From Clostridium sp. AT4 (lineage in GTDB: Bacteria > Bacillota > Clostridia > Lachnospirales > Lachnospiraceae): DNA of 64,000 bases. The notes beneath the pieces are model-generated. The model did not search any database, was not told the DNA's origin, and saw only the letters and a list, made by a program, of their open reading frames with translations. The position numbers and the translations under genes are program-made. Where the stretch lies: the NCBI RefSeq assembly GCF_001517625.2, contig NZ_LN999826.1, positions 62,001 to 126,000 of the forward strand. Reading direction: 5' to 3'. How positions within the stretch are numbered: the stretch's first letter is position 1; each line of letters starts with the position of its first letter. This document shows, in pieces, positions 1 through 64,000 of this stretch.

Positions 1-1
1 A

Positions 2-883
2 CAGGAGGCTCTTTCGGCTGCTTGGGCTTCTGATTCCCGGGAAAAACGGTCTTTTCGCAGAATCCGCATGGACATGGAAGATCCACCGGAAAAAACGGTA
101 GATCTGGAAACGTATCTTCCCATTGTGGTGGCAGGACAGATTTCGGCAGAGTCTCATCCGGAGGCGATAAAAGCCCAGACCATTTTGGCAAGGACCTATA
201 TCTGCCGCCAGATGGAACAGATGGGTCTTGAGGAGGAAATACCGGAATCTTCCCTTGGACTGGAAAAAAATAGAAATAATCAGATGGAGCCGCTTTGGGG
301 GACAGAAATTTTTCCTGAATATTACAGCCGGTTTGAGAAGGCAGCCAGAGAGACAGGAGGGGTTACGCTTACCTGGGAGGGCCATTTTATTGACCCTTTA
401 TTTACGCACACGACGACCGGTTTTACCCGTCCGGGAGATGAGGAACATCCCTATCTGGCTTCCGTATCCTGTGTCCATGATCCTGAGGAGGAGGGATTTG
501 TGCAGGAAATGATCATGCAGCCGGAAGAGGCCGCAAAGCGTGTGTCCGCAATTCCGGCTGGGGATGGATCGTTTCGTACCATACCGCCGGAAGCATTTCC
601 CGAACAGGTGCAGATTATTTCAAGAGACGAAGCCGGGTATGCACTGCAGCTTCAGATCGGGGGCTTTCCCTTTAACGGGGAAGAAGTCCGCCTGGCTCTG
701 GGCCTTCCGTCTGCCTGCTTTGAACTGAACCGTCATGGCAGTGATGTTCGTTTTACGGTCAGGGGAAGGGGGCATGGCTGGGGCTTAAGCCAGACGGAGG
801 CTCAGGCTCTGGCAGAGGATGGATGGAGCGCAGAGGCAATTTTGGAATATTTTTATACAGGCATTTCATTTTCTTCTGAATAA
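2..883 (+). CDS. spoIID: Stage II sporulation protein D (SpoIID/LytB), 5' truncated by window edge
   Basis: The frame is open to the left edge, so the true start lies outside the window; an internal ATG at 68 is not the likely start. The visible part carries the SpoIID core (TYLPIVVAGQISAESHPEA, then QTILARTYI) and ends with the family's C-terminal signature RGRGHGWGLSQTEAQALAED followed by an IL..FY.G element. SpoIID is a membrane-anchored lytic transglycosylase of the DMP engulfment machinery in the mother cell; it cleaves glycan strands after SpoIIP removes the stem peptides. The downstream neighbour, 43 bp away, is a SpoIIQ-like protein, the usual clostridial spoIID-spoIIQ pair, which supports the call. 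Confidence 0.9.
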   Translation, partial: QEALSAAWASDSREKRSFRRIRMDMEDPPEKTVDLETYLPIVVAGQISAESHPEAIKAQTILARTYICRQMEQMGLEEEIPESSLGLEKNRNNQMEPLWGTEIFPEYYSRFEKAARETGGVTLTWEGHFIDPLFTHTTTGFTRPGDEEHPYLASVSCVHDPEEEGFVQEMIMQPEEAAKRVSAIPAGDGSFRTIPPEAFPEQVQIISRDEAGYALQLQIGGFPFNGEEVRLALGLPSACFELNRHGSDVRFTVRGRGHGWGLSQTEAQALAEDGWSAEAILEYFYTGISFSSE

Positions 884-925
884 GTCACCTAAATCCGGTA
901 AGAATACTACCGAGGTGATAAAAAG

Positions 926-1702
926 ATGAAAGAGAAAGTCAATCAGATGCTCAAGGATAAGCTGTTTCTCGTGATGCTGGTATTAGGACTGCTGACTATG
1001 GTAGCCGCAGCAGGAATTATGACCGTACAAAAAGGGAAAAACAGTGCCAATGACCCCATGCTCCATATGGCAGAGGAGGAAAATACGCCTACAGAGGAAG
1101 CGCTGCAGATGGCGGGCGCCAATGACGCCAGAGAAAAAACACAGGAAGAAGACAGGGAAGAAACGGTTGGAGCCGACGCAGGGGAAAATCCCAATGAAGG
1201 GAATGATCTGCTTGCAGAGGCGAAAGAACAGGATGGGGCAGCAGAGGCAGGAGCCGGAAAGGAAGCGGCTCATGCATTGGCCTTAAACTTTACGGAATCC
1301 AGCTCCATGGTATGGCCGGTCCGGGGAAACGTGCTGTTGGATTACAGCATGGATCAGACAATCTATTTTCCCACTTTGGATCAGTACAAATGTAATCCCG
1401 GCATTGTAATACAGTCGGATGTGAGCGCTCCGGTAGCTGCTCCTGCCAATGCCAGGGTAACGGAAGTGGGAGTCAGCGATGAAATCGGAAATTATGTGGT
1501 CCTGGATCTGGGAAATGAGTACACCGCTGTCTGCGGACAGTTAAAGGAGATTTCTGCCGCAGAGGGAGAATATCTGGAAGCAGGCCAGACTTTAGGATAT
1601 GTAGCCGAACCTACCAAGTATTATTCCGTAGAGGGAGTAAATGTATTCTTTGAATTAAAGCACAAGGGGGAAACGGTGGATCCTCTAAACCACATGGAGT
1701 GA
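926..1702 (+). CDS. spoIIQ: SpoIIQ-like membrane protein with degenerate LytM (M23) domain
   Basis: A 258-residue protein with an N-terminal membrane segment (about residues 12-33), an acidic E/A/G-rich linker (about 45-115) and a C-terminal M23/LytM fold (about 125-255). In sporulating Firmicutes SpoIIQ is made in the forespore and binds SpoIIIAH across the intermembrane space. The metal-binding residues of an active M23 peptidase appear lost: the first His position reads NPGIVIQSD instead of H-G-x-D, and the HxH before the FEL strand reads VNVFFEL. It is therefore probably a structural, non-catalytic version, as in Bacillus subtilis and unlike several clostridial SpoIIQ proteins that keep their Zn ligands. 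It sits directly after spoIID and is followed by a hairpin terminator. Confidence 0.85.
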   Translation: MKEKVNQMLKDKLFLVMLVLGLLTMVAAAGIMTVQKGKNSANDPMLHMAEEENTPTEEALQMAGANDAREKTQEEDREETVGADAGENPNEGNDLLAEAKEQDGAAEAGAGKEAAHALALNFTESSSMVWPVRGNVLLDYSMDQTIYFPTLDQYKCNPGIVIQSDVSAPVAAPANARVTEVGVSDEIGNYVVLDLGNEYTAVCGQLKEISAAEGEYLEAGQTLGYVAEPTKYYSVEGVNVFFELKHKGETVDPLNHME

Positions 1703-1745
1703 AGCCCAGCCTGTCCGGAGACATAAAACCGGGCGGGCTCTTTTC
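1702..1745 (+). terminator. Intrinsic terminator after spoIIQ
   Basis: Just past the spoIIQ stop, AGCCC (1703-1707) pairs with GGGCT (1735-1739), the inner stem is continued by GCC and CCGG against CCGGGC, and CTTTTCG follows. The stem is imperfect but GC-rich. Confidence 0.6.
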
Positions 1746-1865
1746 GTTTGAAGCTGAGAAAATGGGAAAGTTTGGAATGAATTTTATAAAATTTAAGAAT
1801 TTGTTCATAGCACTTTCATGTCATTATTGTATAATAAATATAACAACGAAAAGAGGAGTGAAACA

Positions 1866-2387
1866 ATGAACATATTATTTTTCCTTACTCCCAAGAGTGA
1901 GGTGGCTTATATCAATGAGGATGACACACTGCGCCAGGCCCTGGAAAAGATGGAGCACCACAGATATTCTGCCATCCCTATTATCAGTCGTACGGGCCGC
2001 TACATAGGAACGCTTACAGAAGGGGATCTGCTCTGGGGAATTAAAAATCAGTATCATCTGGACTTGAAGGGGGCTGAAAAGATCCCGATCACAGCGATCC
2101 ACCGGCGTCTGGACAACCGTCCTGTAAAGGCAGGCGCTGATATGGAGGATCTGATGGGAAAGGCACTGAATCAGAATTTTGTTCCGGTGTTAGATGATCA
2201 GAAGTGTTTTATCGGCATTATTACCCGGAAGGACATTATCCAGTATTTTTATAAGAAGACCCAGCAGGCCCAGGAAGATGTAAAGGCATGCTGCGGATCG
2301 GGCTATGCAGAGAACAAGAAGCGGGATGTGGCTTCTGCTGTTGCATTTCAATCAGAGAAAGAACGAGCGAACGAAAAAATGATGTGA
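1866..2387 (+). CDS. CBS domain pair protein
   Basis: The start at 1866 is preferred to an in-frame ATG at 1818 because AGAGGAGTG lies just upstream and the conserved region begins at once (MNILFFLTPKSEVAYI). Of about 173 residues, the first 130 form two CBS motifs, the first with the pattern YSAIPIISRTGRYIGTLTEGD and the second with FVPVLDDQKCFIGIITRKD. Such stand-alone Bateman modules bind adenine nucleotides and act as energy or ionic-strength sensors for a partner; no partner is encoded next door. The last 35 residues are charged and probably disordered. The gene appears monocistronic, with a TATAAT-like box near 1830 and a terminator at 2528. Confidence 0.85.
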   Translation: MNILFFLTPKSEVAYINEDDTLRQALEKMEHHRYSAIPIISRTGRYIGTLTEGDLLWGIKNQYHLDLKGAEKIPITAIHRRLDNRPVKAGADMEDLMGKALNQNFVPVLDDQKCFIGIITRKDIIQYFYKKTQQAQEDVKACCGSGYAENKKRDVASAVAFQSEKERANEKMM

Positions 2388-2447
2388 AAATGCATAAAAA
2401 CAAAAAAGACATTTTTTAAAGTTTGTGCACACTTTTAGGGGCGGATA

Positions 2448-2459
2448 TGCTATTATAAT
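2448..2459 (+). promoter_or_regulatory. Possible extended -10 promoter (small transcript)
   Basis: The sequence TGCTATTATAAT contains TGn-TATTAT and an overlapping TATAAT, with no convincing -35. It lies in the non-coding region after the CBS gene, about 70 bp before the strong terminator at 2528-2555. If active it would give an untranslated RNA of roughly 90-100 nt. Confidence 0.3.
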
Positions 2460-2527
2460 AGACGTAACCCCCCCAATACATTATATAGTTTTGCTACACC
2501 CCATAAGAAACGAAATACCTTCTCCTG

Positions 2528-2555
2528 AAAAGACCGGTTCCCCGACCGGTCTTTT
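2528..2555 (+). terminator. Strong bidirectional-type intrinsic terminator
   Basis: A perfect 11-bp inverted repeat, AAAAGACCGGT and ACCGGTCTTTT, surrounds a 6-nt loop. The A and T tracts at both ends would let it work in either direction. It separates the CBS gene from the aminotransferase gene. Confidence 0.85.
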
Positions 2556-2608
2556 CGCTGTCCTGAAATGAGCGGTTATTCCGCTATTAAATATCTGAAA
2601 ATTTTGTA

Positions 2609-2637
2609 TTGACGGAATGAAGCCTTTGGTGTATATT
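2609..2637 (+). promoter_or_regulatory. Sigma-A promoter for the aminotransferase gene
   Basis: TTGACG (2609-2614), a 17-bp spacer and TATATT (2632-2637). Transcription from about 2645 would give a leader of about 140 nt with internal inverted repeats (GACA...TGTC and GAGTG...CACTC), long for an ordinary 5' UTR. Confidence 0.7.
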
Positions 2638-2784
2638 TTATTACAATGCAGCAAAATGTAAGAGAGTGGCTGACAGATGTATGTCTAATAAATACACTCC
2701 AAGGCGTATCTGCCGGTTTCAGATGAGAGTTTGTTCGGCTCAGCTGAATCTGCGATGCCCTGAGAGGAATATGAGGAGGAAATT

Positions 2785-4125
2785 ATGAAGCCATATGCAG
2801 AGATGAGCAAAGAGGAACTGACGGCTTTTCGCAGAGAGCTGAAAGCAAAGTACCATGAGTTTCAGACCAGGGATTTAAAGCTGGATATGTCCAGAGGAAA
2901 GCCAAGCGTTGACCAGCTGGATCTTTCCATGGGTATGATGGATGTGCTCAGCAGCGACGATGATCTGACTTGTGAGGATGGAACGGACTGCCGCAACTAT
3001 GGTGTTCTGACAGGTATTGATGAGGCCAAGGAACTCCTGGCAGACATGATGGAGGTAAATCCTTCGACGATTATCATTTATGGAAACTCCAGCTTAAATG
3101 TAATGTACGATACCGTTTCCCGGGCCATGACCCACGGTATTATGGGAAATACTCCCTGGTGCAGGCAGGATAAGGTGAAATTCCTCTGCCCCGTTCCCGG
3201 ATATGACCGTCATTTTGCTATTACAGAATATTTCGGTATTGAGATGATCAATGTTCCTATGACTTCTGAGGGTCCGGATATGGATATGGTAGAGCGTCTT
3301 GTAGCTTCTGATCCGGCGATCAAGGGCATCTGGTGTGTGCCAAAGTATTCCAATCCTCAGGGATACTCCTATTCAGATGAGACAGTGCGCCGTTTTGCCA
3401 GACTGGAGCCCGCAGCGCCTGATTTCCGTATTTTCTGGGATAATGCTTATGGCGTTCATCATTTATATGACCACGATCAGGATCACCTGATTGAGATCCT
3501 GGCAGAGTGCAAGAGGGCAGGAAATCCCGATCTGGTATATAAATTTGCTTCCACTTCCAAGATCAGTTTCCCAGGCTCTGGTATTGCAGCAATCGCTACC
3601 TCTCATAATAATCTTGAGGATATCAAGGCCCAGTTAAAGAATCAGACCATTGGACATGATAAGGTAAACCAGCTGCGTCATGTGCGTTTCTTTAAGGATA
3701 TCCATGGTATGGTGGAGCATATGAGAAAGCATGCGGATATTATCCGTCCAAAGTTTGAGGCAGTAGAAGAAATTCTGGAAAGAGAGTTAGGCGGTCTTGG
3801 GATCGGAGAATGGACTAAGCCCAAGGGAGGATATTTCATTTCCTTTGATTCTCTGGATGGCTGTGCTAAGGATATTGTGGCACGGTGCAAGAAGGCAGGC
3901 GTGGTGATGACAGGCGCAGGTGCTACTTATCCATATGGAAAGGATCCCCATGACAGCAATATCCGTATTGCACCAACTTATCCGCCTCTGGGAGATCTAA
4001 TCGTGGCTACCGAGCTCTTTGCCCTGTGTGTTAAGCTTACCAGCGCAGAGAAGCTTTTAAAGGAAATGGAGCAGAATCCACAGCCTGTAAAGAAAAAAGA
4101 GGCAGACCAGCAACTGCCAGAGTAA
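2785..4125 (+). CDS. PLP-dependent aminotransferase (class I/II, subgroup Id-like)
   Basis: A 446-residue fold-type I PLP enzyme. The Schiff-base lysine is in STSKISFPGSG (about residue 258), preceded by the conserved YSNPQGYSYS and WDNAYGVHHL segments that bind the cofactor ring and phosphate. The N-terminus (LKLDMSRGKPSVDQLDLS) is typical of the Aminotran_MocR / aspartate aminotransferase Id group, which is free-standing and not fused to a GntR domain. It probably transaminates aspartate, alanine or another amino acid with 2-oxoglutarate; the exact substrate cannot be read from sequence. The RBS is GAGGAGG, 6 nt before the ATG. It has its own promoter at 2609-2637. Confidence 0.85.
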   Translation: MKPYAEMSKEELTAFRRELKAKYHEFQTRDLKLDMSRGKPSVDQLDLSMGMMDVLSSDDDLTCEDGTDCRNYGVLTGIDEAKELLADMMEVNPSTIIIYGNSSLNVMYDTVSRAMTHGIMGNTPWCRQDKVKFLCPVPGYDRHFAITEYFGIEMINVPMTSEGPDMDMVERLVASDPAIKGIWCVPKYSNPQGYSYSDETVRRFARLEPAAPDFRIFWDNAYGVHHLYDHDQDHLIEILAECKRAGNPDLVYKFASTSKISFPGSGIAAIATSHNNLEDIKAQLKNQTIGHDKVNQLRHVRFFKDIHGMVEHMRKHADIIRPKFEAVEEILERELGGLGIGEWTKPKGGYFISFDSLDGCAKDIVARCKKAGVVMTGAGATYPYGKDPHDSNIRIAPTYPPLGDLIVATELFALCVKLTSAEKLLKEMEQNPQPVKKKEADQQLPE

Positions 4126-4149
4126 AAATAAAACAGCTTCAGATACTAA

Positions 4150-4183
4150 CAGGGAGTTCACCGTTTCGGCGGGGAACTCCCTG
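4150..4183 (+). terminator. Hairpin after the aminotransferase gene
   Basis: CAGGGAGTTC (4150-4159) pairs with GAACTCCCTG (4174-4183). There is no U-tract after it, so it may be an attenuating or processing hairpin and not a true terminator. Confidence 0.4.
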
Positions 4184-4261
4184 TGTGCGTGAATGACTGG
4201 TTCACGGATGGTTTTCCGGGCAGAGAAAAGCTGCAGGAATGACTCAGAAAGGAGCCGATTG

Positions 4262-4864
4262 ATGGAAGAAGCGGGAATTTATACTGGAAAATGGGATTTT
4301 GTTACCTTTTTTGTGGTTCCGGGAGCTACATTGTGGCTGGCTTGCCGGGAGGATTGGCTGGACAGTAATATCTCGGTCATCGGGAATAGTCCCGGTATGG
4401 AACTCTGGCTGTATGCCTGGGGGATGTTTGTCAGCAGCTACAGTTTTTTCTATATAAGATATCTGTTTTCTCTGGGCGGATATGAGGGCATTAAAGGAAG
4501 GGGATTTTTGTATACAGCCTGTATCCTTCTGGCTATATCCGTATGGATCCCCTATGATCCGGAGCATTTTCCAAAGGCCTCTTTACTCCATGTGATTTTT
4601 TCCTTTTCTTTTCCTGTTCTTTTAGCCCTGTCCCTGCTTTCCTTTTTAAAAGAAAAGATCCGCTCAGATCCCAACCCGTTTCTTCCGATACTCTGGCTGT
4701 TTGCAGAGCTTGCGGCAGCGGCTCTTGTACTGTGGTATGCCTCCGGCTTTATCACAGGCCTTTTGGAAGTGTATGTAACCACTGCCTTTTGTGGATATCT
4801 GGGTTTGGTTGAGCGGATCCTGGTGCATAACCAAAGATCATTCCCTGAAAACAGGGGAGATTAG
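4262..4864 (+). CDS. Integral membrane protein of unknown function
   Basis: The start at 4262 has AAAGGAG 7 nt upstream and is preferred to the ATG at 4193. The product of 200 residues has about five hydrophobic segments (near residues 15-30, 50-70, 82-98, 110-130 and 145-180) separated by short loops. I do not recognise a family. It follows the aminotransferase gene after a hairpin and is convergent with the alcohol dehydrogenase gene, the two stop codons overlapping by 4 bp with no terminator between them. Confidence 0.65.
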   Translation: MEEAGIYTGKWDFVTFFVVPGATLWLACREDWLDSNISVIGNSPGMELWLYAWGMFVSSYSFFYIRYLFSLGGYEGIKGRGFLYTACILLAISVWIPYDPEHFPKASLLHVIFSFSFPVLLALSLLSFLKEKIRSDPNPFLPILWLFAELAAAALVLWYASGFITGLLEVYVTTAFCGYLGLVERILVHNQRSFPENRGD

Positions 4865-6048
4865 AAGGTTACTTCCTCATCATAGAAGCAGCACTTTAAC
4901 AGTTTTGCCATCTGCTCCGGATCGATGGATCTTGGGTTGGAGCCGGTGCAGGCATCGCCTACTGCCAGTTCAGCTACTTTTGGAAGTTTTTCCATAAATT
5001 CAGCTTCGTCGATGATTCCGCCTTCGTAATCCTTAATGCAGGCTGGAATGTCTAACTGCTCATTCATTTCGCGCAGGCGGGCGATCAGAGCGTCTGTAAG
5101 CTCCAGATCGGTGCTGCCGGCCAGTCCGATGAATTTTGCAATTTTTGCATATCTTTCGGCAGCCTCAGGATTTTTGGAATTGAATTTGATTACCTTTGGC
5201 AGATACATTGCGTTTGCACAGCCATGAACGATGTGGCCGCCGGAGTATGCGGCGCCTGTCTTATGAGCCATGGAGTGAACGATTCCCAAAAGAGCATTGG
5301 AAAATGCCATTCCGGCCAGACACTGTGCGTCATGCATCTTGGCACGGGCATCCATATCTCCGTTGTAAGATGGAACCAGATACTCGTTGATCATCTCAAT
5401 GGCATGAAGTGCCAGCGGATCGGTATATTCGCAGTGAAGGGTAGAAACGTACGCTTCGATCGCATGAGTCATAGCGTCCATACCTGTATGAGCAGTCAAT
5501 TTCTTTGGCATGGTAGCTGCCAGAGCGGGATCTACGATTGCTACATCCGGTGTGATGTTAAAGTCAGCCAGAGGATATTTGATCCCCTTTGCATAATCCG
5601 TGATAACGGAGAATGCAGTTACCTCGGTAGCGGTGCCGGAGGTAGAGGAAATAGCGCAGAACTTTGCCTTTGTGCGCAGGGTTGGGAAGCTGAATGGTGT
5701 GATCAGATCCTCAAAGCTTGTTTCAGGGTATTCATAGAAGGCCCACATAGCCTTTGCAGCATCGATTGGAGAACCGCCGCCTACAGCTACGATCCAGTCA
5801 GGCTGGAATTCTTCCATAGCCTTTGCGCCCTTCATAACGGTTTCTACAGAAGGATCCGGCTCAACTCCCTCAAACAGCTGAACCTCCATGCCTGCTTCCT
5901 GTAAGTAAGCAACTACCTTATCCAGAAAACCGAAACGCTTCATGGAGCCGCCGCCTACTACAACGATCGCTTTCTTTCCTGTTAATGTCTTTAATGCCTC
6001 CAGAGCATCCTTTCCGTGATACAGATCTCTTGGTAATGTAAACCTCAT
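4861..6048 (-). CDS. Iron-containing alcohol dehydrogenase
   Basis: A 395-residue group III alcohol dehydrogenase. The start at 6048 has AGGAGG at the right spacing and is chosen over an upstream ATG at 6087. The NAD(P)-binding segment VGGGSPIDAAKAM is near residue 98; the metal site is formed by the D and H of VDPALAATMPKKLTAHTGMD / MTHAIEAY, and by the histidines in GIVHSMAHKTGA and HIVHGCANAM. It reversibly reduces aldehydes such as acetaldehyde or butyraldehyde to alcohols in fermentation. A LysR-type regulator gene lies 168 bp upstream on the same strand. A TTGTTAA half-site resembling half a Rex box occurs just before the RBS. Confidence 0.88.
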   Translation of the reverse strand: MRFTLPRDLYHGKDALEALKTLTGKKAIVVVGGGSMKRFGFLDKVVAYLQEAGMEVQLFEGVEPDPSVETVMKGAKAMEEFQPDWIVAVGGGSPIDAAKAMWAFYEYPETSFEDLITPFSFPTLRTKAKFCAISSTSGTATEVTAFSVITDYAKGIKYPLADFNITPDVAIVDPALAATMPKKLTAHTGMDAMTHAIEAYVSTLHCEYTDPLALHAIEMINEYLVPSYNGDMDARAKMHDAQCLAGMAFSNALLGIVHSMAHKTGAAYSGGHIVHGCANAMYLPKVIKFNSKNPEAAERYAKIAKFIGLAGSTDLELTDALIARLREMNEQLDIPACIKDYEGGIIDEAEFMEKLPKVAELAVGDACTGSNPRSIDPEQMAKLLKCCFYDEEVTF

Positions 6049-6216
6049 GAGTAAAACCTCCTGTGAAGAATGATATTTATTTAACAAATATAGAATATCA
6101 CGGGAAAAGAGGTTCGGGTAGATATGAAAATGGAATACAGGTATGCCGGAATGGATATCCTTTATCAGTTTGTCCTTATCAGAACGGAGACTGTGAGGGA
6201 GAAGGGAGCGCTTAAA

Positions 6217-7143
6217 TCAGTCCGAAAGCCGGCTTACGATGCGGTTCAGACTATGGATCAGTTCGGTTTCCGCCGAAGAGCGGCGGCTGCCCTTTCGAAA
6301 GATCAGAAGATCCCTGTGCAGATTTCCGGGATAAGCGCAGGGACGCTGGATCAGGCCTTCGGCAGACAGTTCGCTGTAGGGAATGGGAGAGGTCCACATA
6401 TAGGCTCCGGGCAGACGGCGCAGCAGGGCAAACTGGCTTCCGCGGTCATAAACGGACACAGAACGGCTGGAATCGCCTCCTGTGGCTGAAGTTTCCTGGA
6501 TTTCAAAGGAAAAAGAGGGATTGGAGGAATCGCCCTGGATGATTTCAAGAGAGCTTCCCAGATCCAGATAGGTCAGGCCGGATCTGCCTGCCAGAGGATG
6601 ATCCGGAGCCATTAAAACCAGGGATGAAAATTCCCATAAAAGGCAGGAGTCCAGATTTTCATCCTGGAGCAGCTTTTTATAGTAAGGTTCATATAAAGCA
6701 GGACAGCGTGCGATCCCCAGATCAAATTCCTTGGAAGATACCAGCTCAATGACCTGTCTGGAGTTCGTTTCCATATAGTGGATATTTACCGGGGATTTGG
6801 TATTGGCTTCACAGAGAAAATCCGTAAATGCACAGGTGATATATGTGGCTCTGGGGCCGCAGAACTTAAGCTCCAGAGCCTGTTTGCGGTTTCGGGCGCA
6901 GAGGGCTTCGATCTGTTCCTCCTGAGCCATGATGGTTTTGGCGTACCGGAGAAATTCTTCGCCCTTTTTAGTGGGAATCATGCCCCTGCTGGTCCGGTCA
7001 AAAATATCTTCTCCCAGCTCCCGCTCCAGTTCCCGTATGATTTTGCTTAAGTGGGGCTGATTCATATAAAAGTTCTGGGCGGCTTTGGTGATAGAGCCGG
7101 TTTTTTCTACCTCTACTGCGTATTTTAAATAGGAAAGATTCAT
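6217..7143 (-). CDS. LysR family transcriptional regulator
   Basis: 308 residues. The N-terminal winged helix-turn-helix (about residues 1-60) has the family pattern YAVEVEKTGSITKAAQNFYM followed by QPHLSKIIRELE. The remaining periplasmic-binding-protein-like domain (about 90-300) would bind a small effector. The weak RBS is AGGCAGG. The gene lies between the vanW-domain gene and the iron alcohol dehydrogenase gene, all on the minus strand, so control of the adjacent dehydrogenase is a reasonable guess only. The effector is unknown. Confidence 0.88.
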   Translation of the reverse strand: MNLSYLKYAVEVEKTGSITKAAQNFYMNQPHLSKIIRELERELGEDIFDRTSRGMIPTKKGEEFLRYAKTIMAQEEQIEALCARNRKQALELKFCGPRATYITCAFTDFLCEANTKSPVNIHYMETNSRQVIELVSSKEFDLGIARCPALYEPYYKKLLQDENLDSCLLWEFSSLVLMAPDHPLAGRSGLTYLDLGSSLEIIQGDSSNPSFSFEIQETSATGGDSSRSVSVYDRGSQFALLRRLPGAYMWTSPIPYSELSAEGLIQRPCAYPGNLHRDLLIFRKGSRRSSAETELIHSLNRIVSRLSD

Positions 7144-7160
7144 GAGTCACCTGCCTTCTT

Positions 7161-8789
7161 TTAAGAGGAAGTCGTTGGCTGAAAAGGGATGATAGGGTTT
7201 GTTTTTGGAGTATAGCTGTCCGGCATTCCGTCTACGAACGGAGCATCGGAGGGAAGCGTTTCGGCTGGAGCAGGATCGGAAGAAGCCGGATGCTCAGGGC
7301 CTGTTTTGGTCTCATAGGGAGCAGCCGAAGGCGTTTGCTCCGCCTTTGAAGTTTCTGAAGAAGCAGTATTTCTGTGGATAACCGCAGCATGGCCTTTATA
7401 GGTTTTGGAATGATCCAGTATGCGTTCCCTTTCTTCCCCGTCTTTTGATATTACCTTATAGGTGTCCCAGCGGCTGCCGGGAACCGCTGCCTTTACCACC
7501 TTTTCTGTTCCGGGTTCAAGTGAAGGATCCTCCGCATATTCCGGTTCCGGAGGAGGCAGTTCCTCCACCTTTTCAGAATAAAGATCCCAGGAAACGCCTT
7601 CTTCCAAAACAGGGAGCCCATAGATGGATACAGTGGCTTTGCGGTCCGCATAGCTGGCCCGGATGCCAATGGGGGCACTGGAGGTGTTTACAAAACGGAA
7701 ATCCGGCTGTTCCCAGCTGATGGCCGCATCCTGTCCAGGAGTCACATAGTTTGGTTCAAAGGTGTGAGAACGGCGGAAGGTAATTTCCATTCCCGCATTA
7801 AACGCTGCCCGGTACAGGGTACTGGAAATCTGGCAGACACCGCCTCCGATTTCCTGTACCACAGCGCCACTGCTGTATGCAGCTGCTTCCTGATAGCCTT
7901 TTTCAGCCGTGCGCTGGCCCACTGCCTGATTAAAGGAAAATTCCTCGCCGGGCTGTACAATGGTGCCGTTTAAGGCCTCTGCTGCCAGCCGTACGTTTGT
8001 GTTGCGTTTTTGATTGCTGGTGGTTTCCGTAGTAAAGGCAGCGATGGTTGTGTACTGCTCTTTTGCCATGGCCTTGGAGAGAGGCGGGGCAGCGTCTGCG
8101 GAATGAACGGGGATTACTGCATCCAGCCGGTTTTCACGGATAGCGGAAAGAATATCCTCAGCCAGCCGGCGTTCATCAATTTCAATGCCGGAGCAGCCTT
8201 CGGTAAATATAAAGCTTCCTTTTTGTGGATCAAAATAATCCAGACCGCTGTTTTTAGGTGCAGTTTCCCACTTTTTTGCAAAGGTTTCTGCCTGGATTAA
8301 AATTTCCTTTTTTAATTCTTCGTTTATCAGGTCTGCAGGGGTAAGGGTCAGATCTCCGGACTGGGAGGAACGGCAGAGTGTTCTAATCCATTCCTTCAGC
8401 CGGGACGATAAAGGATTTTCCACAGCCAGCTGTTCTTCTCCATATTCTGCTTTCATGTCCCAAGGAAAAAGCTGGTTTAAGGCTTCAAAGCTCTCATCCG
8501 GGCTTAAGCCGTTCAGAGAAATGCCGTTGACCGTTACCGCAGGCGCGGTAAGCGAGGCATCTGTTTCAGAAAGCGAGGTTTCATGGCTGCCCGCAGCCGG
8601 TTTCCCTTTAAAATGGGAAATAGTGACGGCTGAGACAGCGGCTAAAAGAAAGATTCCCGCTCCGGCGGCAGCAAGGGGAAGAAGGGAGTTTCCCTTCTCC
8701 GTTTCAGATGCAGGCCGGCGGCTTTTTCTGGGGCCGCGGTAGGAGGAGCGGGAGGTTCTGTTTTGTCTGTGATCGTAATGGTTTGTCAT
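7161..8789 (-). CDS. Membrane-anchored VanW-domain protein with G5-like tail
   Basis: The start at 8789 (542 residues) is preferred because the promoter at 8874-8902 rules out the far upstream in-frame start at 9062, which would lie inside feoB. A GGAG element precedes it. Residues 1-32 are basic and cytoplasmic, about 35-58 form a membrane anchor, and about 85-250 form a peptidoglycan-binding-4-like region. The VanW domain spans about 262-391 with the hallmark EIGGGVCQISSTLYRAAF. A G5-like segment (EKVVKAAVPGSRWDTYKVIS) follows, then a Ser/Pro/Thr-rich tail. VanW proteins are exported and cell-wall associated in Firmicutes; the molecular role is not established. This is not evidence of vancomycin resistance, since no van operon is present. 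Confidence 0.8.
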   Translation of the reverse strand: MTNHYDHRQNRTSRSSYRGPRKSRRPASETEKGNSLLPLAAAGAGIFLLAAVSAVTISHFKGKPAAGSHETSLSETDASLTAPAVTVNGISLNGLSPDESFEALNQLFPWDMKAEYGEEQLAVENPLSSRLKEWIRTLCRSSQSGDLTLTPADLINEELKKEILIQAETFAKKWETAPKNSGLDYFDPQKGSFIFTEGCSGIEIDERRLAEDILSAIRENRLDAVIPVHSADAAPPLSKAMAKEQYTTIAAFTTETTSNQKRNTNVRLAAEALNGTIVQPGEEFSFNQAVGQRTAEKGYQEAAAYSSGAVVQEIGGGVCQISSTLYRAAFNAGMEITFRRSHTFEPNYVTPGQDAAISWEQPDFRFVNTSSAPIGIRASYADRKATVSIYGLPVLEEGVSWDLYSEKVEELPPPEPEYAEDPSLEPGTEKVVKAAVPGSRWDTYKVISKDGEERERILDHSKTYKGHAAVIHRNTASSETSKAEQTPSAAPYETKTGPEHPASSDPAPAETLPSDAPFVDGMPDSYTPKTNPIIPFQPTTSS

Positions 8790-8873
8790 TCTAAACTCCG
8801 GATATACATAGTTTTGATACCGGGTTGCCTGGCAGTTTGGTATCATATTATTCATATGTGAATACTGGGAATT

Positions 8874-8902
8874 ATTATATAGGTACCTTAAAGGAAAGTC
8901 AA
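8874..8902 (-). promoter_or_regulatory. Promoter for the VanW gene, overlapping the end of feoB
   Basis: On the minus strand, TTGACT (8897-8902), a 17-bp spacer and TATAAT (8874-8879). The -35 element lies within the last codons of feoAB (stop at 8888). Transcription would begin near 8867, which leaves about 78 nt of leader before the ATG at 8789. Confidence 0.75.
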
Positions 8903-11206
8903 GAGCCGGGAGAAGGCAGTAATTGCCATGCACAGTATAACGCCGCAGGCTGTGGGAAGAAGAACGGCCAGACAGGTCCATTTTAAGCTTCCGGTTTCCT
9001 TTTTTATCGTCATAAGGGTAGTAGAACAGGGCCAGTGAAACAGGAAAAATACCATGGTGCAAAGGGCAGTGACCCAGGTCCAGCCCTGAGAGATAAGGAG
9101 CGTATGAAGGTCGGAAAGATTTCCTGGTTCGATCAGGGTTCCCTGAGAGGTATAGGCCATGATAATGATGGGGATCACGATTTCATTGGCCGGAAGCCCA
9201 AGGATAAATGCCATAAGGATTACCCCATCCATCCCCATCAGGCGCCCGATCGGATCCAGATATCCGCTAAAGCGTGCCAAAAGGCTGATATCTCCAATGG
9301 AAACATTGGCTAAAATCCAGATCACAAGCCCGGCAGGAGCCGCTACCGCGGCGGCACGGCCCAGAATAAAAAGGGTGCGGTCCAAAATGGAGCGCCAGAT
9401 TACCCTTCCAATCTGAGGTCGGCGGTAGGGCGGAAGCTCCAGAGTAAAAGAGGAAGGCACACCTTTAAGGACCGTGGCAGACAGAAGGCGGGATACAAAA
9501 AAGGTGGCGGCAACACCGGTAAGGATAAAAAAAGTAAGGATCAGGGCAGGACGGAGAGAGGAAATAGGACCTGCGGACGAAGCTCCTGTAAAAAACAGCG
9601 TGATCAGAGTTACGAGGGCCGGAAGACGGCCGTTGCAGGGGACGAAGCTGTTGGTAAGAATGGCGATGAGCCGTTCTCTGGGCGAGTCGATGATCCGGCA
9701 GCCCGTTACTCCGGCTGCATTGCAGCCAAAGCCCATAGCCATGGTAAGGGCCTGTTTTCCGCAGGCTTTGCAGCATTGGAAGGGACGGTCCAGATTATAT
9801 GCGATCCGGGGCAGATAACCAAAATCTTCCAAAAGGGTAAAGAGAGGGAAGAAAATGGCCATGGGCGGAAGCATGACAGAGATAACCCAGGCCAGTACCC
9901 GGTATACACCCAGAACCAGAATCCCGTGGAGCCATTGGGGCGCATTGACTGCCATAAAAGCAGCGGTAAGTTTTTCCTGAAAGGAGAAAAAGAGGGAGGA
10001 AAGCAGGGCGGAAGGGTAGTTGGCTCCTGTGATCGTCAGCCAGAAAATGAGCGCCAAAAGACCAATCATAGCCGGATATCCGGCCAGCCGCCCGGTCAGG
10101 ATGCGATCCCAAAAAGCATCCCTTTTGCCGTAGGGTTTTTCAGGAAGGGAGACCGTGCGGGAAGCAATGGACTCCGCAGTATTTACGATGCCGGATACGA
10201 TTCGGTCCTTTAAATCATCCTCAAAGATCCCAGCCTGATCCAGGTGTGACCGGGCCTGGCGGACAGCCTGACATAACGCATCATCCTCGGACAGATCTCT
10301 GCCTAAAAAGGTATTTAAAGAGCGAAGCAGGCCGGGATCATTTTCAAGGAGTCTTAAGGCCAGCCAGCGGGGAGAAAGGCGGCTGCTGAGTGGTTCTGTA
10401 AAGGGCAGAAGCATGGAAATGGCCTGTTCTACAGCTGCGTCATAGGAAATATGAAATGGCTCTGTGTCTGGATGATCGACCGTTTCATCCAGCCGATCTA
10501 AAAAATGTTCCAGAGAGCGCTTTTTTCTTGCAGTTGTTCCAGCGACAGGAGCAGAAAGTTCCCGGCTGAGAGCCGGCAGATCAATGCGTATGTTTTTTTT
10601 CGCTGCTTCGTCCATGAAATTGACGCAGACCATGGCGGGAATTCCGGTTTCCAGAATCTGCAGGACAAGGTTTAAGTTCCGTTCCAGACAGGTAGAGTCA
10701 CAGATAACCACAGCGGCATCACAGTTCCCAAAACAGATGCCGTCCCGTGCAAGCGCTTCTTCAGCAGAGTGAGCCATAAGAGAATACGTTCCCGGAAGGT
10801 CTGCGAAAACATAGTTGTATTTTTTTGAGGAGCAGCTTCCTTTAAAACAGGAAACTGTAACCCCGGCCCAGTTGCCCGTGTGTTGGGAGCTGCCGGTAAG
10901 GCTGTTGAAAAGGGTGCTTTTTCCTACATTGGGGTTGCCGGACAGAGCCACTGAAAATTGGTTCTTATTTTCGTTTCCATCCACCCGGATCTGGCGGCTG
11001 TATTCACGCCGTATGGCAATGACTGCACCCCGGATCCGGTAGGAGACCGGGTCACCTAAAGGACTTACGCCCAGGCATTCTACCTGTGTGTCTGCAGTCA
11101 GCCCCAGATCCATAAGCCTCCTGCGCATGGCTCCGGAAACAAGAAGTTCCGTTACCCGGGCGGTCTGCCCTGGTTGTATATCATTTAAGGAAAGGAAAGG
11201 ATTCAC
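8888..11206 (-). CDS. feoB: Ferrous iron transport protein, FeoA-FeoB fusion
   Basis: A 772-residue fusion. Residues 1-77 are a FeoA/SH3-like domain (NDIQPGQTARVTELL; MRRRLMDLGL). About 84-250 form the FeoB G domain with G1 GNPNVGKSTLFNSL, G3 DLPGTYSL and G4-like NFMDEA. About 270-360 are the helical spacer and about 385-770 the polytopic pore. It imports Fe(II) across the cytoplasmic membrane in a nucleotide-gated manner. Translation starts at GTG (11206); the next Met is inside FeoA, so the GTG is needed to complete that domain. Fusion of FeoA to FeoB occurs in some Firmicutes and Bacteroidetes. No Fur-like box was recognised upstream. Confidence 0.92.
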   Translation of the reverse strand: MNPFLSLNDIQPGQTARVTELLVSGAMRRRLMDLGLTADTQVECLGVSPLGDPVSYRIRGAVIAIRREYSRQIRVDGNENKNQFSVALSGNPNVGKSTLFNSLTGSSQHTGNWAGVTVSCFKGSCSSKKYNYVFADLPGTYSLMAHSAEEALARDGICFGNCDAAVVICDSTCLERNLNLVLQILETGIPAMVCVNFMDEAAKKNIRIDLPALSRELSAPVAGTTARKKRSLEHFLDRLDETVDHPDTEPFHISYDAAVEQAISMLLPFTEPLSSRLSPRWLALRLLENDPGLLRSLNTFLGRDLSEDDALCQAVRQARSHLDQAGIFEDDLKDRIVSGIVNTAESIASRTVSLPEKPYGKRDAFWDRILTGRLAGYPAMIGLLALIFWLTITGANYPSALLSSLFFSFQEKLTAAFMAVNAPQWLHGILVLGVYRVLAWVISVMLPPMAIFFPLFTLLEDFGYLPRIAYNLDRPFQCCKACGKQALTMAMGFGCNAAGVTGCRIIDSPRERLIAILTNSFVPCNGRLPALVTLITLFFTGASSAGPISSLRPALILTFFILTGVAATFFVSRLLSATVLKGVPSSFTLELPPYRRPQIGRVIWRSILDRTLFILGRAAAVAAPAGLVIWILANVSIGDISLLARFSGYLDPIGRLMGMDGVILMAFILGLPANEIVIPIIIMAYTSQGTLIEPGNLSDLHTLLISQGWTWVTALCTMVFFLFHWPCSTTLMTIKKETGSLKWTCLAVLLPTACGVILCMAITAFSRLLTFL

Positions 11207-11270
11207 GATCCGTATACCTGCCCGTGTTTGTTCTTATTATTACAGTATGGTTCAGGCGGGAAAATGTGAC

Positions 11271-11299
11271 TGGAAATAACCGGTGAAGTGGTGTATAAT
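11271..11299 (+). promoter_or_regulatory. Probable promoter for the 11333 gene
   Basis: A perfect TATAAT (11294-11299) follows a weak -35 (TGGAAA, 11271-11276) at 17 bp. It is diverged from feoAB. Confidence 0.45.
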
Positions 11300-11332
11300 A
11301 AGAAGAAAAAATGACAACAGGAGAGTTTTGCT

Positions 11333-11827
11333 ATGGAAGAAAGTTACATTGAATGGCTGGTAAAGCGCAAGGATCCTATCTATGCCCTTCCGGTAAAGAT
11401 CATTATGGTGCTTGTCTGCGCCTTTTCCGTACTGCTGGCGCTGCAGACGGTGATCGGAGTTGTGATCATGACAGCAGCAGGTATCGGTACCTATTTTATT
11501 TTCCTGAATTTAAGTGTGGAATATGAGTATCTGTTTGCTGAGGGCGGTCTGCGGATTGACCGGATTCTGGGAAAGGCCAGACGGAAAAAGGCCTTTGACT
11601 GTGAAAAGGATGATGTACAGCTGATCGCTCCGGTGGATTCCTATATGCTGAAGGATTATGCCAAGCAGGGGATGAAGGTTATGGACTGTACCTCCGGAAA
11701 GCAGGGTGCTGAAGTTTATGCGCTGATGTATCAGAAGGGAGCCGACACCATGAAAGTTCTTATTGAGCCCAATGAAAAGATGCTGGCAGCCATGCGCCAT
11801 ACATTTCCGCGTAAATTCGTGAAGTAA
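11333..11827 (+). CDS. Small membrane protein, DUF6106-like
   Basis: 164 residues with two adjacent hydrophobic segments (about 19-37 and 40-60) and a soluble C-terminal domain. The arrangement, beginning EESYIEWLVKRKDP, resembles the DUF6106 proteins of Lachnospiraceae; that family name is from memory and no function is established. ACAGGAG precedes the ATG. It sits alone between feoAB (divergent) and guaB. Confidence 0.65.
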   Translation: MEESYIEWLVKRKDPIYALPVKIIMVLVCAFSVLLALQTVIGVVIMTAAGIGTYFIFLNLSVEYEYLFAEGGLRIDRILGKARRKKAFDCEKDDVQLIAPVDSYMLKDYAKQGMKVMDCTSGKQGAEVYALMYQKGADTMKVLIEPNEKMLAAMRHTFPRKFVK

Positions 11828-11899
11828 GAGAAACAAAATATTAGGGTCACTGATGGAATCCTATTAGTAAATTCAATGAATCATAACGGGAAAATGGGT

Positions 11900-13439
<1,540 letters not shown>

Positions 13440-13453
13440 GAGGGGGAGAAAAG

Positions 13454-13493
13454 AAAGCCCGGAGAAAGCGCGATATCTTTCTTCGGGTTTTAT
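13454..13493 (+). terminator. guaB terminator
   Basis: AAAGCCCGGAGAAAG (13454-13468) pairs, with one G-U, to CTTTCTTCGGGTTTT (13477-13491) around an 8-nt loop, and ends in a T-rich tract. Confidence 0.8.
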
Positions 13494-13542
13494 TTATGAA
13501 ATAAAAGATGGGATCGGTGAAAAGAAGCATTCAGGTGTATTC

Positions 13543-13571
13543 TTGACTTTCCCGCCCCCCAATGCTAGAAT
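13543..13571 (+). promoter_or_regulatory. apbE promoter, placed for a leaderless transcript
   Basis: TTGACT (13543-13548), a 17-bp spacer and TAGAAT (13566-13571). The initiating ATG is at 13579, only 7 nt after the -10 box, so transcription should begin at or within a base or two of the start codon. Confidence 0.7.
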
Positions 13572-13578
13572 AAATACC

Positions 13579-14583
13579 ATGGATAAGAAGAGAATAGCAG
13601 TTTGTATTACAGGAATTTTGATCATAGCGGCCTGTCTGACGGGGTGCCAAAAGCATAGGGAACCTGTCAGCAGGTCTTCTTTTTTGCTCAACACATTTAT
13701 TACGGTAACGCTTTACGATTCCAGAGAGGAAGAGATCCTGGATGGGGTGACGGAGCTTTGCTCAGAATATGAAAAGAAGTTCAGCACCACCATAGAAACC
13801 AGTGAAATTTATGCAATGAACCACAGAAAGCAGGGAGAACGGGAGTTTACTGTGTCACAGGATACGGCGGAGCTGATAGAAAAAGGACTGGAGTACAGCC
13901 GGCTGTCAGATGGGGCCTTTGATATCACCATAGAACCCTTAAGCCGTCTGTGGGATTTTTCGGGCTCAGATCCTCATGTACCGTCAGAGGAAGCAATCCG
14001 GAAAGAACTTTTAAAGGTAGGGTATGAAAGAGTTGCGGTAAACGGCAATACAGTGGTTTTTGCAGATGATCTGGTATCTATTGATCTGGGAGCGATCGCC
14101 AAAGGGTATATTGCAGACCGCATGAAAGAATATCTTAAAGAGCAGGGTGTAGAGAGCGCCATTATCAATCTGGGAGGCAATGTCCTTTGTCTGGGGGAAC
14201 GGCCCGGAAATAAGCCATTTAAAATCGGTCTTCAAAAGCCCTTTGCAGAGCGGTCCGAGACAGTGGCGGCTTTGGATATCCGTGATATGTCTGTAGTTTC
14301 TTCCGGGGTATATGAGCGCCATTTTGAGGAAAATGGAGTCAATTACCATCATATTTTGAATCCATCTACCGGATGGCCCTATGAAAATGGCCTTACTCAG
14401 GTCACGATCCTGTCTGAGCAGTCCGTAGATGGTGATGGACTGAGCACGGCCTGTTTTGCGCTGGGATTGAAAGAAGGAATGGAGCTTGCACAGTCCTTAG
14501 AGGGCGTGTATGCGGTATTTGTTACAGAGGATGGGACGCTTCATTATTCTAAGGGAGCAGAGGCCTTTATCAGCAGCCCATAA
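13579..14583 (+). CDS. apbE: FAD:protein FMN transferase (ApbE), lipoprotein
   Basis: 334 residues. The N-terminus is a lipoprotein signal: a KKR n-region, a hydrophobic core and the lipobox LTGC (Cys about residue 22). The body is the ApbE fold, with SDGAFDITIEPLSRLWDFSG, DLGAIAKGYIADRM, NLGGNVL and the H-I-L-N-P-S-T-G-W-P segment near the active site. ApbE attaches FMN to threonine in flavoprotein subunits such as RnfG/RnfD or NqrC on the outer face of the membrane, using Mg2+ and FAD. No Rnf genes are in the window. There is no Shine-Dalgarno before the ATG and a good promoter ends 7 nt upstream. Confidence 0.92.
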   Translation: MDKKRIAVCITGILIIAACLTGCQKHREPVSRSSFLLNTFITVTLYDSREEEILDGVTELCSEYEKKFSTTIETSEIYAMNHRKQGEREFTVSQDTAELIEKGLEYSRLSDGAFDITIEPLSRLWDFSGSDPHVPSEEAIRKELLKVGYERVAVNGNTVVFADDLVSIDLGAIAKGYIADRMKEYLKEQGVESAIINLGGNVLCLGERPGNKPFKIGLQKPFAERSETVAALDIRDMSVVSSGVYERHFEENGVNYHHILNPSTGWPYENGLTQVTILSEQSVDGDGLSTACFALGLKEGMELAQSLEGVYAVFVTEDGTLHYSKGAEAFISSP

Positions 14584-14598
14584 ATATAGAAACTTAAC

Positions 14599-14627
14599 TT
14601 TACATTTTTTGCAGGCTGCCATATAAT
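14599..14627 (+). promoter_or_regulatory. Promoter for gtrA-yfhO
   Basis: TTTACA (14599-14604), a 17-bp spacer and TATAAT (14622-14627). Confidence 0.75.
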
Positions 14628-14663
14628 GAGAACGTGTTTACATACAGAAATACGAGGAATAAA

Positions 14664-15197
14664 ATGTTTGAAGCAATATGGAAAAAATGTGTAAATTATG
14701 AAACGATCAGTTATCTGATCTGCGGGATCCTGACTACGGCAGTAGATTTTGTGTGCTATGCCATGTTTCGCCGTATGGATATGGGAGTGGGAATGGCACA
14801 GGCTTTTTCCTGGGGGGCAGCTGTGCTGTTTGCCTATGTGGTGAATAAGCTGATCGTATTTAAAAATTATGATCTCAGGCCATCCTATCTTGTGAAGGAG
14901 GCAGGCGCTTTTTTGATGACAAGAGGAATTTCAGGCGTGGCTGTCTGGCTGCTGATGGTTGTTATGGTAGCGCTTGGAGAGGGAAGAGGCTTTTTATATG
15001 AGATGTTCTGCAAGATGGTATCTTCTGCGGTGAACCTGGTGGCAAATTATATTTTCAGCAAGCTGTGGATTTTTAAAAAAGGTCAGAGAGCAAGGGGAAA
15101 CAGCAGTGAAACGAGAAGAGATCGTTCAGGCAGAACGGGAACTGGATGCGGTATTGGAGCTGATCCAGGAGTCGGAGGAGATTTCAGGAAGGGATGA
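14664..15197 (+). CDS. GtrA family membrane protein
   Basis: 177 residues from the ATG at 14664, which has ACGAGGA upstream; an in-frame start at 14634 is too close to the -10 box. Four membrane segments occupy about residues 15-140, with the family's FAYVVNKLIVFKNYD after helix 2 and NYIFSKLWIFKK after helix 4. GtrA proteins are thought to move lipid-linked sugars (undecaprenyl-phosphate-glucose) across the membrane. The last 30 residues are Gly/Arg-rich and overlap the yfhO reading frame by 92 bp; they look unlike a normal GtrA end and may reflect loss of an earlier stop. Pairing with yfhO fits a cell-envelope glycosylation role. Confidence 0.85.
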   Translation: MFEAIWKKCVNYETISYLICGILTTAVDFVCYAMFRRMDMGVGMAQAFSWGAAVLFAYVVNKLIVFKNYDLRPSYLVKEAGAFLMTRGISGVAVWLLMVVMVALGEGRGFLYEMFCKMVSSAVNLVANYIFSKLWIFKKGQRARGNSSETRRDRSGRTGTGCGIGADPGVGGDFRKG

Positions 15198-17811
15198 CAT
15201 AAAAGAGGAGCGTATGAAAGAAAGAAATCGGATTCAGGAAGCAGAGGCAGAAGAAAGCCTGACCCGTATTAATATGGAAGACACAGCAGATATGCTGCAG
15301 TATGAAGCGTGCCGGGAATTAAAACGCTGCCGGGACGTTCATATCCTGCGTCCGGGTGATAGCCTTCTGGCTGCTTTTTTTGTTCCGGTGCTTGTTTTGG
15401 TGGTTATCTTTGCACAGAGAGGTATTTTCCCTTTTGGGGAAGAATGTTTTCTGCGTACGGATATGTACCATCAGTATGCGCCGTTTTTCTCTGAATTTCA
15501 GTATAAGCTGACTCACGGAGGAAGTCTGCTTTACAGCTGGGATATCGGTATGGGGGTAAATTTCTCAGCATTGTATGCCTATTATCTGGCAAGTCCCATG
15601 AACTGGCTTGTGGCTCTTTGTCCCAGGCAGTTTTTGATTGAGTTCATGACGGTTTTGATTGTCATAAAAACAGGATTGTCCGGCTTGTCTTTTACCTGGT
15701 ACCTTAGAAAACATACGGGAACCAGGGAGTTTGGTTCCTGCTTTTTCGGCATTTTTTATGCATTAAGTGGCTATATGGCAGCCTACAGCTGGAATATCAT
15801 GTGGCTGGACTGTATCCTTTTATTTCCGGTCATTCTTTTCGGGCTGGAACGGCTGGTAAAGGAAAAAAAGGGGATGGTTTACTGTATTGCCCTGGGGCTT
15901 TCCATCCTGTCAAACTATTATATCTCCATCATGATCTGTATTTTTATGGTGATCTATGCAGCGGTTCTGGTGATTTTATATCCTCCGAAGAAGGGAAAGG
16001 AGTTCGCAGCCACAGCCGGCAGATTTACGCTGTATTCCCTTTTGGCCGGCGGACTGGCGGCAGTGGTCCTGCTGCCGGAAATTTATGCCCTTCAGGCCAC
16101 CGCTTCAGGAAATTTTGACTTTCCAAAGACAGTCAGTTCCTATTTTTCCATATTTGACATGATCGCCCGCCATATGGGGAACGTACAGACAGAGATCGGA
16201 CTGGATCATTGGCCCAATATTTACTGTGGGGTAGCTGTTTTGATGCTCCTGCTCCTGTATCTTGGGAATAAGAACATTAAAATAAAGGAAAAAGCAGTAT
16301 ATTTCAGTCTTCTGCTCTTTTTCTACGCAAGTTTTTCTGTTAATGTACTGAATTTTATCTGGCATGGCTTTCATTATCCCAACAGCCTTCCCTGCCGTCA
16401 GTCCTTCATCTATATCGCGCTGGTGCTGGTGATGTGCTATAAGGCGTATTTGGAGCTTAAAAATACACCCTGGAAGCATATTGTTATGGCCTTTTGGGGA
16501 GCTGCAGCCTTTGTGATCCTGGCTGAAAAGCTGGTAGATAATGAGGAACAGTTCCATTTTGCCGTATTTTATGCAGCTATCCTGTTTCTGGCTCTGTATA
16601 CGGGCTGTATTTATCTGTATCACAGCCGGAAATGGTGTCGGGATGGGGTTCTTTTAGCAGTGCTGGGACTGGTATTTTGTGAGTCGGCAGTCAATATGGC
16701 GGTAACGAGTATTCCCACAACCAGCCGCACAGCCTATGTAAAAGATAATGAAGATACCATGCTTTTGGCAGACAGCATCCGCTCCTCGGTATTTTACCGG
16801 ATTGAAAAGGGTGAAAGCCGAACCAAAAATGATGGGGCATGGATGAATTTCCCTTCTGCCTCCCTGTTTTCTTCCGTAGCCAGCGCTGCTATGTCGGACT
16901 TTTTTAAAAGCGTAGGCTGTGAGAGCTCCACCAATGCGTACAGTGTAAAAGGAAGTACGCCCTTTATTGACGCTCTTTTTGCTGCCCGTTACGGCATTTA
17001 TCCGGATCAGCAGCCTGCGGACAGCTTAAAGGAGCAGATTGGCCGTCAGGGTTCCATGTGGCTTTATGAAAATAAACATACCCTTCCGGTGGGGTTTGTG
17101 ATGCCTCAGGATATGGAAACCAACTGGGTTCTTGATTCGGGAAATCCGGCAAATGTGCAGAATGATCTTTCTTCCGTACTGGGAGTAAGCAATCTGCTTG
17201 TGCCGGCAGAGGGAGTATCGGAAGGAAAGAAGTTTACCTTTACAGCAGATGCCTCCGGCGATTATTATGTCTATGTGACCAATAAAAAGGTAGAAGAGGT
17301 TTCCGCCGAAATAGGGGAGAGAAGTCTTTCCTTTGATAATGTTGACAGGGGCTATTTTCTGGAGCTGGGCTATCTGCCAAAGGGACAGGAGGTAATCCTT
17401 CAGTCCAAAACAGATGGAAATCCTGCCATGCAGGCGGAAATCTGGCGTTTTGATCCGGAGGCCATGGAGGAGATTTATCAGTGTCTGAGCCAATCGCCTC
17501 TTGAACTTTCCAGCTGGACGGATACCGGCCTTGCAGGAAGCATAAATACGCCGGAGGGAGGAACCATGTTTACCAGCATTCCCTATGATAAGGGATGGAA
17601 AATCTGGGTAGACGGGACGGCTGTTTCAGGGCGTCCGGTGTTTGATGCATTTCTGGGCGTGGATCTGGAACCCGGCGAGCATAAGATCCGGCTGTCCTAT
17701 GAGCCTCAGGGGCTAAAGACAGGTGCCGTTATTACAGGCGTAAGTGTGGCCGCTGTGGCAGCACTGGCTGTCTGTGGCTGGATGAAAAATAAAAAGAAAT
17801 TTCTAAAATAA
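15106..17811 (+). CDS. YfhO family membrane glycosyltransferase-like protein
   Basis: 901 residues from GTG at 15106. A charged, probably coiled N-terminal region (about 1-80) precedes 12 or more membrane helices (about 85-540), including the [19 protein letters not shown] and [12 protein letters not shown] loops typical of YfhO, then an extracytoplasmic C-terminal domain and a last helix at about 870-890. YfhO proteins decorate lipoteichoic or wall teichoic acids with sugars in Gram-positive bacteria. An ATG at 15214 with AGAGGAG just upstream, directly after the gtrA stop, is an alternative start that would remove the overlap; the upstream residues ([20 protein letters not shown]) look like real protein, so both starts remain possible. 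Confidence 0.85.
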
Positions 17812-17836
17812 ATCATATATAAAGGAGACTACTATT

Positions 17837-19213
17837 ATGAAGCTTTGGGGCGGACGTTTTACCAAGGAGACAGATCAGCTGGTACAGAATTTTAACGAAT
17901 CCCTTTCATTTGACCAGAAATTTTACCGTCAGGATATCAGAGGCAGCATTGCCCATGTAAAGATGCTGGCAAAGCAGGGAATTCTTTCTGAAAAGGACAG
18001 AGATGATATCATCGAAGGGCTGGAGGGCATCCGCAGGGATCTGGATGAGGGAACACTGGCCATTTCTGCGGATTCCGGTTATGAAGACATCCATTCTTTT
18101 GTGGAGGGAACTCTTACGGAGCGCATTGGAGAGGCTGGAAAGCGTCTTCACACAGGCCGTAGCCGCAACGATCAGGTGGCTCTTGATATGAAGCTCTATA
18201 CCAGAGATGAAATTGACGAGATTGACAGCCTGGTAAAGAAGCTGCTGGAGGAGCTTCTTGTGATCATGGAAGCCAATACGGAAACCTTTATGCCGGGTTT
18301 TACCCATCTGCAGAAGGCGCAGCCTATTACGCTGGCCCATCACATGGGAGCCTATTTTGAGATGTTTTCAAGAGACCGTTCACGTCTGGCTGATATTCGG
18401 AAAAGGATGAACTACTGCCCATTAGGCTCCGGCGCACTGGCAGGAACCACCTATCCGTTGGACCGTGCCTATACTGCAGAGCTTCTGGACTTTGCAGGCC
18501 CTACCTTAAACTCCATGGATTCCGTATCAGACAGAGATTATCTCATCGAGCTTTTAAGTGCCCTGTCTGTTATTTCCATGCATTTAAGCCGGTTCTGTGA
18601 GGAGATTATTATCTGGAATACAAATGAGTACCGGTTTGTGGAGATTGACGATTCCTACAGCACCGGAAGCAGCATTATGCCCCAGAAGAAGAACCCGGAT
18701 ATTGCTGAGCTGATCCGCGGAAAGAGCGGCCGTGTCTATGGCGCCCTGATGTCCATGCTGACAACTATGAAGGGAATTCCTCTGGCTTATAATAAAGATA
18801 TGCAGGAGGATAAGGAGCTTACCTTTGATGCTATTGATACGGTAAAAGGCTGTCTTGCCCTGTTTACAGGGATGATCTCCTCTATGACCTTCAGAAAAGA
18901 TGTAATGGAAGCCAGTGCAAAGAGAGGCTTTACCAATGCAACGGATGCGGCTGATTATCTGGTAAATCACGGCGTTCCCTTCCGAGATGCCCATGGTATT
19001 GTAGGACAGCTGGTGCTTTTATGTATTGAAAAAGGCATTGCGCTGGATGATCTTTCCCTGGAGGAATATAAGGAGATCAGTCCCGTATTTAAGGAAGATA
19101 TCTATGAAGCAATCAGCATGAAGGCCTGTGTCGAGAAGCGCATGACCATTGGTGCTCCCGGGCCTGAGGCAATGAAGCAGGTAATTGCTGTTTATAAAAA
19201 GCAGCTGCAGTAA
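17837..19213 (+). CDS. argH: Argininosuccinate lyase
   Basis: A 458-residue fumarase/aspartase-superfamily enzyme that cleaves argininosuccinate to arginine and fumarate, the last step of arginine synthesis. The signature [12 protein letters not shown] lies about residues 277-288. The other substrate loops, [13 protein letters not shown] and TPLQ-like [15 protein letters not shown], are intact. AAAGGAG precedes the ATG. No argG is adjacent; the gene starts 25 bp after yfhO with no terminator between. Confidence 0.97.
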
Positions 19214-19240
19214 CGGCAGGTAATTGATTGCATACAGAGG

Positions 19241-21442
19241 ATGAAATATATGAAAAAAATGGGGGGCGCTTGTAACATGGAAACCACTAGAAAGAGAAGC
19301 CGTATTTTTACCATCTGCGCGGTGCTGGTTGCTATGTTCTGTCTGGCAGTAGGTGCTGGAAATACCGTATCCTTTGAACGGATGATGAACCAGGTGGTAG
19401 AGCGGTATGTGTCAGAAAACAATCAGCAGGTTGCAAGCCAGATTTCATACCGTCTGAAAATGGGAAGAGAGTTTGTATCGGACTTTGCCGATACCCTGAG
19501 CCGAATGCCCCAATTTCTTCTCACAGAGGATTTTATATCCAGAAAGACAGCCGCCGTGGAGCTGGAAGGACTTATGGTTCTTTTTGAAGACGGCAGTGTG
19601 TTTCCCGAATCTGCCTGTCCGGATTATCTGAGCCAGTGGTTTGAGAAAAATCCGGACATATGGGAAAAACAGGTAACCTCCTATGTAGCAGATCAGAATC
19701 TTATCTTTACTGCTCCTGTACATTATGGGGATGGAACAGAAGCGGTTGTAGTAGGACTTCAGAACTACTGGAGCATCAAGGCTCTGGTCTTCCGGGCAGA
19801 TTATCAGGAGCAGGGAGCCAGCTTTCTCATTGACAGAAAAGATGGAGAGATCCTGATCGCAGATGAAAAGTCAGCTTTATCAGTTACAGATCAGCAGCTC
19901 TATGCTCTTCTAGAGACAGGAAGGGAGCTGGAAGGAGACGGGCAGGTCTATGAAGCGGTGATGCCGAACGGACAGGAGGTTTTTGTTTCCCTGTATGAGG
20001 TAAGGGATACGGACTGGGTACAGGCAGCCGTGATCCCGTCCGATTTTCTGATGGCCCAGATCGAACGTCATATGGATGTTTATGCCGCGGTAGTAGTGGC
20101 TGTCATGGTTTTGCTGGGCGTATTGATCGGACATCTGATGAAGGAAAACCAGAGGTGGGAGAGGCTTTCTGTTACAGAGCCTCTTACCGGAGGCTGGAGC
20201 CGCGAAGGCTTTATAAAGCTGGGTACGCAAAATACGGAAGGACACAGGCTTCACGAATGGATCGTTGTGTATCTGAATATTAAAGATTTCCGATATATTA
20301 ACGAAAGCTGGGGCGAAGAAGATGGGAATCTGATGCTTCAGTTTATCTACCGTATGCTTTCCGGACTTATAAATGAAGAGGAACTGGTGAGCAGGAGCAG
20401 CATGGATCATTTCTTCCTGTTATTAAAGGAAGAGGACGATCGGGAGGTCAACCGTCGAATCCTCAAAATGAAAGAAGCAGTAAACGAGCGGATCCGTTGT
20501 AAATTCAGCGAGTACAGCATTGATTTTGCGGTTGGCGCCTGCCGTCTGGATATTGCAGGAGGAGTTCCTACAGCGATGAATAAGGCAATTTATGCCAGCA
20601 AGCTGTCGGATACAGACAATGTATGCAGCTTTTACAATGCAGGTATTGCAAATATGCTTGAAAGGGAGGAGCGGCTGAATACTCTTTTTGAGGATTCTGT
20701 AAAAAACAGGGATTTCAAGGTTTATCTTCAGCCGAAAGTGTCTCCTTCAGAAGCCAGAGCCTGTCAGGCAGAGGCCCTTGTAAGATGGTTTCATCCCCAG
20801 GAAGGGGTGATCTATCCCTCTGAATTTATTCCGATTTTTGAGAAAAACGGGAAAATCTGCTCCCTGGATCTTTATATGTTTGAAGAGGTCTGCCGCCTGA
20901 TCGATCGCTGGATCAAGGAGAAAAAGACACTGGTTTCCATATCGGTCAATGTGTCGCGATTCCACCTAAGAGAGGCTGGCAGCGAGATATGGAAGGAGTA
21001 TAAACGGATCCTTGACCGATATGATATTCCTGAAGGCGTGATAGAAATGGAGCTTACGGAAACCATTCTTTTGGAGGAAAATCAGATTCCTTTTGTAAAA
21101 GCCGTCTTAAACGGTTTCCGGTCCTGCGGACTTCGTGTTGCATTGGATGATTTTGGCTTTGCTTATTCATCCCTTTCCATGTTAAAAGAGTTTGCAGTTG
21201 ATACACTAAAGATGGATCGCAGTTTTTTTGTCAACGAAAATGACAAATCAAGAAAAATTGTAGGAAGCATTATTCAGCTGGCACACAGCCTGGATATGGA
21301 TGTGGTAGCTGAAGGAATTGAAGCAAAGGAACAGGTGGAAATGCTGAGGAAGATGGGCTGCGACCTGATTCAGGGTTATGTCTATTCTAAGCCTCTGCCT
21401 GTTGGGGAATTTGATCAGTGGAGAGAGGAGTATGACAGGTAA
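19241..21442 (+). CDS. Membrane c-di-GMP phosphodiesterase (degenerate GGDEF + EAL)
   Basis: 733 residues from 19241; starts at 19250 and at 19277 (after a G-rich SD-like tract) are equally possible. Two membrane helices (about 25-45 and 279-299) enclose an extracellular sensor region. A GGDEF domain (about 310-460) has lost its motif (SSMDHF in place of GGDEF), so it cannot make c-di-GMP. The C-terminal EAL domain (about 475-730) keeps EALVRW, SVNVSRFHL, ELTET, DDFGFAYSS, KMDRSFF and VAEGIE, that is, the metal and catalytic residues, so hydrolysis of c-di-GMP to pGpG is expected. Its stop overlaps the start of a diguanylate cyclase gene by 11 bp. Confidence 0.88.
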   Translation: MKYMKKMGGACNMETTRKRSRIFTICAVLVAMFCLAVGAGNTVSFERMMNQVVERYVSENNQQVASQISYRLKMGREFVSDFADTLSRMPQFLLTEDFISRKTAAVELEGLMVLFEDGSVFPESACPDYLSQWFEKNPDIWEKQVTSYVADQNLIFTAPVHYGDGTEAVVVGLQNYWSIKALVFRADYQEQGASFLIDRKDGEILIADEKSALSVTDQQLYALLETGRELEGDGQVYEAVMPNGQEVFVSLYEVRDTDWVQAAVIPSDFLMAQIERHMDVYAAVVVAVMVLLGVLIGHLMKENQRWERLSVTEPLTGGWSREGFIKLGTQNTEGHRLHEWIVVYLNIKDFRYINESWGEEDGNLMLQFIYRMLSGLINEEELVSRSSMDHFFLLLKEEDDREVNRRILKMKEAVNERIRCKFSEYSIDFAVGACRLDIAGGVPTAMNKAIYASKLSDTDNVCSFYNAGIANMLEREERLNTLFEDSVKNRDFKVYLQPKVSPSEARACQAEALVRWFHPQEGVIYPSEFIPIFEKNGKICSLDLYMFEEVCRLIDRWIKEKKTLVSISVNVSRFHLREAGSEIWKEYKRILDRYDIPEGVIEMELTETILLEENQIPFVKAVLNGFRSCGLRVALDDFGFAYSSLSMLKEFAVDTLKMDRSFFVNENDKSRKIVGSIIQLAHSLDMDVVAEGIEAKEQVEMLRKMGCDLIQGYVYSKPLPVGEFDQWREEYDR

Positions 21443-23357
21443 CAGTATAAAAAAGACTTTGCCCGGAATGGCAAGGTTTATGATACTGATTTTAATTATT
21501 TTGATCCTTCCGACGAATGTGGCATTACAGTTATATATACAGCATCAGAACCAGAATTCAGAAGAGATATTCTGGCAGCTGGAACAGCTTATACGGAACA
21601 ATATATATGATCTGGAGCGGGAGAAAAGGGACTTTTCTCAAAAATGTATTCAGTCAGCTAAAATGGCTGCCTATTTTGTGGAACATAATCCGGGGTATAT
21701 TACAGATCTGGAGCATACGAAGGAGCTGGCTGAAAAGCTGGATGTAGATGAGATCCATTTTATTGATCCTCAGGGGGAGATTTATGCGGGTACCCATCCC
21801 AGGTATTATGGTTTTACATTCCGGGATGGAGAACAGATGCAGTTTTTTCTTTCCATGCTGGAAGATACTTCTCTGGAGTTGTGTCAGGAGATCACTCCCA
21901 ATACTGCAGAAGGAAAGATGATGGAGTATGCGGCAGTATGGATGGAAGATAAAAGCGGAATTGTCCAGATTGGGATGGAACCCAAACGCCTTTTAAAGCA
22001 GATGGAGGAAAAAAGCCTGAAAAAGGTGGTTTCTGAGATACCTTCCGGTCTTATGGGATATCTGCATATAATCAATACAAACACAGGAAAGATCGAAGCT
22101 TCGACTGTCCCTGGAATGAACGGGCTGGATATTCATGAAGAACTTAAAACGGAAGATAAAATAAAAGCTCCTGCTTCCGGCCACTATCGGTATAACGGCC
22201 GGAAATTCTGTGTTTATACAAAATATTACGGTCAATATCTCCTGGTGCGTTCTTTTGTGTCAGCTTATCCGCTGCGCAGCGCGGTGCAGTCTACTTTGCT
22301 TGTATTTCTCTATATACTGGGGGCGTCTGTGGCCGTTCTGTGGATTATCATGTGGTACATGAAAGTAAAACTTGCAGGGAATCTGACTGCGATTGTAGGT
22401 GAATTGAAAAAAATAGAAGGGGGAGATCTGACCAATCTTACCATCCACACGGGAATTTTAGAATTTGACGAGCTGGTTCAGTATATCAATGCTCTTTTAA
22501 AGAGTATCCGTTTAAACTGGGATAAGATGGATCATGTGATTGAAAACAGCCGTGTTCCGGTGGGAGTATTTGAATATAACCATTTTTATAAAAAAACCTT
22601 TATGAACAACCGTATTCTGAAAATTCTTGGGATTTCTGATGCAGATGAAAATAATGATGCTTTGAGCAGCAGGATAAGGAAAAAGCTGGAAGAAGCGGAG
22701 AACCATCCTGTGGATGCAGGAAAATCTCTTTATGAATATGACAGAAACGGGGAAACGGTTTTTGCCAGAATTGAAAAATTTACAGATGAACAGAGTACGA
22801 CCTGGTGCGTTACGGACGTTTCCCAGTGGTGGAATGAGATCAATCGCTTAAGAGAACAGAGCAGCAGAGACAGCCTGACGCTGCTTTATAACCGCCGGGG
22901 CTTTACGGAACGGCTGGAGGCTCTGTTTGCCGATCCCGGAGCTATTGGAAGCGGAGTGATGATCATGCTGGATGCAGATGGACTAAAGGGGATCAATGAC
23001 ATGTACGGACATCACATGGGAGATGTTTATTTACGTCAAATTGGCCGTCAGATTGAATTTTCGGGAGAGAAACGTTTTATCAGCGCCAGAATGGGAGGCG
23101 ATGAATTTTCGGCATTTCTTTATGGTTACGCTTCAAAGGAGGAGGCAGAGAAGGTTCTCCGGGACTTTGAGGCTCATCGCGGCGAGGTTTTTATGGATCC
23201 TGAGATGAAACATATTTTGGGAACTGTGGAATTTTCCGTTGGATATGCGTTTTATCCGGAGGACGGAACGGATTACCATGTGCTGATGCATATTTCGGAT
23301 GAACGGATGTATGAAGAGAAAAAGAAACGTAAAGGCAGAAGGAGCAGAGAAGAATGA
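21432..23357 (+). CDS. Membrane diguanylate cyclase (GGDEF)
   Basis: 641 residues from 21432, where GAGAGGAG precedes the ATG; an ATG at 21378 is rejected. Helix 1 (about 12-33), an extracellular sensor (about 34-280), helix 2 (about 287-310), a HAMP-like linker (KKIEGGDLTNL), a PAS-like region (about 365-460) and a C-terminal GGDEF domain follow. The motif MGGDEF (about 554-559) and the metal site in MLDADGLKGINDMYGHHMGD are intact, so it should convert two GTP into c-di-GMP. The RxxD inhibitory site expected upstream of GGDEF is not seen. It is translationally coupled to the preceding phosphodiesterase gene. Confidence 0.9.
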   Translation: MTGNSIKKTLPGMARFMILILIILILPTNVALQLYIQHQNQNSEEIFWQLEQLIRNNIYDLEREKRDFSQKCIQSAKMAAYFVEHNPGYITDLEHTKELAEKLDVDEIHFIDPQGEIYAGTHPRYYGFTFRDGEQMQFFLSMLEDTSLELCQEITPNTAEGKMMEYAAVWMEDKSGIVQIGMEPKRLLKQMEEKSLKKVVSEIPSGLMGYLHIINTNTGKIEASTVPGMNGLDIHEELKTEDKIKAPASGHYRYNGRKFCVYTKYYGQYLLVRSFVSAYPLRSAVQSTLLVFLYILGASVAVLWIIMWYMKVKLAGNLTAIVGELKKIEGGDLTNLTIHTGILEFDELVQYINALLKSIRLNWDKMDHVIENSRVPVGVFEYNHFYKKTFMNNRILKILGISDADENNDALSSRIRKKLEEAENHPVDAGKSLYEYDRNGETVFARIEKFTDEQSTTWCVTDVSQWWNEINRLREQSSRDSLTLLYNRRGFTERLEALFADPGAIGSGVMIMLDADGLKGINDMYGHHMGDVYLRQIGRQIEFSGEKRFISARMGGDEFSAFLYGYASKEEAEKVLRDFEAHRGEVFMDPEMKHILGTVEFSVGYAFYPEDGTDYHVLMHISDERMYEEKKKRKGRRSREE

Positions 23358-24487
23358 AACTGTTTCATCTTTCGGATCTTCATCTTGGAAAACGGGTAAA
23401 TGAGTTTTCCATGCTGGAGGATCAGCAGTATATTTTGAGCCGTATTCTGGAATGGGTTCATAAGGAGAAGCCGGATGTACTGATCCTGGCGGGTGATATC
23501 TACGACAAAGCAGTACCGTCTGCAGAGGCGGTCAGCCTGTTTGACTGGTTTCTTACAGAGCTTGCAGACAGAGCGTGTCCGGTGTGTATTGTAAGCGGAA
23601 ACCACGATTCGGCAGAGCGGCTGGCATTCGGCGCCAGGCTTATGAATGCCAGAAATATTTTTCTGTCCCCGGTTTATGAGGGGAAGGTGGAGACGGTTGA
23701 CTTTAAGGATTCCTTTGGAAGGATCCGGATCCACCTTATGCCTTTTGTGCGTCCTTTATCGGTACGCCATGCATTTCCCAAGGAGGCGGAAGGGATCGTT
23801 GATTATCAGACAGCTTTAAGGACTGCAGTGGAGCATATGGAGCTGCTAGAAGGAGAACGGAATGTGCTTGCAGCTCATCAGTTTATCACAGGGGCTATGA
23901 GCTGTGAATCAGAAGAAGTGACTGTAGGGGGGCTGGACAATGGGGACGCCTCCCTCTTTGATGCGTTTGACTATGTGGCCTTAGGCCATATCCACAGCCC
24001 TCAGAGTGTGGGGCGCAAAGAGGTGCGCTACTGCGGTACGCCTCTTAAGTATTCCTTTTCTGAAGTATCCCAGGAGAAATCCATTACCGTGGTTGAATTG
24101 GAAGAAAAAGGAAATGTGCAGATAAAAACTCTTCCTCTCATACCGCTGCGTGATATGAGAAAGATACGCGGTACGTATATGGAGGTAACGGATCGGGCTT
24201 TTTATGAGGGAACCGATCAGCAGGATTATATCCAGGTGACTCTTACAGATGAGGAGGATATACCGGATGGTCTCCAGAAGCTGCGTACCATTTACCCTAA
24301 TATTATGCGCCTGGAATACGATAACCGCCGTACCAGAAAAGACGCAGAGATAAGAGAATGGGAAAAGCAGGAAGAGCTTTCGGAGCTGGAGTTGTTTTCG
24401 CGGTTTTATGAGCAGCAGAACAATCAGCCCATGAGCCCAGAGCAGGAAGCGTTTGTCAAACATATTATGGAAGAGATAAAGGAATAG
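23354..24487 (+). CDS. sbcD: Exonuclease SbcCD, nuclease subunit D
   Basis: A 377-residue Mre11-like metallophosphoesterase. The phosphoesterase motifs are LSDLHLGKR, LAGDIYDKA, VSGNHDSAERL, and ALGHIHSPQ with CGTPLKYSFSE. With SbcC it forms the DNA-end-processing complex that opens hairpins and cuts at protein-blocked ends. The ATG overlaps the stop of the cyclase gene (ATGA), and sbcC begins 3 bp after its own stop, so all three are co-translated. Confidence 0.95.
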   Translation: MKLFHLSDLHLGKRVNEFSMLEDQQYILSRILEWVHKEKPDVLILAGDIYDKAVPSAEAVSLFDWFLTELADRACPVCIVSGNHDSAERLAFGARLMNARNIFLSPVYEGKVETVDFKDSFGRIRIHLMPFVRPLSVRHAFPKEAEGIVDYQTALRTAVEHMELLEGERNVLAAHQFITGAMSCESEEVTVGGLDNGDASLFDAFDYVALGHIHSPQSVGRKEVRYCGTPLKYSFSEVSQEKSITVVELEEKGNVQIKTLPLIPLRDMRKIRGTYMEVTDRAFYEGTDQQDYIQVTLTDEEDIPDGLQKLRTIYPNIMRLEYDNRRTRKDAEIREWEKQEELSELELFSRFYEQQNNQPMSPEQEAFVKHIMEEIKE

Positions 24488-24490
24488 AGG

Positions 24491-27400
24491 ATGAAACCGG
24501 AAAAGCTGATCATAAGCGCCTTTGGGCCTTATGCGGAGGAAATTGAAATTGATTTTGAAAAGCTGGGAGACAGGGGCCTGTTTTTGATCACAGGAGATAC
24601 GGGGGCCGGGAAAACGACGATTTTCGATGCCATTTCCTTTGCCTTGTACGGAGAAGCCAGCGGAGAGATCAGAGAAGCGGGAATGTTTCGAAGCAAATAT
24701 GCATCAGAGCAGACGCCCACATTTGCAGAGCTGACTTTTTCTATTCAGGAAAAGAGATACCGTGTCCGACGTAATCCGGAGTATCTGCGTCCAAAAGGGA
24801 GAGGAACCGGCTTTACTGTTCAGAAAAGTGATGCGGAACTGATCTTTTTTGACGGCCGTCCGCCAATCGTAAAGAATAAGGAGGTCACAAAGGCTGTTAC
24901 AGAACTTTTGGGGCTGGACTACCGCCAGTTCACTCAGATTGCTATGATCGCCCAGGGAGATTTTCAAAAGCTTCTCTTAGCCGGAACCGCAGAGCGGTCA
25001 GAGATTTTCAGGCGTATTTTTCATACAGAGCCTTGTCAGGAACTTCAAAATCGTTTGAAATATGCAGTAAAAGAACGCTGGAAGGACTATGATGAGATGC
25101 GGCGCAGTATCAGTCAGTATCTGGACGGAGTACAGTGCGGATGTGCGCCGGAAATTGACGCAGAATTTAAGACTCTGAAAAAAGAACATTTTGACGGAAA
25201 AGCCGTCCGCGGCATGGAACTTTTGAGCCGGCTTCTGGAGATGGATAAGAACAGCCTGTTTCAGCTGGATAAGGAGATCAGAGGACTGGAGGAAGAAATC
25301 CAGGAACAGGATCAACTTCTGGGAAAAGCAGAACAGAGGCGCAGGCTGGTACAGGAGTTAAAGCTTAGGGAAACAGAAGAAAGGGAACTGGCTCCGGTTC
25401 TGGAGGAACGTGCCGTGCAGCTTAAGGAAGCAGAAGAAAGGACAGTTTACTGCAAAGCGCTTGATGAAAAGATACGGAAGGGAATGGGGCAGTTAGAGCA
25501 GTTTACGGCGCTTTCTGGTCTGAAGAAGGAACTTAAGGATAAGGAAAGCAGTCTGCAAAAGATCCAGGAAGAGTATGGGCTTTGCAGGAAGCAGGAAGAG
25601 CTTTTGGAAGAAGAAATCCAAAAAGGGAAAAACAGGCAGGAAGCGCTTGCAGGAGCAGAAGCAAGGCGGGAGCAGTTAGCCTACGAAACAGAGCGAACGA
25701 CGGCCAGAAAAACAGAACTGGTAAGCTGCGGGAAGCGGTATTTCCAGCTGTTGGAGGCCGGGAAGCAGGAGCGGGAGGCAATCCGTCTGGATGAGGAGGC
25801 ATTAAAGGAACAGGAAGCAGCTCTTGCAAAGGGACAGGAAAAAATCGACAGCCTGATGGACCGGGATGTGCTTTTAGTGAAAAAAACAGAGGAAGCAAGA
25901 GGATTAAAGCAGTTAGATCAGGTCTGTGGCCGCTGGAAGGAAAAAGAGGAAACGCTTTTAAAGATTCAGGAGCAGTACCGTCTGGCAAGTGTGGAAAAAT
26001 CCCGTCTCAGACAGGAGTATGACCAGTTTGAGCAGCTCTTTTTGGATGCACAGGCGGGGATTTTGGCAGATCATTTAAAAGAAGGGGAAAGATGTCCGGT
26101 CTGCGGCTCTCTTCATCATCCGGCGCCTGCCATAAGGCCTGAACGGGTTCCGGAAAAGACAGAATTGGAGCAGAAAAAAGCCAGGCTGAGCCAGGCTGAG
26201 GATCGGGTTCGGGCGCTTTGCGCAGAGGCAGAGCATGGGAACCGGGAATGTGCAGAGCTTGGCAAGAGCATCCGGTCTGGTCTGGGAACGGAGGAGACGG
26301 ATATAAGACCGGAGCAGGCGGGGCAGATCTTGAAACTTCGTATCGCAGCGCTTTCCGGACAGATCGCTCAGATTTCAGAGGAAATTGTCCTGCGAAAAAA
26401 ACTTGGGAGGCTGCAGGAACAGGAACAAAGAAGGTGGAAGGAAAGCCAGGAACAGTATCAGAACCGTCTGCGCCGAATGGAGGTAATACGGACGCAGAAG
26501 GAACAGGCCTTACAGGATATCCAAACAGCTCTGGGACGGGAAGAAGAGGAGGCTTATATTCTTACGGCTTTGAAACAGGCTGTCCAGAGCCTGGAAGCAG
26601 AACTCAAAGGACTGAAAGAGAAAACAGCCTCCAATCAGGCGCTTGTTCAGGAATTTATTTCTCTCAGGCAGATCCTTTTGCAGAAGGAACAGGCGCTTTC
26701 AGCCTGCAGGGAAAGGATCAGCCGGCTGAGAGCGGAAGAAGCCTCCCTGAAAGCCAAAATGGATTCTCTGAGGGAGCAGGAAAAAGAGAAGAACGAGCAT
26801 CTGGAAGACTGGAAAGAAGAGACGCTCTCTGTACAGATTGAAAGCTGGCGCAGGGAAAAGTCCGGACTGGAAAAGTCCTATGAGCAGGCAGCCGAAGCAT
26901 TTCGGAAATGTAATACCAGGTTTACAGCCTTACAGTCTGCCGTTTCCACGCTGAGAGAGCAAAATAAGGAAGCAGAGCTGCTTTCTGAGCCGGAAATTCT
27001 GGCCTGTAAAGCCATACTTTCTGAAAAAAAAGAGAAAAAAGCCGCACAGCGAAGCCAGCTGTATGCGGAAATGGAGAATAACCGCCGTATTTTTAATGCA
27101 GTTCAGGGGAAGGAAGCGAAGATGGCAGCTGCGGAACAGGAGTATGTGTGGATGAAGGCTCTGGCCGATACAGCGGGAGGAACATTAAGCGGAAAGCCGA
27201 AAATCGAATTTGAAACCTATGTCCAGACCGCGTTTTTTGACCGTATCCTGCGAAGGGCGAATCTCCGCCTGATGACTATGAGCAGCGGTCAGTATGAATT
27301 AAAGCGTCAGGCGGCAGGAGAAAATAAAAAAGAGAAGGCAGGACTGGAATTAAATGTCATTGACCATTATAATGGAAGTGAACGCAGTGTGAAAACACTC

Positions 27401-27706
27401 TCCGGCGGAGAAACTTTCCAGGCATCTTTGTCCCTGGCTTTGGGGCTGGCAGATGAGATACAGTCAAATGCCGGAGGAATCCGCCTGGACGCTATGTTCG
27501 TGGATGAGGGCTTTGGCTCTCTGGATGAGGAAGCTCTAAACCAGGCTATGAAGGCTCTCTACAGTCTGGCAGAAGGGCAGCGGATGGTGGGGATTATTTC
27601 CCATGTATCTGAATTAAAAGAGAGGATCAGCCGAAGGATTACTGTAACTAAAAACCGCAAAACAGGCGGTGTGGGAAGCACAGTCCAGGTGAGCGGAGAA
27701 TCATAA
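24491..27706 (+). CDS. sbcC: Exonuclease SbcCD, ATPase subunit C
   Basis: A 1071-residue SMC/Rad50-type ATPase. Walker A is GDTGAGKTTIFD (about residue 34), two long coiled coils flank the zinc hook CPVCGS (Cys about residues 535 and 538), and the C-terminal half holds the ABC signature LSGGETFQASLSLALGLAD and Walker B MFVDEGFGSLDEEAL. The hook dimerises through Zn2+. It partners with SbcD, encoded immediately upstream. Confidence 0.95.
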   Translation: MKPEKLIISAFGPYAEEIEIDFEKLGDRGLFLITGDTGAGKTTIFDAISFALYGEASGEIREAGMFRSKYASEQTPTFAELTFSIQEKRYRVRRNPEYLRPKGRGTGFTVQKSDAELIFFDGRPPIVKNKEVTKAVTELLGLDYRQFTQIAMIAQGDFQKLLLAGTAERSEIFRRIFHTEPCQELQNRLKYAVKERWKDYDEMRRSISQYLDGVQCGCAPEIDAEFKTLKKEHFDGKAVRGMELLSRLLEMDKNSLFQLDKEIRGLEEEIQEQDQLLGKAEQRRRLVQELKLRETEERELAPVLEERAVQLKEAEERTVYCKALDEKIRKGMGQLEQFTALSGLKKELKDKESSLQKIQEEYGLCRKQEELLEEEIQKGKNRQEALAGAEARREQLAYETERTTARKTELVSCGKRYFQLLEAGKQEREAIRLDEEALKEQEAALAKGQEKIDSLMDRDVLLVKKTEEARGLKQLDQVCGRWKEKEETLLKIQEQYRLASVEKSRLRQEYDQFEQLFLDAQAGILADHLKEGERCPVCGSLHHPAPAIRPERVPEKTELEQKKARLSQAEDRVRALCAEAEHGNRECAELGKSIRSGLGTEETDIRPEQAGQILKLRIAALSGQIAQISEEIVLRKKLGRLQEQEQRRWKESQEQYQNRLRRMEVIRTQKEQALQDIQTALGREEEEAYILTALKQAVQSLEAELKGLKEKTASNQALVQEFISLRQILLQKEQALSACRERISRLRAEEASLKAKMDSLREQEKEKNEHLEDWKEETLSVQIESWRREKSGLEKSYEQAAEAFRKCNTRFTALQSAVSTLREQNKEAELLSEPEILACKAILSEKKEKKAAQRSQLYAEMENNRRIFNAVQGKEAKMAAAEQEYVWMKALADTAGGTLSGKPKIEFETYVQTAFFDRILRRANLRLMTMSSGQYELKRQAAGENKKEKAGLELNVIDHYNGSERSVKTLSGGETFQASLSLALGLADEIQSNAGGIRLDAMFVDEGFGSLDEEALNQAMKALYSLAEGQRMVGIISHVSELKERISRRITVTKNRKTGGVGSTVQVSGES

Positions 27707-27727
27707 AAGAAAAAGGGGTAATTTAAG

Positions 27728-28588
27728 ATGGATCAAACAAAGAAGAAACTGGCGTTACTGGGAAATGGATATCTGTCCGGGATTGTAGTCGAGGCGTATA
27801 ATATGGGACTGCTTGAGGACTATAAACTTACCGGCATCCTGGGACGGACAAAGGAGAAAACAGAGGCGCTGGCTGCAAAGGCAGGCTGCAGAGCCTGCAG
27901 CACCATTGAAGAGCTGATGGAGGACAAGCCGGATTATGTGGCAGAAGCTGCGTCTGTAAAATCCATTAAAGACTATGCCAAAACCATTCTCTGTCAGGGA
28001 GCCAGCCTGGTCGTTCTTTCCATCGGAGCATTTGCAGACCAGGAATTTTATGAGCAGGCAAAAAACTGTGCTATGGAGCACGGCACCAGGATTTATCTGG
28101 CATCCGGAGCGGTAGGCGGCTTTGATGTGCTTCGCACCACATCTTTGATGGCCCTGGCACAGAAGATGAAGGCAGAGGGGCTGTCTGCTTCTGAGGCCGG
28201 AAGTCTGGACGGTTATCTTACAGCCGGAATTTCTACCAGAAAAGGGCCGGCATCCCTGATGGGAACACCGGTCTTTAAAGATTATTTCATGACAGATCCA
28301 GAAGAAGCGGCTGCTTTTTCCGGCAGCGCGAAGGAGGCTATCGGTCTTCTGCCGACCAAGGTAAATGTGGCGGTCGCTTCCTCTCTTGCTACAGCAGGCC
28401 CGGATGAAACTACAGTGGATATCACCAGTGTTCCCGGTATGGCAGGAGACGACCACAAAATTACGGCAAAGATCGGCGGTCCGGATGAGGTAGAGGCAGT
28501 AGTAGATATCTATTCCCGTACCAGCGCCATTGCAGGATGGAGCACCGTAGCCGTGCTGAGAAATATCCTGTCACCTGTTGTATTTTAA
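27728..28588 (+). CDS. Aspartate dehydrogenase-like protein (NadX/DUF108 family)
   Basis: 286 residues. The N-terminus is a Rossmann fold (LALLGNGYLSGIVVEAY, then LTGILGRTKEKTE) and the C-terminal half resembles DUF108 / aspartate dehydrogenase, with ASGAVGGFDVLRTTSLMA as the family's conserved PSGAIGG-type motif. Members oxidise L-aspartate to iminoaspartate for NAD synthesis or act on related amino acids. No nadA or nadC is nearby, and the next gene is an atypical 2-hydroxyacid dehydrogenase-like protein, so a different substrate is likely. The gene starts 21 bp after sbcC. Confidence 0.7.
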   Translation: MDQTKKKLALLGNGYLSGIVVEAYNMGLLEDYKLTGILGRTKEKTEALAAKAGCRACSTIEELMEDKPDYVAEAASVKSIKDYAKTILCQGASLVVLSIGAFADQEFYEQAKNCAMEHGTRIYLASGAVGGFDVLRTTSLMALAQKMKAEGLSASEAGSLDGYLTAGISTRKGPASLMGTPVFKDYFMTDPEEAAAFSGSAKEAIGLLPTKVNVAVASSLATAGPDETTVDITSVPGMAGDDHKITAKIGGPDEVEAVVDIYSRTSAIAGWSTVAVLRNILSPVVF

Positions 28589-28646
28589 CCGACTTTATAT
28601 TTAAAATGATAATATCCGAAAATAGATTATAAGAAAGGAGATAGAA

Positions 28647-29552
28647 ATGTTTCGTAAACTGACTGCCATTGAACCGGTCAGCCTGGAGGACTGGGCGGAG
28701 GAAAAGCTTCATACCTATGCAGAAGAAGTTGTATTATACAGAGATATCCCTGAAAATGATGAGGAGATCATCCGGCGCATCGGTGATTCAGATGCGGTTT
28801 TAGTAAGCTATACCACAAGGATTGGACGGAATGTGATTGAGGCATGTCCACAGATCCGTTATATCGGTATGTGCTGCAGCCTTTATTCAGAGGAGAGCGC
28901 CAATGTAGATATTGCCTGCGCCAGAGAGAGAGGAATCCGTGTACTGGGCATCCGGGATTACGGAGACCGGGGTGTGGTAGAATTTGTTTTAAGCGAGCTG
29001 GTGCGGTTCCTTCACGGGTTTGACCGCCCCATGCTCTATGACATCCCTACGGAGATTATCGGTTTAAAGGCTGGTATCATCGGCCTTGGTGTTTCCGGAA
29101 CCATGATTGCAGAGGCGCTGCAGTTTATGGGAGCGGAGGTTTCCTATTTCAGCCGTACCCGCAAGCCGGAAAAGGAGGCAGCAGGCTTTGCCTACCGTCC
29201 GTTAAAGGAGCTTTTGGCAGAAAGTCAGGTGGTATTTGCCTGTCTGAATAAAAATGTGATCCTGCTTCACAAAGAGGAATTTGACGCTTTGGGAAAGGGA
29301 AAGCTTCTTTTTAACACATCCATTGGGCCGGCTCATGAGGTGGAGGCGCTGGCAGAATGGCTGGATCATGAGGGTGGTTATTTTATCTGCGACACCGCAG
29401 GAGCCCTTGGAGATACAGAAGGCATTTTAAAGGATCATCCAAACGTTATCTGCGCAGGGGTTTCTGCTGGAAGAACCAGACAGGCCTTTGGCCTTTTAAG
29501 CAAAAAGGTACTGGATAATATTGAAACCTGTTTAAGAGGAATGGAAGAATGA
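28647..29552 (+). CDS. D-2-hydroxyacid dehydrogenase-like protein lacking the catalytic residues
   Basis: 301 residues with the NAD-binding fold of the D-isomer 2-hydroxyacid dehydrogenases (AGIIGLGVSGTMIAEAL, about residues 148-164). The usual catalytic Arg in N-x-x-R-G reads NTSIGP, the D-x-F-x-x-E-P glutamate segment reads DTAGALGD, and the catalytic His position before the last helix reads AGVSAGRT. All three active-site residues therefore appear replaced, which argues against normal oxidoreductase activity or for altered chemistry. AAAGGAG precedes the ATG. Its stop overlaps topB by 4 bp. Confidence 0.8.
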   Translation: MFRKLTAIEPVSLEDWAEEKLHTYAEEVVLYRDIPENDEEIIRRIGDSDAVLVSYTTRIGRNVIEACPQIRYIGMCCSLYSEESANVDIACARERGIRVLGIRDYGDRGVVEFVLSELVRFLHGFDRPMLYDIPTEIIGLKAGIIGLGVSGTMIAEALQFMGAEVSYFSRTRKPEKEAAGFAYRPLKELLAESQVVFACLNKNVILLHKEEFDALGKGKLLFNTSIGPAHEVEALAEWLDHEGGYFICDTAGALGDTEGILKDHPNVICAGVSAGRTRQAFGLLSKKVLDNIETCLRGMEE

Positions 29553-31759
29553 AAGCGCTGGTAATTGCTGAAAAGCCTTCTGTGGCCCGTGACATTGCCC
29601 GCGTGCTGAAATGCGGAAAAAATATAAATGGAGCCATTGAGGGAGAACGCTACGTAGTAACCTGGGGGCTGGGCCATCTGGTGGAACTGGCGGATCCGGA
29701 GAGCTACGACGCCCGCTATAAGGAGTGGAGGATGGAGGATCTTCCCATGATTCCCGATCCTTTTAAGCTGGAAGTGATCAAACAGACCGGAAAGCAGTAT
29801 CAGGCAGTAAAATCCCAGCTTCACCGGAAGGATATTTCCCAGGTGATCATTGCCACAGATGCGGGACGGGAAGGAGAGCTGGTAGCGAGGCTGATTCTTA
29901 AAAAGGCGGGAAGCCGTCTGCCGATTAAGCGGCTTTGGATCTCATCCGTTACGGATAAGGCGATTAAAGAGGGATTTGCCTCCTTAAAAGACGGAAAAGA
30001 GTATGAATCCCTCCGGGACGCCGCATTGTGCAGGGCCGAGGCAGACTGGCTGGTTGGGATCAACAGCACCAGGGCATTGACCTGCAAATATAATGCTCAG
30101 TTATCCTGCGGACGGGTGCAGACGCCTACATTAGCCATGATTGCAGCCAGAGAGGAGCGGATCAGAGCCTTTGTGCCGAAACCTTATTATGGAATGAAAG
30201 CCAGGGTTCAGGGGATTTCCTTTACCTGGCAGGATAAGGCTGCATCCAGCAGCAGTTCCTTTGACCGGGCGCGGATAGAGGGACTTTTGTCCTCTCTTAA
30301 AAATGAGCCTGCCCAGGCAGAGCAGATCAAAAGAACGCCCAAAAAGAAGCAGCCGCCGCTTTTATATGATCTGACAGAGCTTCAGAGAGACGCCAATAAA
30401 CAGTATAATTATACAGCCAAGGAAACATTAAACATCATGCAGCGGCTGTATGAGAATCATAAGGTACTGACGTACCCCAGAACGGATTCCAGATATTTGA
30501 GCCAGGACATTGTCCCAACGATAAAGGAGCGCTTAAAAGCCTGCTCTGTAGGGCCATACCGAAAGATCGCAGGGACTCTAATCAACCGTCCTCTTGCCCA
30601 GAAGATGGCTTTTGTGGATAACTCAAAGGTTTCAGATCACCATGCCATCATTCCCACAGAACAGTTTGTCCAGCTGGATCACATGACCGTAGATGAGCGA
30701 CGGATCTACGATCTGGTTGTCCGCCGCTTTCTGGCGGTGCTGTATCCGCCCTGCGAGTATGAGCAGACAGAGGTAACGGTACGGATCGGCAGCGAGCGCT
30801 TTACAGCCAGGGCCAATGTGGTTACCCAGACGGGCTGGAAGACAGCGTATGAGGGACAGAGCGGCTCATGGGAGGAAGATGAGAGCACGGAGGCAGCAGA
30901 AAGCAGCGCAGACAGCCAGAAACTTTTGAGCCTGAAGGAAGGAGATGTCCTGAAGGGAGTAGTTCTTGCCATGACGGAGGGGAAGACAAAGCCCCCTGCG
31001 CCCTTTAATGAGGCCAGCCTTCTGTCTGCCATGGAAAATCCGGCTGCTTATATGGAGTCAAAGGATAAGGCTATGGCAAAAACGCTGGGAGAGACAGGGG
31101 GACTTGGCACGGTAGCGACCCGTGCAGATATCATCGAAAAGCTTTTTTCCAGTTTTTTACTTGAAAAGCGGGGAAAGGATATTTTCCTCACCTCCAAGGC
31201 AAAACAGCTCTTAGAGCTGGTGCCGGAGGACTTAAAAAAACCGGAGCTTACCGCCCAGTGGGAGATGAAGCTTTCAGCCATTTCAAAGGGAGACTTAAAG
31301 CGGGATGCATTTATGGAAGAAATCCGTGACTACTGTAAGGAACTTCTGGGGCAGATTAAAACAGGAGAAGGGCAGTTTCGCCATGATAACCTGACCAATA
31401 CCAAATGTCCGGTCTGCGGAAAACGGATGCTTTCTGTAAAGGGAAAAAACAGCCAGATGCTGGTTTGCCAGGACCGGGCCTGCGGTCACAGAGAGACTGT
31501 CTCCCGAACCTCCAATGCCCGCTGCCCTGTATGCCATAAAAAAATGGAGCTGCGGGGAAAGGGAGAGGGACAGATTTTCGTATGCAGCTGCGGTCACAAG
31601 GAGAAGCTGTTTGCTTTTAAGGACCGGAGAAAGAAGGAAGGAGCCGGCGTATCCAAAAAGGATGTGGCCCGCTACTTAAACCAGCAGAAAAAAGAAGAAA
31701 CGGAACCATTAAACAATGCGTTTGCCGCGGCGCTTGCAGGGCTTAAGGTGGATCCGTAA
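29549..31759 (+). CDS. topB: DNA topoisomerase III
   Basis: A 736-residue type IA topoisomerase. The TOPRIM domain (about 1-140) has LVIAEKPSVARDIA and the acidic ATDAGREGE. The active-site tyrosine is about residue 309 in LTYPRTDSRYLS. Residues about 600-680 carry two Cys-rich zinc ribbons (CPVCGKRML, ACGH, CPVCHKKM, CSCGH). It decatenates DNA by single-strand passage. The start overlaps the previous stop (ATGA). This length and the zinc tail are common for clostridial chromosomal or mobile TopB, but no mobile-element genes are adjacent. Confidence 0.94.
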   Translation: MKALVIAEKPSVARDIARVLKCGKNINGAIEGERYVVTWGLGHLVELADPESYDARYKEWRMEDLPMIPDPFKLEVIKQTGKQYQAVKSQLHRKDISQVIIATDAGREGELVARLILKKAGSRLPIKRLWISSVTDKAIKEGFASLKDGKEYESLRDAALCRAEADWLVGINSTRALTCKYNAQLSCGRVQTPTLAMIAAREERIRAFVPKPYYGMKARVQGISFTWQDKAASSSSSFDRARIEGLLSSLKNEPAQAEQIKRTPKKKQPPLLYDLTELQRDANKQYNYTAKETLNIMQRLYENHKVLTYPRTDSRYLSQDIVPTIKERLKACSVGPYRKIAGTLINRPLAQKMAFVDNSKVSDHHAIIPTEQFVQLDHMTVDERRIYDLVVRRFLAVLYPPCEYEQTEVTVRIGSERFTARANVVTQTGWKTAYEGQSGSWEEDESTEAAESSADSQKLLSLKEGDVLKGVVLAMTEGKTKPPAPFNEASLLSAMENPAAYMESKDKAMAKTLGETGGLGTVATRADIIEKLFSSFLLEKRGKDIFLTSKAKQLLELVPEDLKKPELTAQWEMKLSAISKGDLKRDAFMEEIRDYCKELLGQIKTGEGQFRHDNLTNTKCPVCGKRMLSVKGKNSQMLVCQDRACGHRETVSRTSNARCPVCHKKMELRGKGEGQIFVCSCGHKEKLFAFKDRRKKEGAGVSKKDVARYLNQQKKEETEPLNNAFAAALAGLKVDP

Positions 31760-31791
31760 CATGTCCGGAAGGAAAAGAAAGAGGGAACAAT

Positions 31792-32502
31792 ATGGAACGA
31801 AGGATTGATCTGGCGGAAATTTCCGATGGAAAGCTTTACGGGGCAGAGGATATGGTAAAGGCGGACTGCGGAGACTGTGAGGGCTGCTCTGCCTGCTGTC
31901 AGGGCATGGGGGATTCCATTCTGCTGGATCCTTATGATATCTGCCGCCTGTCAGAGGGGCTTGGAAAAAGCTTTGAGGAGCTGATGAAGGAGGCTGTGGG
32001 TCTTAAAATGGCAGACGGACTGATCCTTCCGTATTTAAAGATGACGGGGGAGAAAGAGGCCTGTTCCTTTTTAAACTCAGAAGGCCGGTGTTCCATTCAT
32101 ACATTCCGGCCAGGCTTCTGCCGTCTCTTTCCTCTGGGCCGTCTTTATGAAAACGGAAGCTTCCGGTATTTTCTCCAGATCCATGAGTGCAGGAAGGAAA
32201 ATCGGACAAAGGTACGGGTACGCAAATGGCTGGATACGCCTGATTTTGCGGCCTATGAGCAGTTTATCAGTGACTGGCACTACATGACAAAGGAATTGGG
32301 AGAAAGGATCCGTTCTTTGGGAGCAGAAGGGCAGGAGAAATCAAAAAAAATCTGTCTTTATGTGCTGAACCGGTTTTACATGGAGCCGTATGGAGAAACA
32401 AAAGGGTTTTATGAGGAATTTTACAGGCGGTTAGAACAGGCAAAAAAGGATTTGGAACTTAAAAACACCATGTACGTGCAGGAAAGGATAAAACAGGGAT
32501 GA
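31792..32502 (+). CDS. YkgJ-type cysteine-cluster (zinc/iron-chelating) protein
   Basis: 236 residues. The N-terminal cluster DCGDCEGCSACCQGMGD and the downstream RCSIHTFRPGFCRLFPLG are the spaced cysteines of the YkgJ/CxxCxxCC family, which bind metal; the biological role is unclear. The C-terminal part is helical and charged. It follows topB by 32 bp and its stop overlaps the next gene by 4 bp. Confidence 0.82.
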   Translation: MERRIDLAEISDGKLYGAEDMVKADCGDCEGCSACCQGMGDSILLDPYDICRLSEGLGKSFEELMKEAVGLKMADGLILPYLKMTGEKEACSFLNSEGRCSIHTFRPGFCRLFPLGRLYENGSFRYFLQIHECRKENRTKVRVRKWLDTPDFAAYEQFISDWHYMTKELGERIRSLGAEGQEKSKKICLYVLNRFYMEPYGETKGFYEEFYRRLEQAKKDLELKNTMYVQERIKQG

Positions 32503-33188
32503 GAGAAAATATGAAGGAATTTACAGGGGGAATTGTGAAGACCCTTCTGTTTATCGGCCTTGTGATGTTCTTCTGTCCGGCCGTTGTATTTCTGGGGCTT
32601 TTTGCAGCGTCAAAGCTGGGGCTTACCACCTCCAGGGTTCAGGTTCCTTTAAGCCATGTGGCGATTGACGGAGAAGAAATACCCATTCCCCTGCAGGGAA
32701 AGGTTACGGAGGGAAAAGGATGGGTGCTGAGAAATTCCAAAGGCCAATACACACTGACTCTGGACGGACTAAAGGCAGGCAGCCTGGAAAGAAAGACTCC
32801 GGCTCTTGAAATCCAGGGAGATCTTACCCTGGTTTTGAAAAAGGGGACAGAGAGCGAACTTTTAAGTGCAGACGCCGCCCTGAAAAAGGGGGCAGGTACT
32901 CTTACCATACGCGGAGAAGGAAGCTTAAGGCTTCAGGGAGAAACGGCCCTGGAGGGGGAGTGGAAGGAGGAAACGCTTAATCAGGATGAACCCTCTGCCC
33001 TGCGGATCGAAGGGGGGAAACTGGTATTTACCGGAGAGGAAACGGCTCTTTATGAGGATACCGTAGAGCTTGCAGGCGGGGAGATACAGATTCAGTGTCT
33101 GAATGGAAAGGGAACAGGGATCAGGGCCCATACATTGGACGACCGTCACTTTTCAGGAAGTTTGGAAATGGAGGAATCAGAAGAATGA
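32499..33188 (+). CDS. Membrane-anchored beta-rich exoprotein, unknown function
   Basis: 229 residues. A single N-terminal hydrophobic segment (about 15-37) would anchor the protein. The rest is a chain of short beta-type repeats (for example LEIQGDLTLVLKKGT, GTLTIRGEGSLRLQGE, ALRIEGGKLVFTGEE) suggestive of a parallel beta-helix or carbohydrate-binding-like domain; no catalytic motif is seen. ATGA overlaps join it to the YkgJ gene before it and the ArsC/Spx gene after it, so it is in the topB operon. Confidence 0.6.
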   Translation: MRENMKEFTGGIVKTLLFIGLVMFFCPAVVFLGLFAASKLGLTTSRVQVPLSHVAIDGEEIPIPLQGKVTEGKGWVLRNSKGQYTLTLDGLKAGSLERKTPALEIQGDLTLVLKKGTESELLSADAALKKGAGTLTIRGEGSLRLQGETALEGEWKEETLNQDEPSALRIEGGKLVFTGEETALYEDTVELAGGEIQIQCLNGKGTGIRAHTLDDRHFSGSLEMEESEE

Positions 33189-33544
33189 AGCTGACGATAT
33201 TGTGCTATGACAAATGCAGTACCTGTAAAAAAGCCTTAAACTGGCTGGATGAAAAGGGGATTTCCTATGAAAAAAGACCCATTAAGGAACAGAATCCCTC
33301 AAAGGAGGAACTGGCCGTCTGGCATAAGAAAAGCGGCCTTCCCTTAAAGCGCTTTTTCAATACCAGCGGGAATCTGTATAAGGAGCTGGGCCTTAAGGAC
33401 AAGCTGCCCCAGATGACAGAGGAGGAGCAGCTGGAGCTTCTTGCATCCGATGGTATGCTTGTAAAACGCCCTCTGGCAGTTACAGACCAGTGGGCCTTCC
33501 CGGGTTTTCGGGAAAAGGAGTGGGAGGATCATCTGGCAGACTGA
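33185..33544 (+). CDS. ArsC/Spx family thioredoxin-fold protein
   Basis: 119 residues from 33185 (ATGA overlap with the previous stop); an in-frame ATG at 33095 would overlap the previous gene by 94 bp and is rejected. The N-terminus ILCYDKCSTCKKALNWL holds the CxxC-type redox motif, and LVKRPLAV holds the conserved Arg of the ArsC/Spx/YffB family. It could be a small arsenate-reductase-like thiol reductase or a Spx-like regulator; with no ars genes nearby the former is not implied. It overlaps the convergent deacetylase gene by 16 bp. Confidence 0.82.
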   Translation: MKLTILCYDKCSTCKKALNWLDEKGISYEKRPIKEQNPSKEELAVWHKKSGLPLKRFFNTSGNLYKELGLKDKLPQMTEEEQLELLASDGMLVKRPLAVTDQWAFPGFREKEWEDHLAD

Positions 33545-34374
33545 GCTGTAAGATGATCCAGGGATTCAAAACGATATCCCATTTCTTCCCATTTTGTCAG
33601 CAGTTCATCCAGAATCTGTCCATTGGTTTTTGATGTACTGTGAAGGAGAACCACAGCCCCCGGATGGATGCGGCCTAAAAGCTTTTCAAAGGCCTCTTCC
33701 TTCGAGGGCTGTTTGTTTTCATACCAGTCCACATAGGCCAGGCTCCAGAAAAAGGTCTGATATCCCATATCCTTTGCCATCTGCAGATTGCTTTCACTGT
33801 ATTTTCCCTGAGGGGGGCGGTAGTATCGCTTCATTTTCTGTCCAGTGGTCTGTTCATAGAGGGTTTCCAGATCGGACAGCTCCTTCTGGAAGGCTTCTTT
33901 GCTGGAAATTTTTGACATATCGGGATGGTGATAGGTGTGATTCCCTACAATGTGGCCTTCCGATACCATCCGTTTTACCAGTTCGGGGCTTGTTTCCAGA
34001 TAGTTTCCTACTAAAAAGAAGGCCGCCGGTGCATGATGCTTTTTCAGTGCATCCAGGATTGGTTCGGTGTTTCCGTTTTCATAGCCTGCATCAAAGGTGA
34101 GATAGATTACCTTTTCATCCGGATTTCCGGCATACCAGGCATGATACTGTTTTAAATATTCGGCAGAGGCATTCCCAACGGGTGTTTTTCCTTTTTCAGG
34201 AAAACCCAGACCCCAGTTTCCGTCTGCAGACGCTTCCAGATGATCCGAAGGGCCGAAAAATCCCGCTTCTGCCTGTCTGGCAGTCCACTGGCCGGCTCCG
34301 TAGGCCATCAAAAACAATACTCCTGTGAGTATGATTCCCCAGAATGAAAAATCCCAGGATCCATCATTTTTCAT
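33529..34374 (-). CDS. pdaA: PdaA-like polysaccharide deacetylase
   Basis: 281 residues: a membrane anchor (about 10-28), a linker and a NodB domain (about 80-275). The motifs are VIYLTFDAGYENGNTEPIL (motif 1, PdaA type with A in place of the second D), GNHTYHHPDM (motif 2), RYYRPPQGKYSE (motif 3) and LLHSTSKTN (motif 5). Those details match PdaA, the N-acetylmuramic acid deacetylase needed for muramic-delta-lactam in spore cortex, better than chitin-type enzymes. The gene is separated from brnQ by a terminator; its 3' end overlaps the ArsC/Spx gene. Confidence 0.82.
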   Translation of the reverse strand: MKNDGSWDFSFWGIILTGVLFLMAYGAGQWTARQAEAGFFGPSDHLEASADGNWGLGFPEKGKTPVGNASAEYLKQYHAWYAGNPDEKVIYLTFDAGYENGNTEPILDALKKHHAPAAFFLVGNYLETSPELVKRMVSEGHIVGNHTYHHPDMSKISSKEAFQKELSDLETLYEQTTGQKMKRYYRPPQGKYSESNLQMAKDMGYQTFFWSLAYVDWYENKQPSKEEAFEKLLGRIHPGAVVLLHSTSKTNGQILDELLTKWEEMGYRFESLDHLTAQSAR

Positions 34375-34385
34375 AATAACAAACA

Positions 34386-34421
34386 GCTCCCTGTATACGG
34401 TTAGTTCAGTATACAGGGAGC
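34386..34421 (-). terminator. brnQ terminator
   Basis: A perfect 13-bp inverted repeat GCTCCCTGTATAC (34386-34398) and GTATACAGGGAGC (34409-34421) with a 10-nt loop. On the minus strand it is followed by TGTTTGTTATT, so it terminates brnQ. Confidence 0.85.
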
Positions 34422-34430
34422 TTCGTTTTA

Positions 34431-35753
34431 TTATGACTGGATTTCAGAGCGGGCCGGCAAAAAGCGGAAGGTGAGAATACACACAACCATGACAAGGACA
34501 GCGATGACGGTCCATCCCAGGCCGGCGGAATACAGCGGAAGGGAGTGGAAGATAGGGCTTAAAACTCCAAGATCCAGGCCGATGTTTTCAGCTGCATAGA
34601 TAACGCTTATGAATCCTACAGAGCCGATGGTGCAGGGATAGATAAAGGGAATATGTCCCAGTTTTGTATCACACAGTCCGAGCACGATCAGCATGATGGA
34701 AATGGGATAAATAGCATCCAGTACAGGTACGGAAATGCTTAAGATCACATTGAGCCCCTGATTGCAGACCACAAAGGAAAAACCTGCGATCAGAAGAACC
34801 AGCTGGCGGTAGGACAGCCGGGAAGTCAGGGTTGAAAAATACTGGGAAATAGAGGTGATCAGTCCCACGCAGGTTGTCAGGCAGGCCAGCGTAAAGATAG
34901 CTGCCAGAAGGATGGCGCCCGTATCCCCGAAGAGCTGATGCACGATGCAGCGCAGAGTCCATGCGCCGTTTTCCTGAATCGGGAATACACCGGAAGAACT
35001 CATGCCCATATAAGCCAGGATCAGATAAACGCCGGCTAGGATAAGCCCCGCGAAAATACCGGTCATAACCGTATATTTCATCACGTCCGATTTACGGCTG
35101 ATCCCCAGTCCTGTGATGGTGGTAGCAATTACAAGGCCGAAATTTAAGGCTGCAATCGTGTCCATAGTCAGATAGCCTTCCAGAAATCCCTTCACAAGAG
35201 GATTGGAAGCATAGCTTTCCTGCGGCTCTGCCACATGGACATTTCCCTTTAAAAGAAAGTTAAAAAATACAAAAAGCAGTAAAAATAACAGGCTTGGTGT
35301 TAAAAATTTTCCGATCCTCTCTACCAGCTTGTTTGGGGTAAGAGCCAGCCATCCTGCAATGAGGAAAAACACAAGGGAAAATCCAAGCATGAATAAGGAC
35401 AAATTCGCTTCCTCAGGAAGATAGGGAGCCACTGCCATTTCAAAGGGAAGGGAGGCTGCTCTGGGGATACCAAGTCCGGGGCCGATGGAAAGGTAGATAA
35501 GAATGGTAAATACGATGGCAAATTTCGGATTAACCCTTCTAGCAAGCTTTTCCAGGCCGTCAAACTTCGCCACAACGATCACGCCCAAAACGGGAAGGGC
35601 TACAGCTGTGATCAGAAAGGCTGCAATGGCAAATGGGGTCTGGCTGCCTGCATTCTGTCCTAAAAATGGCGGGAATATCAGGTTGCCTGCCCCGAAAAAC
35701 AGGGAAAAGAGCATAAAGCTCACCAGCAGGATTTGTTTCTTGTGTAGTTTCAT
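34431..35753 (-). CDS. brnQ: Branched-chain amino acid:cation symporter BrnQ
   Basis: A 440-residue LIVCS-family transporter with about 12 membrane helices. The start FMLFSLFFGAGNLIFPPFLG and the later GPGLGIPRAASLPFEMAVAP are family hallmarks. It imports leucine, isoleucine or valine with Na+ or H+. An upstream T-box leader with an ATC (Ile) specifier links expression to uncharged tRNA-Ile, so the cell makes the transporter when isoleucine is short. AAAGGAGGC precedes the ATG. Confidence 0.93.
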   Translation of the reverse strand: MKLHKKQILLVSFMLFSLFFGAGNLIFPPFLGQNAGSQTPFAIAAFLITAVALPVLGVIVVAKFDGLEKLARRVNPKFAIVFTILIYLSIGPGLGIPRAASLPFEMAVAPYLPEEANLSLFMLGFSLVFFLIAGWLALTPNKLVERIGKFLTPSLLFLLLFVFFNFLLKGNVHVAEPQESYASNPLVKGFLEGYLTMDTIAALNFGLVIATTITGLGISRKSDVMKYTVMTGIFAGLILAGVYLILAYMGMSSSGVFPIQENGAWTLRCIVHQLFGDTGAILLAAIFTLACLTTCVGLITSISQYFSTLTSRLSYRQLVLLIAGFSFVVCNQGLNVILSISVPVLDAIYPISIMLIVLGLCDTKLGHIPFIYPCTIGSVGFISVIYAAENIGLDLGVLSPIFHSLPLYSAGLGWTVIAVLVMVVCILTFRFLPARSEIQS

Positions 35754-35773
35754 AATAAAAAGCCTCCTTTAAA

Positions 35774-36031
35774 ATAAAAAAATCGCCCTTATAAAAAGGA
35801 CGATTAAAAACCGTGGTACCACCTTAATTCCTGAATGAAATCCAGCTCATCTCCGCATCCTCTAATGCGTATCACCTGTAACGTGGCTCTGCTCCGGCGC
35901 TCCTACTAAACTTCAGTTTGCTTCTCCAGGATGATTTCATCCGTCAGGTTCAATGACAGCTCACACCAGCCGCTGTCTCTCTGAAAAATCCGCTGAGGAC
36001 TACTTGTTCCTATCAAATGAATTTTTTCTAT
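35774..36031 (-). ncRNA. T-box riboswitch, isoleucine-type, upstream of brnQ
   Basis: On the minus strand the leader holds an AGAGAG element, GGTG in the Stem I terminal loop, and GAA-ATC-A (specifier ATC at 35933-35935), which reads Ile. The T-box AAGGTGGTACCACGG is at 35811-35825; its UGGU would pair with a tRNA end carrying discriminator A. A terminator stem (35781-35788 with 35798-35805, using one G-U pair valid only in the minus transcript) and a U-tract follow. Uncharged tRNA-Ile should favour the antiterminator and allow brnQ transcription. Confidence 0.88.
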
Positions 36032-36037
36032 GGCTGT

Positions 36038-36066
36038 ATTATAGAATAAAAAATCAGAAATTACAA
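36038..36066 (-). promoter_or_regulatory. Promoter of the T-box-brnQ unit
   Basis: On the minus strand, TTGTAA (36061-36066), a 17-bp spacer and TATAAT (36038-36043). It lies 12 bp after the end of the upstream methyltransferase gene. Confidence 0.75.
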
Positions 36067-36078
36067 TAGTTTCCAAAA

Positions 36079-37311
36079 TTATTTTTCATCACAGACCTGG
36101 AAGATGATGAACTTGAGATAATAGGATTCGTCTGCCGCCCACAGGATCGGATGATCGGCGGCCTGGGTTCTGTATTCGATCTGGCGCAGCCGTTTGTGGA
36201 CATTGGCAGCTGCTTCACGGATGGTTTTTGTGAAAAGCTCCGGATCCATAAAATGGGAGCAGGAGCAGGTGGCAAGGTATCCTCCGTCTTTTACCAGCTT
36301 CATGCCTCGGATATTGATTTCACGATAGCCCTTTACTGCATTTTTGATGGAACTTCTGGATTTGGTAAAGGCGGGAGGATCCAGAACTACCACATCAAAG
36401 CGTTCTCCTCTTTGCTCTAACTGCGGGAGAAGGTCAAATACATCGGCGCACTGGAAATGAACCCGATCCTCTAAGCCGTTAAGGCGGGCATTCTCACGGG
36501 CCTGTTCCACTGCAAGCTCCGAGGCGTCTACTCCCAGAACATGGCCGGAACCGGCGATTCCCGCATTTAAGGCAAAGGAGCCGGTATGGGTAAAGCAGTC
36601 CAGCACCCGTTCCGGCTGCGTTTTTTTACACAGATTCTGTACAGCCAGCCGGTTGTATTTCTGATCCAGGAAAAAGCCGGTTTTCTGTCCATCCTCTACA
36701 TCCACCAGATAGCGGACCCCGTTTTCCAGAATTTCCACCTTGGTATCAAAGGCTTCGCCGATAAAGCCCTTATAGCGATCCATCCCCTCCTGCAGACGTA
36801 CCTTGGCGTCGCTGCGCTCGTAGATACCCCGAATATGGATATCCTCCTCTTTGAGTACCTTAAGCAGCTTTTCCAGGATTACCGGCTTTAAACGGTCAAT
36901 TCCCAGAGCCAGGGATTCTACTACCAGAACATCGGAAAATTTATCGATCACAATACCCGGCAGGAAATCGGCTTCTCCAAAGATGACACGGCAGCTGGAG
37001 GTATCTACGGTGGCCTTCCTGTATTCCCAGGCATTTCTTACCCGCATTTCGATAAATTCATCATTAATGACAGCATCCCTTTTTCTGGATAACATCCGAA
37101 CGGTCAGTTTGGAATGTGTGTTGATAAAGCCATGGCCCAGAGGATAGCCGTCAAAGTCCTCGGCTGTTACCAGATCTCCGTCCTTATATTCACCGGAAAT
37201 GGTGTCGATCTCATTGTCATAGATCCATGCTCCGCCAGCCTTTAAGGAACGCCCGGCTCCCTTTTTGATCCGTACGCAGGCGGTTTCTCTGTATAATTCA
37301 TCTTTTGTCAT
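36079..37311 (-). CDS. RlmI-like 23S rRNA (cytosine-5) methyltransferase
   Basis: 410 residues. An N-terminal PUA-like domain (about 10-85; GRSLKAGGAWIYDNEI) precedes an RlmI/RlmK-type Rossmann methyltransferase. SAM-binding motif I is VLDCFTHTGSFALNA, the base-flipping loop is VVLDPPAFTKSR, and CSCSH holds the catalytic cysteine. Escherichia coli RlmI makes m5C1962 of 23S rRNA; the same target is likely here. AAAGGAG precedes the ATG. The gene is followed by the brnQ promoter with no terminator seen between. Confidence 0.85.
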   Translation of the reverse strand: MTKDELYRETACVRIKKGAGRSLKAGGAWIYDNEIDTISGEYKDGDLVTAEDFDGYPLGHGFINTHSKLTVRMLSRKRDAVINDEFIEMRVRNAWEYRKATVDTSSCRVIFGEADFLPGIVIDKFSDVLVVESLALGIDRLKPVILEKLLKVLKEEDIHIRGIYERSDAKVRLQEGMDRYKGFIGEAFDTKVEILENGVRYLVDVEDGQKTGFFLDQKYNRLAVQNLCKKTQPERVLDCFTHTGSFALNAGIAGSGHVLGVDASELAVEQARENARLNGLEDRVHFQCADVFDLLPQLEQRGERFDVVVLDPPAFTKSRSSIKNAVKGYREINIRGMKLVKDGGYLATCSCSHFMDPELFTKTIREAAANVHKRLRQIEYRTQAADHPILWAADESYYLKFIIFQVCDEK

Positions 37312-37422
37312 ATAGGACTCTCCTTTAGCTTTCTTCCATAGGAATATCTTCTTTTATACCACAGATTACTCAGAGGCGCTACAGAGATTTTGACTGAAAC
37401 TGCGGATTTTAATGGGGATGCT

Positions 37423-38013
37423 TTATTCCAGAGGATTCTGGGAAAGCACATGAAGCTGGTCAGTAATGATTTTTTCGGTCAGCCGCGCCATCTGAACCGG
37501 CGTTTCCTTAAGACCGGTCTTCAGCCAGTGCTGCACCAGCCCCAGGCAGCCGGAAACGATGAAGGCGAAGTAGGCGTCAAATACTGCGGTACTTTCGGTA
37601 CGAACCACTTCCATCCAGTCGTGAAGACATTTATCACGCATGATCTGTTTCATCCGGTTGAGAAAGTTCAAATCTCCATTTTCTCCCAGGAGAATTTCTA
37701 CCAGAGACGCATTTTCATATACCAGCGTATACACCTCATGGAAAATATTAAAGGGGCGGTCTAAAAGCTCTTCAGCCCGGTGCTTTTGGATCACAGAGTT
37801 TAATTTTCCAAGGAGCTCAGTTTCTGTCTGTTCCAGAAGATCAAACACATCTTTATAATGAAGATAAAAGGTTCCGCGGTTTAAGTCTGCCATTTCCGTC
37901 AGCTCCCGGACGGTGATATCCTGTATACGCTTTGTTTTTAACAGAGAAATAAGACAGTCTTTTAATTGTTTCCGCGTTTTGCGGATTCTTCGGTCGATCA
38001 GTTCTGTTCCCAT
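37423..38013 (-). CDS. TetR family transcriptional regulator
   Basis: 196 residues from 38013, the ATG 8 nt after AAGGAGG; the ATG at 38019 is only 2 nt from the SD. The N-terminal helix-turn-helix (about 5-52) reads DITVRELTEMADLNRGTFYLHYKD, and the C-terminal helical domain is of the TetR_C_33/7 type common in clostridia. It is divergent from the choline-binding/MMPL operon and is the probable local repressor; the shared intergenic region has repeated TAATGAACATA elements flanking the promoters. Confidence 0.87.
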   Translation of the reverse strand: MGTELIDRRIRKTRKQLKDCLISLLKTKRIQDITVRELTEMADLNRGTFYLHYKDVFDLLEQTETELLGKLNSVIQKHRAEELLDRPFNIFHEVYTLVYENASLVEILLGENGDLNFLNRMKQIMRDKCLHDWMEVVRTESTAVFDAYFAFIVSGCLGLVQHWLKTGLKETPVQMARLTEKIITDQLHVLSQNPLE

Positions 38014-38048
38014 TTTCATAACCTCCTTATGTATGGGATTTTGTATAA

Positions 38049-38160
38049 TAATGAACATAAAAAAACGAATATGTTGATTAACGTACATTGAATGTGAAAT
38101 CAATCATTGTTATTTTAAACATTCATTAGTATAATCTATTATAGTTAAGTAATGAACATA
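38049..38160. promoter_or_regulatory. Candidate TetR operators between divergent genes
   Basis: The 11-bp element TAATGAACATA occurs twice, at 38049-38059 and 38150-38160, on either side of the plus-strand promoter, and a perfect palindrome ACATTGAATGT lies at 38085-38095. The region is AT-rich and between the TetR gene and the gene it probably controls. The binding of the regulator is inferred. Confidence 0.45.
38107..38135 (+). promoter_or_regulatory. Promoter of the choline-binding/MMPL operon
   Basis: TTGTTA (38107-38112), a 17-bp spacer and TATAAT (38130-38135). The leader would be about 85 nt and includes the second TAATGAACATA copy. Confidence 0.7.
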
Positions 38161-38226
38161 TGTCAATTATCGTTCACAGAGTTGAGAAAATAAACATGAC
38201 CAGCAAAGAATCAGGAGATCGGTTGT

Positions 38227-39030
38227 ATGAAAAAATGGAAGAGTATCAGGTTGATGTGCCTGATCGGGGCGGTTCTGCTTCAAATGGAAAATATGGATGC
38301 GCTGGCGGCAGAGCCGGGAGGTTCTGATCCGGGATGGATCTGTCTGGATGGAAATTGGTATTGGCAGAAAGCGGATATGACAGCAGCCACAGGCTGGCTT
38401 TCAGCTGGAGGAAGAACTTACTATCTGAGGGAGGACGGGGTCATGGCGACCGGATTTCAAAAGGTAGGAAATGAGTGGTATTATTTCCATGAGGACGGTG
38501 GAATGAATCTGGGAGATCTGGAGCTTGATAATGCGGTATATACCTTTTCGGCAGAAGGTGCTCTTACCGGAGCCTCATGGAAGGAAAATACGGGAGGAGG
38601 AGCCTATTTTGCAGGCTGCTATGATACGCAGGGGCAGATTTTGTTTGAGTATTTATGCGATGAAAAGCGGGATCAGTATTTTGACGCCAGACCGGACCGG
38701 GAACATGAGTATGACGGGGATATGCATACGTCCTATGACCGGTATGCGGGCTTAAAAATGGATGTAAAGCTGAACCGGATTGCGGCTGCCCGCCTTAAGG
38801 AGGCCATGGAAAATGGGTATGCAGATGGGAAAAACAGCACTTATAAGGAGCTTTATATACGAAATTGTGAGGATGGGGAAGCTGCTTTTGATAAAATCAT
38901 GGATGTGCTGGAAAAACAGTACAGCAGAGGAGAAGCTTATCAGGATACGCTGGATTATTATCGGTATTTGGGTATGGCCCATTATGAGGCGGACGGACGT
39001 CACTGGTTTATGGTGGTACTGAAGCGCTGA
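38227..39030 (+). CDS. Secreted protein with choline-binding repeats and CAP-like C-terminus
   Basis: 267 residues. A signal peptide (about 1-28, ending near ALAAEP) precedes three or four choline/cell-wall-binding repeats (about 35-100: GWICLDGNWYWQKAD, GWLSAGGRTYYLRED, GFQKVGNEWYYFHED). The C-terminal part (about 175-267) resembles a CAP/SCP domain: LNRIAAARLKEAM at its start and YYRYLGMAHYEADGRHWF near its end; this match is by pattern and uncertain. It is the first gene of the MMPL operon and would be wall-attached. Confidence 0.7.
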   Translation: MKKWKSIRLMCLIGAVLLQMENMDALAAEPGGSDPGWICLDGNWYWQKADMTAATGWLSAGGRTYYLREDGVMATGFQKVGNEWYYFHEDGGMNLGDLELDNAVYTFSAEGALTGASWKENTGGGAYFAGCYDTQGQILFEYLCDEKRDQYFDARPDREHEYDGDMHTSYDRYAGLKMDVKLNRIAAARLKEAMENGYADGKNSTYKELYIRNCEDGEAAFDKIMDVLEKQYSRGEAYQDTLDYYRYLGMAHYEADGRHWFMVVLKR

Positions 39031-39066
39031 ATGAAATGAACCCCGGGATGTTAGGAGCAGGATCAA

Positions 39067-41274
39067 ATGAAGGAGAAATTGAAATTCGTACATAAAAAGA
39101 AAGAGAAGCAGACAGAGAATGGCTTGACGGAACGGTTGTCTGTCCGCCTTGCCCGCTTTATTTTAAGAAGGCAGAAATGGATTGAAAGCATATTTGTGGC
39201 AGGATGTGTTTTTTCCTTTATTGCAATGCTGTTTGTAAATGTGAATTACGATCTGACCGAATATCTGCCAAGGGAGGCGGCATCCCGTATTGGATTGGAC
39301 CGTATGGAGGAGACGTTCGGATATCCGGGAACCGCACGGGTGATGGTAAAGGATGTAAGTCTTTATGAGGCGAAGCAGTATAAGGATCAGATAGAGGCTG
39401 TGGACGGAGTGGATCAGGTACTCTGGTGTGATGCTGCCGTTAATATTTATGCAGGAGAGGACTTTATCTCCATGGATGACATAGAGGATTACTATAAGGA
39501 TCGCTGTGCAGTAATGGATATTACTTTTGATGAAGGAGATACGGCCAAGAGAACTTCCCGTGCTGTGGATGAGATCCGGGATCTTTTAGGGGAAAAGGGC
39601 TGCTATACCGGGATGGCCGTGCAGAACAAATCCTTAAAGGAAAATATAGAAAGCGAAATGCAGCTGATCATGCTGGTAGCGGTGATCATGATTTTTACGA
39701 TCCTATGTATTACCACGGCCGCCTGGTCCGAACCGTTCCTGTTTTTGATCGTTATGGGCGTTGCCATTCTTTTAAATCAGGGAACCAATATTTTTCTAGG
39801 AACTGTATCCTTTCTTACCAACAATGTGGCTATGGTGCTGCAGCTTGCAACGTCCATGGATTATTCCATTTTCCTGTTGGATGCATTTGAAAGGGAGAGG
39901 AAAAAGGGGCTGGGAAACAAAGAGGCCATGACAAATGCCATTGACGCTGCCATCAACTCTATTTTTGCCAGCAGCCTTACTACCGTAGTAGGCTTTCTGG
40001 CTCTCATATCCATGAAGTTCAGCATTGGTTTTGATATGGGACTGGTGCTTGCAAAAGGGATTGTATTCAGTCTTCTTACTGTGGTATTTTTTATGCCGGC
40101 CATGATCTTGAAGTTTGCAGACTGGAATGAAAAGACGGCTCACCGTCCCTTTCTTCCGGCGTTTAACCGTTTAAGCCGGGGAATTTACCGGTTTCGCTAT
40201 GCGGCCTTGATCATTATGGCTCTTTTGGTGCCTCCGGCTTATGTGGCCCAGGGGATGAATGATTATCTTTACGGAAACAGTGCAGTGGGTGCCAGTGAGG
40301 GAACAAGGGTTTATGAGGATGAGAAGGAGATAGCAGCCATTTTCGGGCGGAGCAATATGCTCCTGGTGATGTATCCAAACACCTCCATGGTGACGGAAAA
40401 AGCACTGTCCGGGGAGCTTGAGGATCTTCCCTATGTAAAAAGCGTCACTTCCATGGCCAATACGCTTCCGGAGGGTATCCCTGAGGAATTTCTTCCATAT
40501 TCTCTTACCAGTGAGCTTCACAGGGGAGATAAAGGCAGGATGCTGGTGTACATCCGTACAAAGACAGAGAGCAGGGAAGCATTTCAGGATACAGGGAAGA
40601 TTGAAGAAATTGTAAAGAAATATTATCCGGAGGATTCTTTTGTGCTGGGAGAAACTCCCTCTACCATGGATATTAAAACCTTTATTACAGCCGATAATAC
40701 ACGCGTAAATATCCTGTCCCTGCTGGGCGTATTTTTAGTCGTCATGTTCAGTTTCCGTTCTCTTTTGGTGCCGGTGATCGTTATGATCCCCATTGAGGCG
40801 GCTATTTTCCTGAATATGGCAATGCCGTATCTGGCCGGAGATACCATGGTATATATGGGATATATCATTGTGAGCAGTATTCAGCTGGGAGCCACTGTGG
40901 ATTATTCTATCCTGCTGACGAACAGCTATATGGCATGCCGAAAAGAGATGGAGAAGAAAAAAGCCTGCATTCAGGCAGTGAAAATGTCGTGTACTTCCAT
41001 TTTTACCTCAGGAACTATTATGATTCTGGCCGGTTATATTATTCATTTTATATCGAATACGGCTGCCATCGGAGATCTGGGGCATCTGATCGGCCGTGGA
41101 GCTCTTTTCAGTGTGATCCTGGTGCTGACAGTGCTTCCTTCCCTTCTTGTTCTCTTTGATTCGATCATTACAAGAAATGAATGGGAACGGATACGAAAGA
41201 AGTTTATGGGAAAGCGGCGTTCTTTGACAGACAGCAAAATGGAAGGAATGGAGGCGAAGAGCAATGAAAATTAG
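39067..41274 (+). CDS. MMPL/RND family exporter
   Basis: A 735-residue, 12-helix transporter. The two halves each carry an MMPL core with an Asp-Tyr-Ser in the fourth helix of the half: SMDYSIFLLDAFERE and ATVDYSILLTNSYM. Large extracytoplasmic loops (about 65-195 and 400-540) follow helices 1 and 7. MMPL proteins export lipids or other hydrophobic molecules using the proton gradient; in Firmicutes the substrates are mostly unknown. The 3' end overlaps the next gene by 11 bp, which suggests a partner relationship with that secreted coiled-coil protein. Confidence 0.88.
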   Translation: MKEKLKFVHKKKEKQTENGLTERLSVRLARFILRRQKWIESIFVAGCVFSFIAMLFVNVNYDLTEYLPREAASRIGLDRMEETFGYPGTARVMVKDVSLYEAKQYKDQIEAVDGVDQVLWCDAAVNIYAGEDFISMDDIEDYYKDRCAVMDITFDEGDTAKRTSRAVDEIRDLLGEKGCYTGMAVQNKSLKENIESEMQLIMLVAVIMIFTILCITTAAWSEPFLFLIVMGVAILLNQGTNIFLGTVSFLTNNVAMVLQLATSMDYSIFLLDAFERERKKGLGNKEAMTNAIDAAINSIFASSLTTVVGFLALISMKFSIGFDMGLVLAKGIVFSLLTVVFFMPAMILKFADWNEKTAHRPFLPAFNRLSRGIYRFRYAALIIMALLVPPAYVAQGMNDYLYGNSAVGASEGTRVYEDEKEIAAIFGRSNMLLVMYPNTSMVTEKALSGELEDLPYVKSVTSMANTLPEGIPEEFLPYSLTSELHRGDKGRMLVYIRTKTESREAFQDTGKIEEIVKKYYPEDSFVLGETPSTMDIKTFITADNTRVNILSLLGVFLVVMFSFRSLLVPVIVMIPIEAAIFLNMAMPYLAGDTMVYMGYIIVSSIQLGATVDYSILLTNSYMACRKEMEKKKACIQAVKMSCTSIFTSGTIMILAGYIIHFISNTAAIGDLGHLIGRGALFSVILVLTVLPSLLVLFDSIITRNEWERIRKKFMGKRRSLTDSKMEGMEAKSNEN

Positions 41275-43489
41275 AAAAAGACAGATGATGGCAGCTGTTC
41301 TTGCAGCTGTGGTTACAGCCGGAAATGCGCCCCTGTCCTATGGCGCTCCGGCTGCAGTGGAAACGGATGAGACCATGTATGTGAATCTGGATGTTTACGG
41401 AAAGGCTCAAAAGGTAAATGTAGTAAAGAGCTGCAGTTTAAACGGCGTCACAGATTTTACAGATTATGGAAATTATCTGGCAGTGGAAAATATGTCAACT
41501 CAGGATGAACCGCAGCTGGGAGAGGGGGAAGTGGTCTGGAAGCTTCCGCCGGATCGCAGGGAACGCTTTTACTATAAATGTACGCTGGATCAGGAGCAGA
41601 CAGCGCTTCCGTGGAATTTTGATGTGTCCTATAAGCTCAACGGGGTTCCCACAGACGGGGAAAAGCTGGCCGGAGCTTCCGGGCTGGTGGAAATTCACAT
41701 AAAGGCTGAGCCTAATGAACAGGCAGATCTGTATTACCGTAATAATATGCTTTTGCTGGTGGCAGTTCCCGTGGACATGTCCAAGTGCTTCAGCGTGGAG
41801 GCAGAGGGATCTCAGACCCAGAATATGGGGGAGCTTACAGCGGTTGTATTTACAGCTCTTCCGGGGGAAGAGGGGGATTATACGGTGCGCATCGGTTCGG
41901 ATTCCTTTGAGACAACGGGAGTCATCATGGCAATGACGCCGGGAACGGTGGAGGATCTGGAGCATATTAAGGATTTAAAAGAGGCAAAGGATACCTGGCA
42001 GGATGCGGGAGATGAACTGTATGATAGCTTAGAGCAGATGGCTCAGTCCATAGAGGATATGAGGGGCGGAGTTGATCAGATGCAGTCCGGCCTGAATGCA
42101 GCAGAGAATGCAAGGCAGAAATGGAGCAGCTCAAAGGACGCCATACTGGCAGGAAACGATCGGTCACTGGAATCCCTCAGGGCTATGTCCGGCCAGCTGG
42201 AAACCCTGGTGCCTCATCTGCAGACGGCAAAGGAAGAGGCAGAGATCGTACATAAAAGTATGGGCGACATTGTGGGAACACTGGGAGAGATGCAGGAGCC
42301 TCTGGGAAAGCTGTATACAAGACTGAGAAATATTAAGAGCAGTACGGCTTCGATGGGAGAACAGCTGCCGGATCTGAGAGACGATCTGGGTTATCTGATA
42401 GAAACGAACGCATCTTTTCAGGTGCAGACCACAGAGGCTTTGGAGGCTCTGGGACAGCTGATTGGGGAGCTGGAGGAATATGATGATGAGGCCTTGGAAA
42501 TAGAAGTGCCAGAGATTGAAATTCCAGAGGCTCAGGGAGAGGAAGAGTTAGAGGAACCGGAAGCTTCGGAACCGGAGGGCTCAGAGAAACCAGAGGAGTC
42601 GGAGGAGCAGGAGAAGCCGGAGGGCTCAGAAGAACCGGAGGCACCGGACGCTTCGGAACCAGAGAAAGACGAAAACTTGGAAATCAATGAGCCTGAGAAC
42701 GAGAATACCGGCAGCCAGACCATCAGCCGTGCGGTTGTTCCAAAGGCACAGATTGAAAAACGAGAGGTGCCTTTTGTGGCTTCTTCAGGCTCCCAGCTGC
42801 AGCAGCTGATGCAGATGCTCCGAAAAATCGACAAAGACAGCCGGAAATTTACCCAGACAGCAGGAAACTTGATGGAGGATATTTCCGATTCTGCCCAGTA
42901 CAGTGCGGATCTGGTGGACAATATGGACTTTCTTATTGAGGATCTTACGGCGCTCCATGATTCGTTGGATACATACTATCCGGATCTTCAGAGCGCATTG
43001 GACGATATGAGTGCACTTACGGAAAGAACCACGGAGGCTTTAAACAGCACTACAGATACCCTGACACTGGTTCAGAATACGCTTAAAGCCTCCAGCGACG
43101 AGATGGATGTGGCAGCAAAAGACAGCCTTATGGCAAGTATGGAGCTTTTAAATAAAAGTCTGAATGTGCTTGACAGTACAGCCGGGATCCGTCGGGCCGG
43201 CCGTACCATGAAGGATGTGATCGACAGCCAGCTTGATAAATTCGATACGGAAAACAGATTCCTGTTTATGGATCCGGACGCGGAAAAGGTATCCTTTACA
43301 TCTTCTAAAAATCCGGAACCCAGAACCCTGCAGGTTGTGCTCCGCACAGATGAGATCAGTTTGGAGAATGAGGAACACAAGACGCTGGACGCAGAAACAG
43401 AGGAGCCGGAGGTAAGTCCTCTGAAACGGATGTGGAACGTACTGGTAAAAATGTGGCGTTCTCTGGTGGACATCTTTAAAAACAGATAG
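41264..43489 (+). CDS. Large secreted coiled-coil protein, probable MMPL partner
   Basis: 741 residues. A signal peptide (about 1-27) is followed by a beta-rich domain (about 35-225; the segments FDVSYKLNGVPTDGEKLAGA and SGLVEIHIKAEP recur in clostridial proteins next to MMPL genes). Long heptad-rich coiled coils (about 235-400 and 505-660) flank a Glu/Pro/Ser low-complexity hinge (about 405-480). The last 25 residues (MWNVLVKMWRSLVDIF) form an amphipathic, possibly membrane-binding helix. This is the general plan of periplasmic adaptors, but homology to known RND adaptors is not evident. Translational coupling to the MMPL gene supports a functional pair. Confidence 0.65.
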   Translation: MKIRKRQMMAAVLAAVVTAGNAPLSYGAPAAVETDETMYVNLDVYGKAQKVNVVKSCSLNGVTDFTDYGNYLAVENMSTQDEPQLGEGEVVWKLPPDRRERFYYKCTLDQEQTALPWNFDVSYKLNGVPTDGEKLAGASGLVEIHIKAEPNEQADLYYRNNMLLLVAVPVDMSKCFSVEAEGSQTQNMGELTAVVFTALPGEEGDYTVRIGSDSFETTGVIMAMTPGTVEDLEHIKDLKEAKDTWQDAGDELYDSLEQMAQSIEDMRGGVDQMQSGLNAAENARQKWSSSKDAILAGNDRSLESLRAMSGQLETLVPHLQTAKEEAEIVHKSMGDIVGTLGEMQEPLGKLYTRLRNIKSSTASMGEQLPDLRDDLGYLIETNASFQVQTTEALEALGQLIGELEEYDDEALEIEVPEIEIPEAQGEEELEEPEASEPEGSEKPEESEEQEKPEGSEEPEAPDASEPEKDENLEINEPENENTGSQTISRAVVPKAQIEKREVPFVASSGSQLQQLMQMLRKIDKDSRKFTQTAGNLMEDISDSAQYSADLVDNMDFLIEDLTALHDSLDTYYPDLQSALDDMSALTERTTEALNSTTDTLTLVQNTLKASSDEMDVAAKDSLMASMELLNKSLNVLDSTAGIRRAGRTMKDVIDSQLDKFDTENRFLFMDPDAEKVSFTSSKNPEPRTLQVVLRTDEISLENEEHKTLDAETEEPEVSPLKRMWNVLVKMWRSLVDIFKNR
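42535..42700 (+). repeat. Glu/Pro/Ser low-complexity coding repeat
   Basis: Within the coiled-coil gene, degenerate units of the form EPEGSEKPEESEE, EKPEGSEEPEAPDASE occur in tandem. Such tracts often vary in length between strains; it acts as a flexible hinge between coiled coils. Confidence 0.6.
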
Positions 43490-43571
43490 AAAAGCAGCTG
43501 ATTTTCTGGTATGCTTAAGAAAGAGCAGGCGGTACTCTCTTTGCACAGCAGTGCCGGAAAGGATGAGCTTC

Positions 43572-44135
43572 ATGGAACTTACAAAACAGGAGAAAACAAA
43601 ATACCGGCTGGCAGCTTCGGTGAAGGAGTGTATGAAGACTGCTTCGGTAGATAAGATAACCGTAAAAAATATTGTGGAAGGCTGCGGCCTTACCCGCCAG
43701 ACATTTTACCGGAATTTTCTGGATAAATACGACTTAATTAACTGGTATTTTGACAAGCTGGTTCTTCAGTCCTTTGAGCAGATCGGCATGGGGCATACTG
43801 TGGGAGAAAGCCTGACACAGAAGTTTGCGTTTATCCGTGCAGAAAAGGTCTTCTTTACGGAAGCATTTCGAAGCGATGACCGCAATTCCGTAAAGGAACA
43901 TGATTTTGAGCTGATCCTTCAGTTTTACAGGGATCTGATCAACCGCAGAACCAGCCGTCCCTTAAGTGAAGAAATACAGTTCCTTCTTGAGATGTACTGC
44001 CGCGGTTCCGTCTATATGACTGTAAAATGGGTTTTAGGGGGCATGAAGGACTCGCCTGAGGAAATGGCTAAAAAGCTGGTAGAAGCCCTGCCCCCCAAGC
44101 TTGCCAGAGTATTTGACGAATTGCAGCTTTTGTAA
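43572..44135 (+). CDS. TetR family transcriptional regulator
   Basis: 187 residues from the ATG at 43572, 9 nt after GGAAAGG; starts at 43551 (GTG) and 43563 are also possible. The helix-turn-helix (about 10-55) reads SVDKITVKNIVEGCGLTRQT followed by FYRNFLDKYDL, as in the DhaS/TetR_C_8 type. It follows the coiled-coil gene by 82 bp, is upstream of the alcohol dehydrogenase gene and ends in a terminator, so it could control either the MMPL operon or the dehydrogenase. Confidence 0.82.
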   Translation: MELTKQEKTKYRLAASVKECMKTASVDKITVKNIVEGCGLTRQTFYRNFLDKYDLINWYFDKLVLQSFEQIGMGHTVGESLTQKFAFIRAEKVFFTEAFRSDDRNSVKEHDFELILQFYRDLINRRTSRPLSEEIQFLLEMYCRGSVYMTVKWVLGGMKDSPEEMAKKLVEALPPKLARVFDELQLL

Positions 44136-44150
44136 CATCTGCATAAACCA

Positions 44151-44170
44151 TTTTGTGACAATTCACAAAA
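44151..44170. promoter_or_regulatory. Perfect inverted repeat TTTTGTGA-N4-TCACAAAA
   Basis: An 8-bp perfect palindrome with a 4-bp centre immediately after the TetR stop. It resembles operators of CRP/FNR-type or Rex-like regulators in form (TGTGA...TCACA), but no such protein is encoded here. It may be the target of the adjacent TetR regulator. Confidence 0.5.
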
Positions 44171-44179
44171 AAGACATAG

Positions 44180-44220
44180 AAAGTGACAGACTACCCTGTT
44201 TGTCACTTTTATTTTTTTCA
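44180..44220 (+). terminator. Terminator after the TetR gene
   Basis: A perfect 9-bp stem AAAGTGACA (44180-44188) / TGTCACTTT (44201-44209) with a 12-nt loop is followed by a long T-rich tract. Confidence 0.85.
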
Positions 44221-44224
44221 GGCA

Positions 44225-44242
44225 CTGTTATAATATTAACAA
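44225..44242 (+). promoter_or_regulatory. Probable Rex operator overlapping an extended -10 promoter
   Basis: The extended -10 element TG-T-TATAAT (44226-44234) lies inside CTGTTATAATATTAACAA, which matches the clostridial Rex consensus TTGTTAANNNNTTAACAA at 12 of 14 defined positions. Rex is an NADH-sensing repressor; binding here would block the polymerase when NADH is low and release it when NADH rises, fitting an alcohol dehydrogenase gene. Confidence 0.6.
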
Positions 44243-44281
44243 ACAGGGAAGATCCTGAGAAAGAAAAGGAGAAGAGGAACC

Positions 44282-45430
44282 ATGGCAAACAGAATTGTAT
44301 TAAATGAAACTTCTTATCACGGTGCAGGTGCAATTGCAGAGATTGCAAATGAAGCAAAGGCAAGAGCCTTTAAGAAAGCATTCGTATGCTCGGATCCTGA
44401 TTTGATCCGTTTTAACGTGACAAAAAAAGTGACAGATGTTCTGGATGAAGCAGGCCTGTCCTATGAGATTTACTCCAATATAAAGCCGAATCCTACGATT
44501 GAAAATGTACAGACCGGCGTAGCCGCTTTTAAGGCATCCGGCGCTGATTATCTGATCGCCATCGGCGGAGGATCCTCCATGGATACGGCCAAGGCCATTG
44601 GAATCATCATTGCAAATCCTGAGTTTGAGGACGTAAGAAGCTTAGAGGGTGTTGCTCCTACCAAGAACCCGTCTGTTCCGATCATTGCAGTTCCCACTAC
44701 AGCAGGAACCGCAGCAGAGGTTACGATCAACTATGTTATTACAGATGTGGAGAAAAAGCGCAAATTCGTATGCGTAGATACACATGATATCCCTGTAGTA
44801 GCAGTAATTGACCCGGATATGATGGCTTCCATGCCAAAGGGTCTGACGGCATCTACCGGTATGGACGCTTTAACCCACGCCATTGAGGGATACACAACAA
44901 AGGGCGCATGGGAGATGACCGATATGTTCCACTTAAAGGCAATCGAGCTGATCTCAAAATATTTAAGAGGCGCCTGCGAAAATACAAAGGAAGGCCGCGA
45001 GGGTATGGCTCTGGGCCAGTACATCGCCGGAATGGGCTTTTCCAATGTAGGACTTGGTATTGTCCACTCTATGGCGCATGCTCTGGGCGCTGTATATGAT
45101 ACACCTCACGGCGTTGCAAATGCCATCCTTCTGCCGACTGTTATGGAGTATAACGCCCCCTGTACGGGAACCAAGTACAGGGACATCGCTATTGCCATGG
45201 GCGTAGAAGGAGCAGAGAACATGAGCCAGGAGGAATACCGGAAGGCTGCCGTAGAGGCTGTAAAGAAGCTGTCTGCAGATGTAGGTATTCCCGCTGACTT
45301 AAAGGAAATCGTTAAGCCTGAGGATGTAGATTTCCTGGCGCAGTCTGCAATGGATGATGCCTGCCGTCCCGGCAATCCAAAGGATCCGACCTTTGAGGAT
45401 ATCAAGGCGCTGTATCAGTCACTGATGTAA
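44282..45430 (+). CDS. Iron-containing alcohol dehydrogenase (FucO / lactaldehyde reductase-like)
   Basis: A 382-residue group III alcohol dehydrogenase. The NAD-binding motif AIGGGSSMDTAKAIG is near residue 97; the metal ligands lie in IDPDMMASMPKGLTASTGMD, ALTHAIEGY, GIVHSMAHALGA and TPHGVANAIL. The sequence is closer to lactaldehyde reductase/propanediol dehydrogenase (FucO) than to the other alcohol dehydrogenase in this window (395 residues). It would reduce lactaldehyde, glyceraldehyde-like or short aldehydes with NADH. A Rex-type operator overlaps its promoter, and it ends with a strong terminator. Confidence 0.9.
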   Translation: MANRIVLNETSYHGAGAIAEIANEAKARAFKKAFVCSDPDLIRFNVTKKVTDVLDEAGLSYEIYSNIKPNPTIENVQTGVAAFKASGADYLIAIGGGSSMDTAKAIGIIIANPEFEDVRSLEGVAPTKNPSVPIIAVPTTAGTAAEVTINYVITDVEKKRKFVCVDTHDIPVVAVIDPDMMASMPKGLTASTGMDALTHAIEGYTTKGAWEMTDMFHLKAIELISKYLRGACENTKEGREGMALGQYIAGMGFSNVGLGIVHSMAHALGAVYDTPHGVANAILLPTVMEYNAPCTGTKYRDIAIAMGVEGAENMSQEEYRKAAVEAVKKLSADVGIPADLKEIVKPEDVDFLAQSAMDDACRPGNPKDPTFEDIKALYQSLM

Positions 45431-45449
45431 CGATCATATCACAGAAAGG

Positions 45450-45485
45450 GGCTCTGGTTTTCAGAAGGAAACCGGAGCCTTTTTA
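45450..45485 (+). terminator. Terminator of the alcohol dehydrogenase gene
   Basis: GGCTCTGGTTT (from 45450) pairs with AAACCGGAGCC (to 45479), with one G-U, and is followed by TTTTT. The T-tract runs into the first Pho repeat. Confidence 0.85.
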
Positions 45486-45509
45486 CATATAATTTACACA
45501 GACTTTACA
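45482..45509 (+). promoter_or_regulatory. Pho box: three TTTACA repeats, 11-bp period
   Basis: TTTACA occurs at 45482-45487, 45493-45498 and 45504-45509, each separated by exactly 5 bp. That is the architecture of Gram-positive PhoP sites (TT(A/T)ACA direct repeats, one per helical turn). It lies 19 bp upstream of the -35 box of a Na/Pi cotransporter gene, where an activator of a phosphate-starvation gene would bind. Confidence 0.75.
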
Positions 45510-45528
45510 TTACCTCAGGGAAACTATA

Positions 45529-45557
45529 TTGACTAGAAATGAAATATCCCGTATAAT
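45529..45557 (+). promoter_or_regulatory. Promoter of the Na/Pi cotransporter gene
   Basis: TTGACT (45529-45534), a 17-bp spacer and TATAAT (45552-45557). The transcript would have an untranslated leader of about 180 nt, which itself holds TGTAAA, the reverse of the Pho repeat. Confidence 0.8.
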
Positions 45558-45743
45558 GAGAATACGTAAACAAAAGGTAAAGAAAATGTAAAAAAAGGGA
45601 AAAGAGGACAGAGACATGGTGGAGCGTATCTGCTGCGGTATACAGGCTATGTCTTATATTTTGTGCCTGTTTTGATGGATAAATGGATATTATCCGAAAA
45701 ACGATATCAAATGTCTCTGAATCTGAACCAAAAAGGAGAAATC

Positions 45744-47414
45744 ATGGGATTTGAATTGCTTTTAGGACTTTTAGGCGGCCTGGCACTGTTCCTTTACGGA
45801 ATGCAGATGATGAGTACCAATCTGGAAGCGGCAGCCGGAAACAAGATGAAGCAGATCTTGGAGCGTCTGACCTCCAACCGTTTTCTGGGCGTTTTAGTGG
45901 GAGCTGTGATCACGGCGCTGATCCAGTCCTCATCCGCTACCACGGTTATGGTAGTGGGCTTTGTTAACTCCGGTCTGATGACTTTAAATCAGGCTGTATG
46001 GGTTATCATGGGCGCCAATATCGGTACGACCATCACAGGTCAGCTGATCGCTCTGGATGTTGGAGCTCTGGCTCCTCTGATCGCCTTTGTCGGAGTAGCC
46101 ATCCTTGTATTTGTAAAGAATAAGAAGATCCAGCATATTGCCGGTATTGTTGCAGGCATCGGCGTACTCTTTATTGGTATGGATATGATGAGCTCTGCAA
46201 TGTCTCCTTTAAGAGAAGAACCGCAGTTTGTGGAAATGATGACGAAATTCAGCAATCCGCTTCTGGGCATTCTGGTAGGCGCGGGCTTCACGGCGCTGAT
46301 CCAGTCCTCCTCCGCGTCTGTCGGTATCTTACAGGCTCTGGCCATGAGCGGCGTCATTGATCTGCACAGCGCGGTATTCGTTCTGTTCGGACAGAACATC
46401 GGTACCTGTATTACGGCAGTTCTGGCTTCCATTGGAACGACCCGCAACGCAAAGCGCGCTACAGCGATCCATCTGCTGTTTAACCTGATCGGTACAGTGG
46501 TATTTGTTGTATTAAGCCTTGTAACTCCATTTACAGATGTGATGATCAGCCTGGCTCCGGGAAATCCCATGGCGCAGATTGCAAATGTCCATACGGTATT
46601 CAATCTGGGAACGTCCCTGCTTTTGCTTCCCTTCGGCAGTGTGCTGGTTAAGATCGTAGAGCGGATTCTTCCTGATACCGAGGTTAAGGTTATGGACGAA
46701 GATCACTGGCTTCAGGGACTTATGGTTTCTAAGCATCACCTTGGAGTATCCACCATTGCCATCAGCCAGATCCATGAAGAAATCCGTGATATGCTGTCTG
46801 CGGCTTCTAAAAACGTAGACGCCAGCTTCCTGGCAGTAGAGCAGGGACCCGGCGAAGACGGGATCGGAGAGATTGAAAACAGAGAAGAGGAGATTGATCT
46901 TGCAAATGTCCGTCTTTCCAAAAAGATATCCCGTGTTCTTGTTTTGGACCAGACGCCAAAGGATATTGAAACACTGAATAAGATGTATTCTATTCTGGGA
47001 AATATTGAGCGTATCGGCGATCACGCCATGAACCTGGCTGAGTATGCCCAGACCATTTTAGAAAAGGATCTGTCCTTTTCCGAGTATGCCCAGAGCGAGT
47101 TTTCCGTTATGGCGGACAGTTGCTCCAAGGGAATGAAGCTTCTGGAGCAGGCGGCTGCAGGAGAGAAGAAGTTTGAATTGGCGAAGGTACAGGAAATCGA
47201 ACAGAAGATTGATGATATTACCCGTAAATTCCGCCAGAATCAGATTGACCGCATGAGAGCGGGAAGCTGTAATGTTGAGGCGTCGATTCTTTATTCTGAG
47301 ATGCTTACAGATTATGAGCGTATCGGCGATCATATGTTAAATATTGCAGAGGCTTATGATGTGATCAACAAAAATGACGAAGGGATTTCCGACACACAGC
47401 CGGCCAATGCCTGA
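45744..47414 (+). CDS. Na+/phosphate cotransporter family protein with PhoU-like tail
   Basis: 556 residues from 45744 (AAAGGAG 6 nt upstream; upstream in-frame Met at 45663 rejected). The transporter domain (about 1-330) has two repeats with the signature QSSSATTVMVVGFVNSG and ALIQSSSASVGILQALA, the hallmark of NptA/NPT-type Na+/Pi symporters. The C-terminal part (about 340-540) is a PhoU-like helical domain (IERIGDHAMNLAEYA; YERIGDHMLNIAEAY). It imports inorganic phosphate with Na+; upstream Pho repeats indicate induction on phosphate starvation. Confidence 0.92.
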   Translation: MGFELLLGLLGGLALFLYGMQMMSTNLEAAAGNKMKQILERLTSNRFLGVLVGAVITALIQSSSATTVMVVGFVNSGLMTLNQAVWVIMGANIGTTITGQLIALDVGALAPLIAFVGVAILVFVKNKKIQHIAGIVAGIGVLFIGMDMMSSAMSPLREEPQFVEMMTKFSNPLLGILVGAGFTALIQSSSASVGILQALAMSGVIDLHSAVFVLFGQNIGTCITAVLASIGTTRNAKRATAIHLLFNLIGTVVFVVLSLVTPFTDVMISLAPGNPMAQIANVHTVFNLGTSLLLLPFGSVLVKIVERILPDTEVKVMDEDHWLQGLMVSKHHLGVSTIAISQIHEEIRDMLSAASKNVDASFLAVEQGPGEDGIGEIENREEEIDLANVRLSKKISRVLVLDQTPKDIETLNKMYSILGNIERIGDHAMNLAEYAQTILEKDLSFSEYAQSEFSVMADSCSKGMKLLEQAAAGEKKFELAKVQEIEQKIDDITRKFRQNQIDRMRAGSCNVEASILYSEMLTDYERIGDHMLNIAEAYDVINKNDEGISDTQPANA

Positions 47415-47433
47415 AATGTAAATACTGAAATAT

Positions 47434-47484
47434 AAAAATGCGTTTCCCGTGGGAGGAGTTTCTTCCTGAGGGAAACGCATTTTT
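47434..47484. terminator. Bidirectional terminator between Na/Pi transporter and TRIC genes
   Basis: A perfect 15-bp inverted repeat AAAAATGCGTTTCCC (47434-47448) / GGGAAACGCATTTTT (47470-47484), with poly-A and poly-T on either side, serves the two convergent genes. Confidence 0.88.
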
Positions 47485-47521
47485 GATTGATGCATTTGAC
47501 AGATATGCGTTTTTAATGCAT

Positions 47522-48178
47522 CTATCCGATCTCATCTGTTGTAGCCTTGGGGAGATCCCAGCAGTAGCGGGTAGCTAACAGGCGGATCAGAACCACCAGG
47601 AATGCAGCTGCTACCATGGAGATACTTTCTCCCAGGAAGTCGGACAGATATACATAAAACAGAGCCCCGGCTAAAGATGCGCAGGCATACACATGCTTTT
47701 TCAGGATATAGGGCGTCTGTCCGGCCATGATATCTCTGAGAACGCCGCCGCCTACTCCGGTAAGAACTCCCAGAAAGATAGACAGGAAACGATAATCGCC
47801 ATAGCCTGCCATCATGGCAGTGTCGATGCCTGTGACCGTAAAGGCAGCCAGCCCGACGGCGTCAAAAATATTCATGATCCGTTCGTAGATTACAATGTAA
47901 GGGCCGGTAAGAATATGCTGGTTAAAACGGATGATAAGAAAAAGAACCAGCACGGTAACAAAGGCCATGATCACATAGATCGGGTTGATGAACAGGCTGG
48001 GAGGCACCCTTCCAAGAAGAATGTCTCTGAGCATACCGCCGCCGACGGCGGTTGTTTCCCCCAGGATGATCACTCCCAGAAGATCCAGACGCTTTCGGAT
48101 CGCAGTCATAGCACCGGAGGAGGCAAAGGCAATAGTGCCGATAGCCTCAATGAGAAAGAAAAGAGAAATAGTTTCCAT
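47522..48178 (-). CDS. Trimeric intracellular cation channel (TRIC/UPF0126) family protein
   Basis: 218 residues, seven membrane helices, built as two homologous halves: the repeat signature TAVGGGMLRDILLGRVPP (first half) and TGVGGGVLRDIMAGQTPY (second half) is diagnostic. Bacterial TRIC homologues form K+-conducting trimers; some clostridial members may carry other small solutes. It is 20 bp downstream of asnA on the same strand, so the two are probably co-transcribed. Confidence 0.88.
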   Translation of the reverse strand: METISLFFLIEAIGTIAFASSGAMTAIRKRLDLLGVIILGETTAVGGGMLRDILLGRVPPSLFINPIYVIMAFVTVLVLFLIIRFNQHILTGPYIVIYERIMNIFDAVGLAAFTVTGIDTAMMAGYGDYRFLSIFLGVLTGVGGGVLRDIMAGQTPYILKKHVYACASLAGALFYVYLSDFLGESISMVAAAFLVVLIRLLATRYCWDLPKATTDEIG

Positions 48179-48198
48179 GGCGGCGCCCTCGTTTCTCT

Positions 48199-49206
48199 TT
48201 ACAGAAGATAGATCTTATGCTGGCTGCATACAGCCCGCATATCAGCAGGCCAGATACTGGCCTGTACTTCTCCGATGTGGGCACGGTCAAGCAGAAGCAT
48301 ACACAGACGGGACTGTCCGATACCGCCTCCGATGGTGTAGGGAAGTTCTCCGTTTAACAGCATCCTGTGGTAAGGAAGGTTCATGCGGTCTTCGCAGCCG
48401 GCTTTTTTTAACTGCTCTTTAAGAGAAGCTTCATCCACGCGGATGCCCATGCTGGAGATTTCCAGGGCACAGTTTAAGGTATCAAACCAGAACAGGATAT
48501 CGCCGTTTAATTTCCAGTCATCATAGTCCGGTGCGCGTCCGTCATGGGGCTTTCCATCTGCCAGCTTATCGCCGATCTGCATTAAGAATACGCAGCCATG
48601 CTCTTTGGTGATCAGGTTTTCTCTCTCCTTTGGCGTTTTGTCGGGATACATCTGTGCCAGCTCGCCTGTAGTAATAAAAAAGATGTCATCCGGAAGCTCT
48701 TTTACGGCCTGGGGATACTTGTACCAGACCTCATGCTGCATATGCTTGATGATCTTGAAGATTTCCCGTACCGTAGCCATCAGGGTTTCCATGGTGCGCT
48801 CTTCTTTGGTGATCACCTTTTCCCAGTCCCACTGGTCTACATAGCAGGAGTGGAGATTATCCAGCTCTTCATCCCTGCGGATGGCGTTCATATTGGTATA
48901 GAGACCTTCTCCCGGCTGAAAGCCGTATTCCTTTAAGGCAATGCGCTTCCATTTGGCCAGTGAATGGACAACCTCCAGAGTTTCACCGGGAAGGCCGGCC
49001 ATATCAAACTGGACCGGACGCTCTACGCCGTTTAAGTTGTCGTTTAAACCGCTGCTTTGTTCTACAAACAAGGGAGCGGAGATACGCTCCAGATGAAGCT
49101 CACGCCCCATTTCCTTCTGAAAGGTATCGCGTATGTACTTGATGGCATCCTGTGTTTCACGGATCGTAAGCCTGGGGTCATATTTCTTGGGTAATATCAG
49201 TTCCAT
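48199..49206 (-). CDS. asnA: Aspartate-ammonia ligase (asparagine synthetase A)
   Basis: 335 residues from 49206, preceded by GGAGGATGG; the in-frame Met at 49221 sits too near the SD. A class II tRNA synthetase-like fold that makes asparagine from aspartate, ammonia and ATP. Family-typical segments include [49 protein letters not shown] and the ELILPKKYD start. No T-box was recognised upstream. Confidence 0.95.
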
Positions 49207-49278
49207 TGATCCATCCTCCATAAAAAAGCTCTGTATGCTGTGGGATACAGGCGTGATAAAATTACTCCTATGGTATCA

Positions 49279-49509
49279 TTAAAGGAAAAAAGGTGCAAGA
49301 GAAAAAAGATTTTTCATTTTTTGCCGGATGCGTTTTCTTCGTTCACTGGTTTCGTCCGGGTCAGTTTTGAAAACTCCGTTTTCTTCCCGGAGGACATCTC
49401 CCTCCTTTACGCCCTGAGGCAGACAGGACAGCGGGAGAGTAAAGACAGAGCGGTCCTCTCTCTGGCATACAGCTGTGGTTTCTTCGATTCGGTCAACAAT
49501 GCAGATCAT
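49279..49509 (-). CDS. DUF3006 family protein
   Basis: 76 residues. The first 50 follow the DUF3006 plan IVDRIEETTAVCQREDRS, then LPLSCLPQGVKEGDVL; the rest is a charged tail ending in a hydrophobic residue cluster. DUF3006 genes commonly lie beside ComEC/Rec2-type MBL-fold genes, as here (33 bp after the lipoprotein gene on the same strand). The function is unknown. GGAGGG precedes the ATG. Confidence 0.8.
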   Translation of the reverse strand: MICIVDRIEETTAVCQREDRSVFTLPLSCLPQGVKEGDVLREENGVFKTDPDETSERRKRIRQKMKNLFSLAPFFL

Positions 49510-49542
49510 AAAATATCCCTCCTATAGCGTTTCTATAATGTT

Positions 49543-50505
49543 TTATTTTTTGGTATAAGTCCAGGTAAGTCCTTCCGGAGAACTGGATGCGATGATGGTA
49601 CCCTTTTCATCCGTACGCAGTACCTGAATGCGGTGTTCAGCGTATTTTTTTAAGGTTTCCTCATGGGGATGGCCGTAGGAATTGCCCTTGCCGCAGGAAA
49701 TCACGGCCCAGGATGGAGATACAGCTTCTAAAAATTCAGGGCTGCTGGAGGTGCGGCTGCCATGATGGCCTGATTTTAATACATCAGCCGAAAGATTCAG
49801 GCCGCTGCGTGCCATATCTTCCTCAGCCTCTGTTTCCGCATCGCCGCACATGACAAAGGAATGATTTCCATCTGTGAGGCGGATGCCCACAGACCAGTCA
49901 TTCAGCTCATCTGCGTAATCGCCCACAGGACCTAAGACGGTAAACTGGGACTGTCCCAGATCATAGGTATCACCGGGAACGGGCTTTGTGATCTTAAGCC
50001 CCTGGCCGGCCACTGCATCCAGAACATCTTCAAAGGTTGCAGTCGTATGTTCAACCGGCGGCATAATAACGGTTTTGGCCGGAAATGTTTCCAGTACGTC
50101 GTCCAGCCCGCCGATATGATCCGAGTGGGGATGGGTACCGATCACATAGTCCAGAGAGGTGACGCCCTGCTCTTTCAGGTAGTTTACAACCGTATCGCCC
50201 TGATCATTTTCCCCTGCATCGACCAGCATAAAATGAGTTCCGTCCTGGATCAGGATGCTGTCTCCCTGGCCCACATCAATAAAATGTACATTTAAGGTGC
50301 CGCTACTGCTTTGTATTTCAGGGTTCGTTTTATCATTTAACTGCCCTTTTACCGCTTCCTTTGCATAATCCCAGGCAGCCGAAACTGCCTGATCGGCTGC
50401 GGATTCAAGGTATTTGGAGGCTTCCTCCTTTGAGCAGCCGCCAAGAGAGAGAAGAGAAGCGGTCAGTAAAATAGTCCCTATGAAACGATATGTCTGTTTT
50501 GTCAT
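49543..50505 (-). CDS. ComEC/Rec2-type MBL-fold lipoprotein
   Basis: 320 residues. A lipoprotein signal with lipobox LGGC (about residues 21-24) precedes a metallo-beta-lactamase fold: HFIDVGQGDSILI, then the metal ligand motif HPHSDHIGGL, the CGDAE and GHHGS segments. It lacks the membrane channel of full ComEC and is an extracellular, membrane-tethered hydrolase related to the ComEC nuclease domain; the substrate is probably DNA or a phosphodiester but unproven. It pairs with the DUF3006 gene. Confidence 0.88.
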   Translation of the reverse strand: MTKQTYRFIGTILLTASLLSLGGCSKEEASKYLESAADQAVSAAWDYAKEAVKGQLNDKTNPEIQSSSGTLNVHFIDVGQGDSILIQDGTHFMLVDAGENDQGDTVVNYLKEQGVTSLDYVIGTHPHSDHIGGLDDVLETFPAKTVIMPPVEHTTATFEDVLDAVAGQGLKITKPVPGDTYDLGQSQFTVLGPVGDYADELNDWSVGIRLTDGNHSFVMCGDAETEAEEDMARSGLNLSADVLKSGHHGSRTSSSPEFLEAVSPSWAVISCGKGNSYGHPHEETLKKYAEHRIQVLRTDEKGTIIASSSPEGLTWTYTKK

Positions 50506-50617
50506 GTCTTATCAGCCTTTCTGTTATATTTTCCCATTCTGTCCCATATATAACTATTATGAGGGACGATTCCCCGAAGAAAACGAAACACACTAAATTA
50601 TAAAGGAGTTAATACCT

Positions 50618-50863
50618 ATGGCAAGAGGAGTAAGAAGAACCCACACAGAAAAACTTCAGTCTGAGCTTTCTGAGGTTCGGGCTGCGATTTCCCAGTATGA
50701 GGACAGCCTGGATGAGCTGCGTTCCCGGGAAAAGGAAATCAATTCCCAGATCGAGATCGAGCGTTTTAAGGAAGTCAGCGAGCTTTTAAAGCAGCGCGGA
50801 ATGACGCTCTGCGATTTAAAGGAGCTTCTGTCTTCAAGGGAAACACAGGCAGCCGGAATCTGA
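50618..50863 (+). CDS. Small coiled-coil protein, unknown
   Basis: 81 residues from the ATG at 50618, with AAAGGAG upstream. Almost the entire length is predicted helical with heptads (LQSELSEVRAAISQYEDS, LDELRSREKEINSQIEIE); the end reads LLKQRGMTLCDLKELL, a pattern also seen in small clostridial DNA- or cell-division-associated proteins. I do not recognise a named family. It converges with the ABC-ATPase gene, with 4 bp between their stop codons. Confidence 0.65.
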   Translation: MARGVRRTHTEKLQSELSEVRAAISQYEDSLDELRSREKEINSQIEIERFKEVSELLKQRGMTLCDLKELLSSRETQAAGI

Positions 50864-50867
50864 CTGC

Positions 50868-52616
50868 TCAGCCTCTGAACCGGTTAATGCAGGCGAAAAT
50901 TTCCTGAGGTCTGGGCATACACAGTCCCATGGCGGCATAGGAGCAGCCGCTCACAGCAGTGAGGCCGCCCTTTGCCGTCTCTTTTTGGATATAGGCAACT
51001 GTTTCGGCAACCGTATACCGTTCCAGAAGCTGCTTTTCCATACAGAACCGCAGGATCTGCGCCAGCGCCTGGGTCTGCTCACTGTCAATAAGCTGTTCTA
51101 CAAACCTCAGTTCTGACGGGCGGCGTCCTACTTCTATAGAATCTTTTCCATATACCTTTACCTTGATCCGGTCATCCCGTCCGCCCTGTTCTCTGCCGCG
51201 GCGGCCCTCTTTTACGTTCATATCCTGTTTCCGATGATCTTTTTCCGCTTTTATCTGGAATTTTCTTCCTGCTTTCGGAAGTGTAAAGCCGGGAGCCGGC
51301 TCAATGGATGGCCGGTTGTCTCCGGCGCAGATTTCCTTTACCTTTTTTGTAATATCCAGGGGGACATAGGAGTCCATCTGGATAATGGTATCTGCAATAT
51401 AAAAATAGGCTCCTGAGCTTCCGGCTACTAAAACGGTAGAAATGCCTGCCTTATGAAACAGATCTTCCGCCCGGTTGGTAAATGGAGTGATCGGTTCCTG
51501 GCTGCGGTTTATGACCTTCTGCATCAGATCGTCCCGTACCATGAAATTGGTGGCGGAAGTGTCCTCATCAATGAGAAACACCCTGCTTCCGCTTTCGATT
51601 CCCTCGATGACAGCGGCTGCCTGGGAGGTACTGCCGCTGGCATCCTCTGTGGAAAAGCATCTGGTATCCTTTTTGTTTGGAAGATCATTGATGAACATGG
51701 AAATGTCAACATTCCGGATGCTTCTTCCGTCCTCAGCCCGAAGCTTTAAGGCTGTGTCATCGGTGATCACAAATTCACGCCCGTCTCCGGCGATATGGTC
51801 GTATACTCCGGCCTCCAGCGCCTTTAACAGGGTGGATTTTCCGTGATACCCTCCGCCCACGATCAGGGTGATCCCGCGGCGGACTGCCATGCCGGAGCAG
51901 TTTCCGTGATGAGGAAGAGTAAGTGTGATCCGCATGGATTCAGGGGAAGAAAAGGGAGTGCTGTTTTTCATGGGCCGGCTGGATATGCCGCTTTCCCTTG
52001 GAAGAATGGCGCCGTCTGCCACAAAGGAGACAAGCTCCAGACGTTTTAATTCCTGACGGATAAAATACTGATCCTCTGCAAGCTCTGCCACGGCCTCTGG
52101 TTCATGGACCGGTCTGTTTTTATAAAAAAGCACCTGTTTTACACACTGGGGCAGAAAATCAAAGAGGATCCGTATCAGTTCACCGCTGTTGATGGTGCGG
52201 CCGTTTGCGGGAAAACCGGCTTCCAGCCGGATCCAGATTCCATCTGAGCAGCATTCGCAGGCAGTCCGTTCCAAAATTTCCGGTCCCGGACAGCTGATGG
52301 AAATAAGGCCGCTTTTTCCAGATCCCTTTGCTTTAAAATTGTACCGGGCGGTCTCCTTATAAAACCGGCGCACAAGATCGTCCTCAAAGGCTCTTTTTTT
52401 ATGGGGAGCATCAAAAAGTGTTTTTGGATATCCGGCTTTTTGGTGGGTAATAAAAATACTCAGCTTGGAGGGAGAAGCAAAGGGGTCTCCCTGCACATGG
52501 TCAATACATAACTGGTAATCGCCAAAGTCATAGATGCCCTGGGCGGATTTATAGGCCGGATAGCTTTTCCGGTCAATGGATTCTAACAGACGTTTAAGCT
52601 CGTTTGATGATTTCAT
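50868..52616 (-). CDS. PF09818-type ABC-ATPase domain protein
   Basis: 582 residues from 52616; other starts at 52661 and 52637 exist and the SD is weak. It matches the soluble ABC-ATPase family PF09818 (COG3044): the phosphate-binding loop VGGGYHGKSTLLKALE, a signature-like DASGSTSQAAAVIEGIE, and Walker B VFLIDEDTSATNFMVRD. The family has no transporter subunit and no settled function. Between the C-terminal half and the end is a charged linker (KDHRKQDMNVKEGRRGREQG). It is not in an obvious operon. Confidence 0.82.
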   Translation of the reverse strand: MKSSNELKRLLESIDRKSYPAYKSAQGIYDFGDYQLCIDHVQGDPFASPSKLSIFITHQKAGYPKTLFDAPHKKRAFEDDLVRRFYKETARYNFKAKGSGKSGLISISCPGPEILERTACECCSDGIWIRLEAGFPANGRTINSGELIRILFDFLPQCVKQVLFYKNRPVHEPEAVAELAEDQYFIRQELKRLELVSFVADGAILPRESGISSRPMKNSTPFSSPESMRITLTLPHHGNCSGMAVRRGITLIVGGGYHGKSTLLKALEAGVYDHIAGDGREFVITDDTALKLRAEDGRSIRNVDISMFINDLPNKKDTRCFSTEDASGSTSQAAAVIEGIESGSRVFLIDEDTSATNFMVRDDLMQKVINRSQEPITPFTNRAEDLFHKAGISTVLVAGSSGAYFYIADTIIQMDSYVPLDITKKVKEICAGDNRPSIEPAPGFTLPKAGRKFQIKAEKDHRKQDMNVKEGRRGREQGGRDDRIKVKVYGKDSIEVGRRPSELRFVEQLIDSEQTQALAQILRFCMEKQLLERYTVAETVAYIQKETAKGGLTAVSGCSYAAMGLCMPRPQEIFACINRFRG

Positions 52617-52778
52617 GCTTCCATACACCTTTCGCATCCGGAATTTTTCCCGGACTTTCAAGTATCATTTTAAGCGAACACACAGAAAAATGCAACGCCT
52701 GCAAACGTTCCTAAGGTTTTCTGCTGACCTTCAAAGGCATCCTGCACACCAGATTTCAGGGAGCCCTGCAAAAAAATA

Positions 52779-52807
52779 TTCCCAAAACCAATAATTTGAG
52801 TTATAAT
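52779..52807 (+). promoter_or_regulatory. Probable promoter of the CofE-like gene
   Basis: TATAAT (52802-52807) is 17 bp from a weak TTCCCA (52779-52784). The leader holds an inverted repeat TTTTGTG (52820-52826) and CACAAAA (52840-52846). Confidence 0.5.
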
Positions 52808-52874
52808 AAAATAGAGTCGTTTTGTGTGGCTTTTTACTCCACAAAAGAAATTTATAGACTAGGAGACAATACAT

Positions 52875-54065
52875 ATGGAAAGAAAAGTAGGAACAATCTC
52901 AAGAGGGATCCGCTGCCCGATCATCCGTGAAGGCGACGATCTTGCTGCGATCGTGGTAGACAGCGTACTGGACGCAGCTTCCAGCGAGGGCTTTGAACTG
53001 CGTGACAGGGACGTAATCTCTGTTACTGAGTCTGTAGTAGCCAGAGCTCAGGGAAACTACGCTTCCATCGATGCCATTGCCGAGGATGTAAAAGCAAAGC
53101 TGGGCGGAGAGACCATCGGCGTTATTTTCCCAATTTTATCCAGAAACCGTTTTTCCATCTGCTTAAAGGGAATTGCCAGAGGCGCAAAGAAGATTATTCT
53201 GATGCTCAGTTATCCAAGCGATGAGGTAGGAAACGCCCTGGTGTCTCTGGATCAGGTAGATGAGGCTGGAATCAATCCTTACAGCGATGTTCTGGATCTG
53301 AAGCGTTACAGGGAGCTTTTTGGAGAAAATAAGCATCCATTTACAGGCGTAGACTATGTAGATTACTACTGTGAGCTGATAAGAGAGCAGGGCGCAGAGG
53401 CAGAAGTTATCTTTGCAAATAATCCAAGAGAAATCGTAAAGCACACCAAGAACGTTCTTACCTGCGATATCCATTCCCGTATGCGCACCAAGCGCATCTT
53501 AAAAGAAGCAGGAGCAGAGAGAGTCTGCGGTATGGACGATATCCTGACAGCTCCTGTTAACGGCAGCGGCTGCAACGAGAAGTACGGACTTTTAGGCTCC
53601 AACAAGTCTACCGAGGATACCATCAAGCTGTTCCCAAGAGAGTGCAGCGATCTGGTATATGAGATCCAGAAGCAGATCCTGGATCGTACCGGAAAGCACG
53701 TTGAGGTTATGGTATACGGTGACGGTGCATTTAAAGATCCGGTAGGAAAAATCTGGGAGCTGGCTGACCCGGTTGTTGCGGTTGCAAATACCGAGGGTCT
53801 GGAAGGAACTCCAAACGAAATCAAGTTAAAATATCTGGCGGACAACGATTTTAAGGATCTGTCCGGCGCAGCATTAAAGGATGCGATCTCTCAGAGGATC
53901 AGAGAGAAGAAGTCCGACCTGGTAGGGGATATGGCTTCTCAGGGAACAACTCCGAGAAAACTTACAGATCTGATCGGATCTCTGTGCGACCTGACCAGCG
54001 GTTCCGGCGATAAGGGAACTCCTATTATTCTGGTTCAGGGATATTTTGATAACTATACCAATTAA
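52875..54065 (+). CDS. CofE-like F420-0:L-glutamate ligase family protein
   Basis: 396 residues with the PF01996 (F420_ligase) fold. Recognisable segments are the N-terminal IRCPIIREGDDLAAIV, VISVTESVVARAQGNY, and the metal/nucleotide site in VYGDGAFKDPVGKIWELADP. In methanogens and actinobacteria CofE adds glutamates to coenzyme F420. No other F420 genes are in the window and gut clostridia are not known F420 producers, so it probably ligates glutamate (or another amino acid) to a different acceptor. AGGAG precedes the ATG. Confidence 0.82.
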   Translation: MERKVGTISRGIRCPIIREGDDLAAIVVDSVLDAASSEGFELRDRDVISVTESVVARAQGNYASIDAIAEDVKAKLGGETIGVIFPILSRNRFSICLKGIARGAKKIILMLSYPSDEVGNALVSLDQVDEAGINPYSDVLDLKRYRELFGENKHPFTGVDYVDYYCELIREQGAEAEVIFANNPREIVKHTKNVLTCDIHSRMRTKRILKEAGAERVCGMDDILTAPVNGSGCNEKYGLLGSNKSTEDTIKLFPRECSDLVYEIQKQILDRTGKHVEVMVYGDGAFKDPVGKIWELADPVVAVANTEGLEGTPNEIKLKYLADNDFKDLSGAALKDAISQRIREKKSDLVGDMASQGTTPRKLTDLIGSLCDLTSGSGDKGTPIILVQGYFDNYTN

Positions 54066-54191
54066 AGCAGGCTTTTTTCAGAGTGATGCAGCAGCCTGAT
54101 GCTTATGTGGGGCAAAATCCGGCAGAGGTTCTCGCAAGGGGATTTCTGCCGGATTTTTACCAGGCTGCAGCGGCAGAGGAACGTACACAAT

Positions 54192-54905
54192 ATGGAATAT
54201 ATAACACATACAGACCAGACCCTGTCAGCCAGACTGGCTGCTTCGGAGCGGATCCTCATCGGGATCGGGCCAGAGTGGGGGCTAAAGTCTGAAAAAAAGA
54301 AAATCCGGGATTGCAGGCTTTCAGACCCGGAGCAGGCAGAGATAAAGGCCGCCTATGAAGCGCTGTACGAGATGGTGAAGGATAAGGATTACTATCTGGT
54401 CACGACTCTTACGGACGGAGCGGTTTATGATACGCCCTTTGACAGAGAGCGCATCACGGCTCCCTGCGGGAATATTCACTGGCGTCAGTGCAGCAGGGCC
54501 TGTACAAAGGATATCTGGGAGGAGGGAGAACTTCCAGATGAGTTCTGCCCCCACTGCGGCGCTCCTCTTGCGGGAAATACCATAAAGGAAGAAAACTATA
54601 TTGAGGAAGGCTATCTTCCCGGGTGGAAGAGGTATCTTTCCTGGCAGGCCGGGACTGTGAACCGTACACTGACTATATTAGAGCTGGGAGAGGGCTTTGC
54701 TTCTCCTACGGTTATGCGCTGGCCTTTTGAAAAGATCATTTTCTTTAACAGAAAGGCTCTTTTGTACCGGGTCAATGAAGAATTTTATCAGATACCCAGG
54801 GAGGTACAGGAACGCAGCATTCCGGTGCATGGAAATTCTCTGGAATGGATTTTGAATGAAAAAACAAAGGAAGAGAGTGAGTGTGATGGCGGCAATATCC
54901 AATGA
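54192..54905 (+). CDS. Sir2-like NAD-dependent protein (catalytic His absent)
   Basis: 237 residues from 54192 (AGAGGA upstream); an in-frame Met at 54099 is rejected. The start ILIGIGPEWGL matches the Sir2 nucleotide-binding loop, YYLVTTLTDGAVYDT corresponds to the Sir2 TQNID region, and four cysteines in ITAPCGNIHWRQC, then FCPHCGAPL, form the zinc ribbon. The catalytic His of sirtuins, expected before the zinc ribbon as H-G, is replaced by CG. It could be a divergent deacylase, an ADP-ribosyltransferase or a non-enzymatic NAD binder. Its 3' end overlaps ung by 20 bp. Confidence 0.6.
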   Translation: MEYITHTDQTLSARLAASERILIGIGPEWGLKSEKKKIRDCRLSDPEQAEIKAAYEALYEMVKDKDYYLVTTLTDGAVYDTPFDRERITAPCGNIHWRQCSRACTKDIWEEGELPDEFCPHCGAPLAGNTIKEENYIEEGYLPGWKRYLSWQAGTVNRTLTILELGEGFASPTVMRWPFEKIIFFNRKALLYRVNEEFYQIPREVQERSIPVHGNSLEWILNEKTKEESECDGGNIQ

Positions 54906-55560
54906 CTGGCTGGGCCCTTTAAGCGGGGAATTTAAAAAGCCTTATTATAAAAAGCTGTATGAAACAGTAAAACATGAATATGAGACCAGAAAGATATTTC
55001 CCGATCCGGACGATATCTTCAACGCCTTCGCCTTTACACCTCTGGAAAAGGTAAAGGTAGTGATCCTGGGACAGGATCCCTATCACAATGACGGTCAGGC
55101 CCATGGCCTTTGCTTCTCCGTAAAACCGGATGTAGATGTGCCGCCGTCTCTTGTAAATATTTACCAGGAGCTTCACGACGATCTGGGCTGCTATATTCCC
55201 AATAACGGCTATCTGAAAAAATGGGCGGATCAGGGAGTGATGCTTTTGAATACGGTGCTTACGGTCCGGGCCCATCAGGCTAACTCCCACCATGATATCG
55301 GCTGGGAACAGTTTACGGATGCAGCCATACGGGTACTCAACGAGCAGGACCGCCCGATGGTATTTATCCTGTGGGGAAGGCCGGCCCAGGCCAAAGCCGC
55401 TATGCTGGATAATAAAAAACACCTTATTTTAAAAGCGCCTCATCCAAGCCCGCTGTCTGCCTATCGGGGATTTTTCGGAAGCCGTCCCTTCAGCCAGACC
55501 AATTATTTTCTCACGCAGAACGGTCTGGATCCCATTGACTGGCAGATTGAAAATATCTGA
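54886..55560 (+). CDS. ung: Uracil-DNA glycosylase
   Basis: A 224-residue family 1 UDG from 54886 (MAAISNDWLG, the usual beginning); GAGAGTGAG precedes it. It removes uracil from DNA. The water-activating loop GQDPYHNDGQAHGLCFSV, the PPSLVNIYQE Pro-rich loop and the HPSPLSAYRGFFG leucine-intercalation loop with catalytic His are intact. It overlaps the Sir2-like gene, so the two are translationally linked. Confidence 0.96.
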   Translation: MAAISNDWLGPLSGEFKKPYYKKLYETVKHEYETRKIFPDPDDIFNAFAFTPLEKVKVVILGQDPYHNDGQAHGLCFSVKPDVDVPPSLVNIYQELHDDLGCYIPNNGYLKKWADQGVMLLNTVLTVRAHQANSHHDIGWEQFTDAAIRVLNEQDRPMVFILWGRPAQAKAAMLDNKKHLILKAPHPSPLSAYRGFFGSRPFSQTNYFLTQNGLDPIDWQIENI

Positions 55561-55651
55561 CCGTCTGCAGAAGGCATGGGAGAGTGAGGAAACGCATACG
55601 ATATACCGTCGGAAGACGGTTCTAAAACATACGGTGTAAAAAGGAGAAACT

Positions 55652-56494
55652 ATGAGTTTGGTAGAAACATTAAAAATCATCGTACTGGGAATTGTGGAGG
55701 GATTTACAGAGTGGCTGCCTATCAGCAGCACCGGCCATATGATCCTGGTGGATGAGATCATCCGTCTGGACCAGCCGGAGGCATTTAAGGAAATGTTTCT
55801 GGTAGTGATCCAGCTGGGGGCAATCCTGGCAGTGGCAGTGATGTATTTTCACAGGCTCAATCCATTCAGCCCTTCAAAAAACCGCAGGCAGAGGGAAGCA
55901 ACCTGGGCTCTGTGGATCAAGATCATCATTGCCTGCATTCCGGCGGCTGTTCTGGGGCTTTTGCTGGATGACTGGATGGAGGCCCATCTGTATAATGCCT
56001 ATGTGGTAGCGGCAATGCTGATCCTCTATGGTATTTTGTTCATTGTACTGGAAAACAGTCCCATCACTTCCAGTCCATCAATCCAGAAGGTGGGACAGAT
56101 TTCTGTGAAAACAGGCTTCCTGATCGGCGTATTTCAGCTGCTTTCGTTGATTCCCGGTACCTCCCGCTCAGGCTCTACGATTTTAGGCGCTATGATCCTG
56201 GGCTGTTCAAGAAGCGCTGCCGCTGAGTTTTCCTTTTTCCTGGGAATCCCGGTGATGTTTGGAGCCAGCTTTTTGAAAATTGTAAAATTTTTCCTGGATG
56301 GAAATTCCTTTACAGGATCTCAGATTTTCTACACGCTTTTAGGAATGGCTGTGGCATTTGGAGTTTCGGTTTACTCGATCCAGTTCCTGATGAGCTATGT
56401 CCGCAGACATAATTTCAAATTTTTCGGATATTACAGAATTATTCTGGGAGCTATCGTGCTGGCATACTTTGGTATTACGGCTCTCGCCGTATAA
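55652..56494 (+). CDS. uppP: Undecaprenyl-diphosphatase (BacA/UppP)
   Basis: 280 residues, about eight membrane helices. The two active-site signatures are GFTEWLPISSTGHMILVDE (residues about 15-33) and LLSLIPGTSRSGSTILGAM (about 160-180). It recycles undecaprenyl pyrophosphate to the monophosphate carrier for wall synthesis and gives bacitracin tolerance. AAAAGGAG precedes the ATG. A short hairpin CCGTC-GGAA-GACGG (55606-55619) lies 33 bp upstream in the gap after ung. Confidence 0.95.
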   Translation: MSLVETLKIIVLGIVEGFTEWLPISSTGHMILVDEIIRLDQPEAFKEMFLVVIQLGAILAVAVMYFHRLNPFSPSKNRRQREATWALWIKIIIACIPAAVLGLLLDDWMEAHLYNAYVVAAMLILYGILFIVLENSPITSSPSIQKVGQISVKTGFLIGVFQLLSLIPGTSRSGSTILGAMILGCSRSAAAEFSFFLGIPVMFGASFLKIVKFFLDGNSFTGSQIFYTLLGMAVAFGVSVYSIQFLMSYVRRHNFKFFGYYRIILGAIVLAYFGITALAV

Positions 56495-56498
56495 AAGG

Positions 56499-56560
56499 AA
56501 TGCTCCGTTTCTGAACATCTGCCGGAACAGACGGATGGAACAGAAACGGAGCATTTTTTA
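56499..56560. terminator. Bidirectional terminator between uppP and the DAHP synthase gene
   Basis: A perfect 15-bp inverted repeat AATGCTCCGTTTCTG (56499-56513) / CAGAAACGGAGCATT (56541-56555), followed by TTTTATTT; it serves both convergent genes. Confidence 0.88.
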
Positions 56561-56564
56561 TTTA

Positions 56565-57596
56565 TTATTCAACCATATCGGCAATCTCATAGATCAGGCG
56601 TTCGCTTTCCTCCCAGCCAAGACAGGGATCGGTGATGGACTGTCCGTAGCAGTGCTGTCCGATCTTATGGCTGCCGGGCTCGATGTAGCTTTCAATCATC
56701 AGGCCCTTTACCAGATGGCGGATATCGTTGGAGTAGCGGCGGCTGTGAAGTACCTCTTTTGCAATGCGCACCTGCTCTTTGTACTGTTTGTTGGAGTTGG
56801 AATGATTGGTGTCCACGATGCAGGCCGGATTTTTAAGCTCTCTCTGGGAATAGAGATCATAGAGCAGCCTTAAATCCTCATAGTGATAGTTGGGGCTGCA
56901 CTGACCGCGCTTATTAACTGCGCCGCGCAGGATCACATGGGTGAGAGGATTGCCGGGGCAGCTTACCTCATCTCCTCGGAAGATAAAGTCATGGGGAAGC
57001 TGGGCTGCAACAACAGAGTTTAACATAACAGTCATGTCGCCGCTGGTAGGGTTTTTCATACCAACAGGTACGTCGCAGCCGCTGGCTACCAGCCGATGGT
57101 ATTGGTTTTCAACCGAGCGGGCGCCGACGGCAATATAGGACATGATATCGGACAGATACTGCAGGTTGTCCGGATAAAGCATCTCATCGGCTGTAGACAT
57201 ACCGGTTTCCCGGAGCACACGCATATGCATATGGCGGATGGCAAGGATCCCCTGAAGCATATCCGGCTTTTTTTCGGGATCCGGTTGATGGAGCATACCC
57301 ATATAACCTTCTCCAGTGGTCCGCGGCTTATTCGTATAGACTCTGGGGATGATGATCAGCTGATCCTTTGTAGCCTCCTGAACCTTTGCAAGGCGGTTCG
57401 CATAGTCGCAGACCGCATCCTCATTATCAGCGGAGCAGGGACCGATGATCACCAGGAATTTATTACTCTGGCCGGTAATGACCTTTTTAATTTCCTCATC
57501 TCTTTCTTTTTTTAAAGCTGCCAGATGATCCGCAAGAGGAAACTGTTCAAGAATCTCTGCGGGAGTTGGCAGTTCATTTACAAGTGTAAATCCCAT
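56565..57596 (-). CDS. aroG: 3-Deoxy-7-phosphoheptulonate synthase (DAHP synthase, AroG type)
   Basis: 343 residues from 57596 (GGGAGGAATATGAG upstream; the Met at 57650 is rejected as it lies at the -10 box). The first enzyme of the shikimate pathway, joining PEP and erythrose-4-phosphate. AroG-type landmarks are FLVIIGPCSADNEDAV, PRVYTNKPRTTGEGYMG, GARSVENQYHR, VGMKNPTSGD, FIFRGDEVSCPGN-like loop and VDTNHSNSNKQY. It is feedback-regulated in relatives by Phe or Tyr. It is diverged from the tyrS leader. Confidence 0.93.
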   Translation of the reverse strand: MGFTLVNELPTPAEILEQFPLADHLAALKKERDEEIKKVITGQSNKFLVIIGPCSADNEDAVCDYANRLAKVQEATKDQLIIIPRVYTNKPRTTGEGYMGMLHQPDPEKKPDMLQGILAIRHMHMRVLRETGMSTADEMLYPDNLQYLSDIMSYIAVGARSVENQYHRLVASGCDVPVGMKNPTSGDMTVMLNSVVAAQLPHDFIFRGDEVSCPGNPLTHVILRGAVNKRGQCSPNYHYEDLRLLYDLYSQRELKNPACIVDTNHSNSNKQYKEQVRIAKEVLHSRRYSNDIRHLVKGLMIESYIEPGSHKIGQHCYGQSITDPCLGWEESERLIYEIADMVE

Positions 57597-57636
57597 CTCA
57601 TATTCCTCCCTTTGTGTGTAAATTCGATAATGCAAC

Positions 57637-57665
57637 ATTATAATATACAAAAACAGATTCGTAAA
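57637..57665 (-). promoter_or_regulatory. Promoter of the DAHP synthase gene
   Basis: On the minus strand, TTTACG (57660-57665), a 17-bp spacer and TATAAT (57637-57642). Its -35 lies 16 bp from the -35 of the tyrS promoter on the other strand. Confidence 0.75.
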
Positions 57666-57681
57666 GCAAAAGTGTACTGTC

Positions 57682-57710
57682 TTGACAAATCTATTTTACC
57701 TGCCTATAAT
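57682..57710 (+). promoter_or_regulatory. Promoter of the T-box-tyrS unit
   Basis: Perfect consensus: TTGACA (57682-57687), a 17-bp spacer and TATAAT (57705-57710). Confidence 0.88.
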
Positions 57711-57716
57711 AGTGAT

Positions 57717-58047
57717 AATTTCATGAAATGGCTATGACGGGAAAAAGTAGTATTCTGCACAAGCATACAGAAAGCAGCCGGGGGATGAGAGGCGCATGGA
57801 AAGCAGGATATGAATACATCTCTGAGCTTCGCACCAAACGGACGGAATCTGCACAGGTTTTTCCGGCTCAGTAGGCTGCGACGGATCCGGCACACGTTAT
57901 CGTGCCTGAGTATCTGCCGGCTGGAAGGCGGTTTATTTATTTTACGGCATGTACTTAAGGAGGCAGTCAGTGCGAGCTGGCTGTAAACATCAGGTGGTAA
58001 CACGGGCTTTCTGCTCCGTCCTTTTGAACAGGGGACGGAGCTTTTTT
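57717..58047 (+). ncRNA. T-box riboswitch, tyrosine-type, upstream of tyrS
   Basis: The leader from about 57717 holds a Stem I whose 3' side reads GAA-TAC-A, so the specifier is TAC (Tyr) at 57815-57817. The T-box AGGTGGTAACACGGG is at 57992-58006. The terminator stem GCTCCGTCC (58013-58021) / GGACGGAGC (58033-58041) is followed by TTTTTT. Uncharged tRNA-Tyr should switch it to the antiterminator and turn on tyrS. Confidence 0.9.
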
Positions 58048-58178
58048 AGTTCCATAGAGAAGCGAGGCTTATGAAATAAAAACGCTTCCCAGCCTGAAGC
58101 CGCCGAAACTGTAAGAAATCAGGCCTTTGCATGAAAATAGAAATATGGTAAAATAAAAACAGTAAAGGAGAGAAGACA

Positions 58179-59405
58179 ATGCAGATCTACGAAGAACTGA
58201 TTGCCAGAGGCTTAATTGCCCAGGTAACAAACGAAGAAGAAATCAAAAAAATGGTGAATGAGGGAAAGGCCGTATTCTATATTGGATTTGACCCGACCGC
58301 AGACAGCCTTCATGTAGGCCACTTTATGGCTCTTTGTCTGATGAAGCGCCTTCAGATGGCAGGAAATAAGCCTATTGCCCTGATCGGAGGCGGCACCGGT
58401 ATGGTAGGAGATCCTTCCGGCCGTACGGATATGCGTACTATGATGACACCAGAGATCATCCAGCACAACTGCGACTGCTTTAAAAAGCAGATGAGCCGTT
58501 TCATCGACTTTTCCGAAGGAAAGGCCATGATGGTAAACAATGCTGAATGGCTGATGGATTTAAATTACATTGAGTTTTTACGGGAGATCGGTCCTCATTT
58601 CTCTGTAAATAATATGTTAAGGGCTGAGTGCTATAAGCAGCGGATGGAAAAGGGTTTAAGCTTCCTTGAGTTCAACTACATGCTCATGCAGAGTTATGAC
58701 TTCTATGAGCTGTTCCAGCGCTACGGCTGCAATATGCAGTTCGGCGGCGACGATCAGTGGAGCAATATGCTGGGAGGTACAGAGCTTATCCGCCGCAAGC
58801 TGGGAAAAGACGCCCACGCTATGACCATTACCCTTCTGTTAAACTCAGAGGGAAAAAAGATGGGGAAGACCCAGTCCGGCGCCGTATGGCTGGATCCAAA
58901 CAAGACTTCCCCATTCGATTTCTATCAGTACTGGAGAAATGTGGCAGATGCCGATGTGCTTAAGTGCCTGCGTATGCTTACATTCCTTCCATTAGAGCAG
59001 ATTGACGAGATGGACAAATGGGAAGGCAGCCAGTTAAATCAGGCAAAGGAAATCCTGGCATTTGAGCTTACCAAGCTGGTGCACGGCGAGGAAGAGGCTG
59101 CAAAGGCACAGGAGGGCGCAAGAGCGCTGTTTTCAGCTGGAGGAAGCACCATCAATATGCCTACCAGCGAGCTGACGGAAGAGGATTTTAAAGAAAATGC
59201 CATGGATATCCTGACGATCCTGACGAAATCAGGACTGGCTTCTTCACGTTCTGAGGCAAGACGAAATGTAGAGCAGGGCGGCGTATCTGTAGACGGAGAG
59301 ACTGTAAAGGATATTCACGCTGCCTTTGAAAAGGACCGTTTTGCCGGAGAGGGCCTTGTAGTAAAGAGAGGCAAAAAGAATTTCAGAAAAGTGATATTAA
59401 AGTAA
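58179..59405 (+). CDS. tyrS: Tyrosyl-tRNA synthetase
   Basis: A 408-residue class I synthetase that charges tRNA-Tyr. The catalytic HIGH-type motif is in FDPTADSLHVGHFMAL (about residue 38-53) and the KMSKS-type motif is KMGKT (227-231). An S4-like RNA-binding domain forms the C-terminus (about 335-405; SRSEARRNVEQGGVSVDG). AAAGGAG precedes the ATG. It is controlled by the Tyr T-box at 57717-58047. Confidence 0.97.
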   Translation: MQIYEELIARGLIAQVTNEEEIKKMVNEGKAVFYIGFDPTADSLHVGHFMALCLMKRLQMAGNKPIALIGGGTGMVGDPSGRTDMRTMMTPEIIQHNCDCFKKQMSRFIDFSEGKAMMVNNAEWLMDLNYIEFLREIGPHFSVNNMLRAECYKQRMEKGLSFLEFNYMLMQSYDFYELFQRYGCNMQFGGDDQWSNMLGGTELIRRKLGKDAHAMTITLLLNSEGKKMGKTQSGAVWLDPNKTSPFDFYQYWRNVADADVLKCLRMLTFLPLEQIDEMDKWEGSQLNQAKEILAFELTKLVHGEEEAAKAQEGARALFSAGGSTINMPTSELTEEDFKENAMDILTILTKSGLASSRSEARRNVEQGGVSVDGETVKDIHAAFEKDRFAGEGLVVKRGKKNFRKVILK

Positions 59406-59430
59406 TGAAGCAGTGGGAGGAGGTGGCCGG

Positions 59431-60174
59431 ATGAAAAAGGCAGGGATTCTGCGTTGCATGAAAGCGCTGGCTGCGGCAGCAACCTTAACCATCGTGGGCG
59501 CCTTTACCGCCCTGGCGGGTTCTGCCGGAAAAACGCCGGTTCCGGTAACGCTCCATCTGGATGTAAATAACCGGCAGACGGCCATCTATGACGGCTATAC
59601 GTCCTATGTAATGGGAAACCGCGTATCGGATAAGGATACCTTTACCATTACAAAGGACAGAAATGATGTAAATCTGGATGAGATTGTTTTAAATTATTAT
59701 CTCATCACCTACGAGGGAGATACTCAAAAGAGCCTGGAGTGCCGGGTGTACGGATTGGAGGAGGGAGAGAATTATCCGGTCGTACGCCCGGAAACACTGG
59801 CAAAGGAAAGCGAAAGCCGGCTCTATGATTCTCTGGAGCGGTGCTATGTTCTTGAATTTGCCAGAGGAGATGAGCGAAGATCCTATTATTTTATGCTTCT
59901 TCCCGAGGCAGAGATGCCTTCCTATCGGAATATCCATCTAGGAAGCTGGGAAAAGGATAAAAAGGGCTGGAGATATCTTTATCAGGAAAATTATCTTACC
60001 TCCTGGGCCTTGATCAATGACAGCTGGTATTTTTTCGGTATGGACGGCTATATGAAAACCGGCTGGCAGGAGTACAAAGAAAATTGGTATTATCTGAATC
60101 CTGATAATGGCGTTATGATGACGAACTGTACTATAGATGGATATCAGGTGGATGGAAGCGGTGTGAGAATCTGA
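59431..60174 (+). CDS. Secreted choline-binding-repeat protein, unknown N-terminal domain
   Basis: 247 residues from 59431, with AGGAGG 8 nt upstream; a GTG at 59413 is inferior. A signal peptide (about 1-32, A-L-A cleavage region) is followed by an unrecognised 140-residue beta-rich domain, then two or three choline-binding repeats (about 175-235; GWRYLYQENYLTSWALINDS, WYFFGMDGYMKTGWQEYKEN, NWYYLNPDNG). It would be attached to the wall non-covalently. It follows tyrS by 25 bp, probably in the same transcript. Confidence 0.72.
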   Translation: MKKAGILRCMKALAAAATLTIVGAFTALAGSAGKTPVPVTLHLDVNNRQTAIYDGYTSYVMGNRVSDKDTFTITKDRNDVNLDEIVLNYYLITYEGDTQKSLECRVYGLEEGENYPVVRPETLAKESESRLYDSLERCYVLEFARGDERRSYYFMLLPEAEMPSYRNIHLGSWEKDKKGWRYLYQENYLTSWALINDSWYFFGMDGYMKTGWQEYKENWYYLNPDNGVMMTNCTIDGYQVDGSGVRI

Positions 60175-60185
60175 CCAGTTACATT

Positions 60186-60244
60186 AAAAAAGCATCCGGG
60201 CAGTCCGGGAACGGTATCGTTCCGGAATGTCCGGATGCTTTTTT
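60186..60244. terminator. Bidirectional terminator
   Basis: A perfect 14-bp stem AAAAAAGCATCCGG (60186-60199) / CCGGATGCTTTTTT (60231-60244) ends both the tyrS transcript and the convergent mntP gene. Confidence 0.88.
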
Positions 60245-60255
60245 AAATCTCTGTT

Positions 60256-60819
60256 TTATCCCAGAAAGCCCAGATGCTCCAAAAGGATTTTAAGCCCCAT
60301 GAGGATCAGGATCAGGCCGCCGGCAAATTCGGCTTTTTTCTGATAACGGCAGCCAAATACATTTCCAATCTTAACACCTGCGGCAGACAGAAGGAAGGTA
60401 ATGCTTCCGATAAAGAGTACGGCAGGCAGAATCCGGACCTGAAGGAAGGCAAAGGTTACGCCTACGGCCAGGGCATCAATGCTGGTTGCCACAGCCATCA
60501 GGGTCATGGTTTTTATATCCAGAGAGGGATCTGCTGCTTCTTCGCCGTTTTCAAAGGCTTCCTTTATCATATTTCCTCCGATAAGAGCCAGAAGCACAAA
60601 GGCGATCCAGTGGTCATAGGACTCGATGGTTCCGCTGAACTTGGAACCCAGCAGATATCCCAGAAAGGGCATAAGGCCCTGAAAGCCGCCAAAATAAAGT
60701 CCTACGATTCCGGCGTTTTTCCAGCTCATTTCCGGCATGGCAAGCCCCTTACAGACCGCTACGGCAAAGGCGTCCATAGACAGCCCAACTGCAATAATAA
60801 ACAATTCCGTTAATGACAT
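60256..60819 (-). CDS. mntP: Manganese efflux pump MntP
   Basis: 187 residues, six membrane helices in two repeats. The acidic residues of helices 1 and 4 are in [18 protein letters not shown] and [16 protein letters not shown], the family's hallmark. It exports Mn2+. GGGAGGAA is 8 nt before the ATG at 60819; the ATG at 60825 is too close. No yybP-ykoY-type riboswitch was recognised in the short leader, unlike many mntP genes. Confidence 0.92.
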
Positions 60820-60854
60820 GATCATTTCCTCCCAAATGGCACAGTTTATGAAAC

Positions 60855-60883
60855 AGTGTAGGAGAGGAACCGAAAAATGTCAA
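60855..60883 (-). promoter_or_regulatory. mntP promoter
   Basis: On the minus strand, TTGACA (60878-60883), a 17-bp spacer and TACACT (60855-60860). The leader is short (about 35 nt), leaving no space for a riboswitch. Confidence 0.7.
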
Positions 60884-60898
60884 GAAAAATATAGGAGC

Positions 60899-60927
60899 TT
60901 GTAAAACGAATTTGCCTGTGCTAAAGT
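60899..60927 (+). promoter_or_regulatory. Probable promoter of the MATE gene
   Basis: TTGTAA (60899-60904), a 17-bp spacer and TAAAGT (60922-60927), divergent from mntP and 16 bp from its -35. Confidence 0.5.
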
Positions 60928-60954
60928 ATAGCTGAAACGGAGGTAAATAGGATT

Positions 60955-62307
60955 ATGAAAAAATCATATGAAATTGATATGTGCAATGGCCCGCTTTTAG
61001 GCAAGATCCTGCTGTTTTCCATTCCGCTGATGCTTTCCGGTATTTTACAGCTTTTGTTTAATGCGGCTGATATTATTGTAGTAGGAAGGTTTTCCGGAAG
61101 TACGGCGCTGGCGGCTGTGGGCTCTACCTCATCCCTGATCAATCTTCTGATCAACATTTTTGTAGGCTTGTCTGTAGGTGTAAATGTGCTGGTAGCCAGA
61201 TATTATGGCGGACAGAAGGAAAGAGATGTTCAGGAAACCATACATACGGCGGTTTTGACGGCCATTTTAAGCGGCCTGTTTCTGGTTGCGGTGGGAGAGC
61301 TTGCCGCAGGCCCCATGCTTCGGATCATGGGAACCCCGGAGGATGTGCTGGATCAATCTGTGCTCTATATGCGGATTTATTTCCTTGGAATGCCTGTTTT
61401 AATGCTTTATAACTTCGGCGCTGCGATCCTCAGAGCAGTAGGAGATACCAGGCGGCCTCTTTATTTCCTCTTTGCCGCCGGAGCGGTCAATGTGGTTTTG
61501 AATCTGTTCTTTGTAATAGGCCTTGGAATGGGAGTGGACGGAGTAGCCTGGGCTACTGTGATTTCTGAGCACATTTCCGCATTTCTTGTCTTTAAGAGCC
61601 TGATGGCGGAAGAGGGAATGATGAAGCTCCATCTAAAGAAACTTACCATTCATATGGATAAGCTGAAGCGGATTGTGAAGATCGGTCTTCCGGCCGGTAT
61701 GCAGGGCGCGATCTTCTCTGTATCCAATGTGCTGATCCAGTCCTCTGTCAATTCCTTTGGTTCTGTGGCCATGGCAGGCAATACGGCTTCTGCAAATATC
61801 GAGGGCTTTGTCTATACGGCTATGAATGCGGTTTATCAGACCAGCTTAAGCTTTACCAGCCAGAATCTTGGCGGAGGAAAGTACAGCCGTATTAATAAGG
61901 TAAAAAATATCTGTCTGGCTGTTGTTACGGCAGTGGGGCTGGTTCTTGGCCTGGCAGCAGTAGGCGCGGGCACTCATCTTCTGGGAATTTATTCTTCAGA
62001 CTCTGAGGTGCTTAAATACGGGATGCTCCGTCTGGAGATTATCTGTGGGACCTATTTTATCTGCGGGCTGATGGACTGTATGGTAGGAAGCTTGAGAGGA
62101 TTGGGATACTCGGTGATTCCCATGATCGTCTCTCTTACCGGAGCATGTGGTTTTCGTATTCTCTGGATTTTTACAGTATTTGCCGTTTACCGTTCACTGG
62201 CAGTTCTTTATCTGTCATATCCGGTATCTTGGCTCATTACGGTAGCGGCTCACATGGTTACCTTTAAACTGATCCGCAGGAAATTCCCCAAAGAAGATAT
62301 AAAATAA
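60955..62307 (+). CDS. MATE family multidrug/drug:cation antiporter
   Basis: 450 residues, 12 membrane helices in two MatE halves. The first half has LLLFNAADIIVVGRFSGSTA and GVNVLVARYYGGQKE, and the second repeats the plan with GLPAGMQGAIFSVSN and LGGGKYSRINKVKN. It uses a Na+ or H+ gradient to export cationic drugs or metabolites; the substrate is unknown. ACGGAGG precedes the ATG. It is divergent from mntP and followed, after an AT-rich gap, by the large noncoding RNA. Confidence 0.9.
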   Translation: MKKSYEIDMCNGPLLGKILLFSIPLMLSGILQLLFNAADIIVVGRFSGSTALAAVGSTSSLINLLINIFVGLSVGVNVLVARYYGGQKERDVQETIHTAVLTAILSGLFLVAVGELAAGPMLRIMGTPEDVLDQSVLYMRIYFLGMPVLMLYNFGAAILRAVGDTRRPLYFLFAAGAVNVVLNLFFVIGLGMGVDGVAWATVISEHISAFLVFKSLMAEEGMMKLHLKKLTIHMDKLKRIVKIGLPAGMQGAIFSVSNVLIQSSVNSFGSVAMAGNTASANIEGFVYTAMNAVYQTSLSFTSQNLGGGKYSRINKVKNICLAVVTAVGLVLGLAAVGAGTHLLGIYSSDSEVLKYGMLRLEIICGTYFICGLMDCMVGSLRGLGYSVIPMIVSLTGACGFRILWIFTVFAVYRSLAVLYLSYPVSWLITVAAHMVTFKLIRRKFPKEDIK

Positions 62308-62427
62308 TAAATATTCTGAAAATTAGAAGCAAATACCCAAATATAACAGGTGAATATTATATAAAAATATAAACAATCACAATAAATATACACAATTTAT
62401 AAAAAGACAAAAAATAATTAAAAATTA

Positions 62428-62461
62428 CAAAAAGAGTCTTGACAAATCAGGGCTCTTTTTG
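62428..62461 (+). terminator. Inverted repeat enclosing the ncRNA -35 box (possible MATE terminator)
   Basis: A perfect 9-bp repeat CAAAAAGAG (62428-62436) / CTCTTTTTG (62453-62461). The TTGACA of the ncRNA promoter lies in its loop. It may terminate transcripts from the MATE gene just where the next RNA begins. Confidence 0.55.
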
Positions 62462-62467
62462 TATAAT
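62439..62467 (+). promoter_or_regulatory. Consensus promoter of the large noncoding RNA
   Basis: Perfect TTGACA (62439-62444), a 17-bp spacer and perfect TATAAT (62462-62467). About 110 bp of very A-rich DNA upstream could act as an UP element. The expected start is near 62474. Confidence 0.9.
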
Positions 62468-62473
62468 AAAGTC

Positions 62474-63100
62474 AACAAAAGAGAAGAGAACACGAGATAC
62501 AAAAGAGAATAAGGAGTTGTAGACAGTCAACTCAATGTAATAAAATCTAAGCAAAGGAGGTACGGACCACCAGAAAGAGAACGTTCGTTTCATTTATAAG
62601 CTAAAGTGATTTAGTTATAGATGAAACAGGAAAAGCACTCTGTGAGAGTAACTGCTCATACATAGTACAGACAGATGAAACGGAAATTGATTTAAGAAAC
62701 AAAAGAAAGTCCAATCGATTGGTAAAAGAACTGCAGTCTTAAAGAAACGAAAGAGAATGTCTGTAATAAAAGATGGGAACAAGCAGATGATCGTATTTTC
62801 AAAGTGATCCATAAGCGTATCAAAGGCAATAAATGCCCGGTCTGGTGATATGACGAGAAAGTATCATCAGGACGGAGAGAGATACCGGATCAAAGAAAGA
62901 AAAGCAAGGTGGAAAATAGATCCGAAGCAAGTGAATATACAAAAGAGAGCAGAAGAAAACCAGAGTGGATACAATTAAATATAGAGTCACAAAAGAAACA
63001 ATTGTTTCGAAAGAGAGGCTTGGTCCAATGGACGAGATAGTTAAAAGACGGATATCGTAATCGAGAACGTGGTTAGTCAAAGATTCGATATCCGTCTTTT
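62474..63100 (+). ncRNA. Large structured noncoding RNA, about 625 nt (ROOL-like candidate)
   Basis: The stretch between a perfect promoter and a 15-bp terminator is A/G-rich, has stops in every plus-strand frame, and has no RBS-plus-ORF worth the name. Hairpins include GAGTTG/CAACTC around 62512-62531, a compound arm GTTTCAT (62587-62593)/ATGAAAC (62621-62627) capped by CTAAA-GTGA-TTTAG (GNRA-type tetraloop), GGCA/TGCC at 62825-62837, and GTCTGGTGATA (62840-62850)/TATCATCAGGAC (62862-62873). Two palindromes, CCAATCGATTGG (62711-62722) and GAAACAATTGTTTC (62995-63008), could form hairpins or intermolecular contacts. Size, purine bias and free-standing position suggest an ornate large RNA such as ROOL; OLE is less likely as no OLE-associated gene is next to it. 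The family assignment is inference. Confidence 0.75.
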
Positions 63101-63108
63101 GTTGTATT
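63043..63108 (+). terminator. Terminator of the large noncoding RNA
   Basis: A perfect 15-bp stem AAAAGACGGATATCG (63043-63057) / CGATATCCGTCTTTT (63086-63100), extended by AATC/GATT past a bulged T, is followed by GTTGTATTT. The A-tract on the other side could also let it stop the convergent radical SAM gene. Confidence 0.88.
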
Positions 63109-63120
63109 TAATATAGGGGA

Positions 63121-64000
63121 TCACAGACCTTTTAGATCAAAGGGCGGCGTATATTCTTCTTTTGCGCTGCTTTTTTCCTGTATAAATCCCTCAGTAAGTC
63201 CCAGAGAGAGCGCTGCATCCACTACCTTCTGGTATTCATAGGAGGTGATCCGACGATTGATATCCGGATGGTCGCAGCTATGGTAGAAGGGGGTGTACTG
63301 GCTTAAAAGGCTTAACAGGTACTGGCCTTTTGGAAGCTCTCTGCTGACCCATTCCATCAGGGCGATGGAATCATCCCTGTGTCCGGGGAGAACCATATGG
63401 CGCAGGATTACGCCTTTTTTCATAAGCAGGAAGGAAGGCTGGGAGGGCTCCTCAGGGGCGTGTTCCTCAAATACCGGAGCGCCTGTCTGAAGGATCATCT
63501 GATAGATAGCACGGGAAGCGGCTTCAAAGTAGTTCCCGCAGTTTGACAGACGGGCAGAAAGAGCGCTGTCATGGTACTTTAAATCAGGAAGCCAGATATC
63601 TACATAATCCTTTAAATATTCTACGATCTCAGGACGTTCATAGCCGCCGCAGTTATATACGATCGGGATCGAAAGGCGGGAGCGAACCTGATCCAGAGCA
63701 GGAAGGATTGAGGGGAGAAACTGAGTGGGGGTGACAAGATTGATATTATAGGCCCCCTGATCTTCCAGACGGAGAAAGATATCAGCCAACTCATTAGAAG
63801 TCAGCTCCTTTCCGAATTGTTCGCTGCTGATGGGATAATTCTGGCAGAAGCAGCATTTAAGGGTACATCCGGAAAAAAAGACGGTTCCGCTTCCGCCTCT
63901 GGCCCACTCCGGCCCGCTCAGACAGGGTTCTTCCCATTTGTGGAGTGCTGCCCTGGCAGCCTTTAACTGAACGGTACATCCGCAGTAGCCGGTTTTGCGG
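63121..64000 (-). CDS. COG1313-type radical SAM protein (PflA-related), cut by window edge
   Basis: The frame is open past the apparent start at 63789 to the right edge, so the protein's N-terminus lies outside. The extended translation contains KTGYCGCTVQLKAARAALHKW, a Gly-rich segment, then the radical SAM cluster motif C-T-L-K-C-C-F-C (CxxxCxxC) followed by QNYPIS, and downstream VTPTQFLPSILPAL, IVYNCGGYE and DIWLPDLKYHD. This matches the uncharacterised PflA-related family COG1313, predicted to activate glycyl radical enzymes or modify a partner by SAM cleavage. It ends 20 bp after the ncRNA terminator on the opposite strand. Confidence 0.85.
   Translation of the reverse strand, partial: RKTGYCGCTVQLKAARAALHKWEEPCLSGPEWARGGSGTVFFSGCTLKCCFCQNYPISSEQFGKELTSNELADIFLRLEDQGAYNINLVTPTQFLPSILPALDQVRSRLSIPIVYNCGGYERPEIVEYLKDYVDIWLPDLKYHDSALSARLSNCGNYFEAASRAIYQMILQTGAPVFEEHAPEEPSQPSFLLMKKGVILRHMVLPGHRDDSIALMEWVSRELPKGQYLLSLLSQYTPFYHSCDHPDINRRITSYEYQKVVDAALSLGLTEGFIQEKSSAKEEYTPPFDLKGL

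Follow-up and report, generated by a model that had tools for sequence, protein, structure and literature searches.

A probable new family of large structured RNAs with Shine-Dalgarno modules in Lachnospiraceae

The window, a stretch of 64,000 nucleotides from Clostridium sp. AT4, contains near its end a region between two convergent genes. The upstream gene, which from its sequence is presumably of the efflux type, lies on the plus strand and ends at 62307, and the downstream gene, which we take to be radical-SAM-like, lies on the minus strand and ends at 63121. The region between them contains the following features:

62439-62467, plus strand: sigma-70 promoter TTGACA-17-TATAAT, matching the consensus at 12 of 12 positions
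62474-63104, plus strand: inferred transcript of a structured RNA gene, about 631 nt, based on the promoter and terminator positions, the fold, and homologues in the genus
62544-62571, plus strand: Shine-Dalgarno module AATCTAAGCAAAGGAGGTACGGACCACC without start codon (match to model R1 at 62542-62588, 44.3 bits)
62553-62561, plus strand: Shine-Dalgarno core AAAGGAGGT, complementary over 9 nt to the 3' end of the 16S of the same genome (duplex -13.9 kcal/mol)
62587-62627, plus strand: conserved hairpin P2, arms 62587-62599 and 62615-62627, covarying in the genus
62838-62874, plus strand: conserved hairpin P3 with the apical loop TGACGAGAAAG at 62851-62861, covarying
62971-62985, plus strand: conserved motif ACAATTAAATATAGA, a run of invariant or nearly invariant columns of the genus alignment
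63013-63018, plus strand: Shine-Dalgarno sequence GAGAGG of a micro-ORF, 9 nt before the ATG (duplex -12.0 kcal/mol)
63028-63060, plus strand: micro-ORF MDEIVKRRIS*, running into the terminator stem and kept in relatives
63043-63057 and 63086-63100, plus strand: arms of the terminator hairpin, a 15-bp perfect stem with compensatory changes in the genus

The promoter and the perfect stem are present as the original prediction described them, and the size of about 625 nt given there is close to that of the inferred transcript. The promoter is the best of four promoter-like sites with at least 9 of 12 matching positions between 61800 and 63400 (shuffled sequences contain 3.8 such sites). In the family, promoters with 11-12 of 12 matches precede the first module in 80 of 96 distinct loci, compared to 1.3 in shuffles. 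The terminator has a 28-nt loop and a tail that is T-rich but interrupted, and it is absent from the list of a simple scanner because this scanner accepts only loops of 3-8 nt. The compensatory changes in its stem were found within the genus Enterocloster. The minimum free energy of the inferred transcript is -141.2 kcal/mol (z -6.65), and none of 20 shuffles folded as low. The plus-strand ORFs listed within the unit are only 31-43 codons long. The earlier claim that there is no plausible plus-strand ORF through 63100 overlooked the micro-ORF, with its Shine-Dalgarno sequence 9 nt upstream and its conservation in relatives.

A free-standing RNA of this length was supposed to be most likely ROOL (presumably RF03087), which is of similar length, free-standing, and structured as well. 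The ROOL covariance model stayed below the gathering threshold in the window, and in the Rfam scan of the whole window with 4,227 families, ROOL included, there was no match at gathering score on the RNA at 62439-63100. The only Rfam match at the gathering threshold in the window was a T-box leader at 35793-36026 on the minus strand. A permissive scan of 62300-63200 (E<=10) gave nine weak matches, with neither ROOL nor any other named large RNA among them. Forty fetched loci, analysed as two sets of 20 and including two weak, chance-level blast matches (L019 and L025), did not show any family at gathering score on the RNA itself; one TwoAYGGAY RNA and one tRNA were found, both off the RNA. The models of OLE, GOLLD, HEARO, raiA, RNase P, tmRNA, and 6S, all named together with ROOL in the original prediction, matched neither in the window nor in the 40 loci. 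OLE and raiA are large structured RNAs of Bacillota like the present one, which has no Rfam match. ROOL is encoded by phages and prophages, often near tRNA islands, whereas the present RNA is chromosomal and no link to phages or tRNA islands was seen. Exact matches of the module were absent from viral contigs, blastn against plasmid and phage records did not give any match, and the 64-kb window does not contain a tRNA. In contrast to ROOL, the RNA also has Shine-Dalgarno modules and a micro-ORF. ROOL, the other Rfam families, and a phage or plasmid origin were thus rejected, and the evidence supports what the prediction had held in reserve, a new large RNA class. A literature search by sequence string and topic did not reveal any account of this Lachnospiraceae RNA, the comparison covering publications other than a published set of 224 structured-RNA candidates.

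Homologues were detected by blastn in all 16 other Enterocloster genomes among the 98 genomes searched. A repeated module was then recognised from short matches in other genera, and the sequence-only model R1 was built from 25 of its copies (cut-off E<=0.01). R1 matches are present in 193 of 397 Lachnospiraceae genomes and in all 17 Enterocloster genomes, the own genome included in both counts. In the order-level scan (295 genomes) 33 of 39 matches belong to Lachnospiraceae and the other six have E-values from 1.2e-4 to 4.4e-3; in the phylum-level scan (398 genomes) 3 of 12 matches belong to Lachnospiraceae, the nine outside having E-values of 0.003-0.01. The lowest E-values outside the family were obtained in the genomes G622 and G559. 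The outside matches are near chance because about 0.01 false matches are expected per genome and the E-values are rough. A stricter pattern detected at least 119 stretches in named genomes, and the 80 matches listed carry either Lachnospiraceae genus names or unspecific names (some of them Ruminococcus, Clostridium, Clostridiaceae, Eubacteriaceae, and Eubacteriales). A so far undescribed, Lachnospiraceae-specific RNA family seems to be the best explanation, and it is very probable that a new structured RNA family exists.

Members of the family contain one to about ten modules. R1 finds one in the window, two in L021, and four each in L028 and L030, and a loose pattern counts nine in L207 and, for L206, ten in its main RNA. 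Neighbouring tandem modules are mostly spaced by 51-59 nt, with gaps of at least 96 nt also occurring. By reading, the longer members have in addition a GACGAGAAAG hairpin and a AAUUUAAUAUAGAU-like motif. A second R1 place is found in 5 of the 17 Enterocloster genomes, and those that were read represent a second, shorter RNA type (L199, L200, L201, L202, and L210, the latter with a diverged module), in which the module follows soon after the promoter and is itself followed by the GACGAGAAAG hairpin. A micro-ORF was not found in L199-L202. Another subtype (L032, L035, L058, L214, and L217) has the segment GACAGACGCGA before the module, with a close variant in L058, and has a micro-ORF as well, for example MIEESK* or MIEGSK*. 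The gene neighbours of the members vary.

The description as a free-standing large structured RNA gene is backed by conservation and covariation. RNAalifold predicts 60 pairs for the 17 genus sequences, 18 of these with compensatory changes. In P2, 98.6% of the cells are paired and four pairs changed on both sides; in P3 six pairs changed on both sides. Taken together, 97.7% of the cells of P2 and P3 are paired compared to 90.1% in shuffles, and ten pairs changed on both sides compared to 5.2. None of 500 shuffles was as high on all five measures, and slid registers were only 38-47% paired. This test is favoured in part because the structure was derived from the same alignment, which does not by itself explain the compensatory changes. 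The hairpin with the GTGA loop, which had been singled out in the original prediction, is absent from the minimum free energy fold and lies in a region that is variable within the genus, and is therefore not a defining part. An outer helix of the module (AAAUUUAAG/CUUAAAUUU) convinces by eye in a few lineages but lacks general support and was rejected; when partners were shuffled, 24 of 200 shuffles did equally well in one test and 9 of 200 in another.

The GACGAGAAAG-loop hairpin, represented in the window by P3, covaries across genera. Its copies were collected as GA[CT]GAGAAAG loops near modules, and the 37 distinct copies form 6.2 of 7 pairs on average compared to 4.05 with shuffled partners (0 of 1000 as high); three registers were tried, of which one paired and the two others did not. 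Elsewhere, this loop has 12 copies in 2.37 Mb. In L056 and L107 the loop apparently caps the terminator hairpin and not an internal hairpin. The main rival explanation is an OLE-like ribonucleoprotein scaffold, in which a dedicated protein would bind both the GACGAGAAAG hairpin and the GGUAYRGWCC core of the module, any resemblance to Shine-Dalgarno sites being secondary. In its favour are the position of the loop on covarying stems and the extent of the core, which reaches beyond the Shine-Dalgarno sequence itself. However, the variants AAAGGAUGGU, AAAGAGAGGU, and AAGCGGAGGU alter the sequence and yet keep the pairing with 16S better than permuted columns do, and a protein site would leave the micro-ORF unexplained. 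We regard the scaffold as rather unlikely, with still an appreciable chance of being correct.

The element that defines the family is the strong Shine-Dalgarno module (AAAGGAGGUACGGACCACC), which is mostly start-less and of which relatives carry up to about ten copies. The 16S tail of the own genome reads GGATCACCTCCTTTCT. The 322 module instances collapse to 256 distinct ones, of which 255 form a duplex of -6 kcal/mol or better with the 16S tail. The mean pairing is -12.7 compared to -11.75 in column-permuted modules. With the true tail the gain over permuted columns is -0.91 (z -13, or z -8.7 on 141 distinct segments), compared to +0.12 +/- 0.30 for 30 shuffled decoy tails; these and the following z values are too high because kin sequences were treated as independent, a bias that the decoy control shares. 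The presence of a Shine-Dalgarno sequence is partly selected because the models and patterns used contain it, so that only the excess over permuted columns and decoys counts. Since 152 of the 256 modules came from loci fetched with a pattern containing the Shine-Dalgarno sequence, the test was rerun on the other 104. All of their 85 distinct segments pair at -6 or better (mean -12.07 compared to -10.89 in permuted columns; z -8.7, decoys +0.04 +/- 0.30). The pattern-fetched modules alone give z -4.7 on 63 segments. Thus, the modules pair with the anti-Shine-Dalgarno sequence beyond chance. Of 43 best-case sites at genes in the window, 4 equalled or surpassed the window's module (-13.9), the gene segments being 17 nt long as against 26 nt. 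The hairpin around the Shine-Dalgarno sequence folds only weakly on its own (-4.3 kcal/mol, z -0.86), and sequestration is therefore not claimed. The purine-rich module could also bind something other than 16S.

Most of the modules do not carry a start codon. Without any rule imposed, the start slot of the 256 modules reads CCN in 179, ATG in 52, TTG in 13, and something else in 12 cases, and never GTG or CTG, leaving 191 without ATG or TTG. The base preceding the slot, which does not pair at start slots, is T in 51 and A in 14 of the start slots, in contrast to A in 161 and T in 18 of the CC slots. The pairing with 16S is stronger in the start-less modules (-13.5) than in those with a start codon (-10.1). 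The family shares with the sites called STAB-SD (PMC7509114) the strong Shine-Dalgarno sequence without a start codon. STAB-SD are sites in the 5' regions of mRNAs (PMC7509114), whereas the present modules, often in tandem, belong to a free-standing structured RNA. Internal modules can themselves form start-stop ORFs in some relatives, for example MA*, MKT*, and MYT*. Many modules of L206 (about 1857-2526) and of L207 (minus strand, about 474-1040) are of this kind, such as ATG TAC ACA TAA and ATG GCT TAA.

The window's member has a single start-less module and, in addition, only the site of the micro-ORF (ATG GAC GAG ATA GTT AAA AGA CGG ATA TCG TAA). In a majority of members, directly in front of the terminator, a Shine-Dalgarno sequence, usually 8-10 nt, precedes a start codon (ATG or TTG), and the stop follows after a few codons, mostly right at the stem or inside its first bases, as in MDSIV*, MDEIA*, MIEESK*, and MIEISG*. 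Under a strict rule for the start and a stop at the stem, 95 of 161 3' ends (the 166 rows minus the five chance rows L071-L074 and L079) contain such an ORF, compared to 5.5 +/- 2.6 (maximum 13) in 100 dinucleotide shuffles of the upstream 50 nt. A looser rule gives 110 compared to 14.7. The shuffles for micro-ORFs and for modules leave shared ancestry in place. Some of the 66 3' ends that miss the strict rule are wrongly chosen terminators. By another, separate looser rule, 109 of all 166 rows have an ORF and 57 have none, a count that takes in wrongly chosen terminators and matches on the opposite strand. The ORFs are mostly 5-10 codons long; within Enterocloster, several species, that of the window among them, have a frame of ten codons, and in others it ends after five. 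The 85 distinct micro-ORFs start with ATG (55), TTG (29), or GTG (1) and stop with TAA (39), TAG (27), or TGA (19), a few of them probably being wrong picks, and those of the strict rule have ATG 45, TTG 22, TAA 31, TAG 19, and TGA 17. What the rule requires is a start and a stop; that these exchange is no part of it. The micro-ORF bears a translation-like signature with start and stop at fixed sites, where they exchange with their synonyms. The amino-acid variety is below that with permuted third bases in 5 of 9 codon columns, with shared ancestry left in place: two of four codons in the five-codon class and three of five in the six-codon class are reduced, the rest not. As this signal for selection on the peptide is mixed, only the start/stop signature is claimed.

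The start-stop ORFs with strong sites, 2-6 codons in length, recall bacterial minigenes, whose ORFs are likewise very short and preceded by Shine-Dalgarno sites (PMC8708949). The present ORF differs in its setting, a large structured RNA at whose terminator it lies. A translation inhibitor of this type would release peptidyl-tRNA and tie up ribosomes or tRNAs. It is hard to reconcile with the 191 modules lacking ATG or TTG in the start slot, and given the consensus-strong promoter one would expect constant toxicity, so that this function appears unlikely. A micro-ORF abutting a terminator also looks like an attenuator, and the RNA might be a leader encoding a peptide that controls the downstream gene. 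However, according to mechanical ORF calls in 100 clusters the downstream gene lies on the same strand in 48, on the opposite strand in 37, and is undetermined in 15, and in the window it is convergent. A cis-acting leader or attenuator was therefore rejected as a candidate and is very improbable; given the mixed orientation, an action in trans or directly on the ribosome is most likely.

As a trans-acting antisense RNA or sponge, the RNA might bind mRNAs through its GGACCACC segments. These are conserved among the start-less modules, but the module type with start codon lacks them, and we consider this function improbable. CsrB has repeated short motifs in one RNA. The present family resembles the CsrB/RsmZ sponges and TwoAYGGAY (RF01731) in this respect, and the module can read AYGGAY, with ACGGAC in the module of the window, as would be needed for a sponge of CsrA. 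These RNAs have a fixed GGA loop in place of a Shine-Dalgarno module, though, and some modules of the present family read ACAGAC or AUAGUC. The RNA is also present in 17 of 17 genus genomes whereas CsrA was found in 10 of 17, some of the other seven carriers being incomplete assemblies. A covariance-model match to TwoAYGGAY or the CsrB clan over the RNA was not obtained in the window or the fetched loci. A sponge for CsrA is accordingly disfavoured and scarcely credible as the general function. In L023, a TwoAYGGAY RNA at 1162-1327 on the plus strand is separated by about 570 nt from a module on the opposite strand, perhaps by coincidence.

It has been reported that start-less strong Shine-Dalgarno sites stabilise transcripts via ribosomes without productive translation, and the ermC and ompA transcripts are stable without start codons given a strong Shine-Dalgarno sequence, as stated in a review (PMC7509114). 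Because such sites are reported to stabilise mRNAs, docking of 30S subunits or whole ribosomes is judged to be the likeliest function of the RNA, a reading from sequence to which we would give an even chance. Each free-standing RNA would be produced from its own strong promoter and end at its own terminator, the start-less modules would dock 30S subunits, and the site of the micro-ORF would dock whole ribosomes. The RNA might then be a sink for ribosomes or 30S subunits, or its lifetime and 3' end might signal the availability of ribosomes. More tentatively, and with a clearly better chance of being wrong than right, the start-less sites, often in tandem, may hold 30S subunits along a structured scaffold while the micro-ORF at the terminator seats a ribosome on the 3' end, which would couple formation or decay of the RNA to the supply of free ribosomes. 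The large conserved domain is unexplained by ribosome docking.

To our knowledge, only few classes of very large bacterial RNAs have been described, and an RNA built as an array of ribosome-binding sites would, if true, be the first natural class of this kind that we know of. The motif model finds the RNA, which is not covered by any Rfam family, in about half of the sampled genomes of Lachnospiraceae, which are frequent inhabitants of the mammalian gut. Already the micro-ORF, mostly 5-10 codons long, abutting a terminator and exchanging its start and stop codons, represents a conserved translation signal of an unusual kind. The parts of the RNA point to the ribosome and thus provide a clear hypothesis that can be tested, something that most large RNAs lack.
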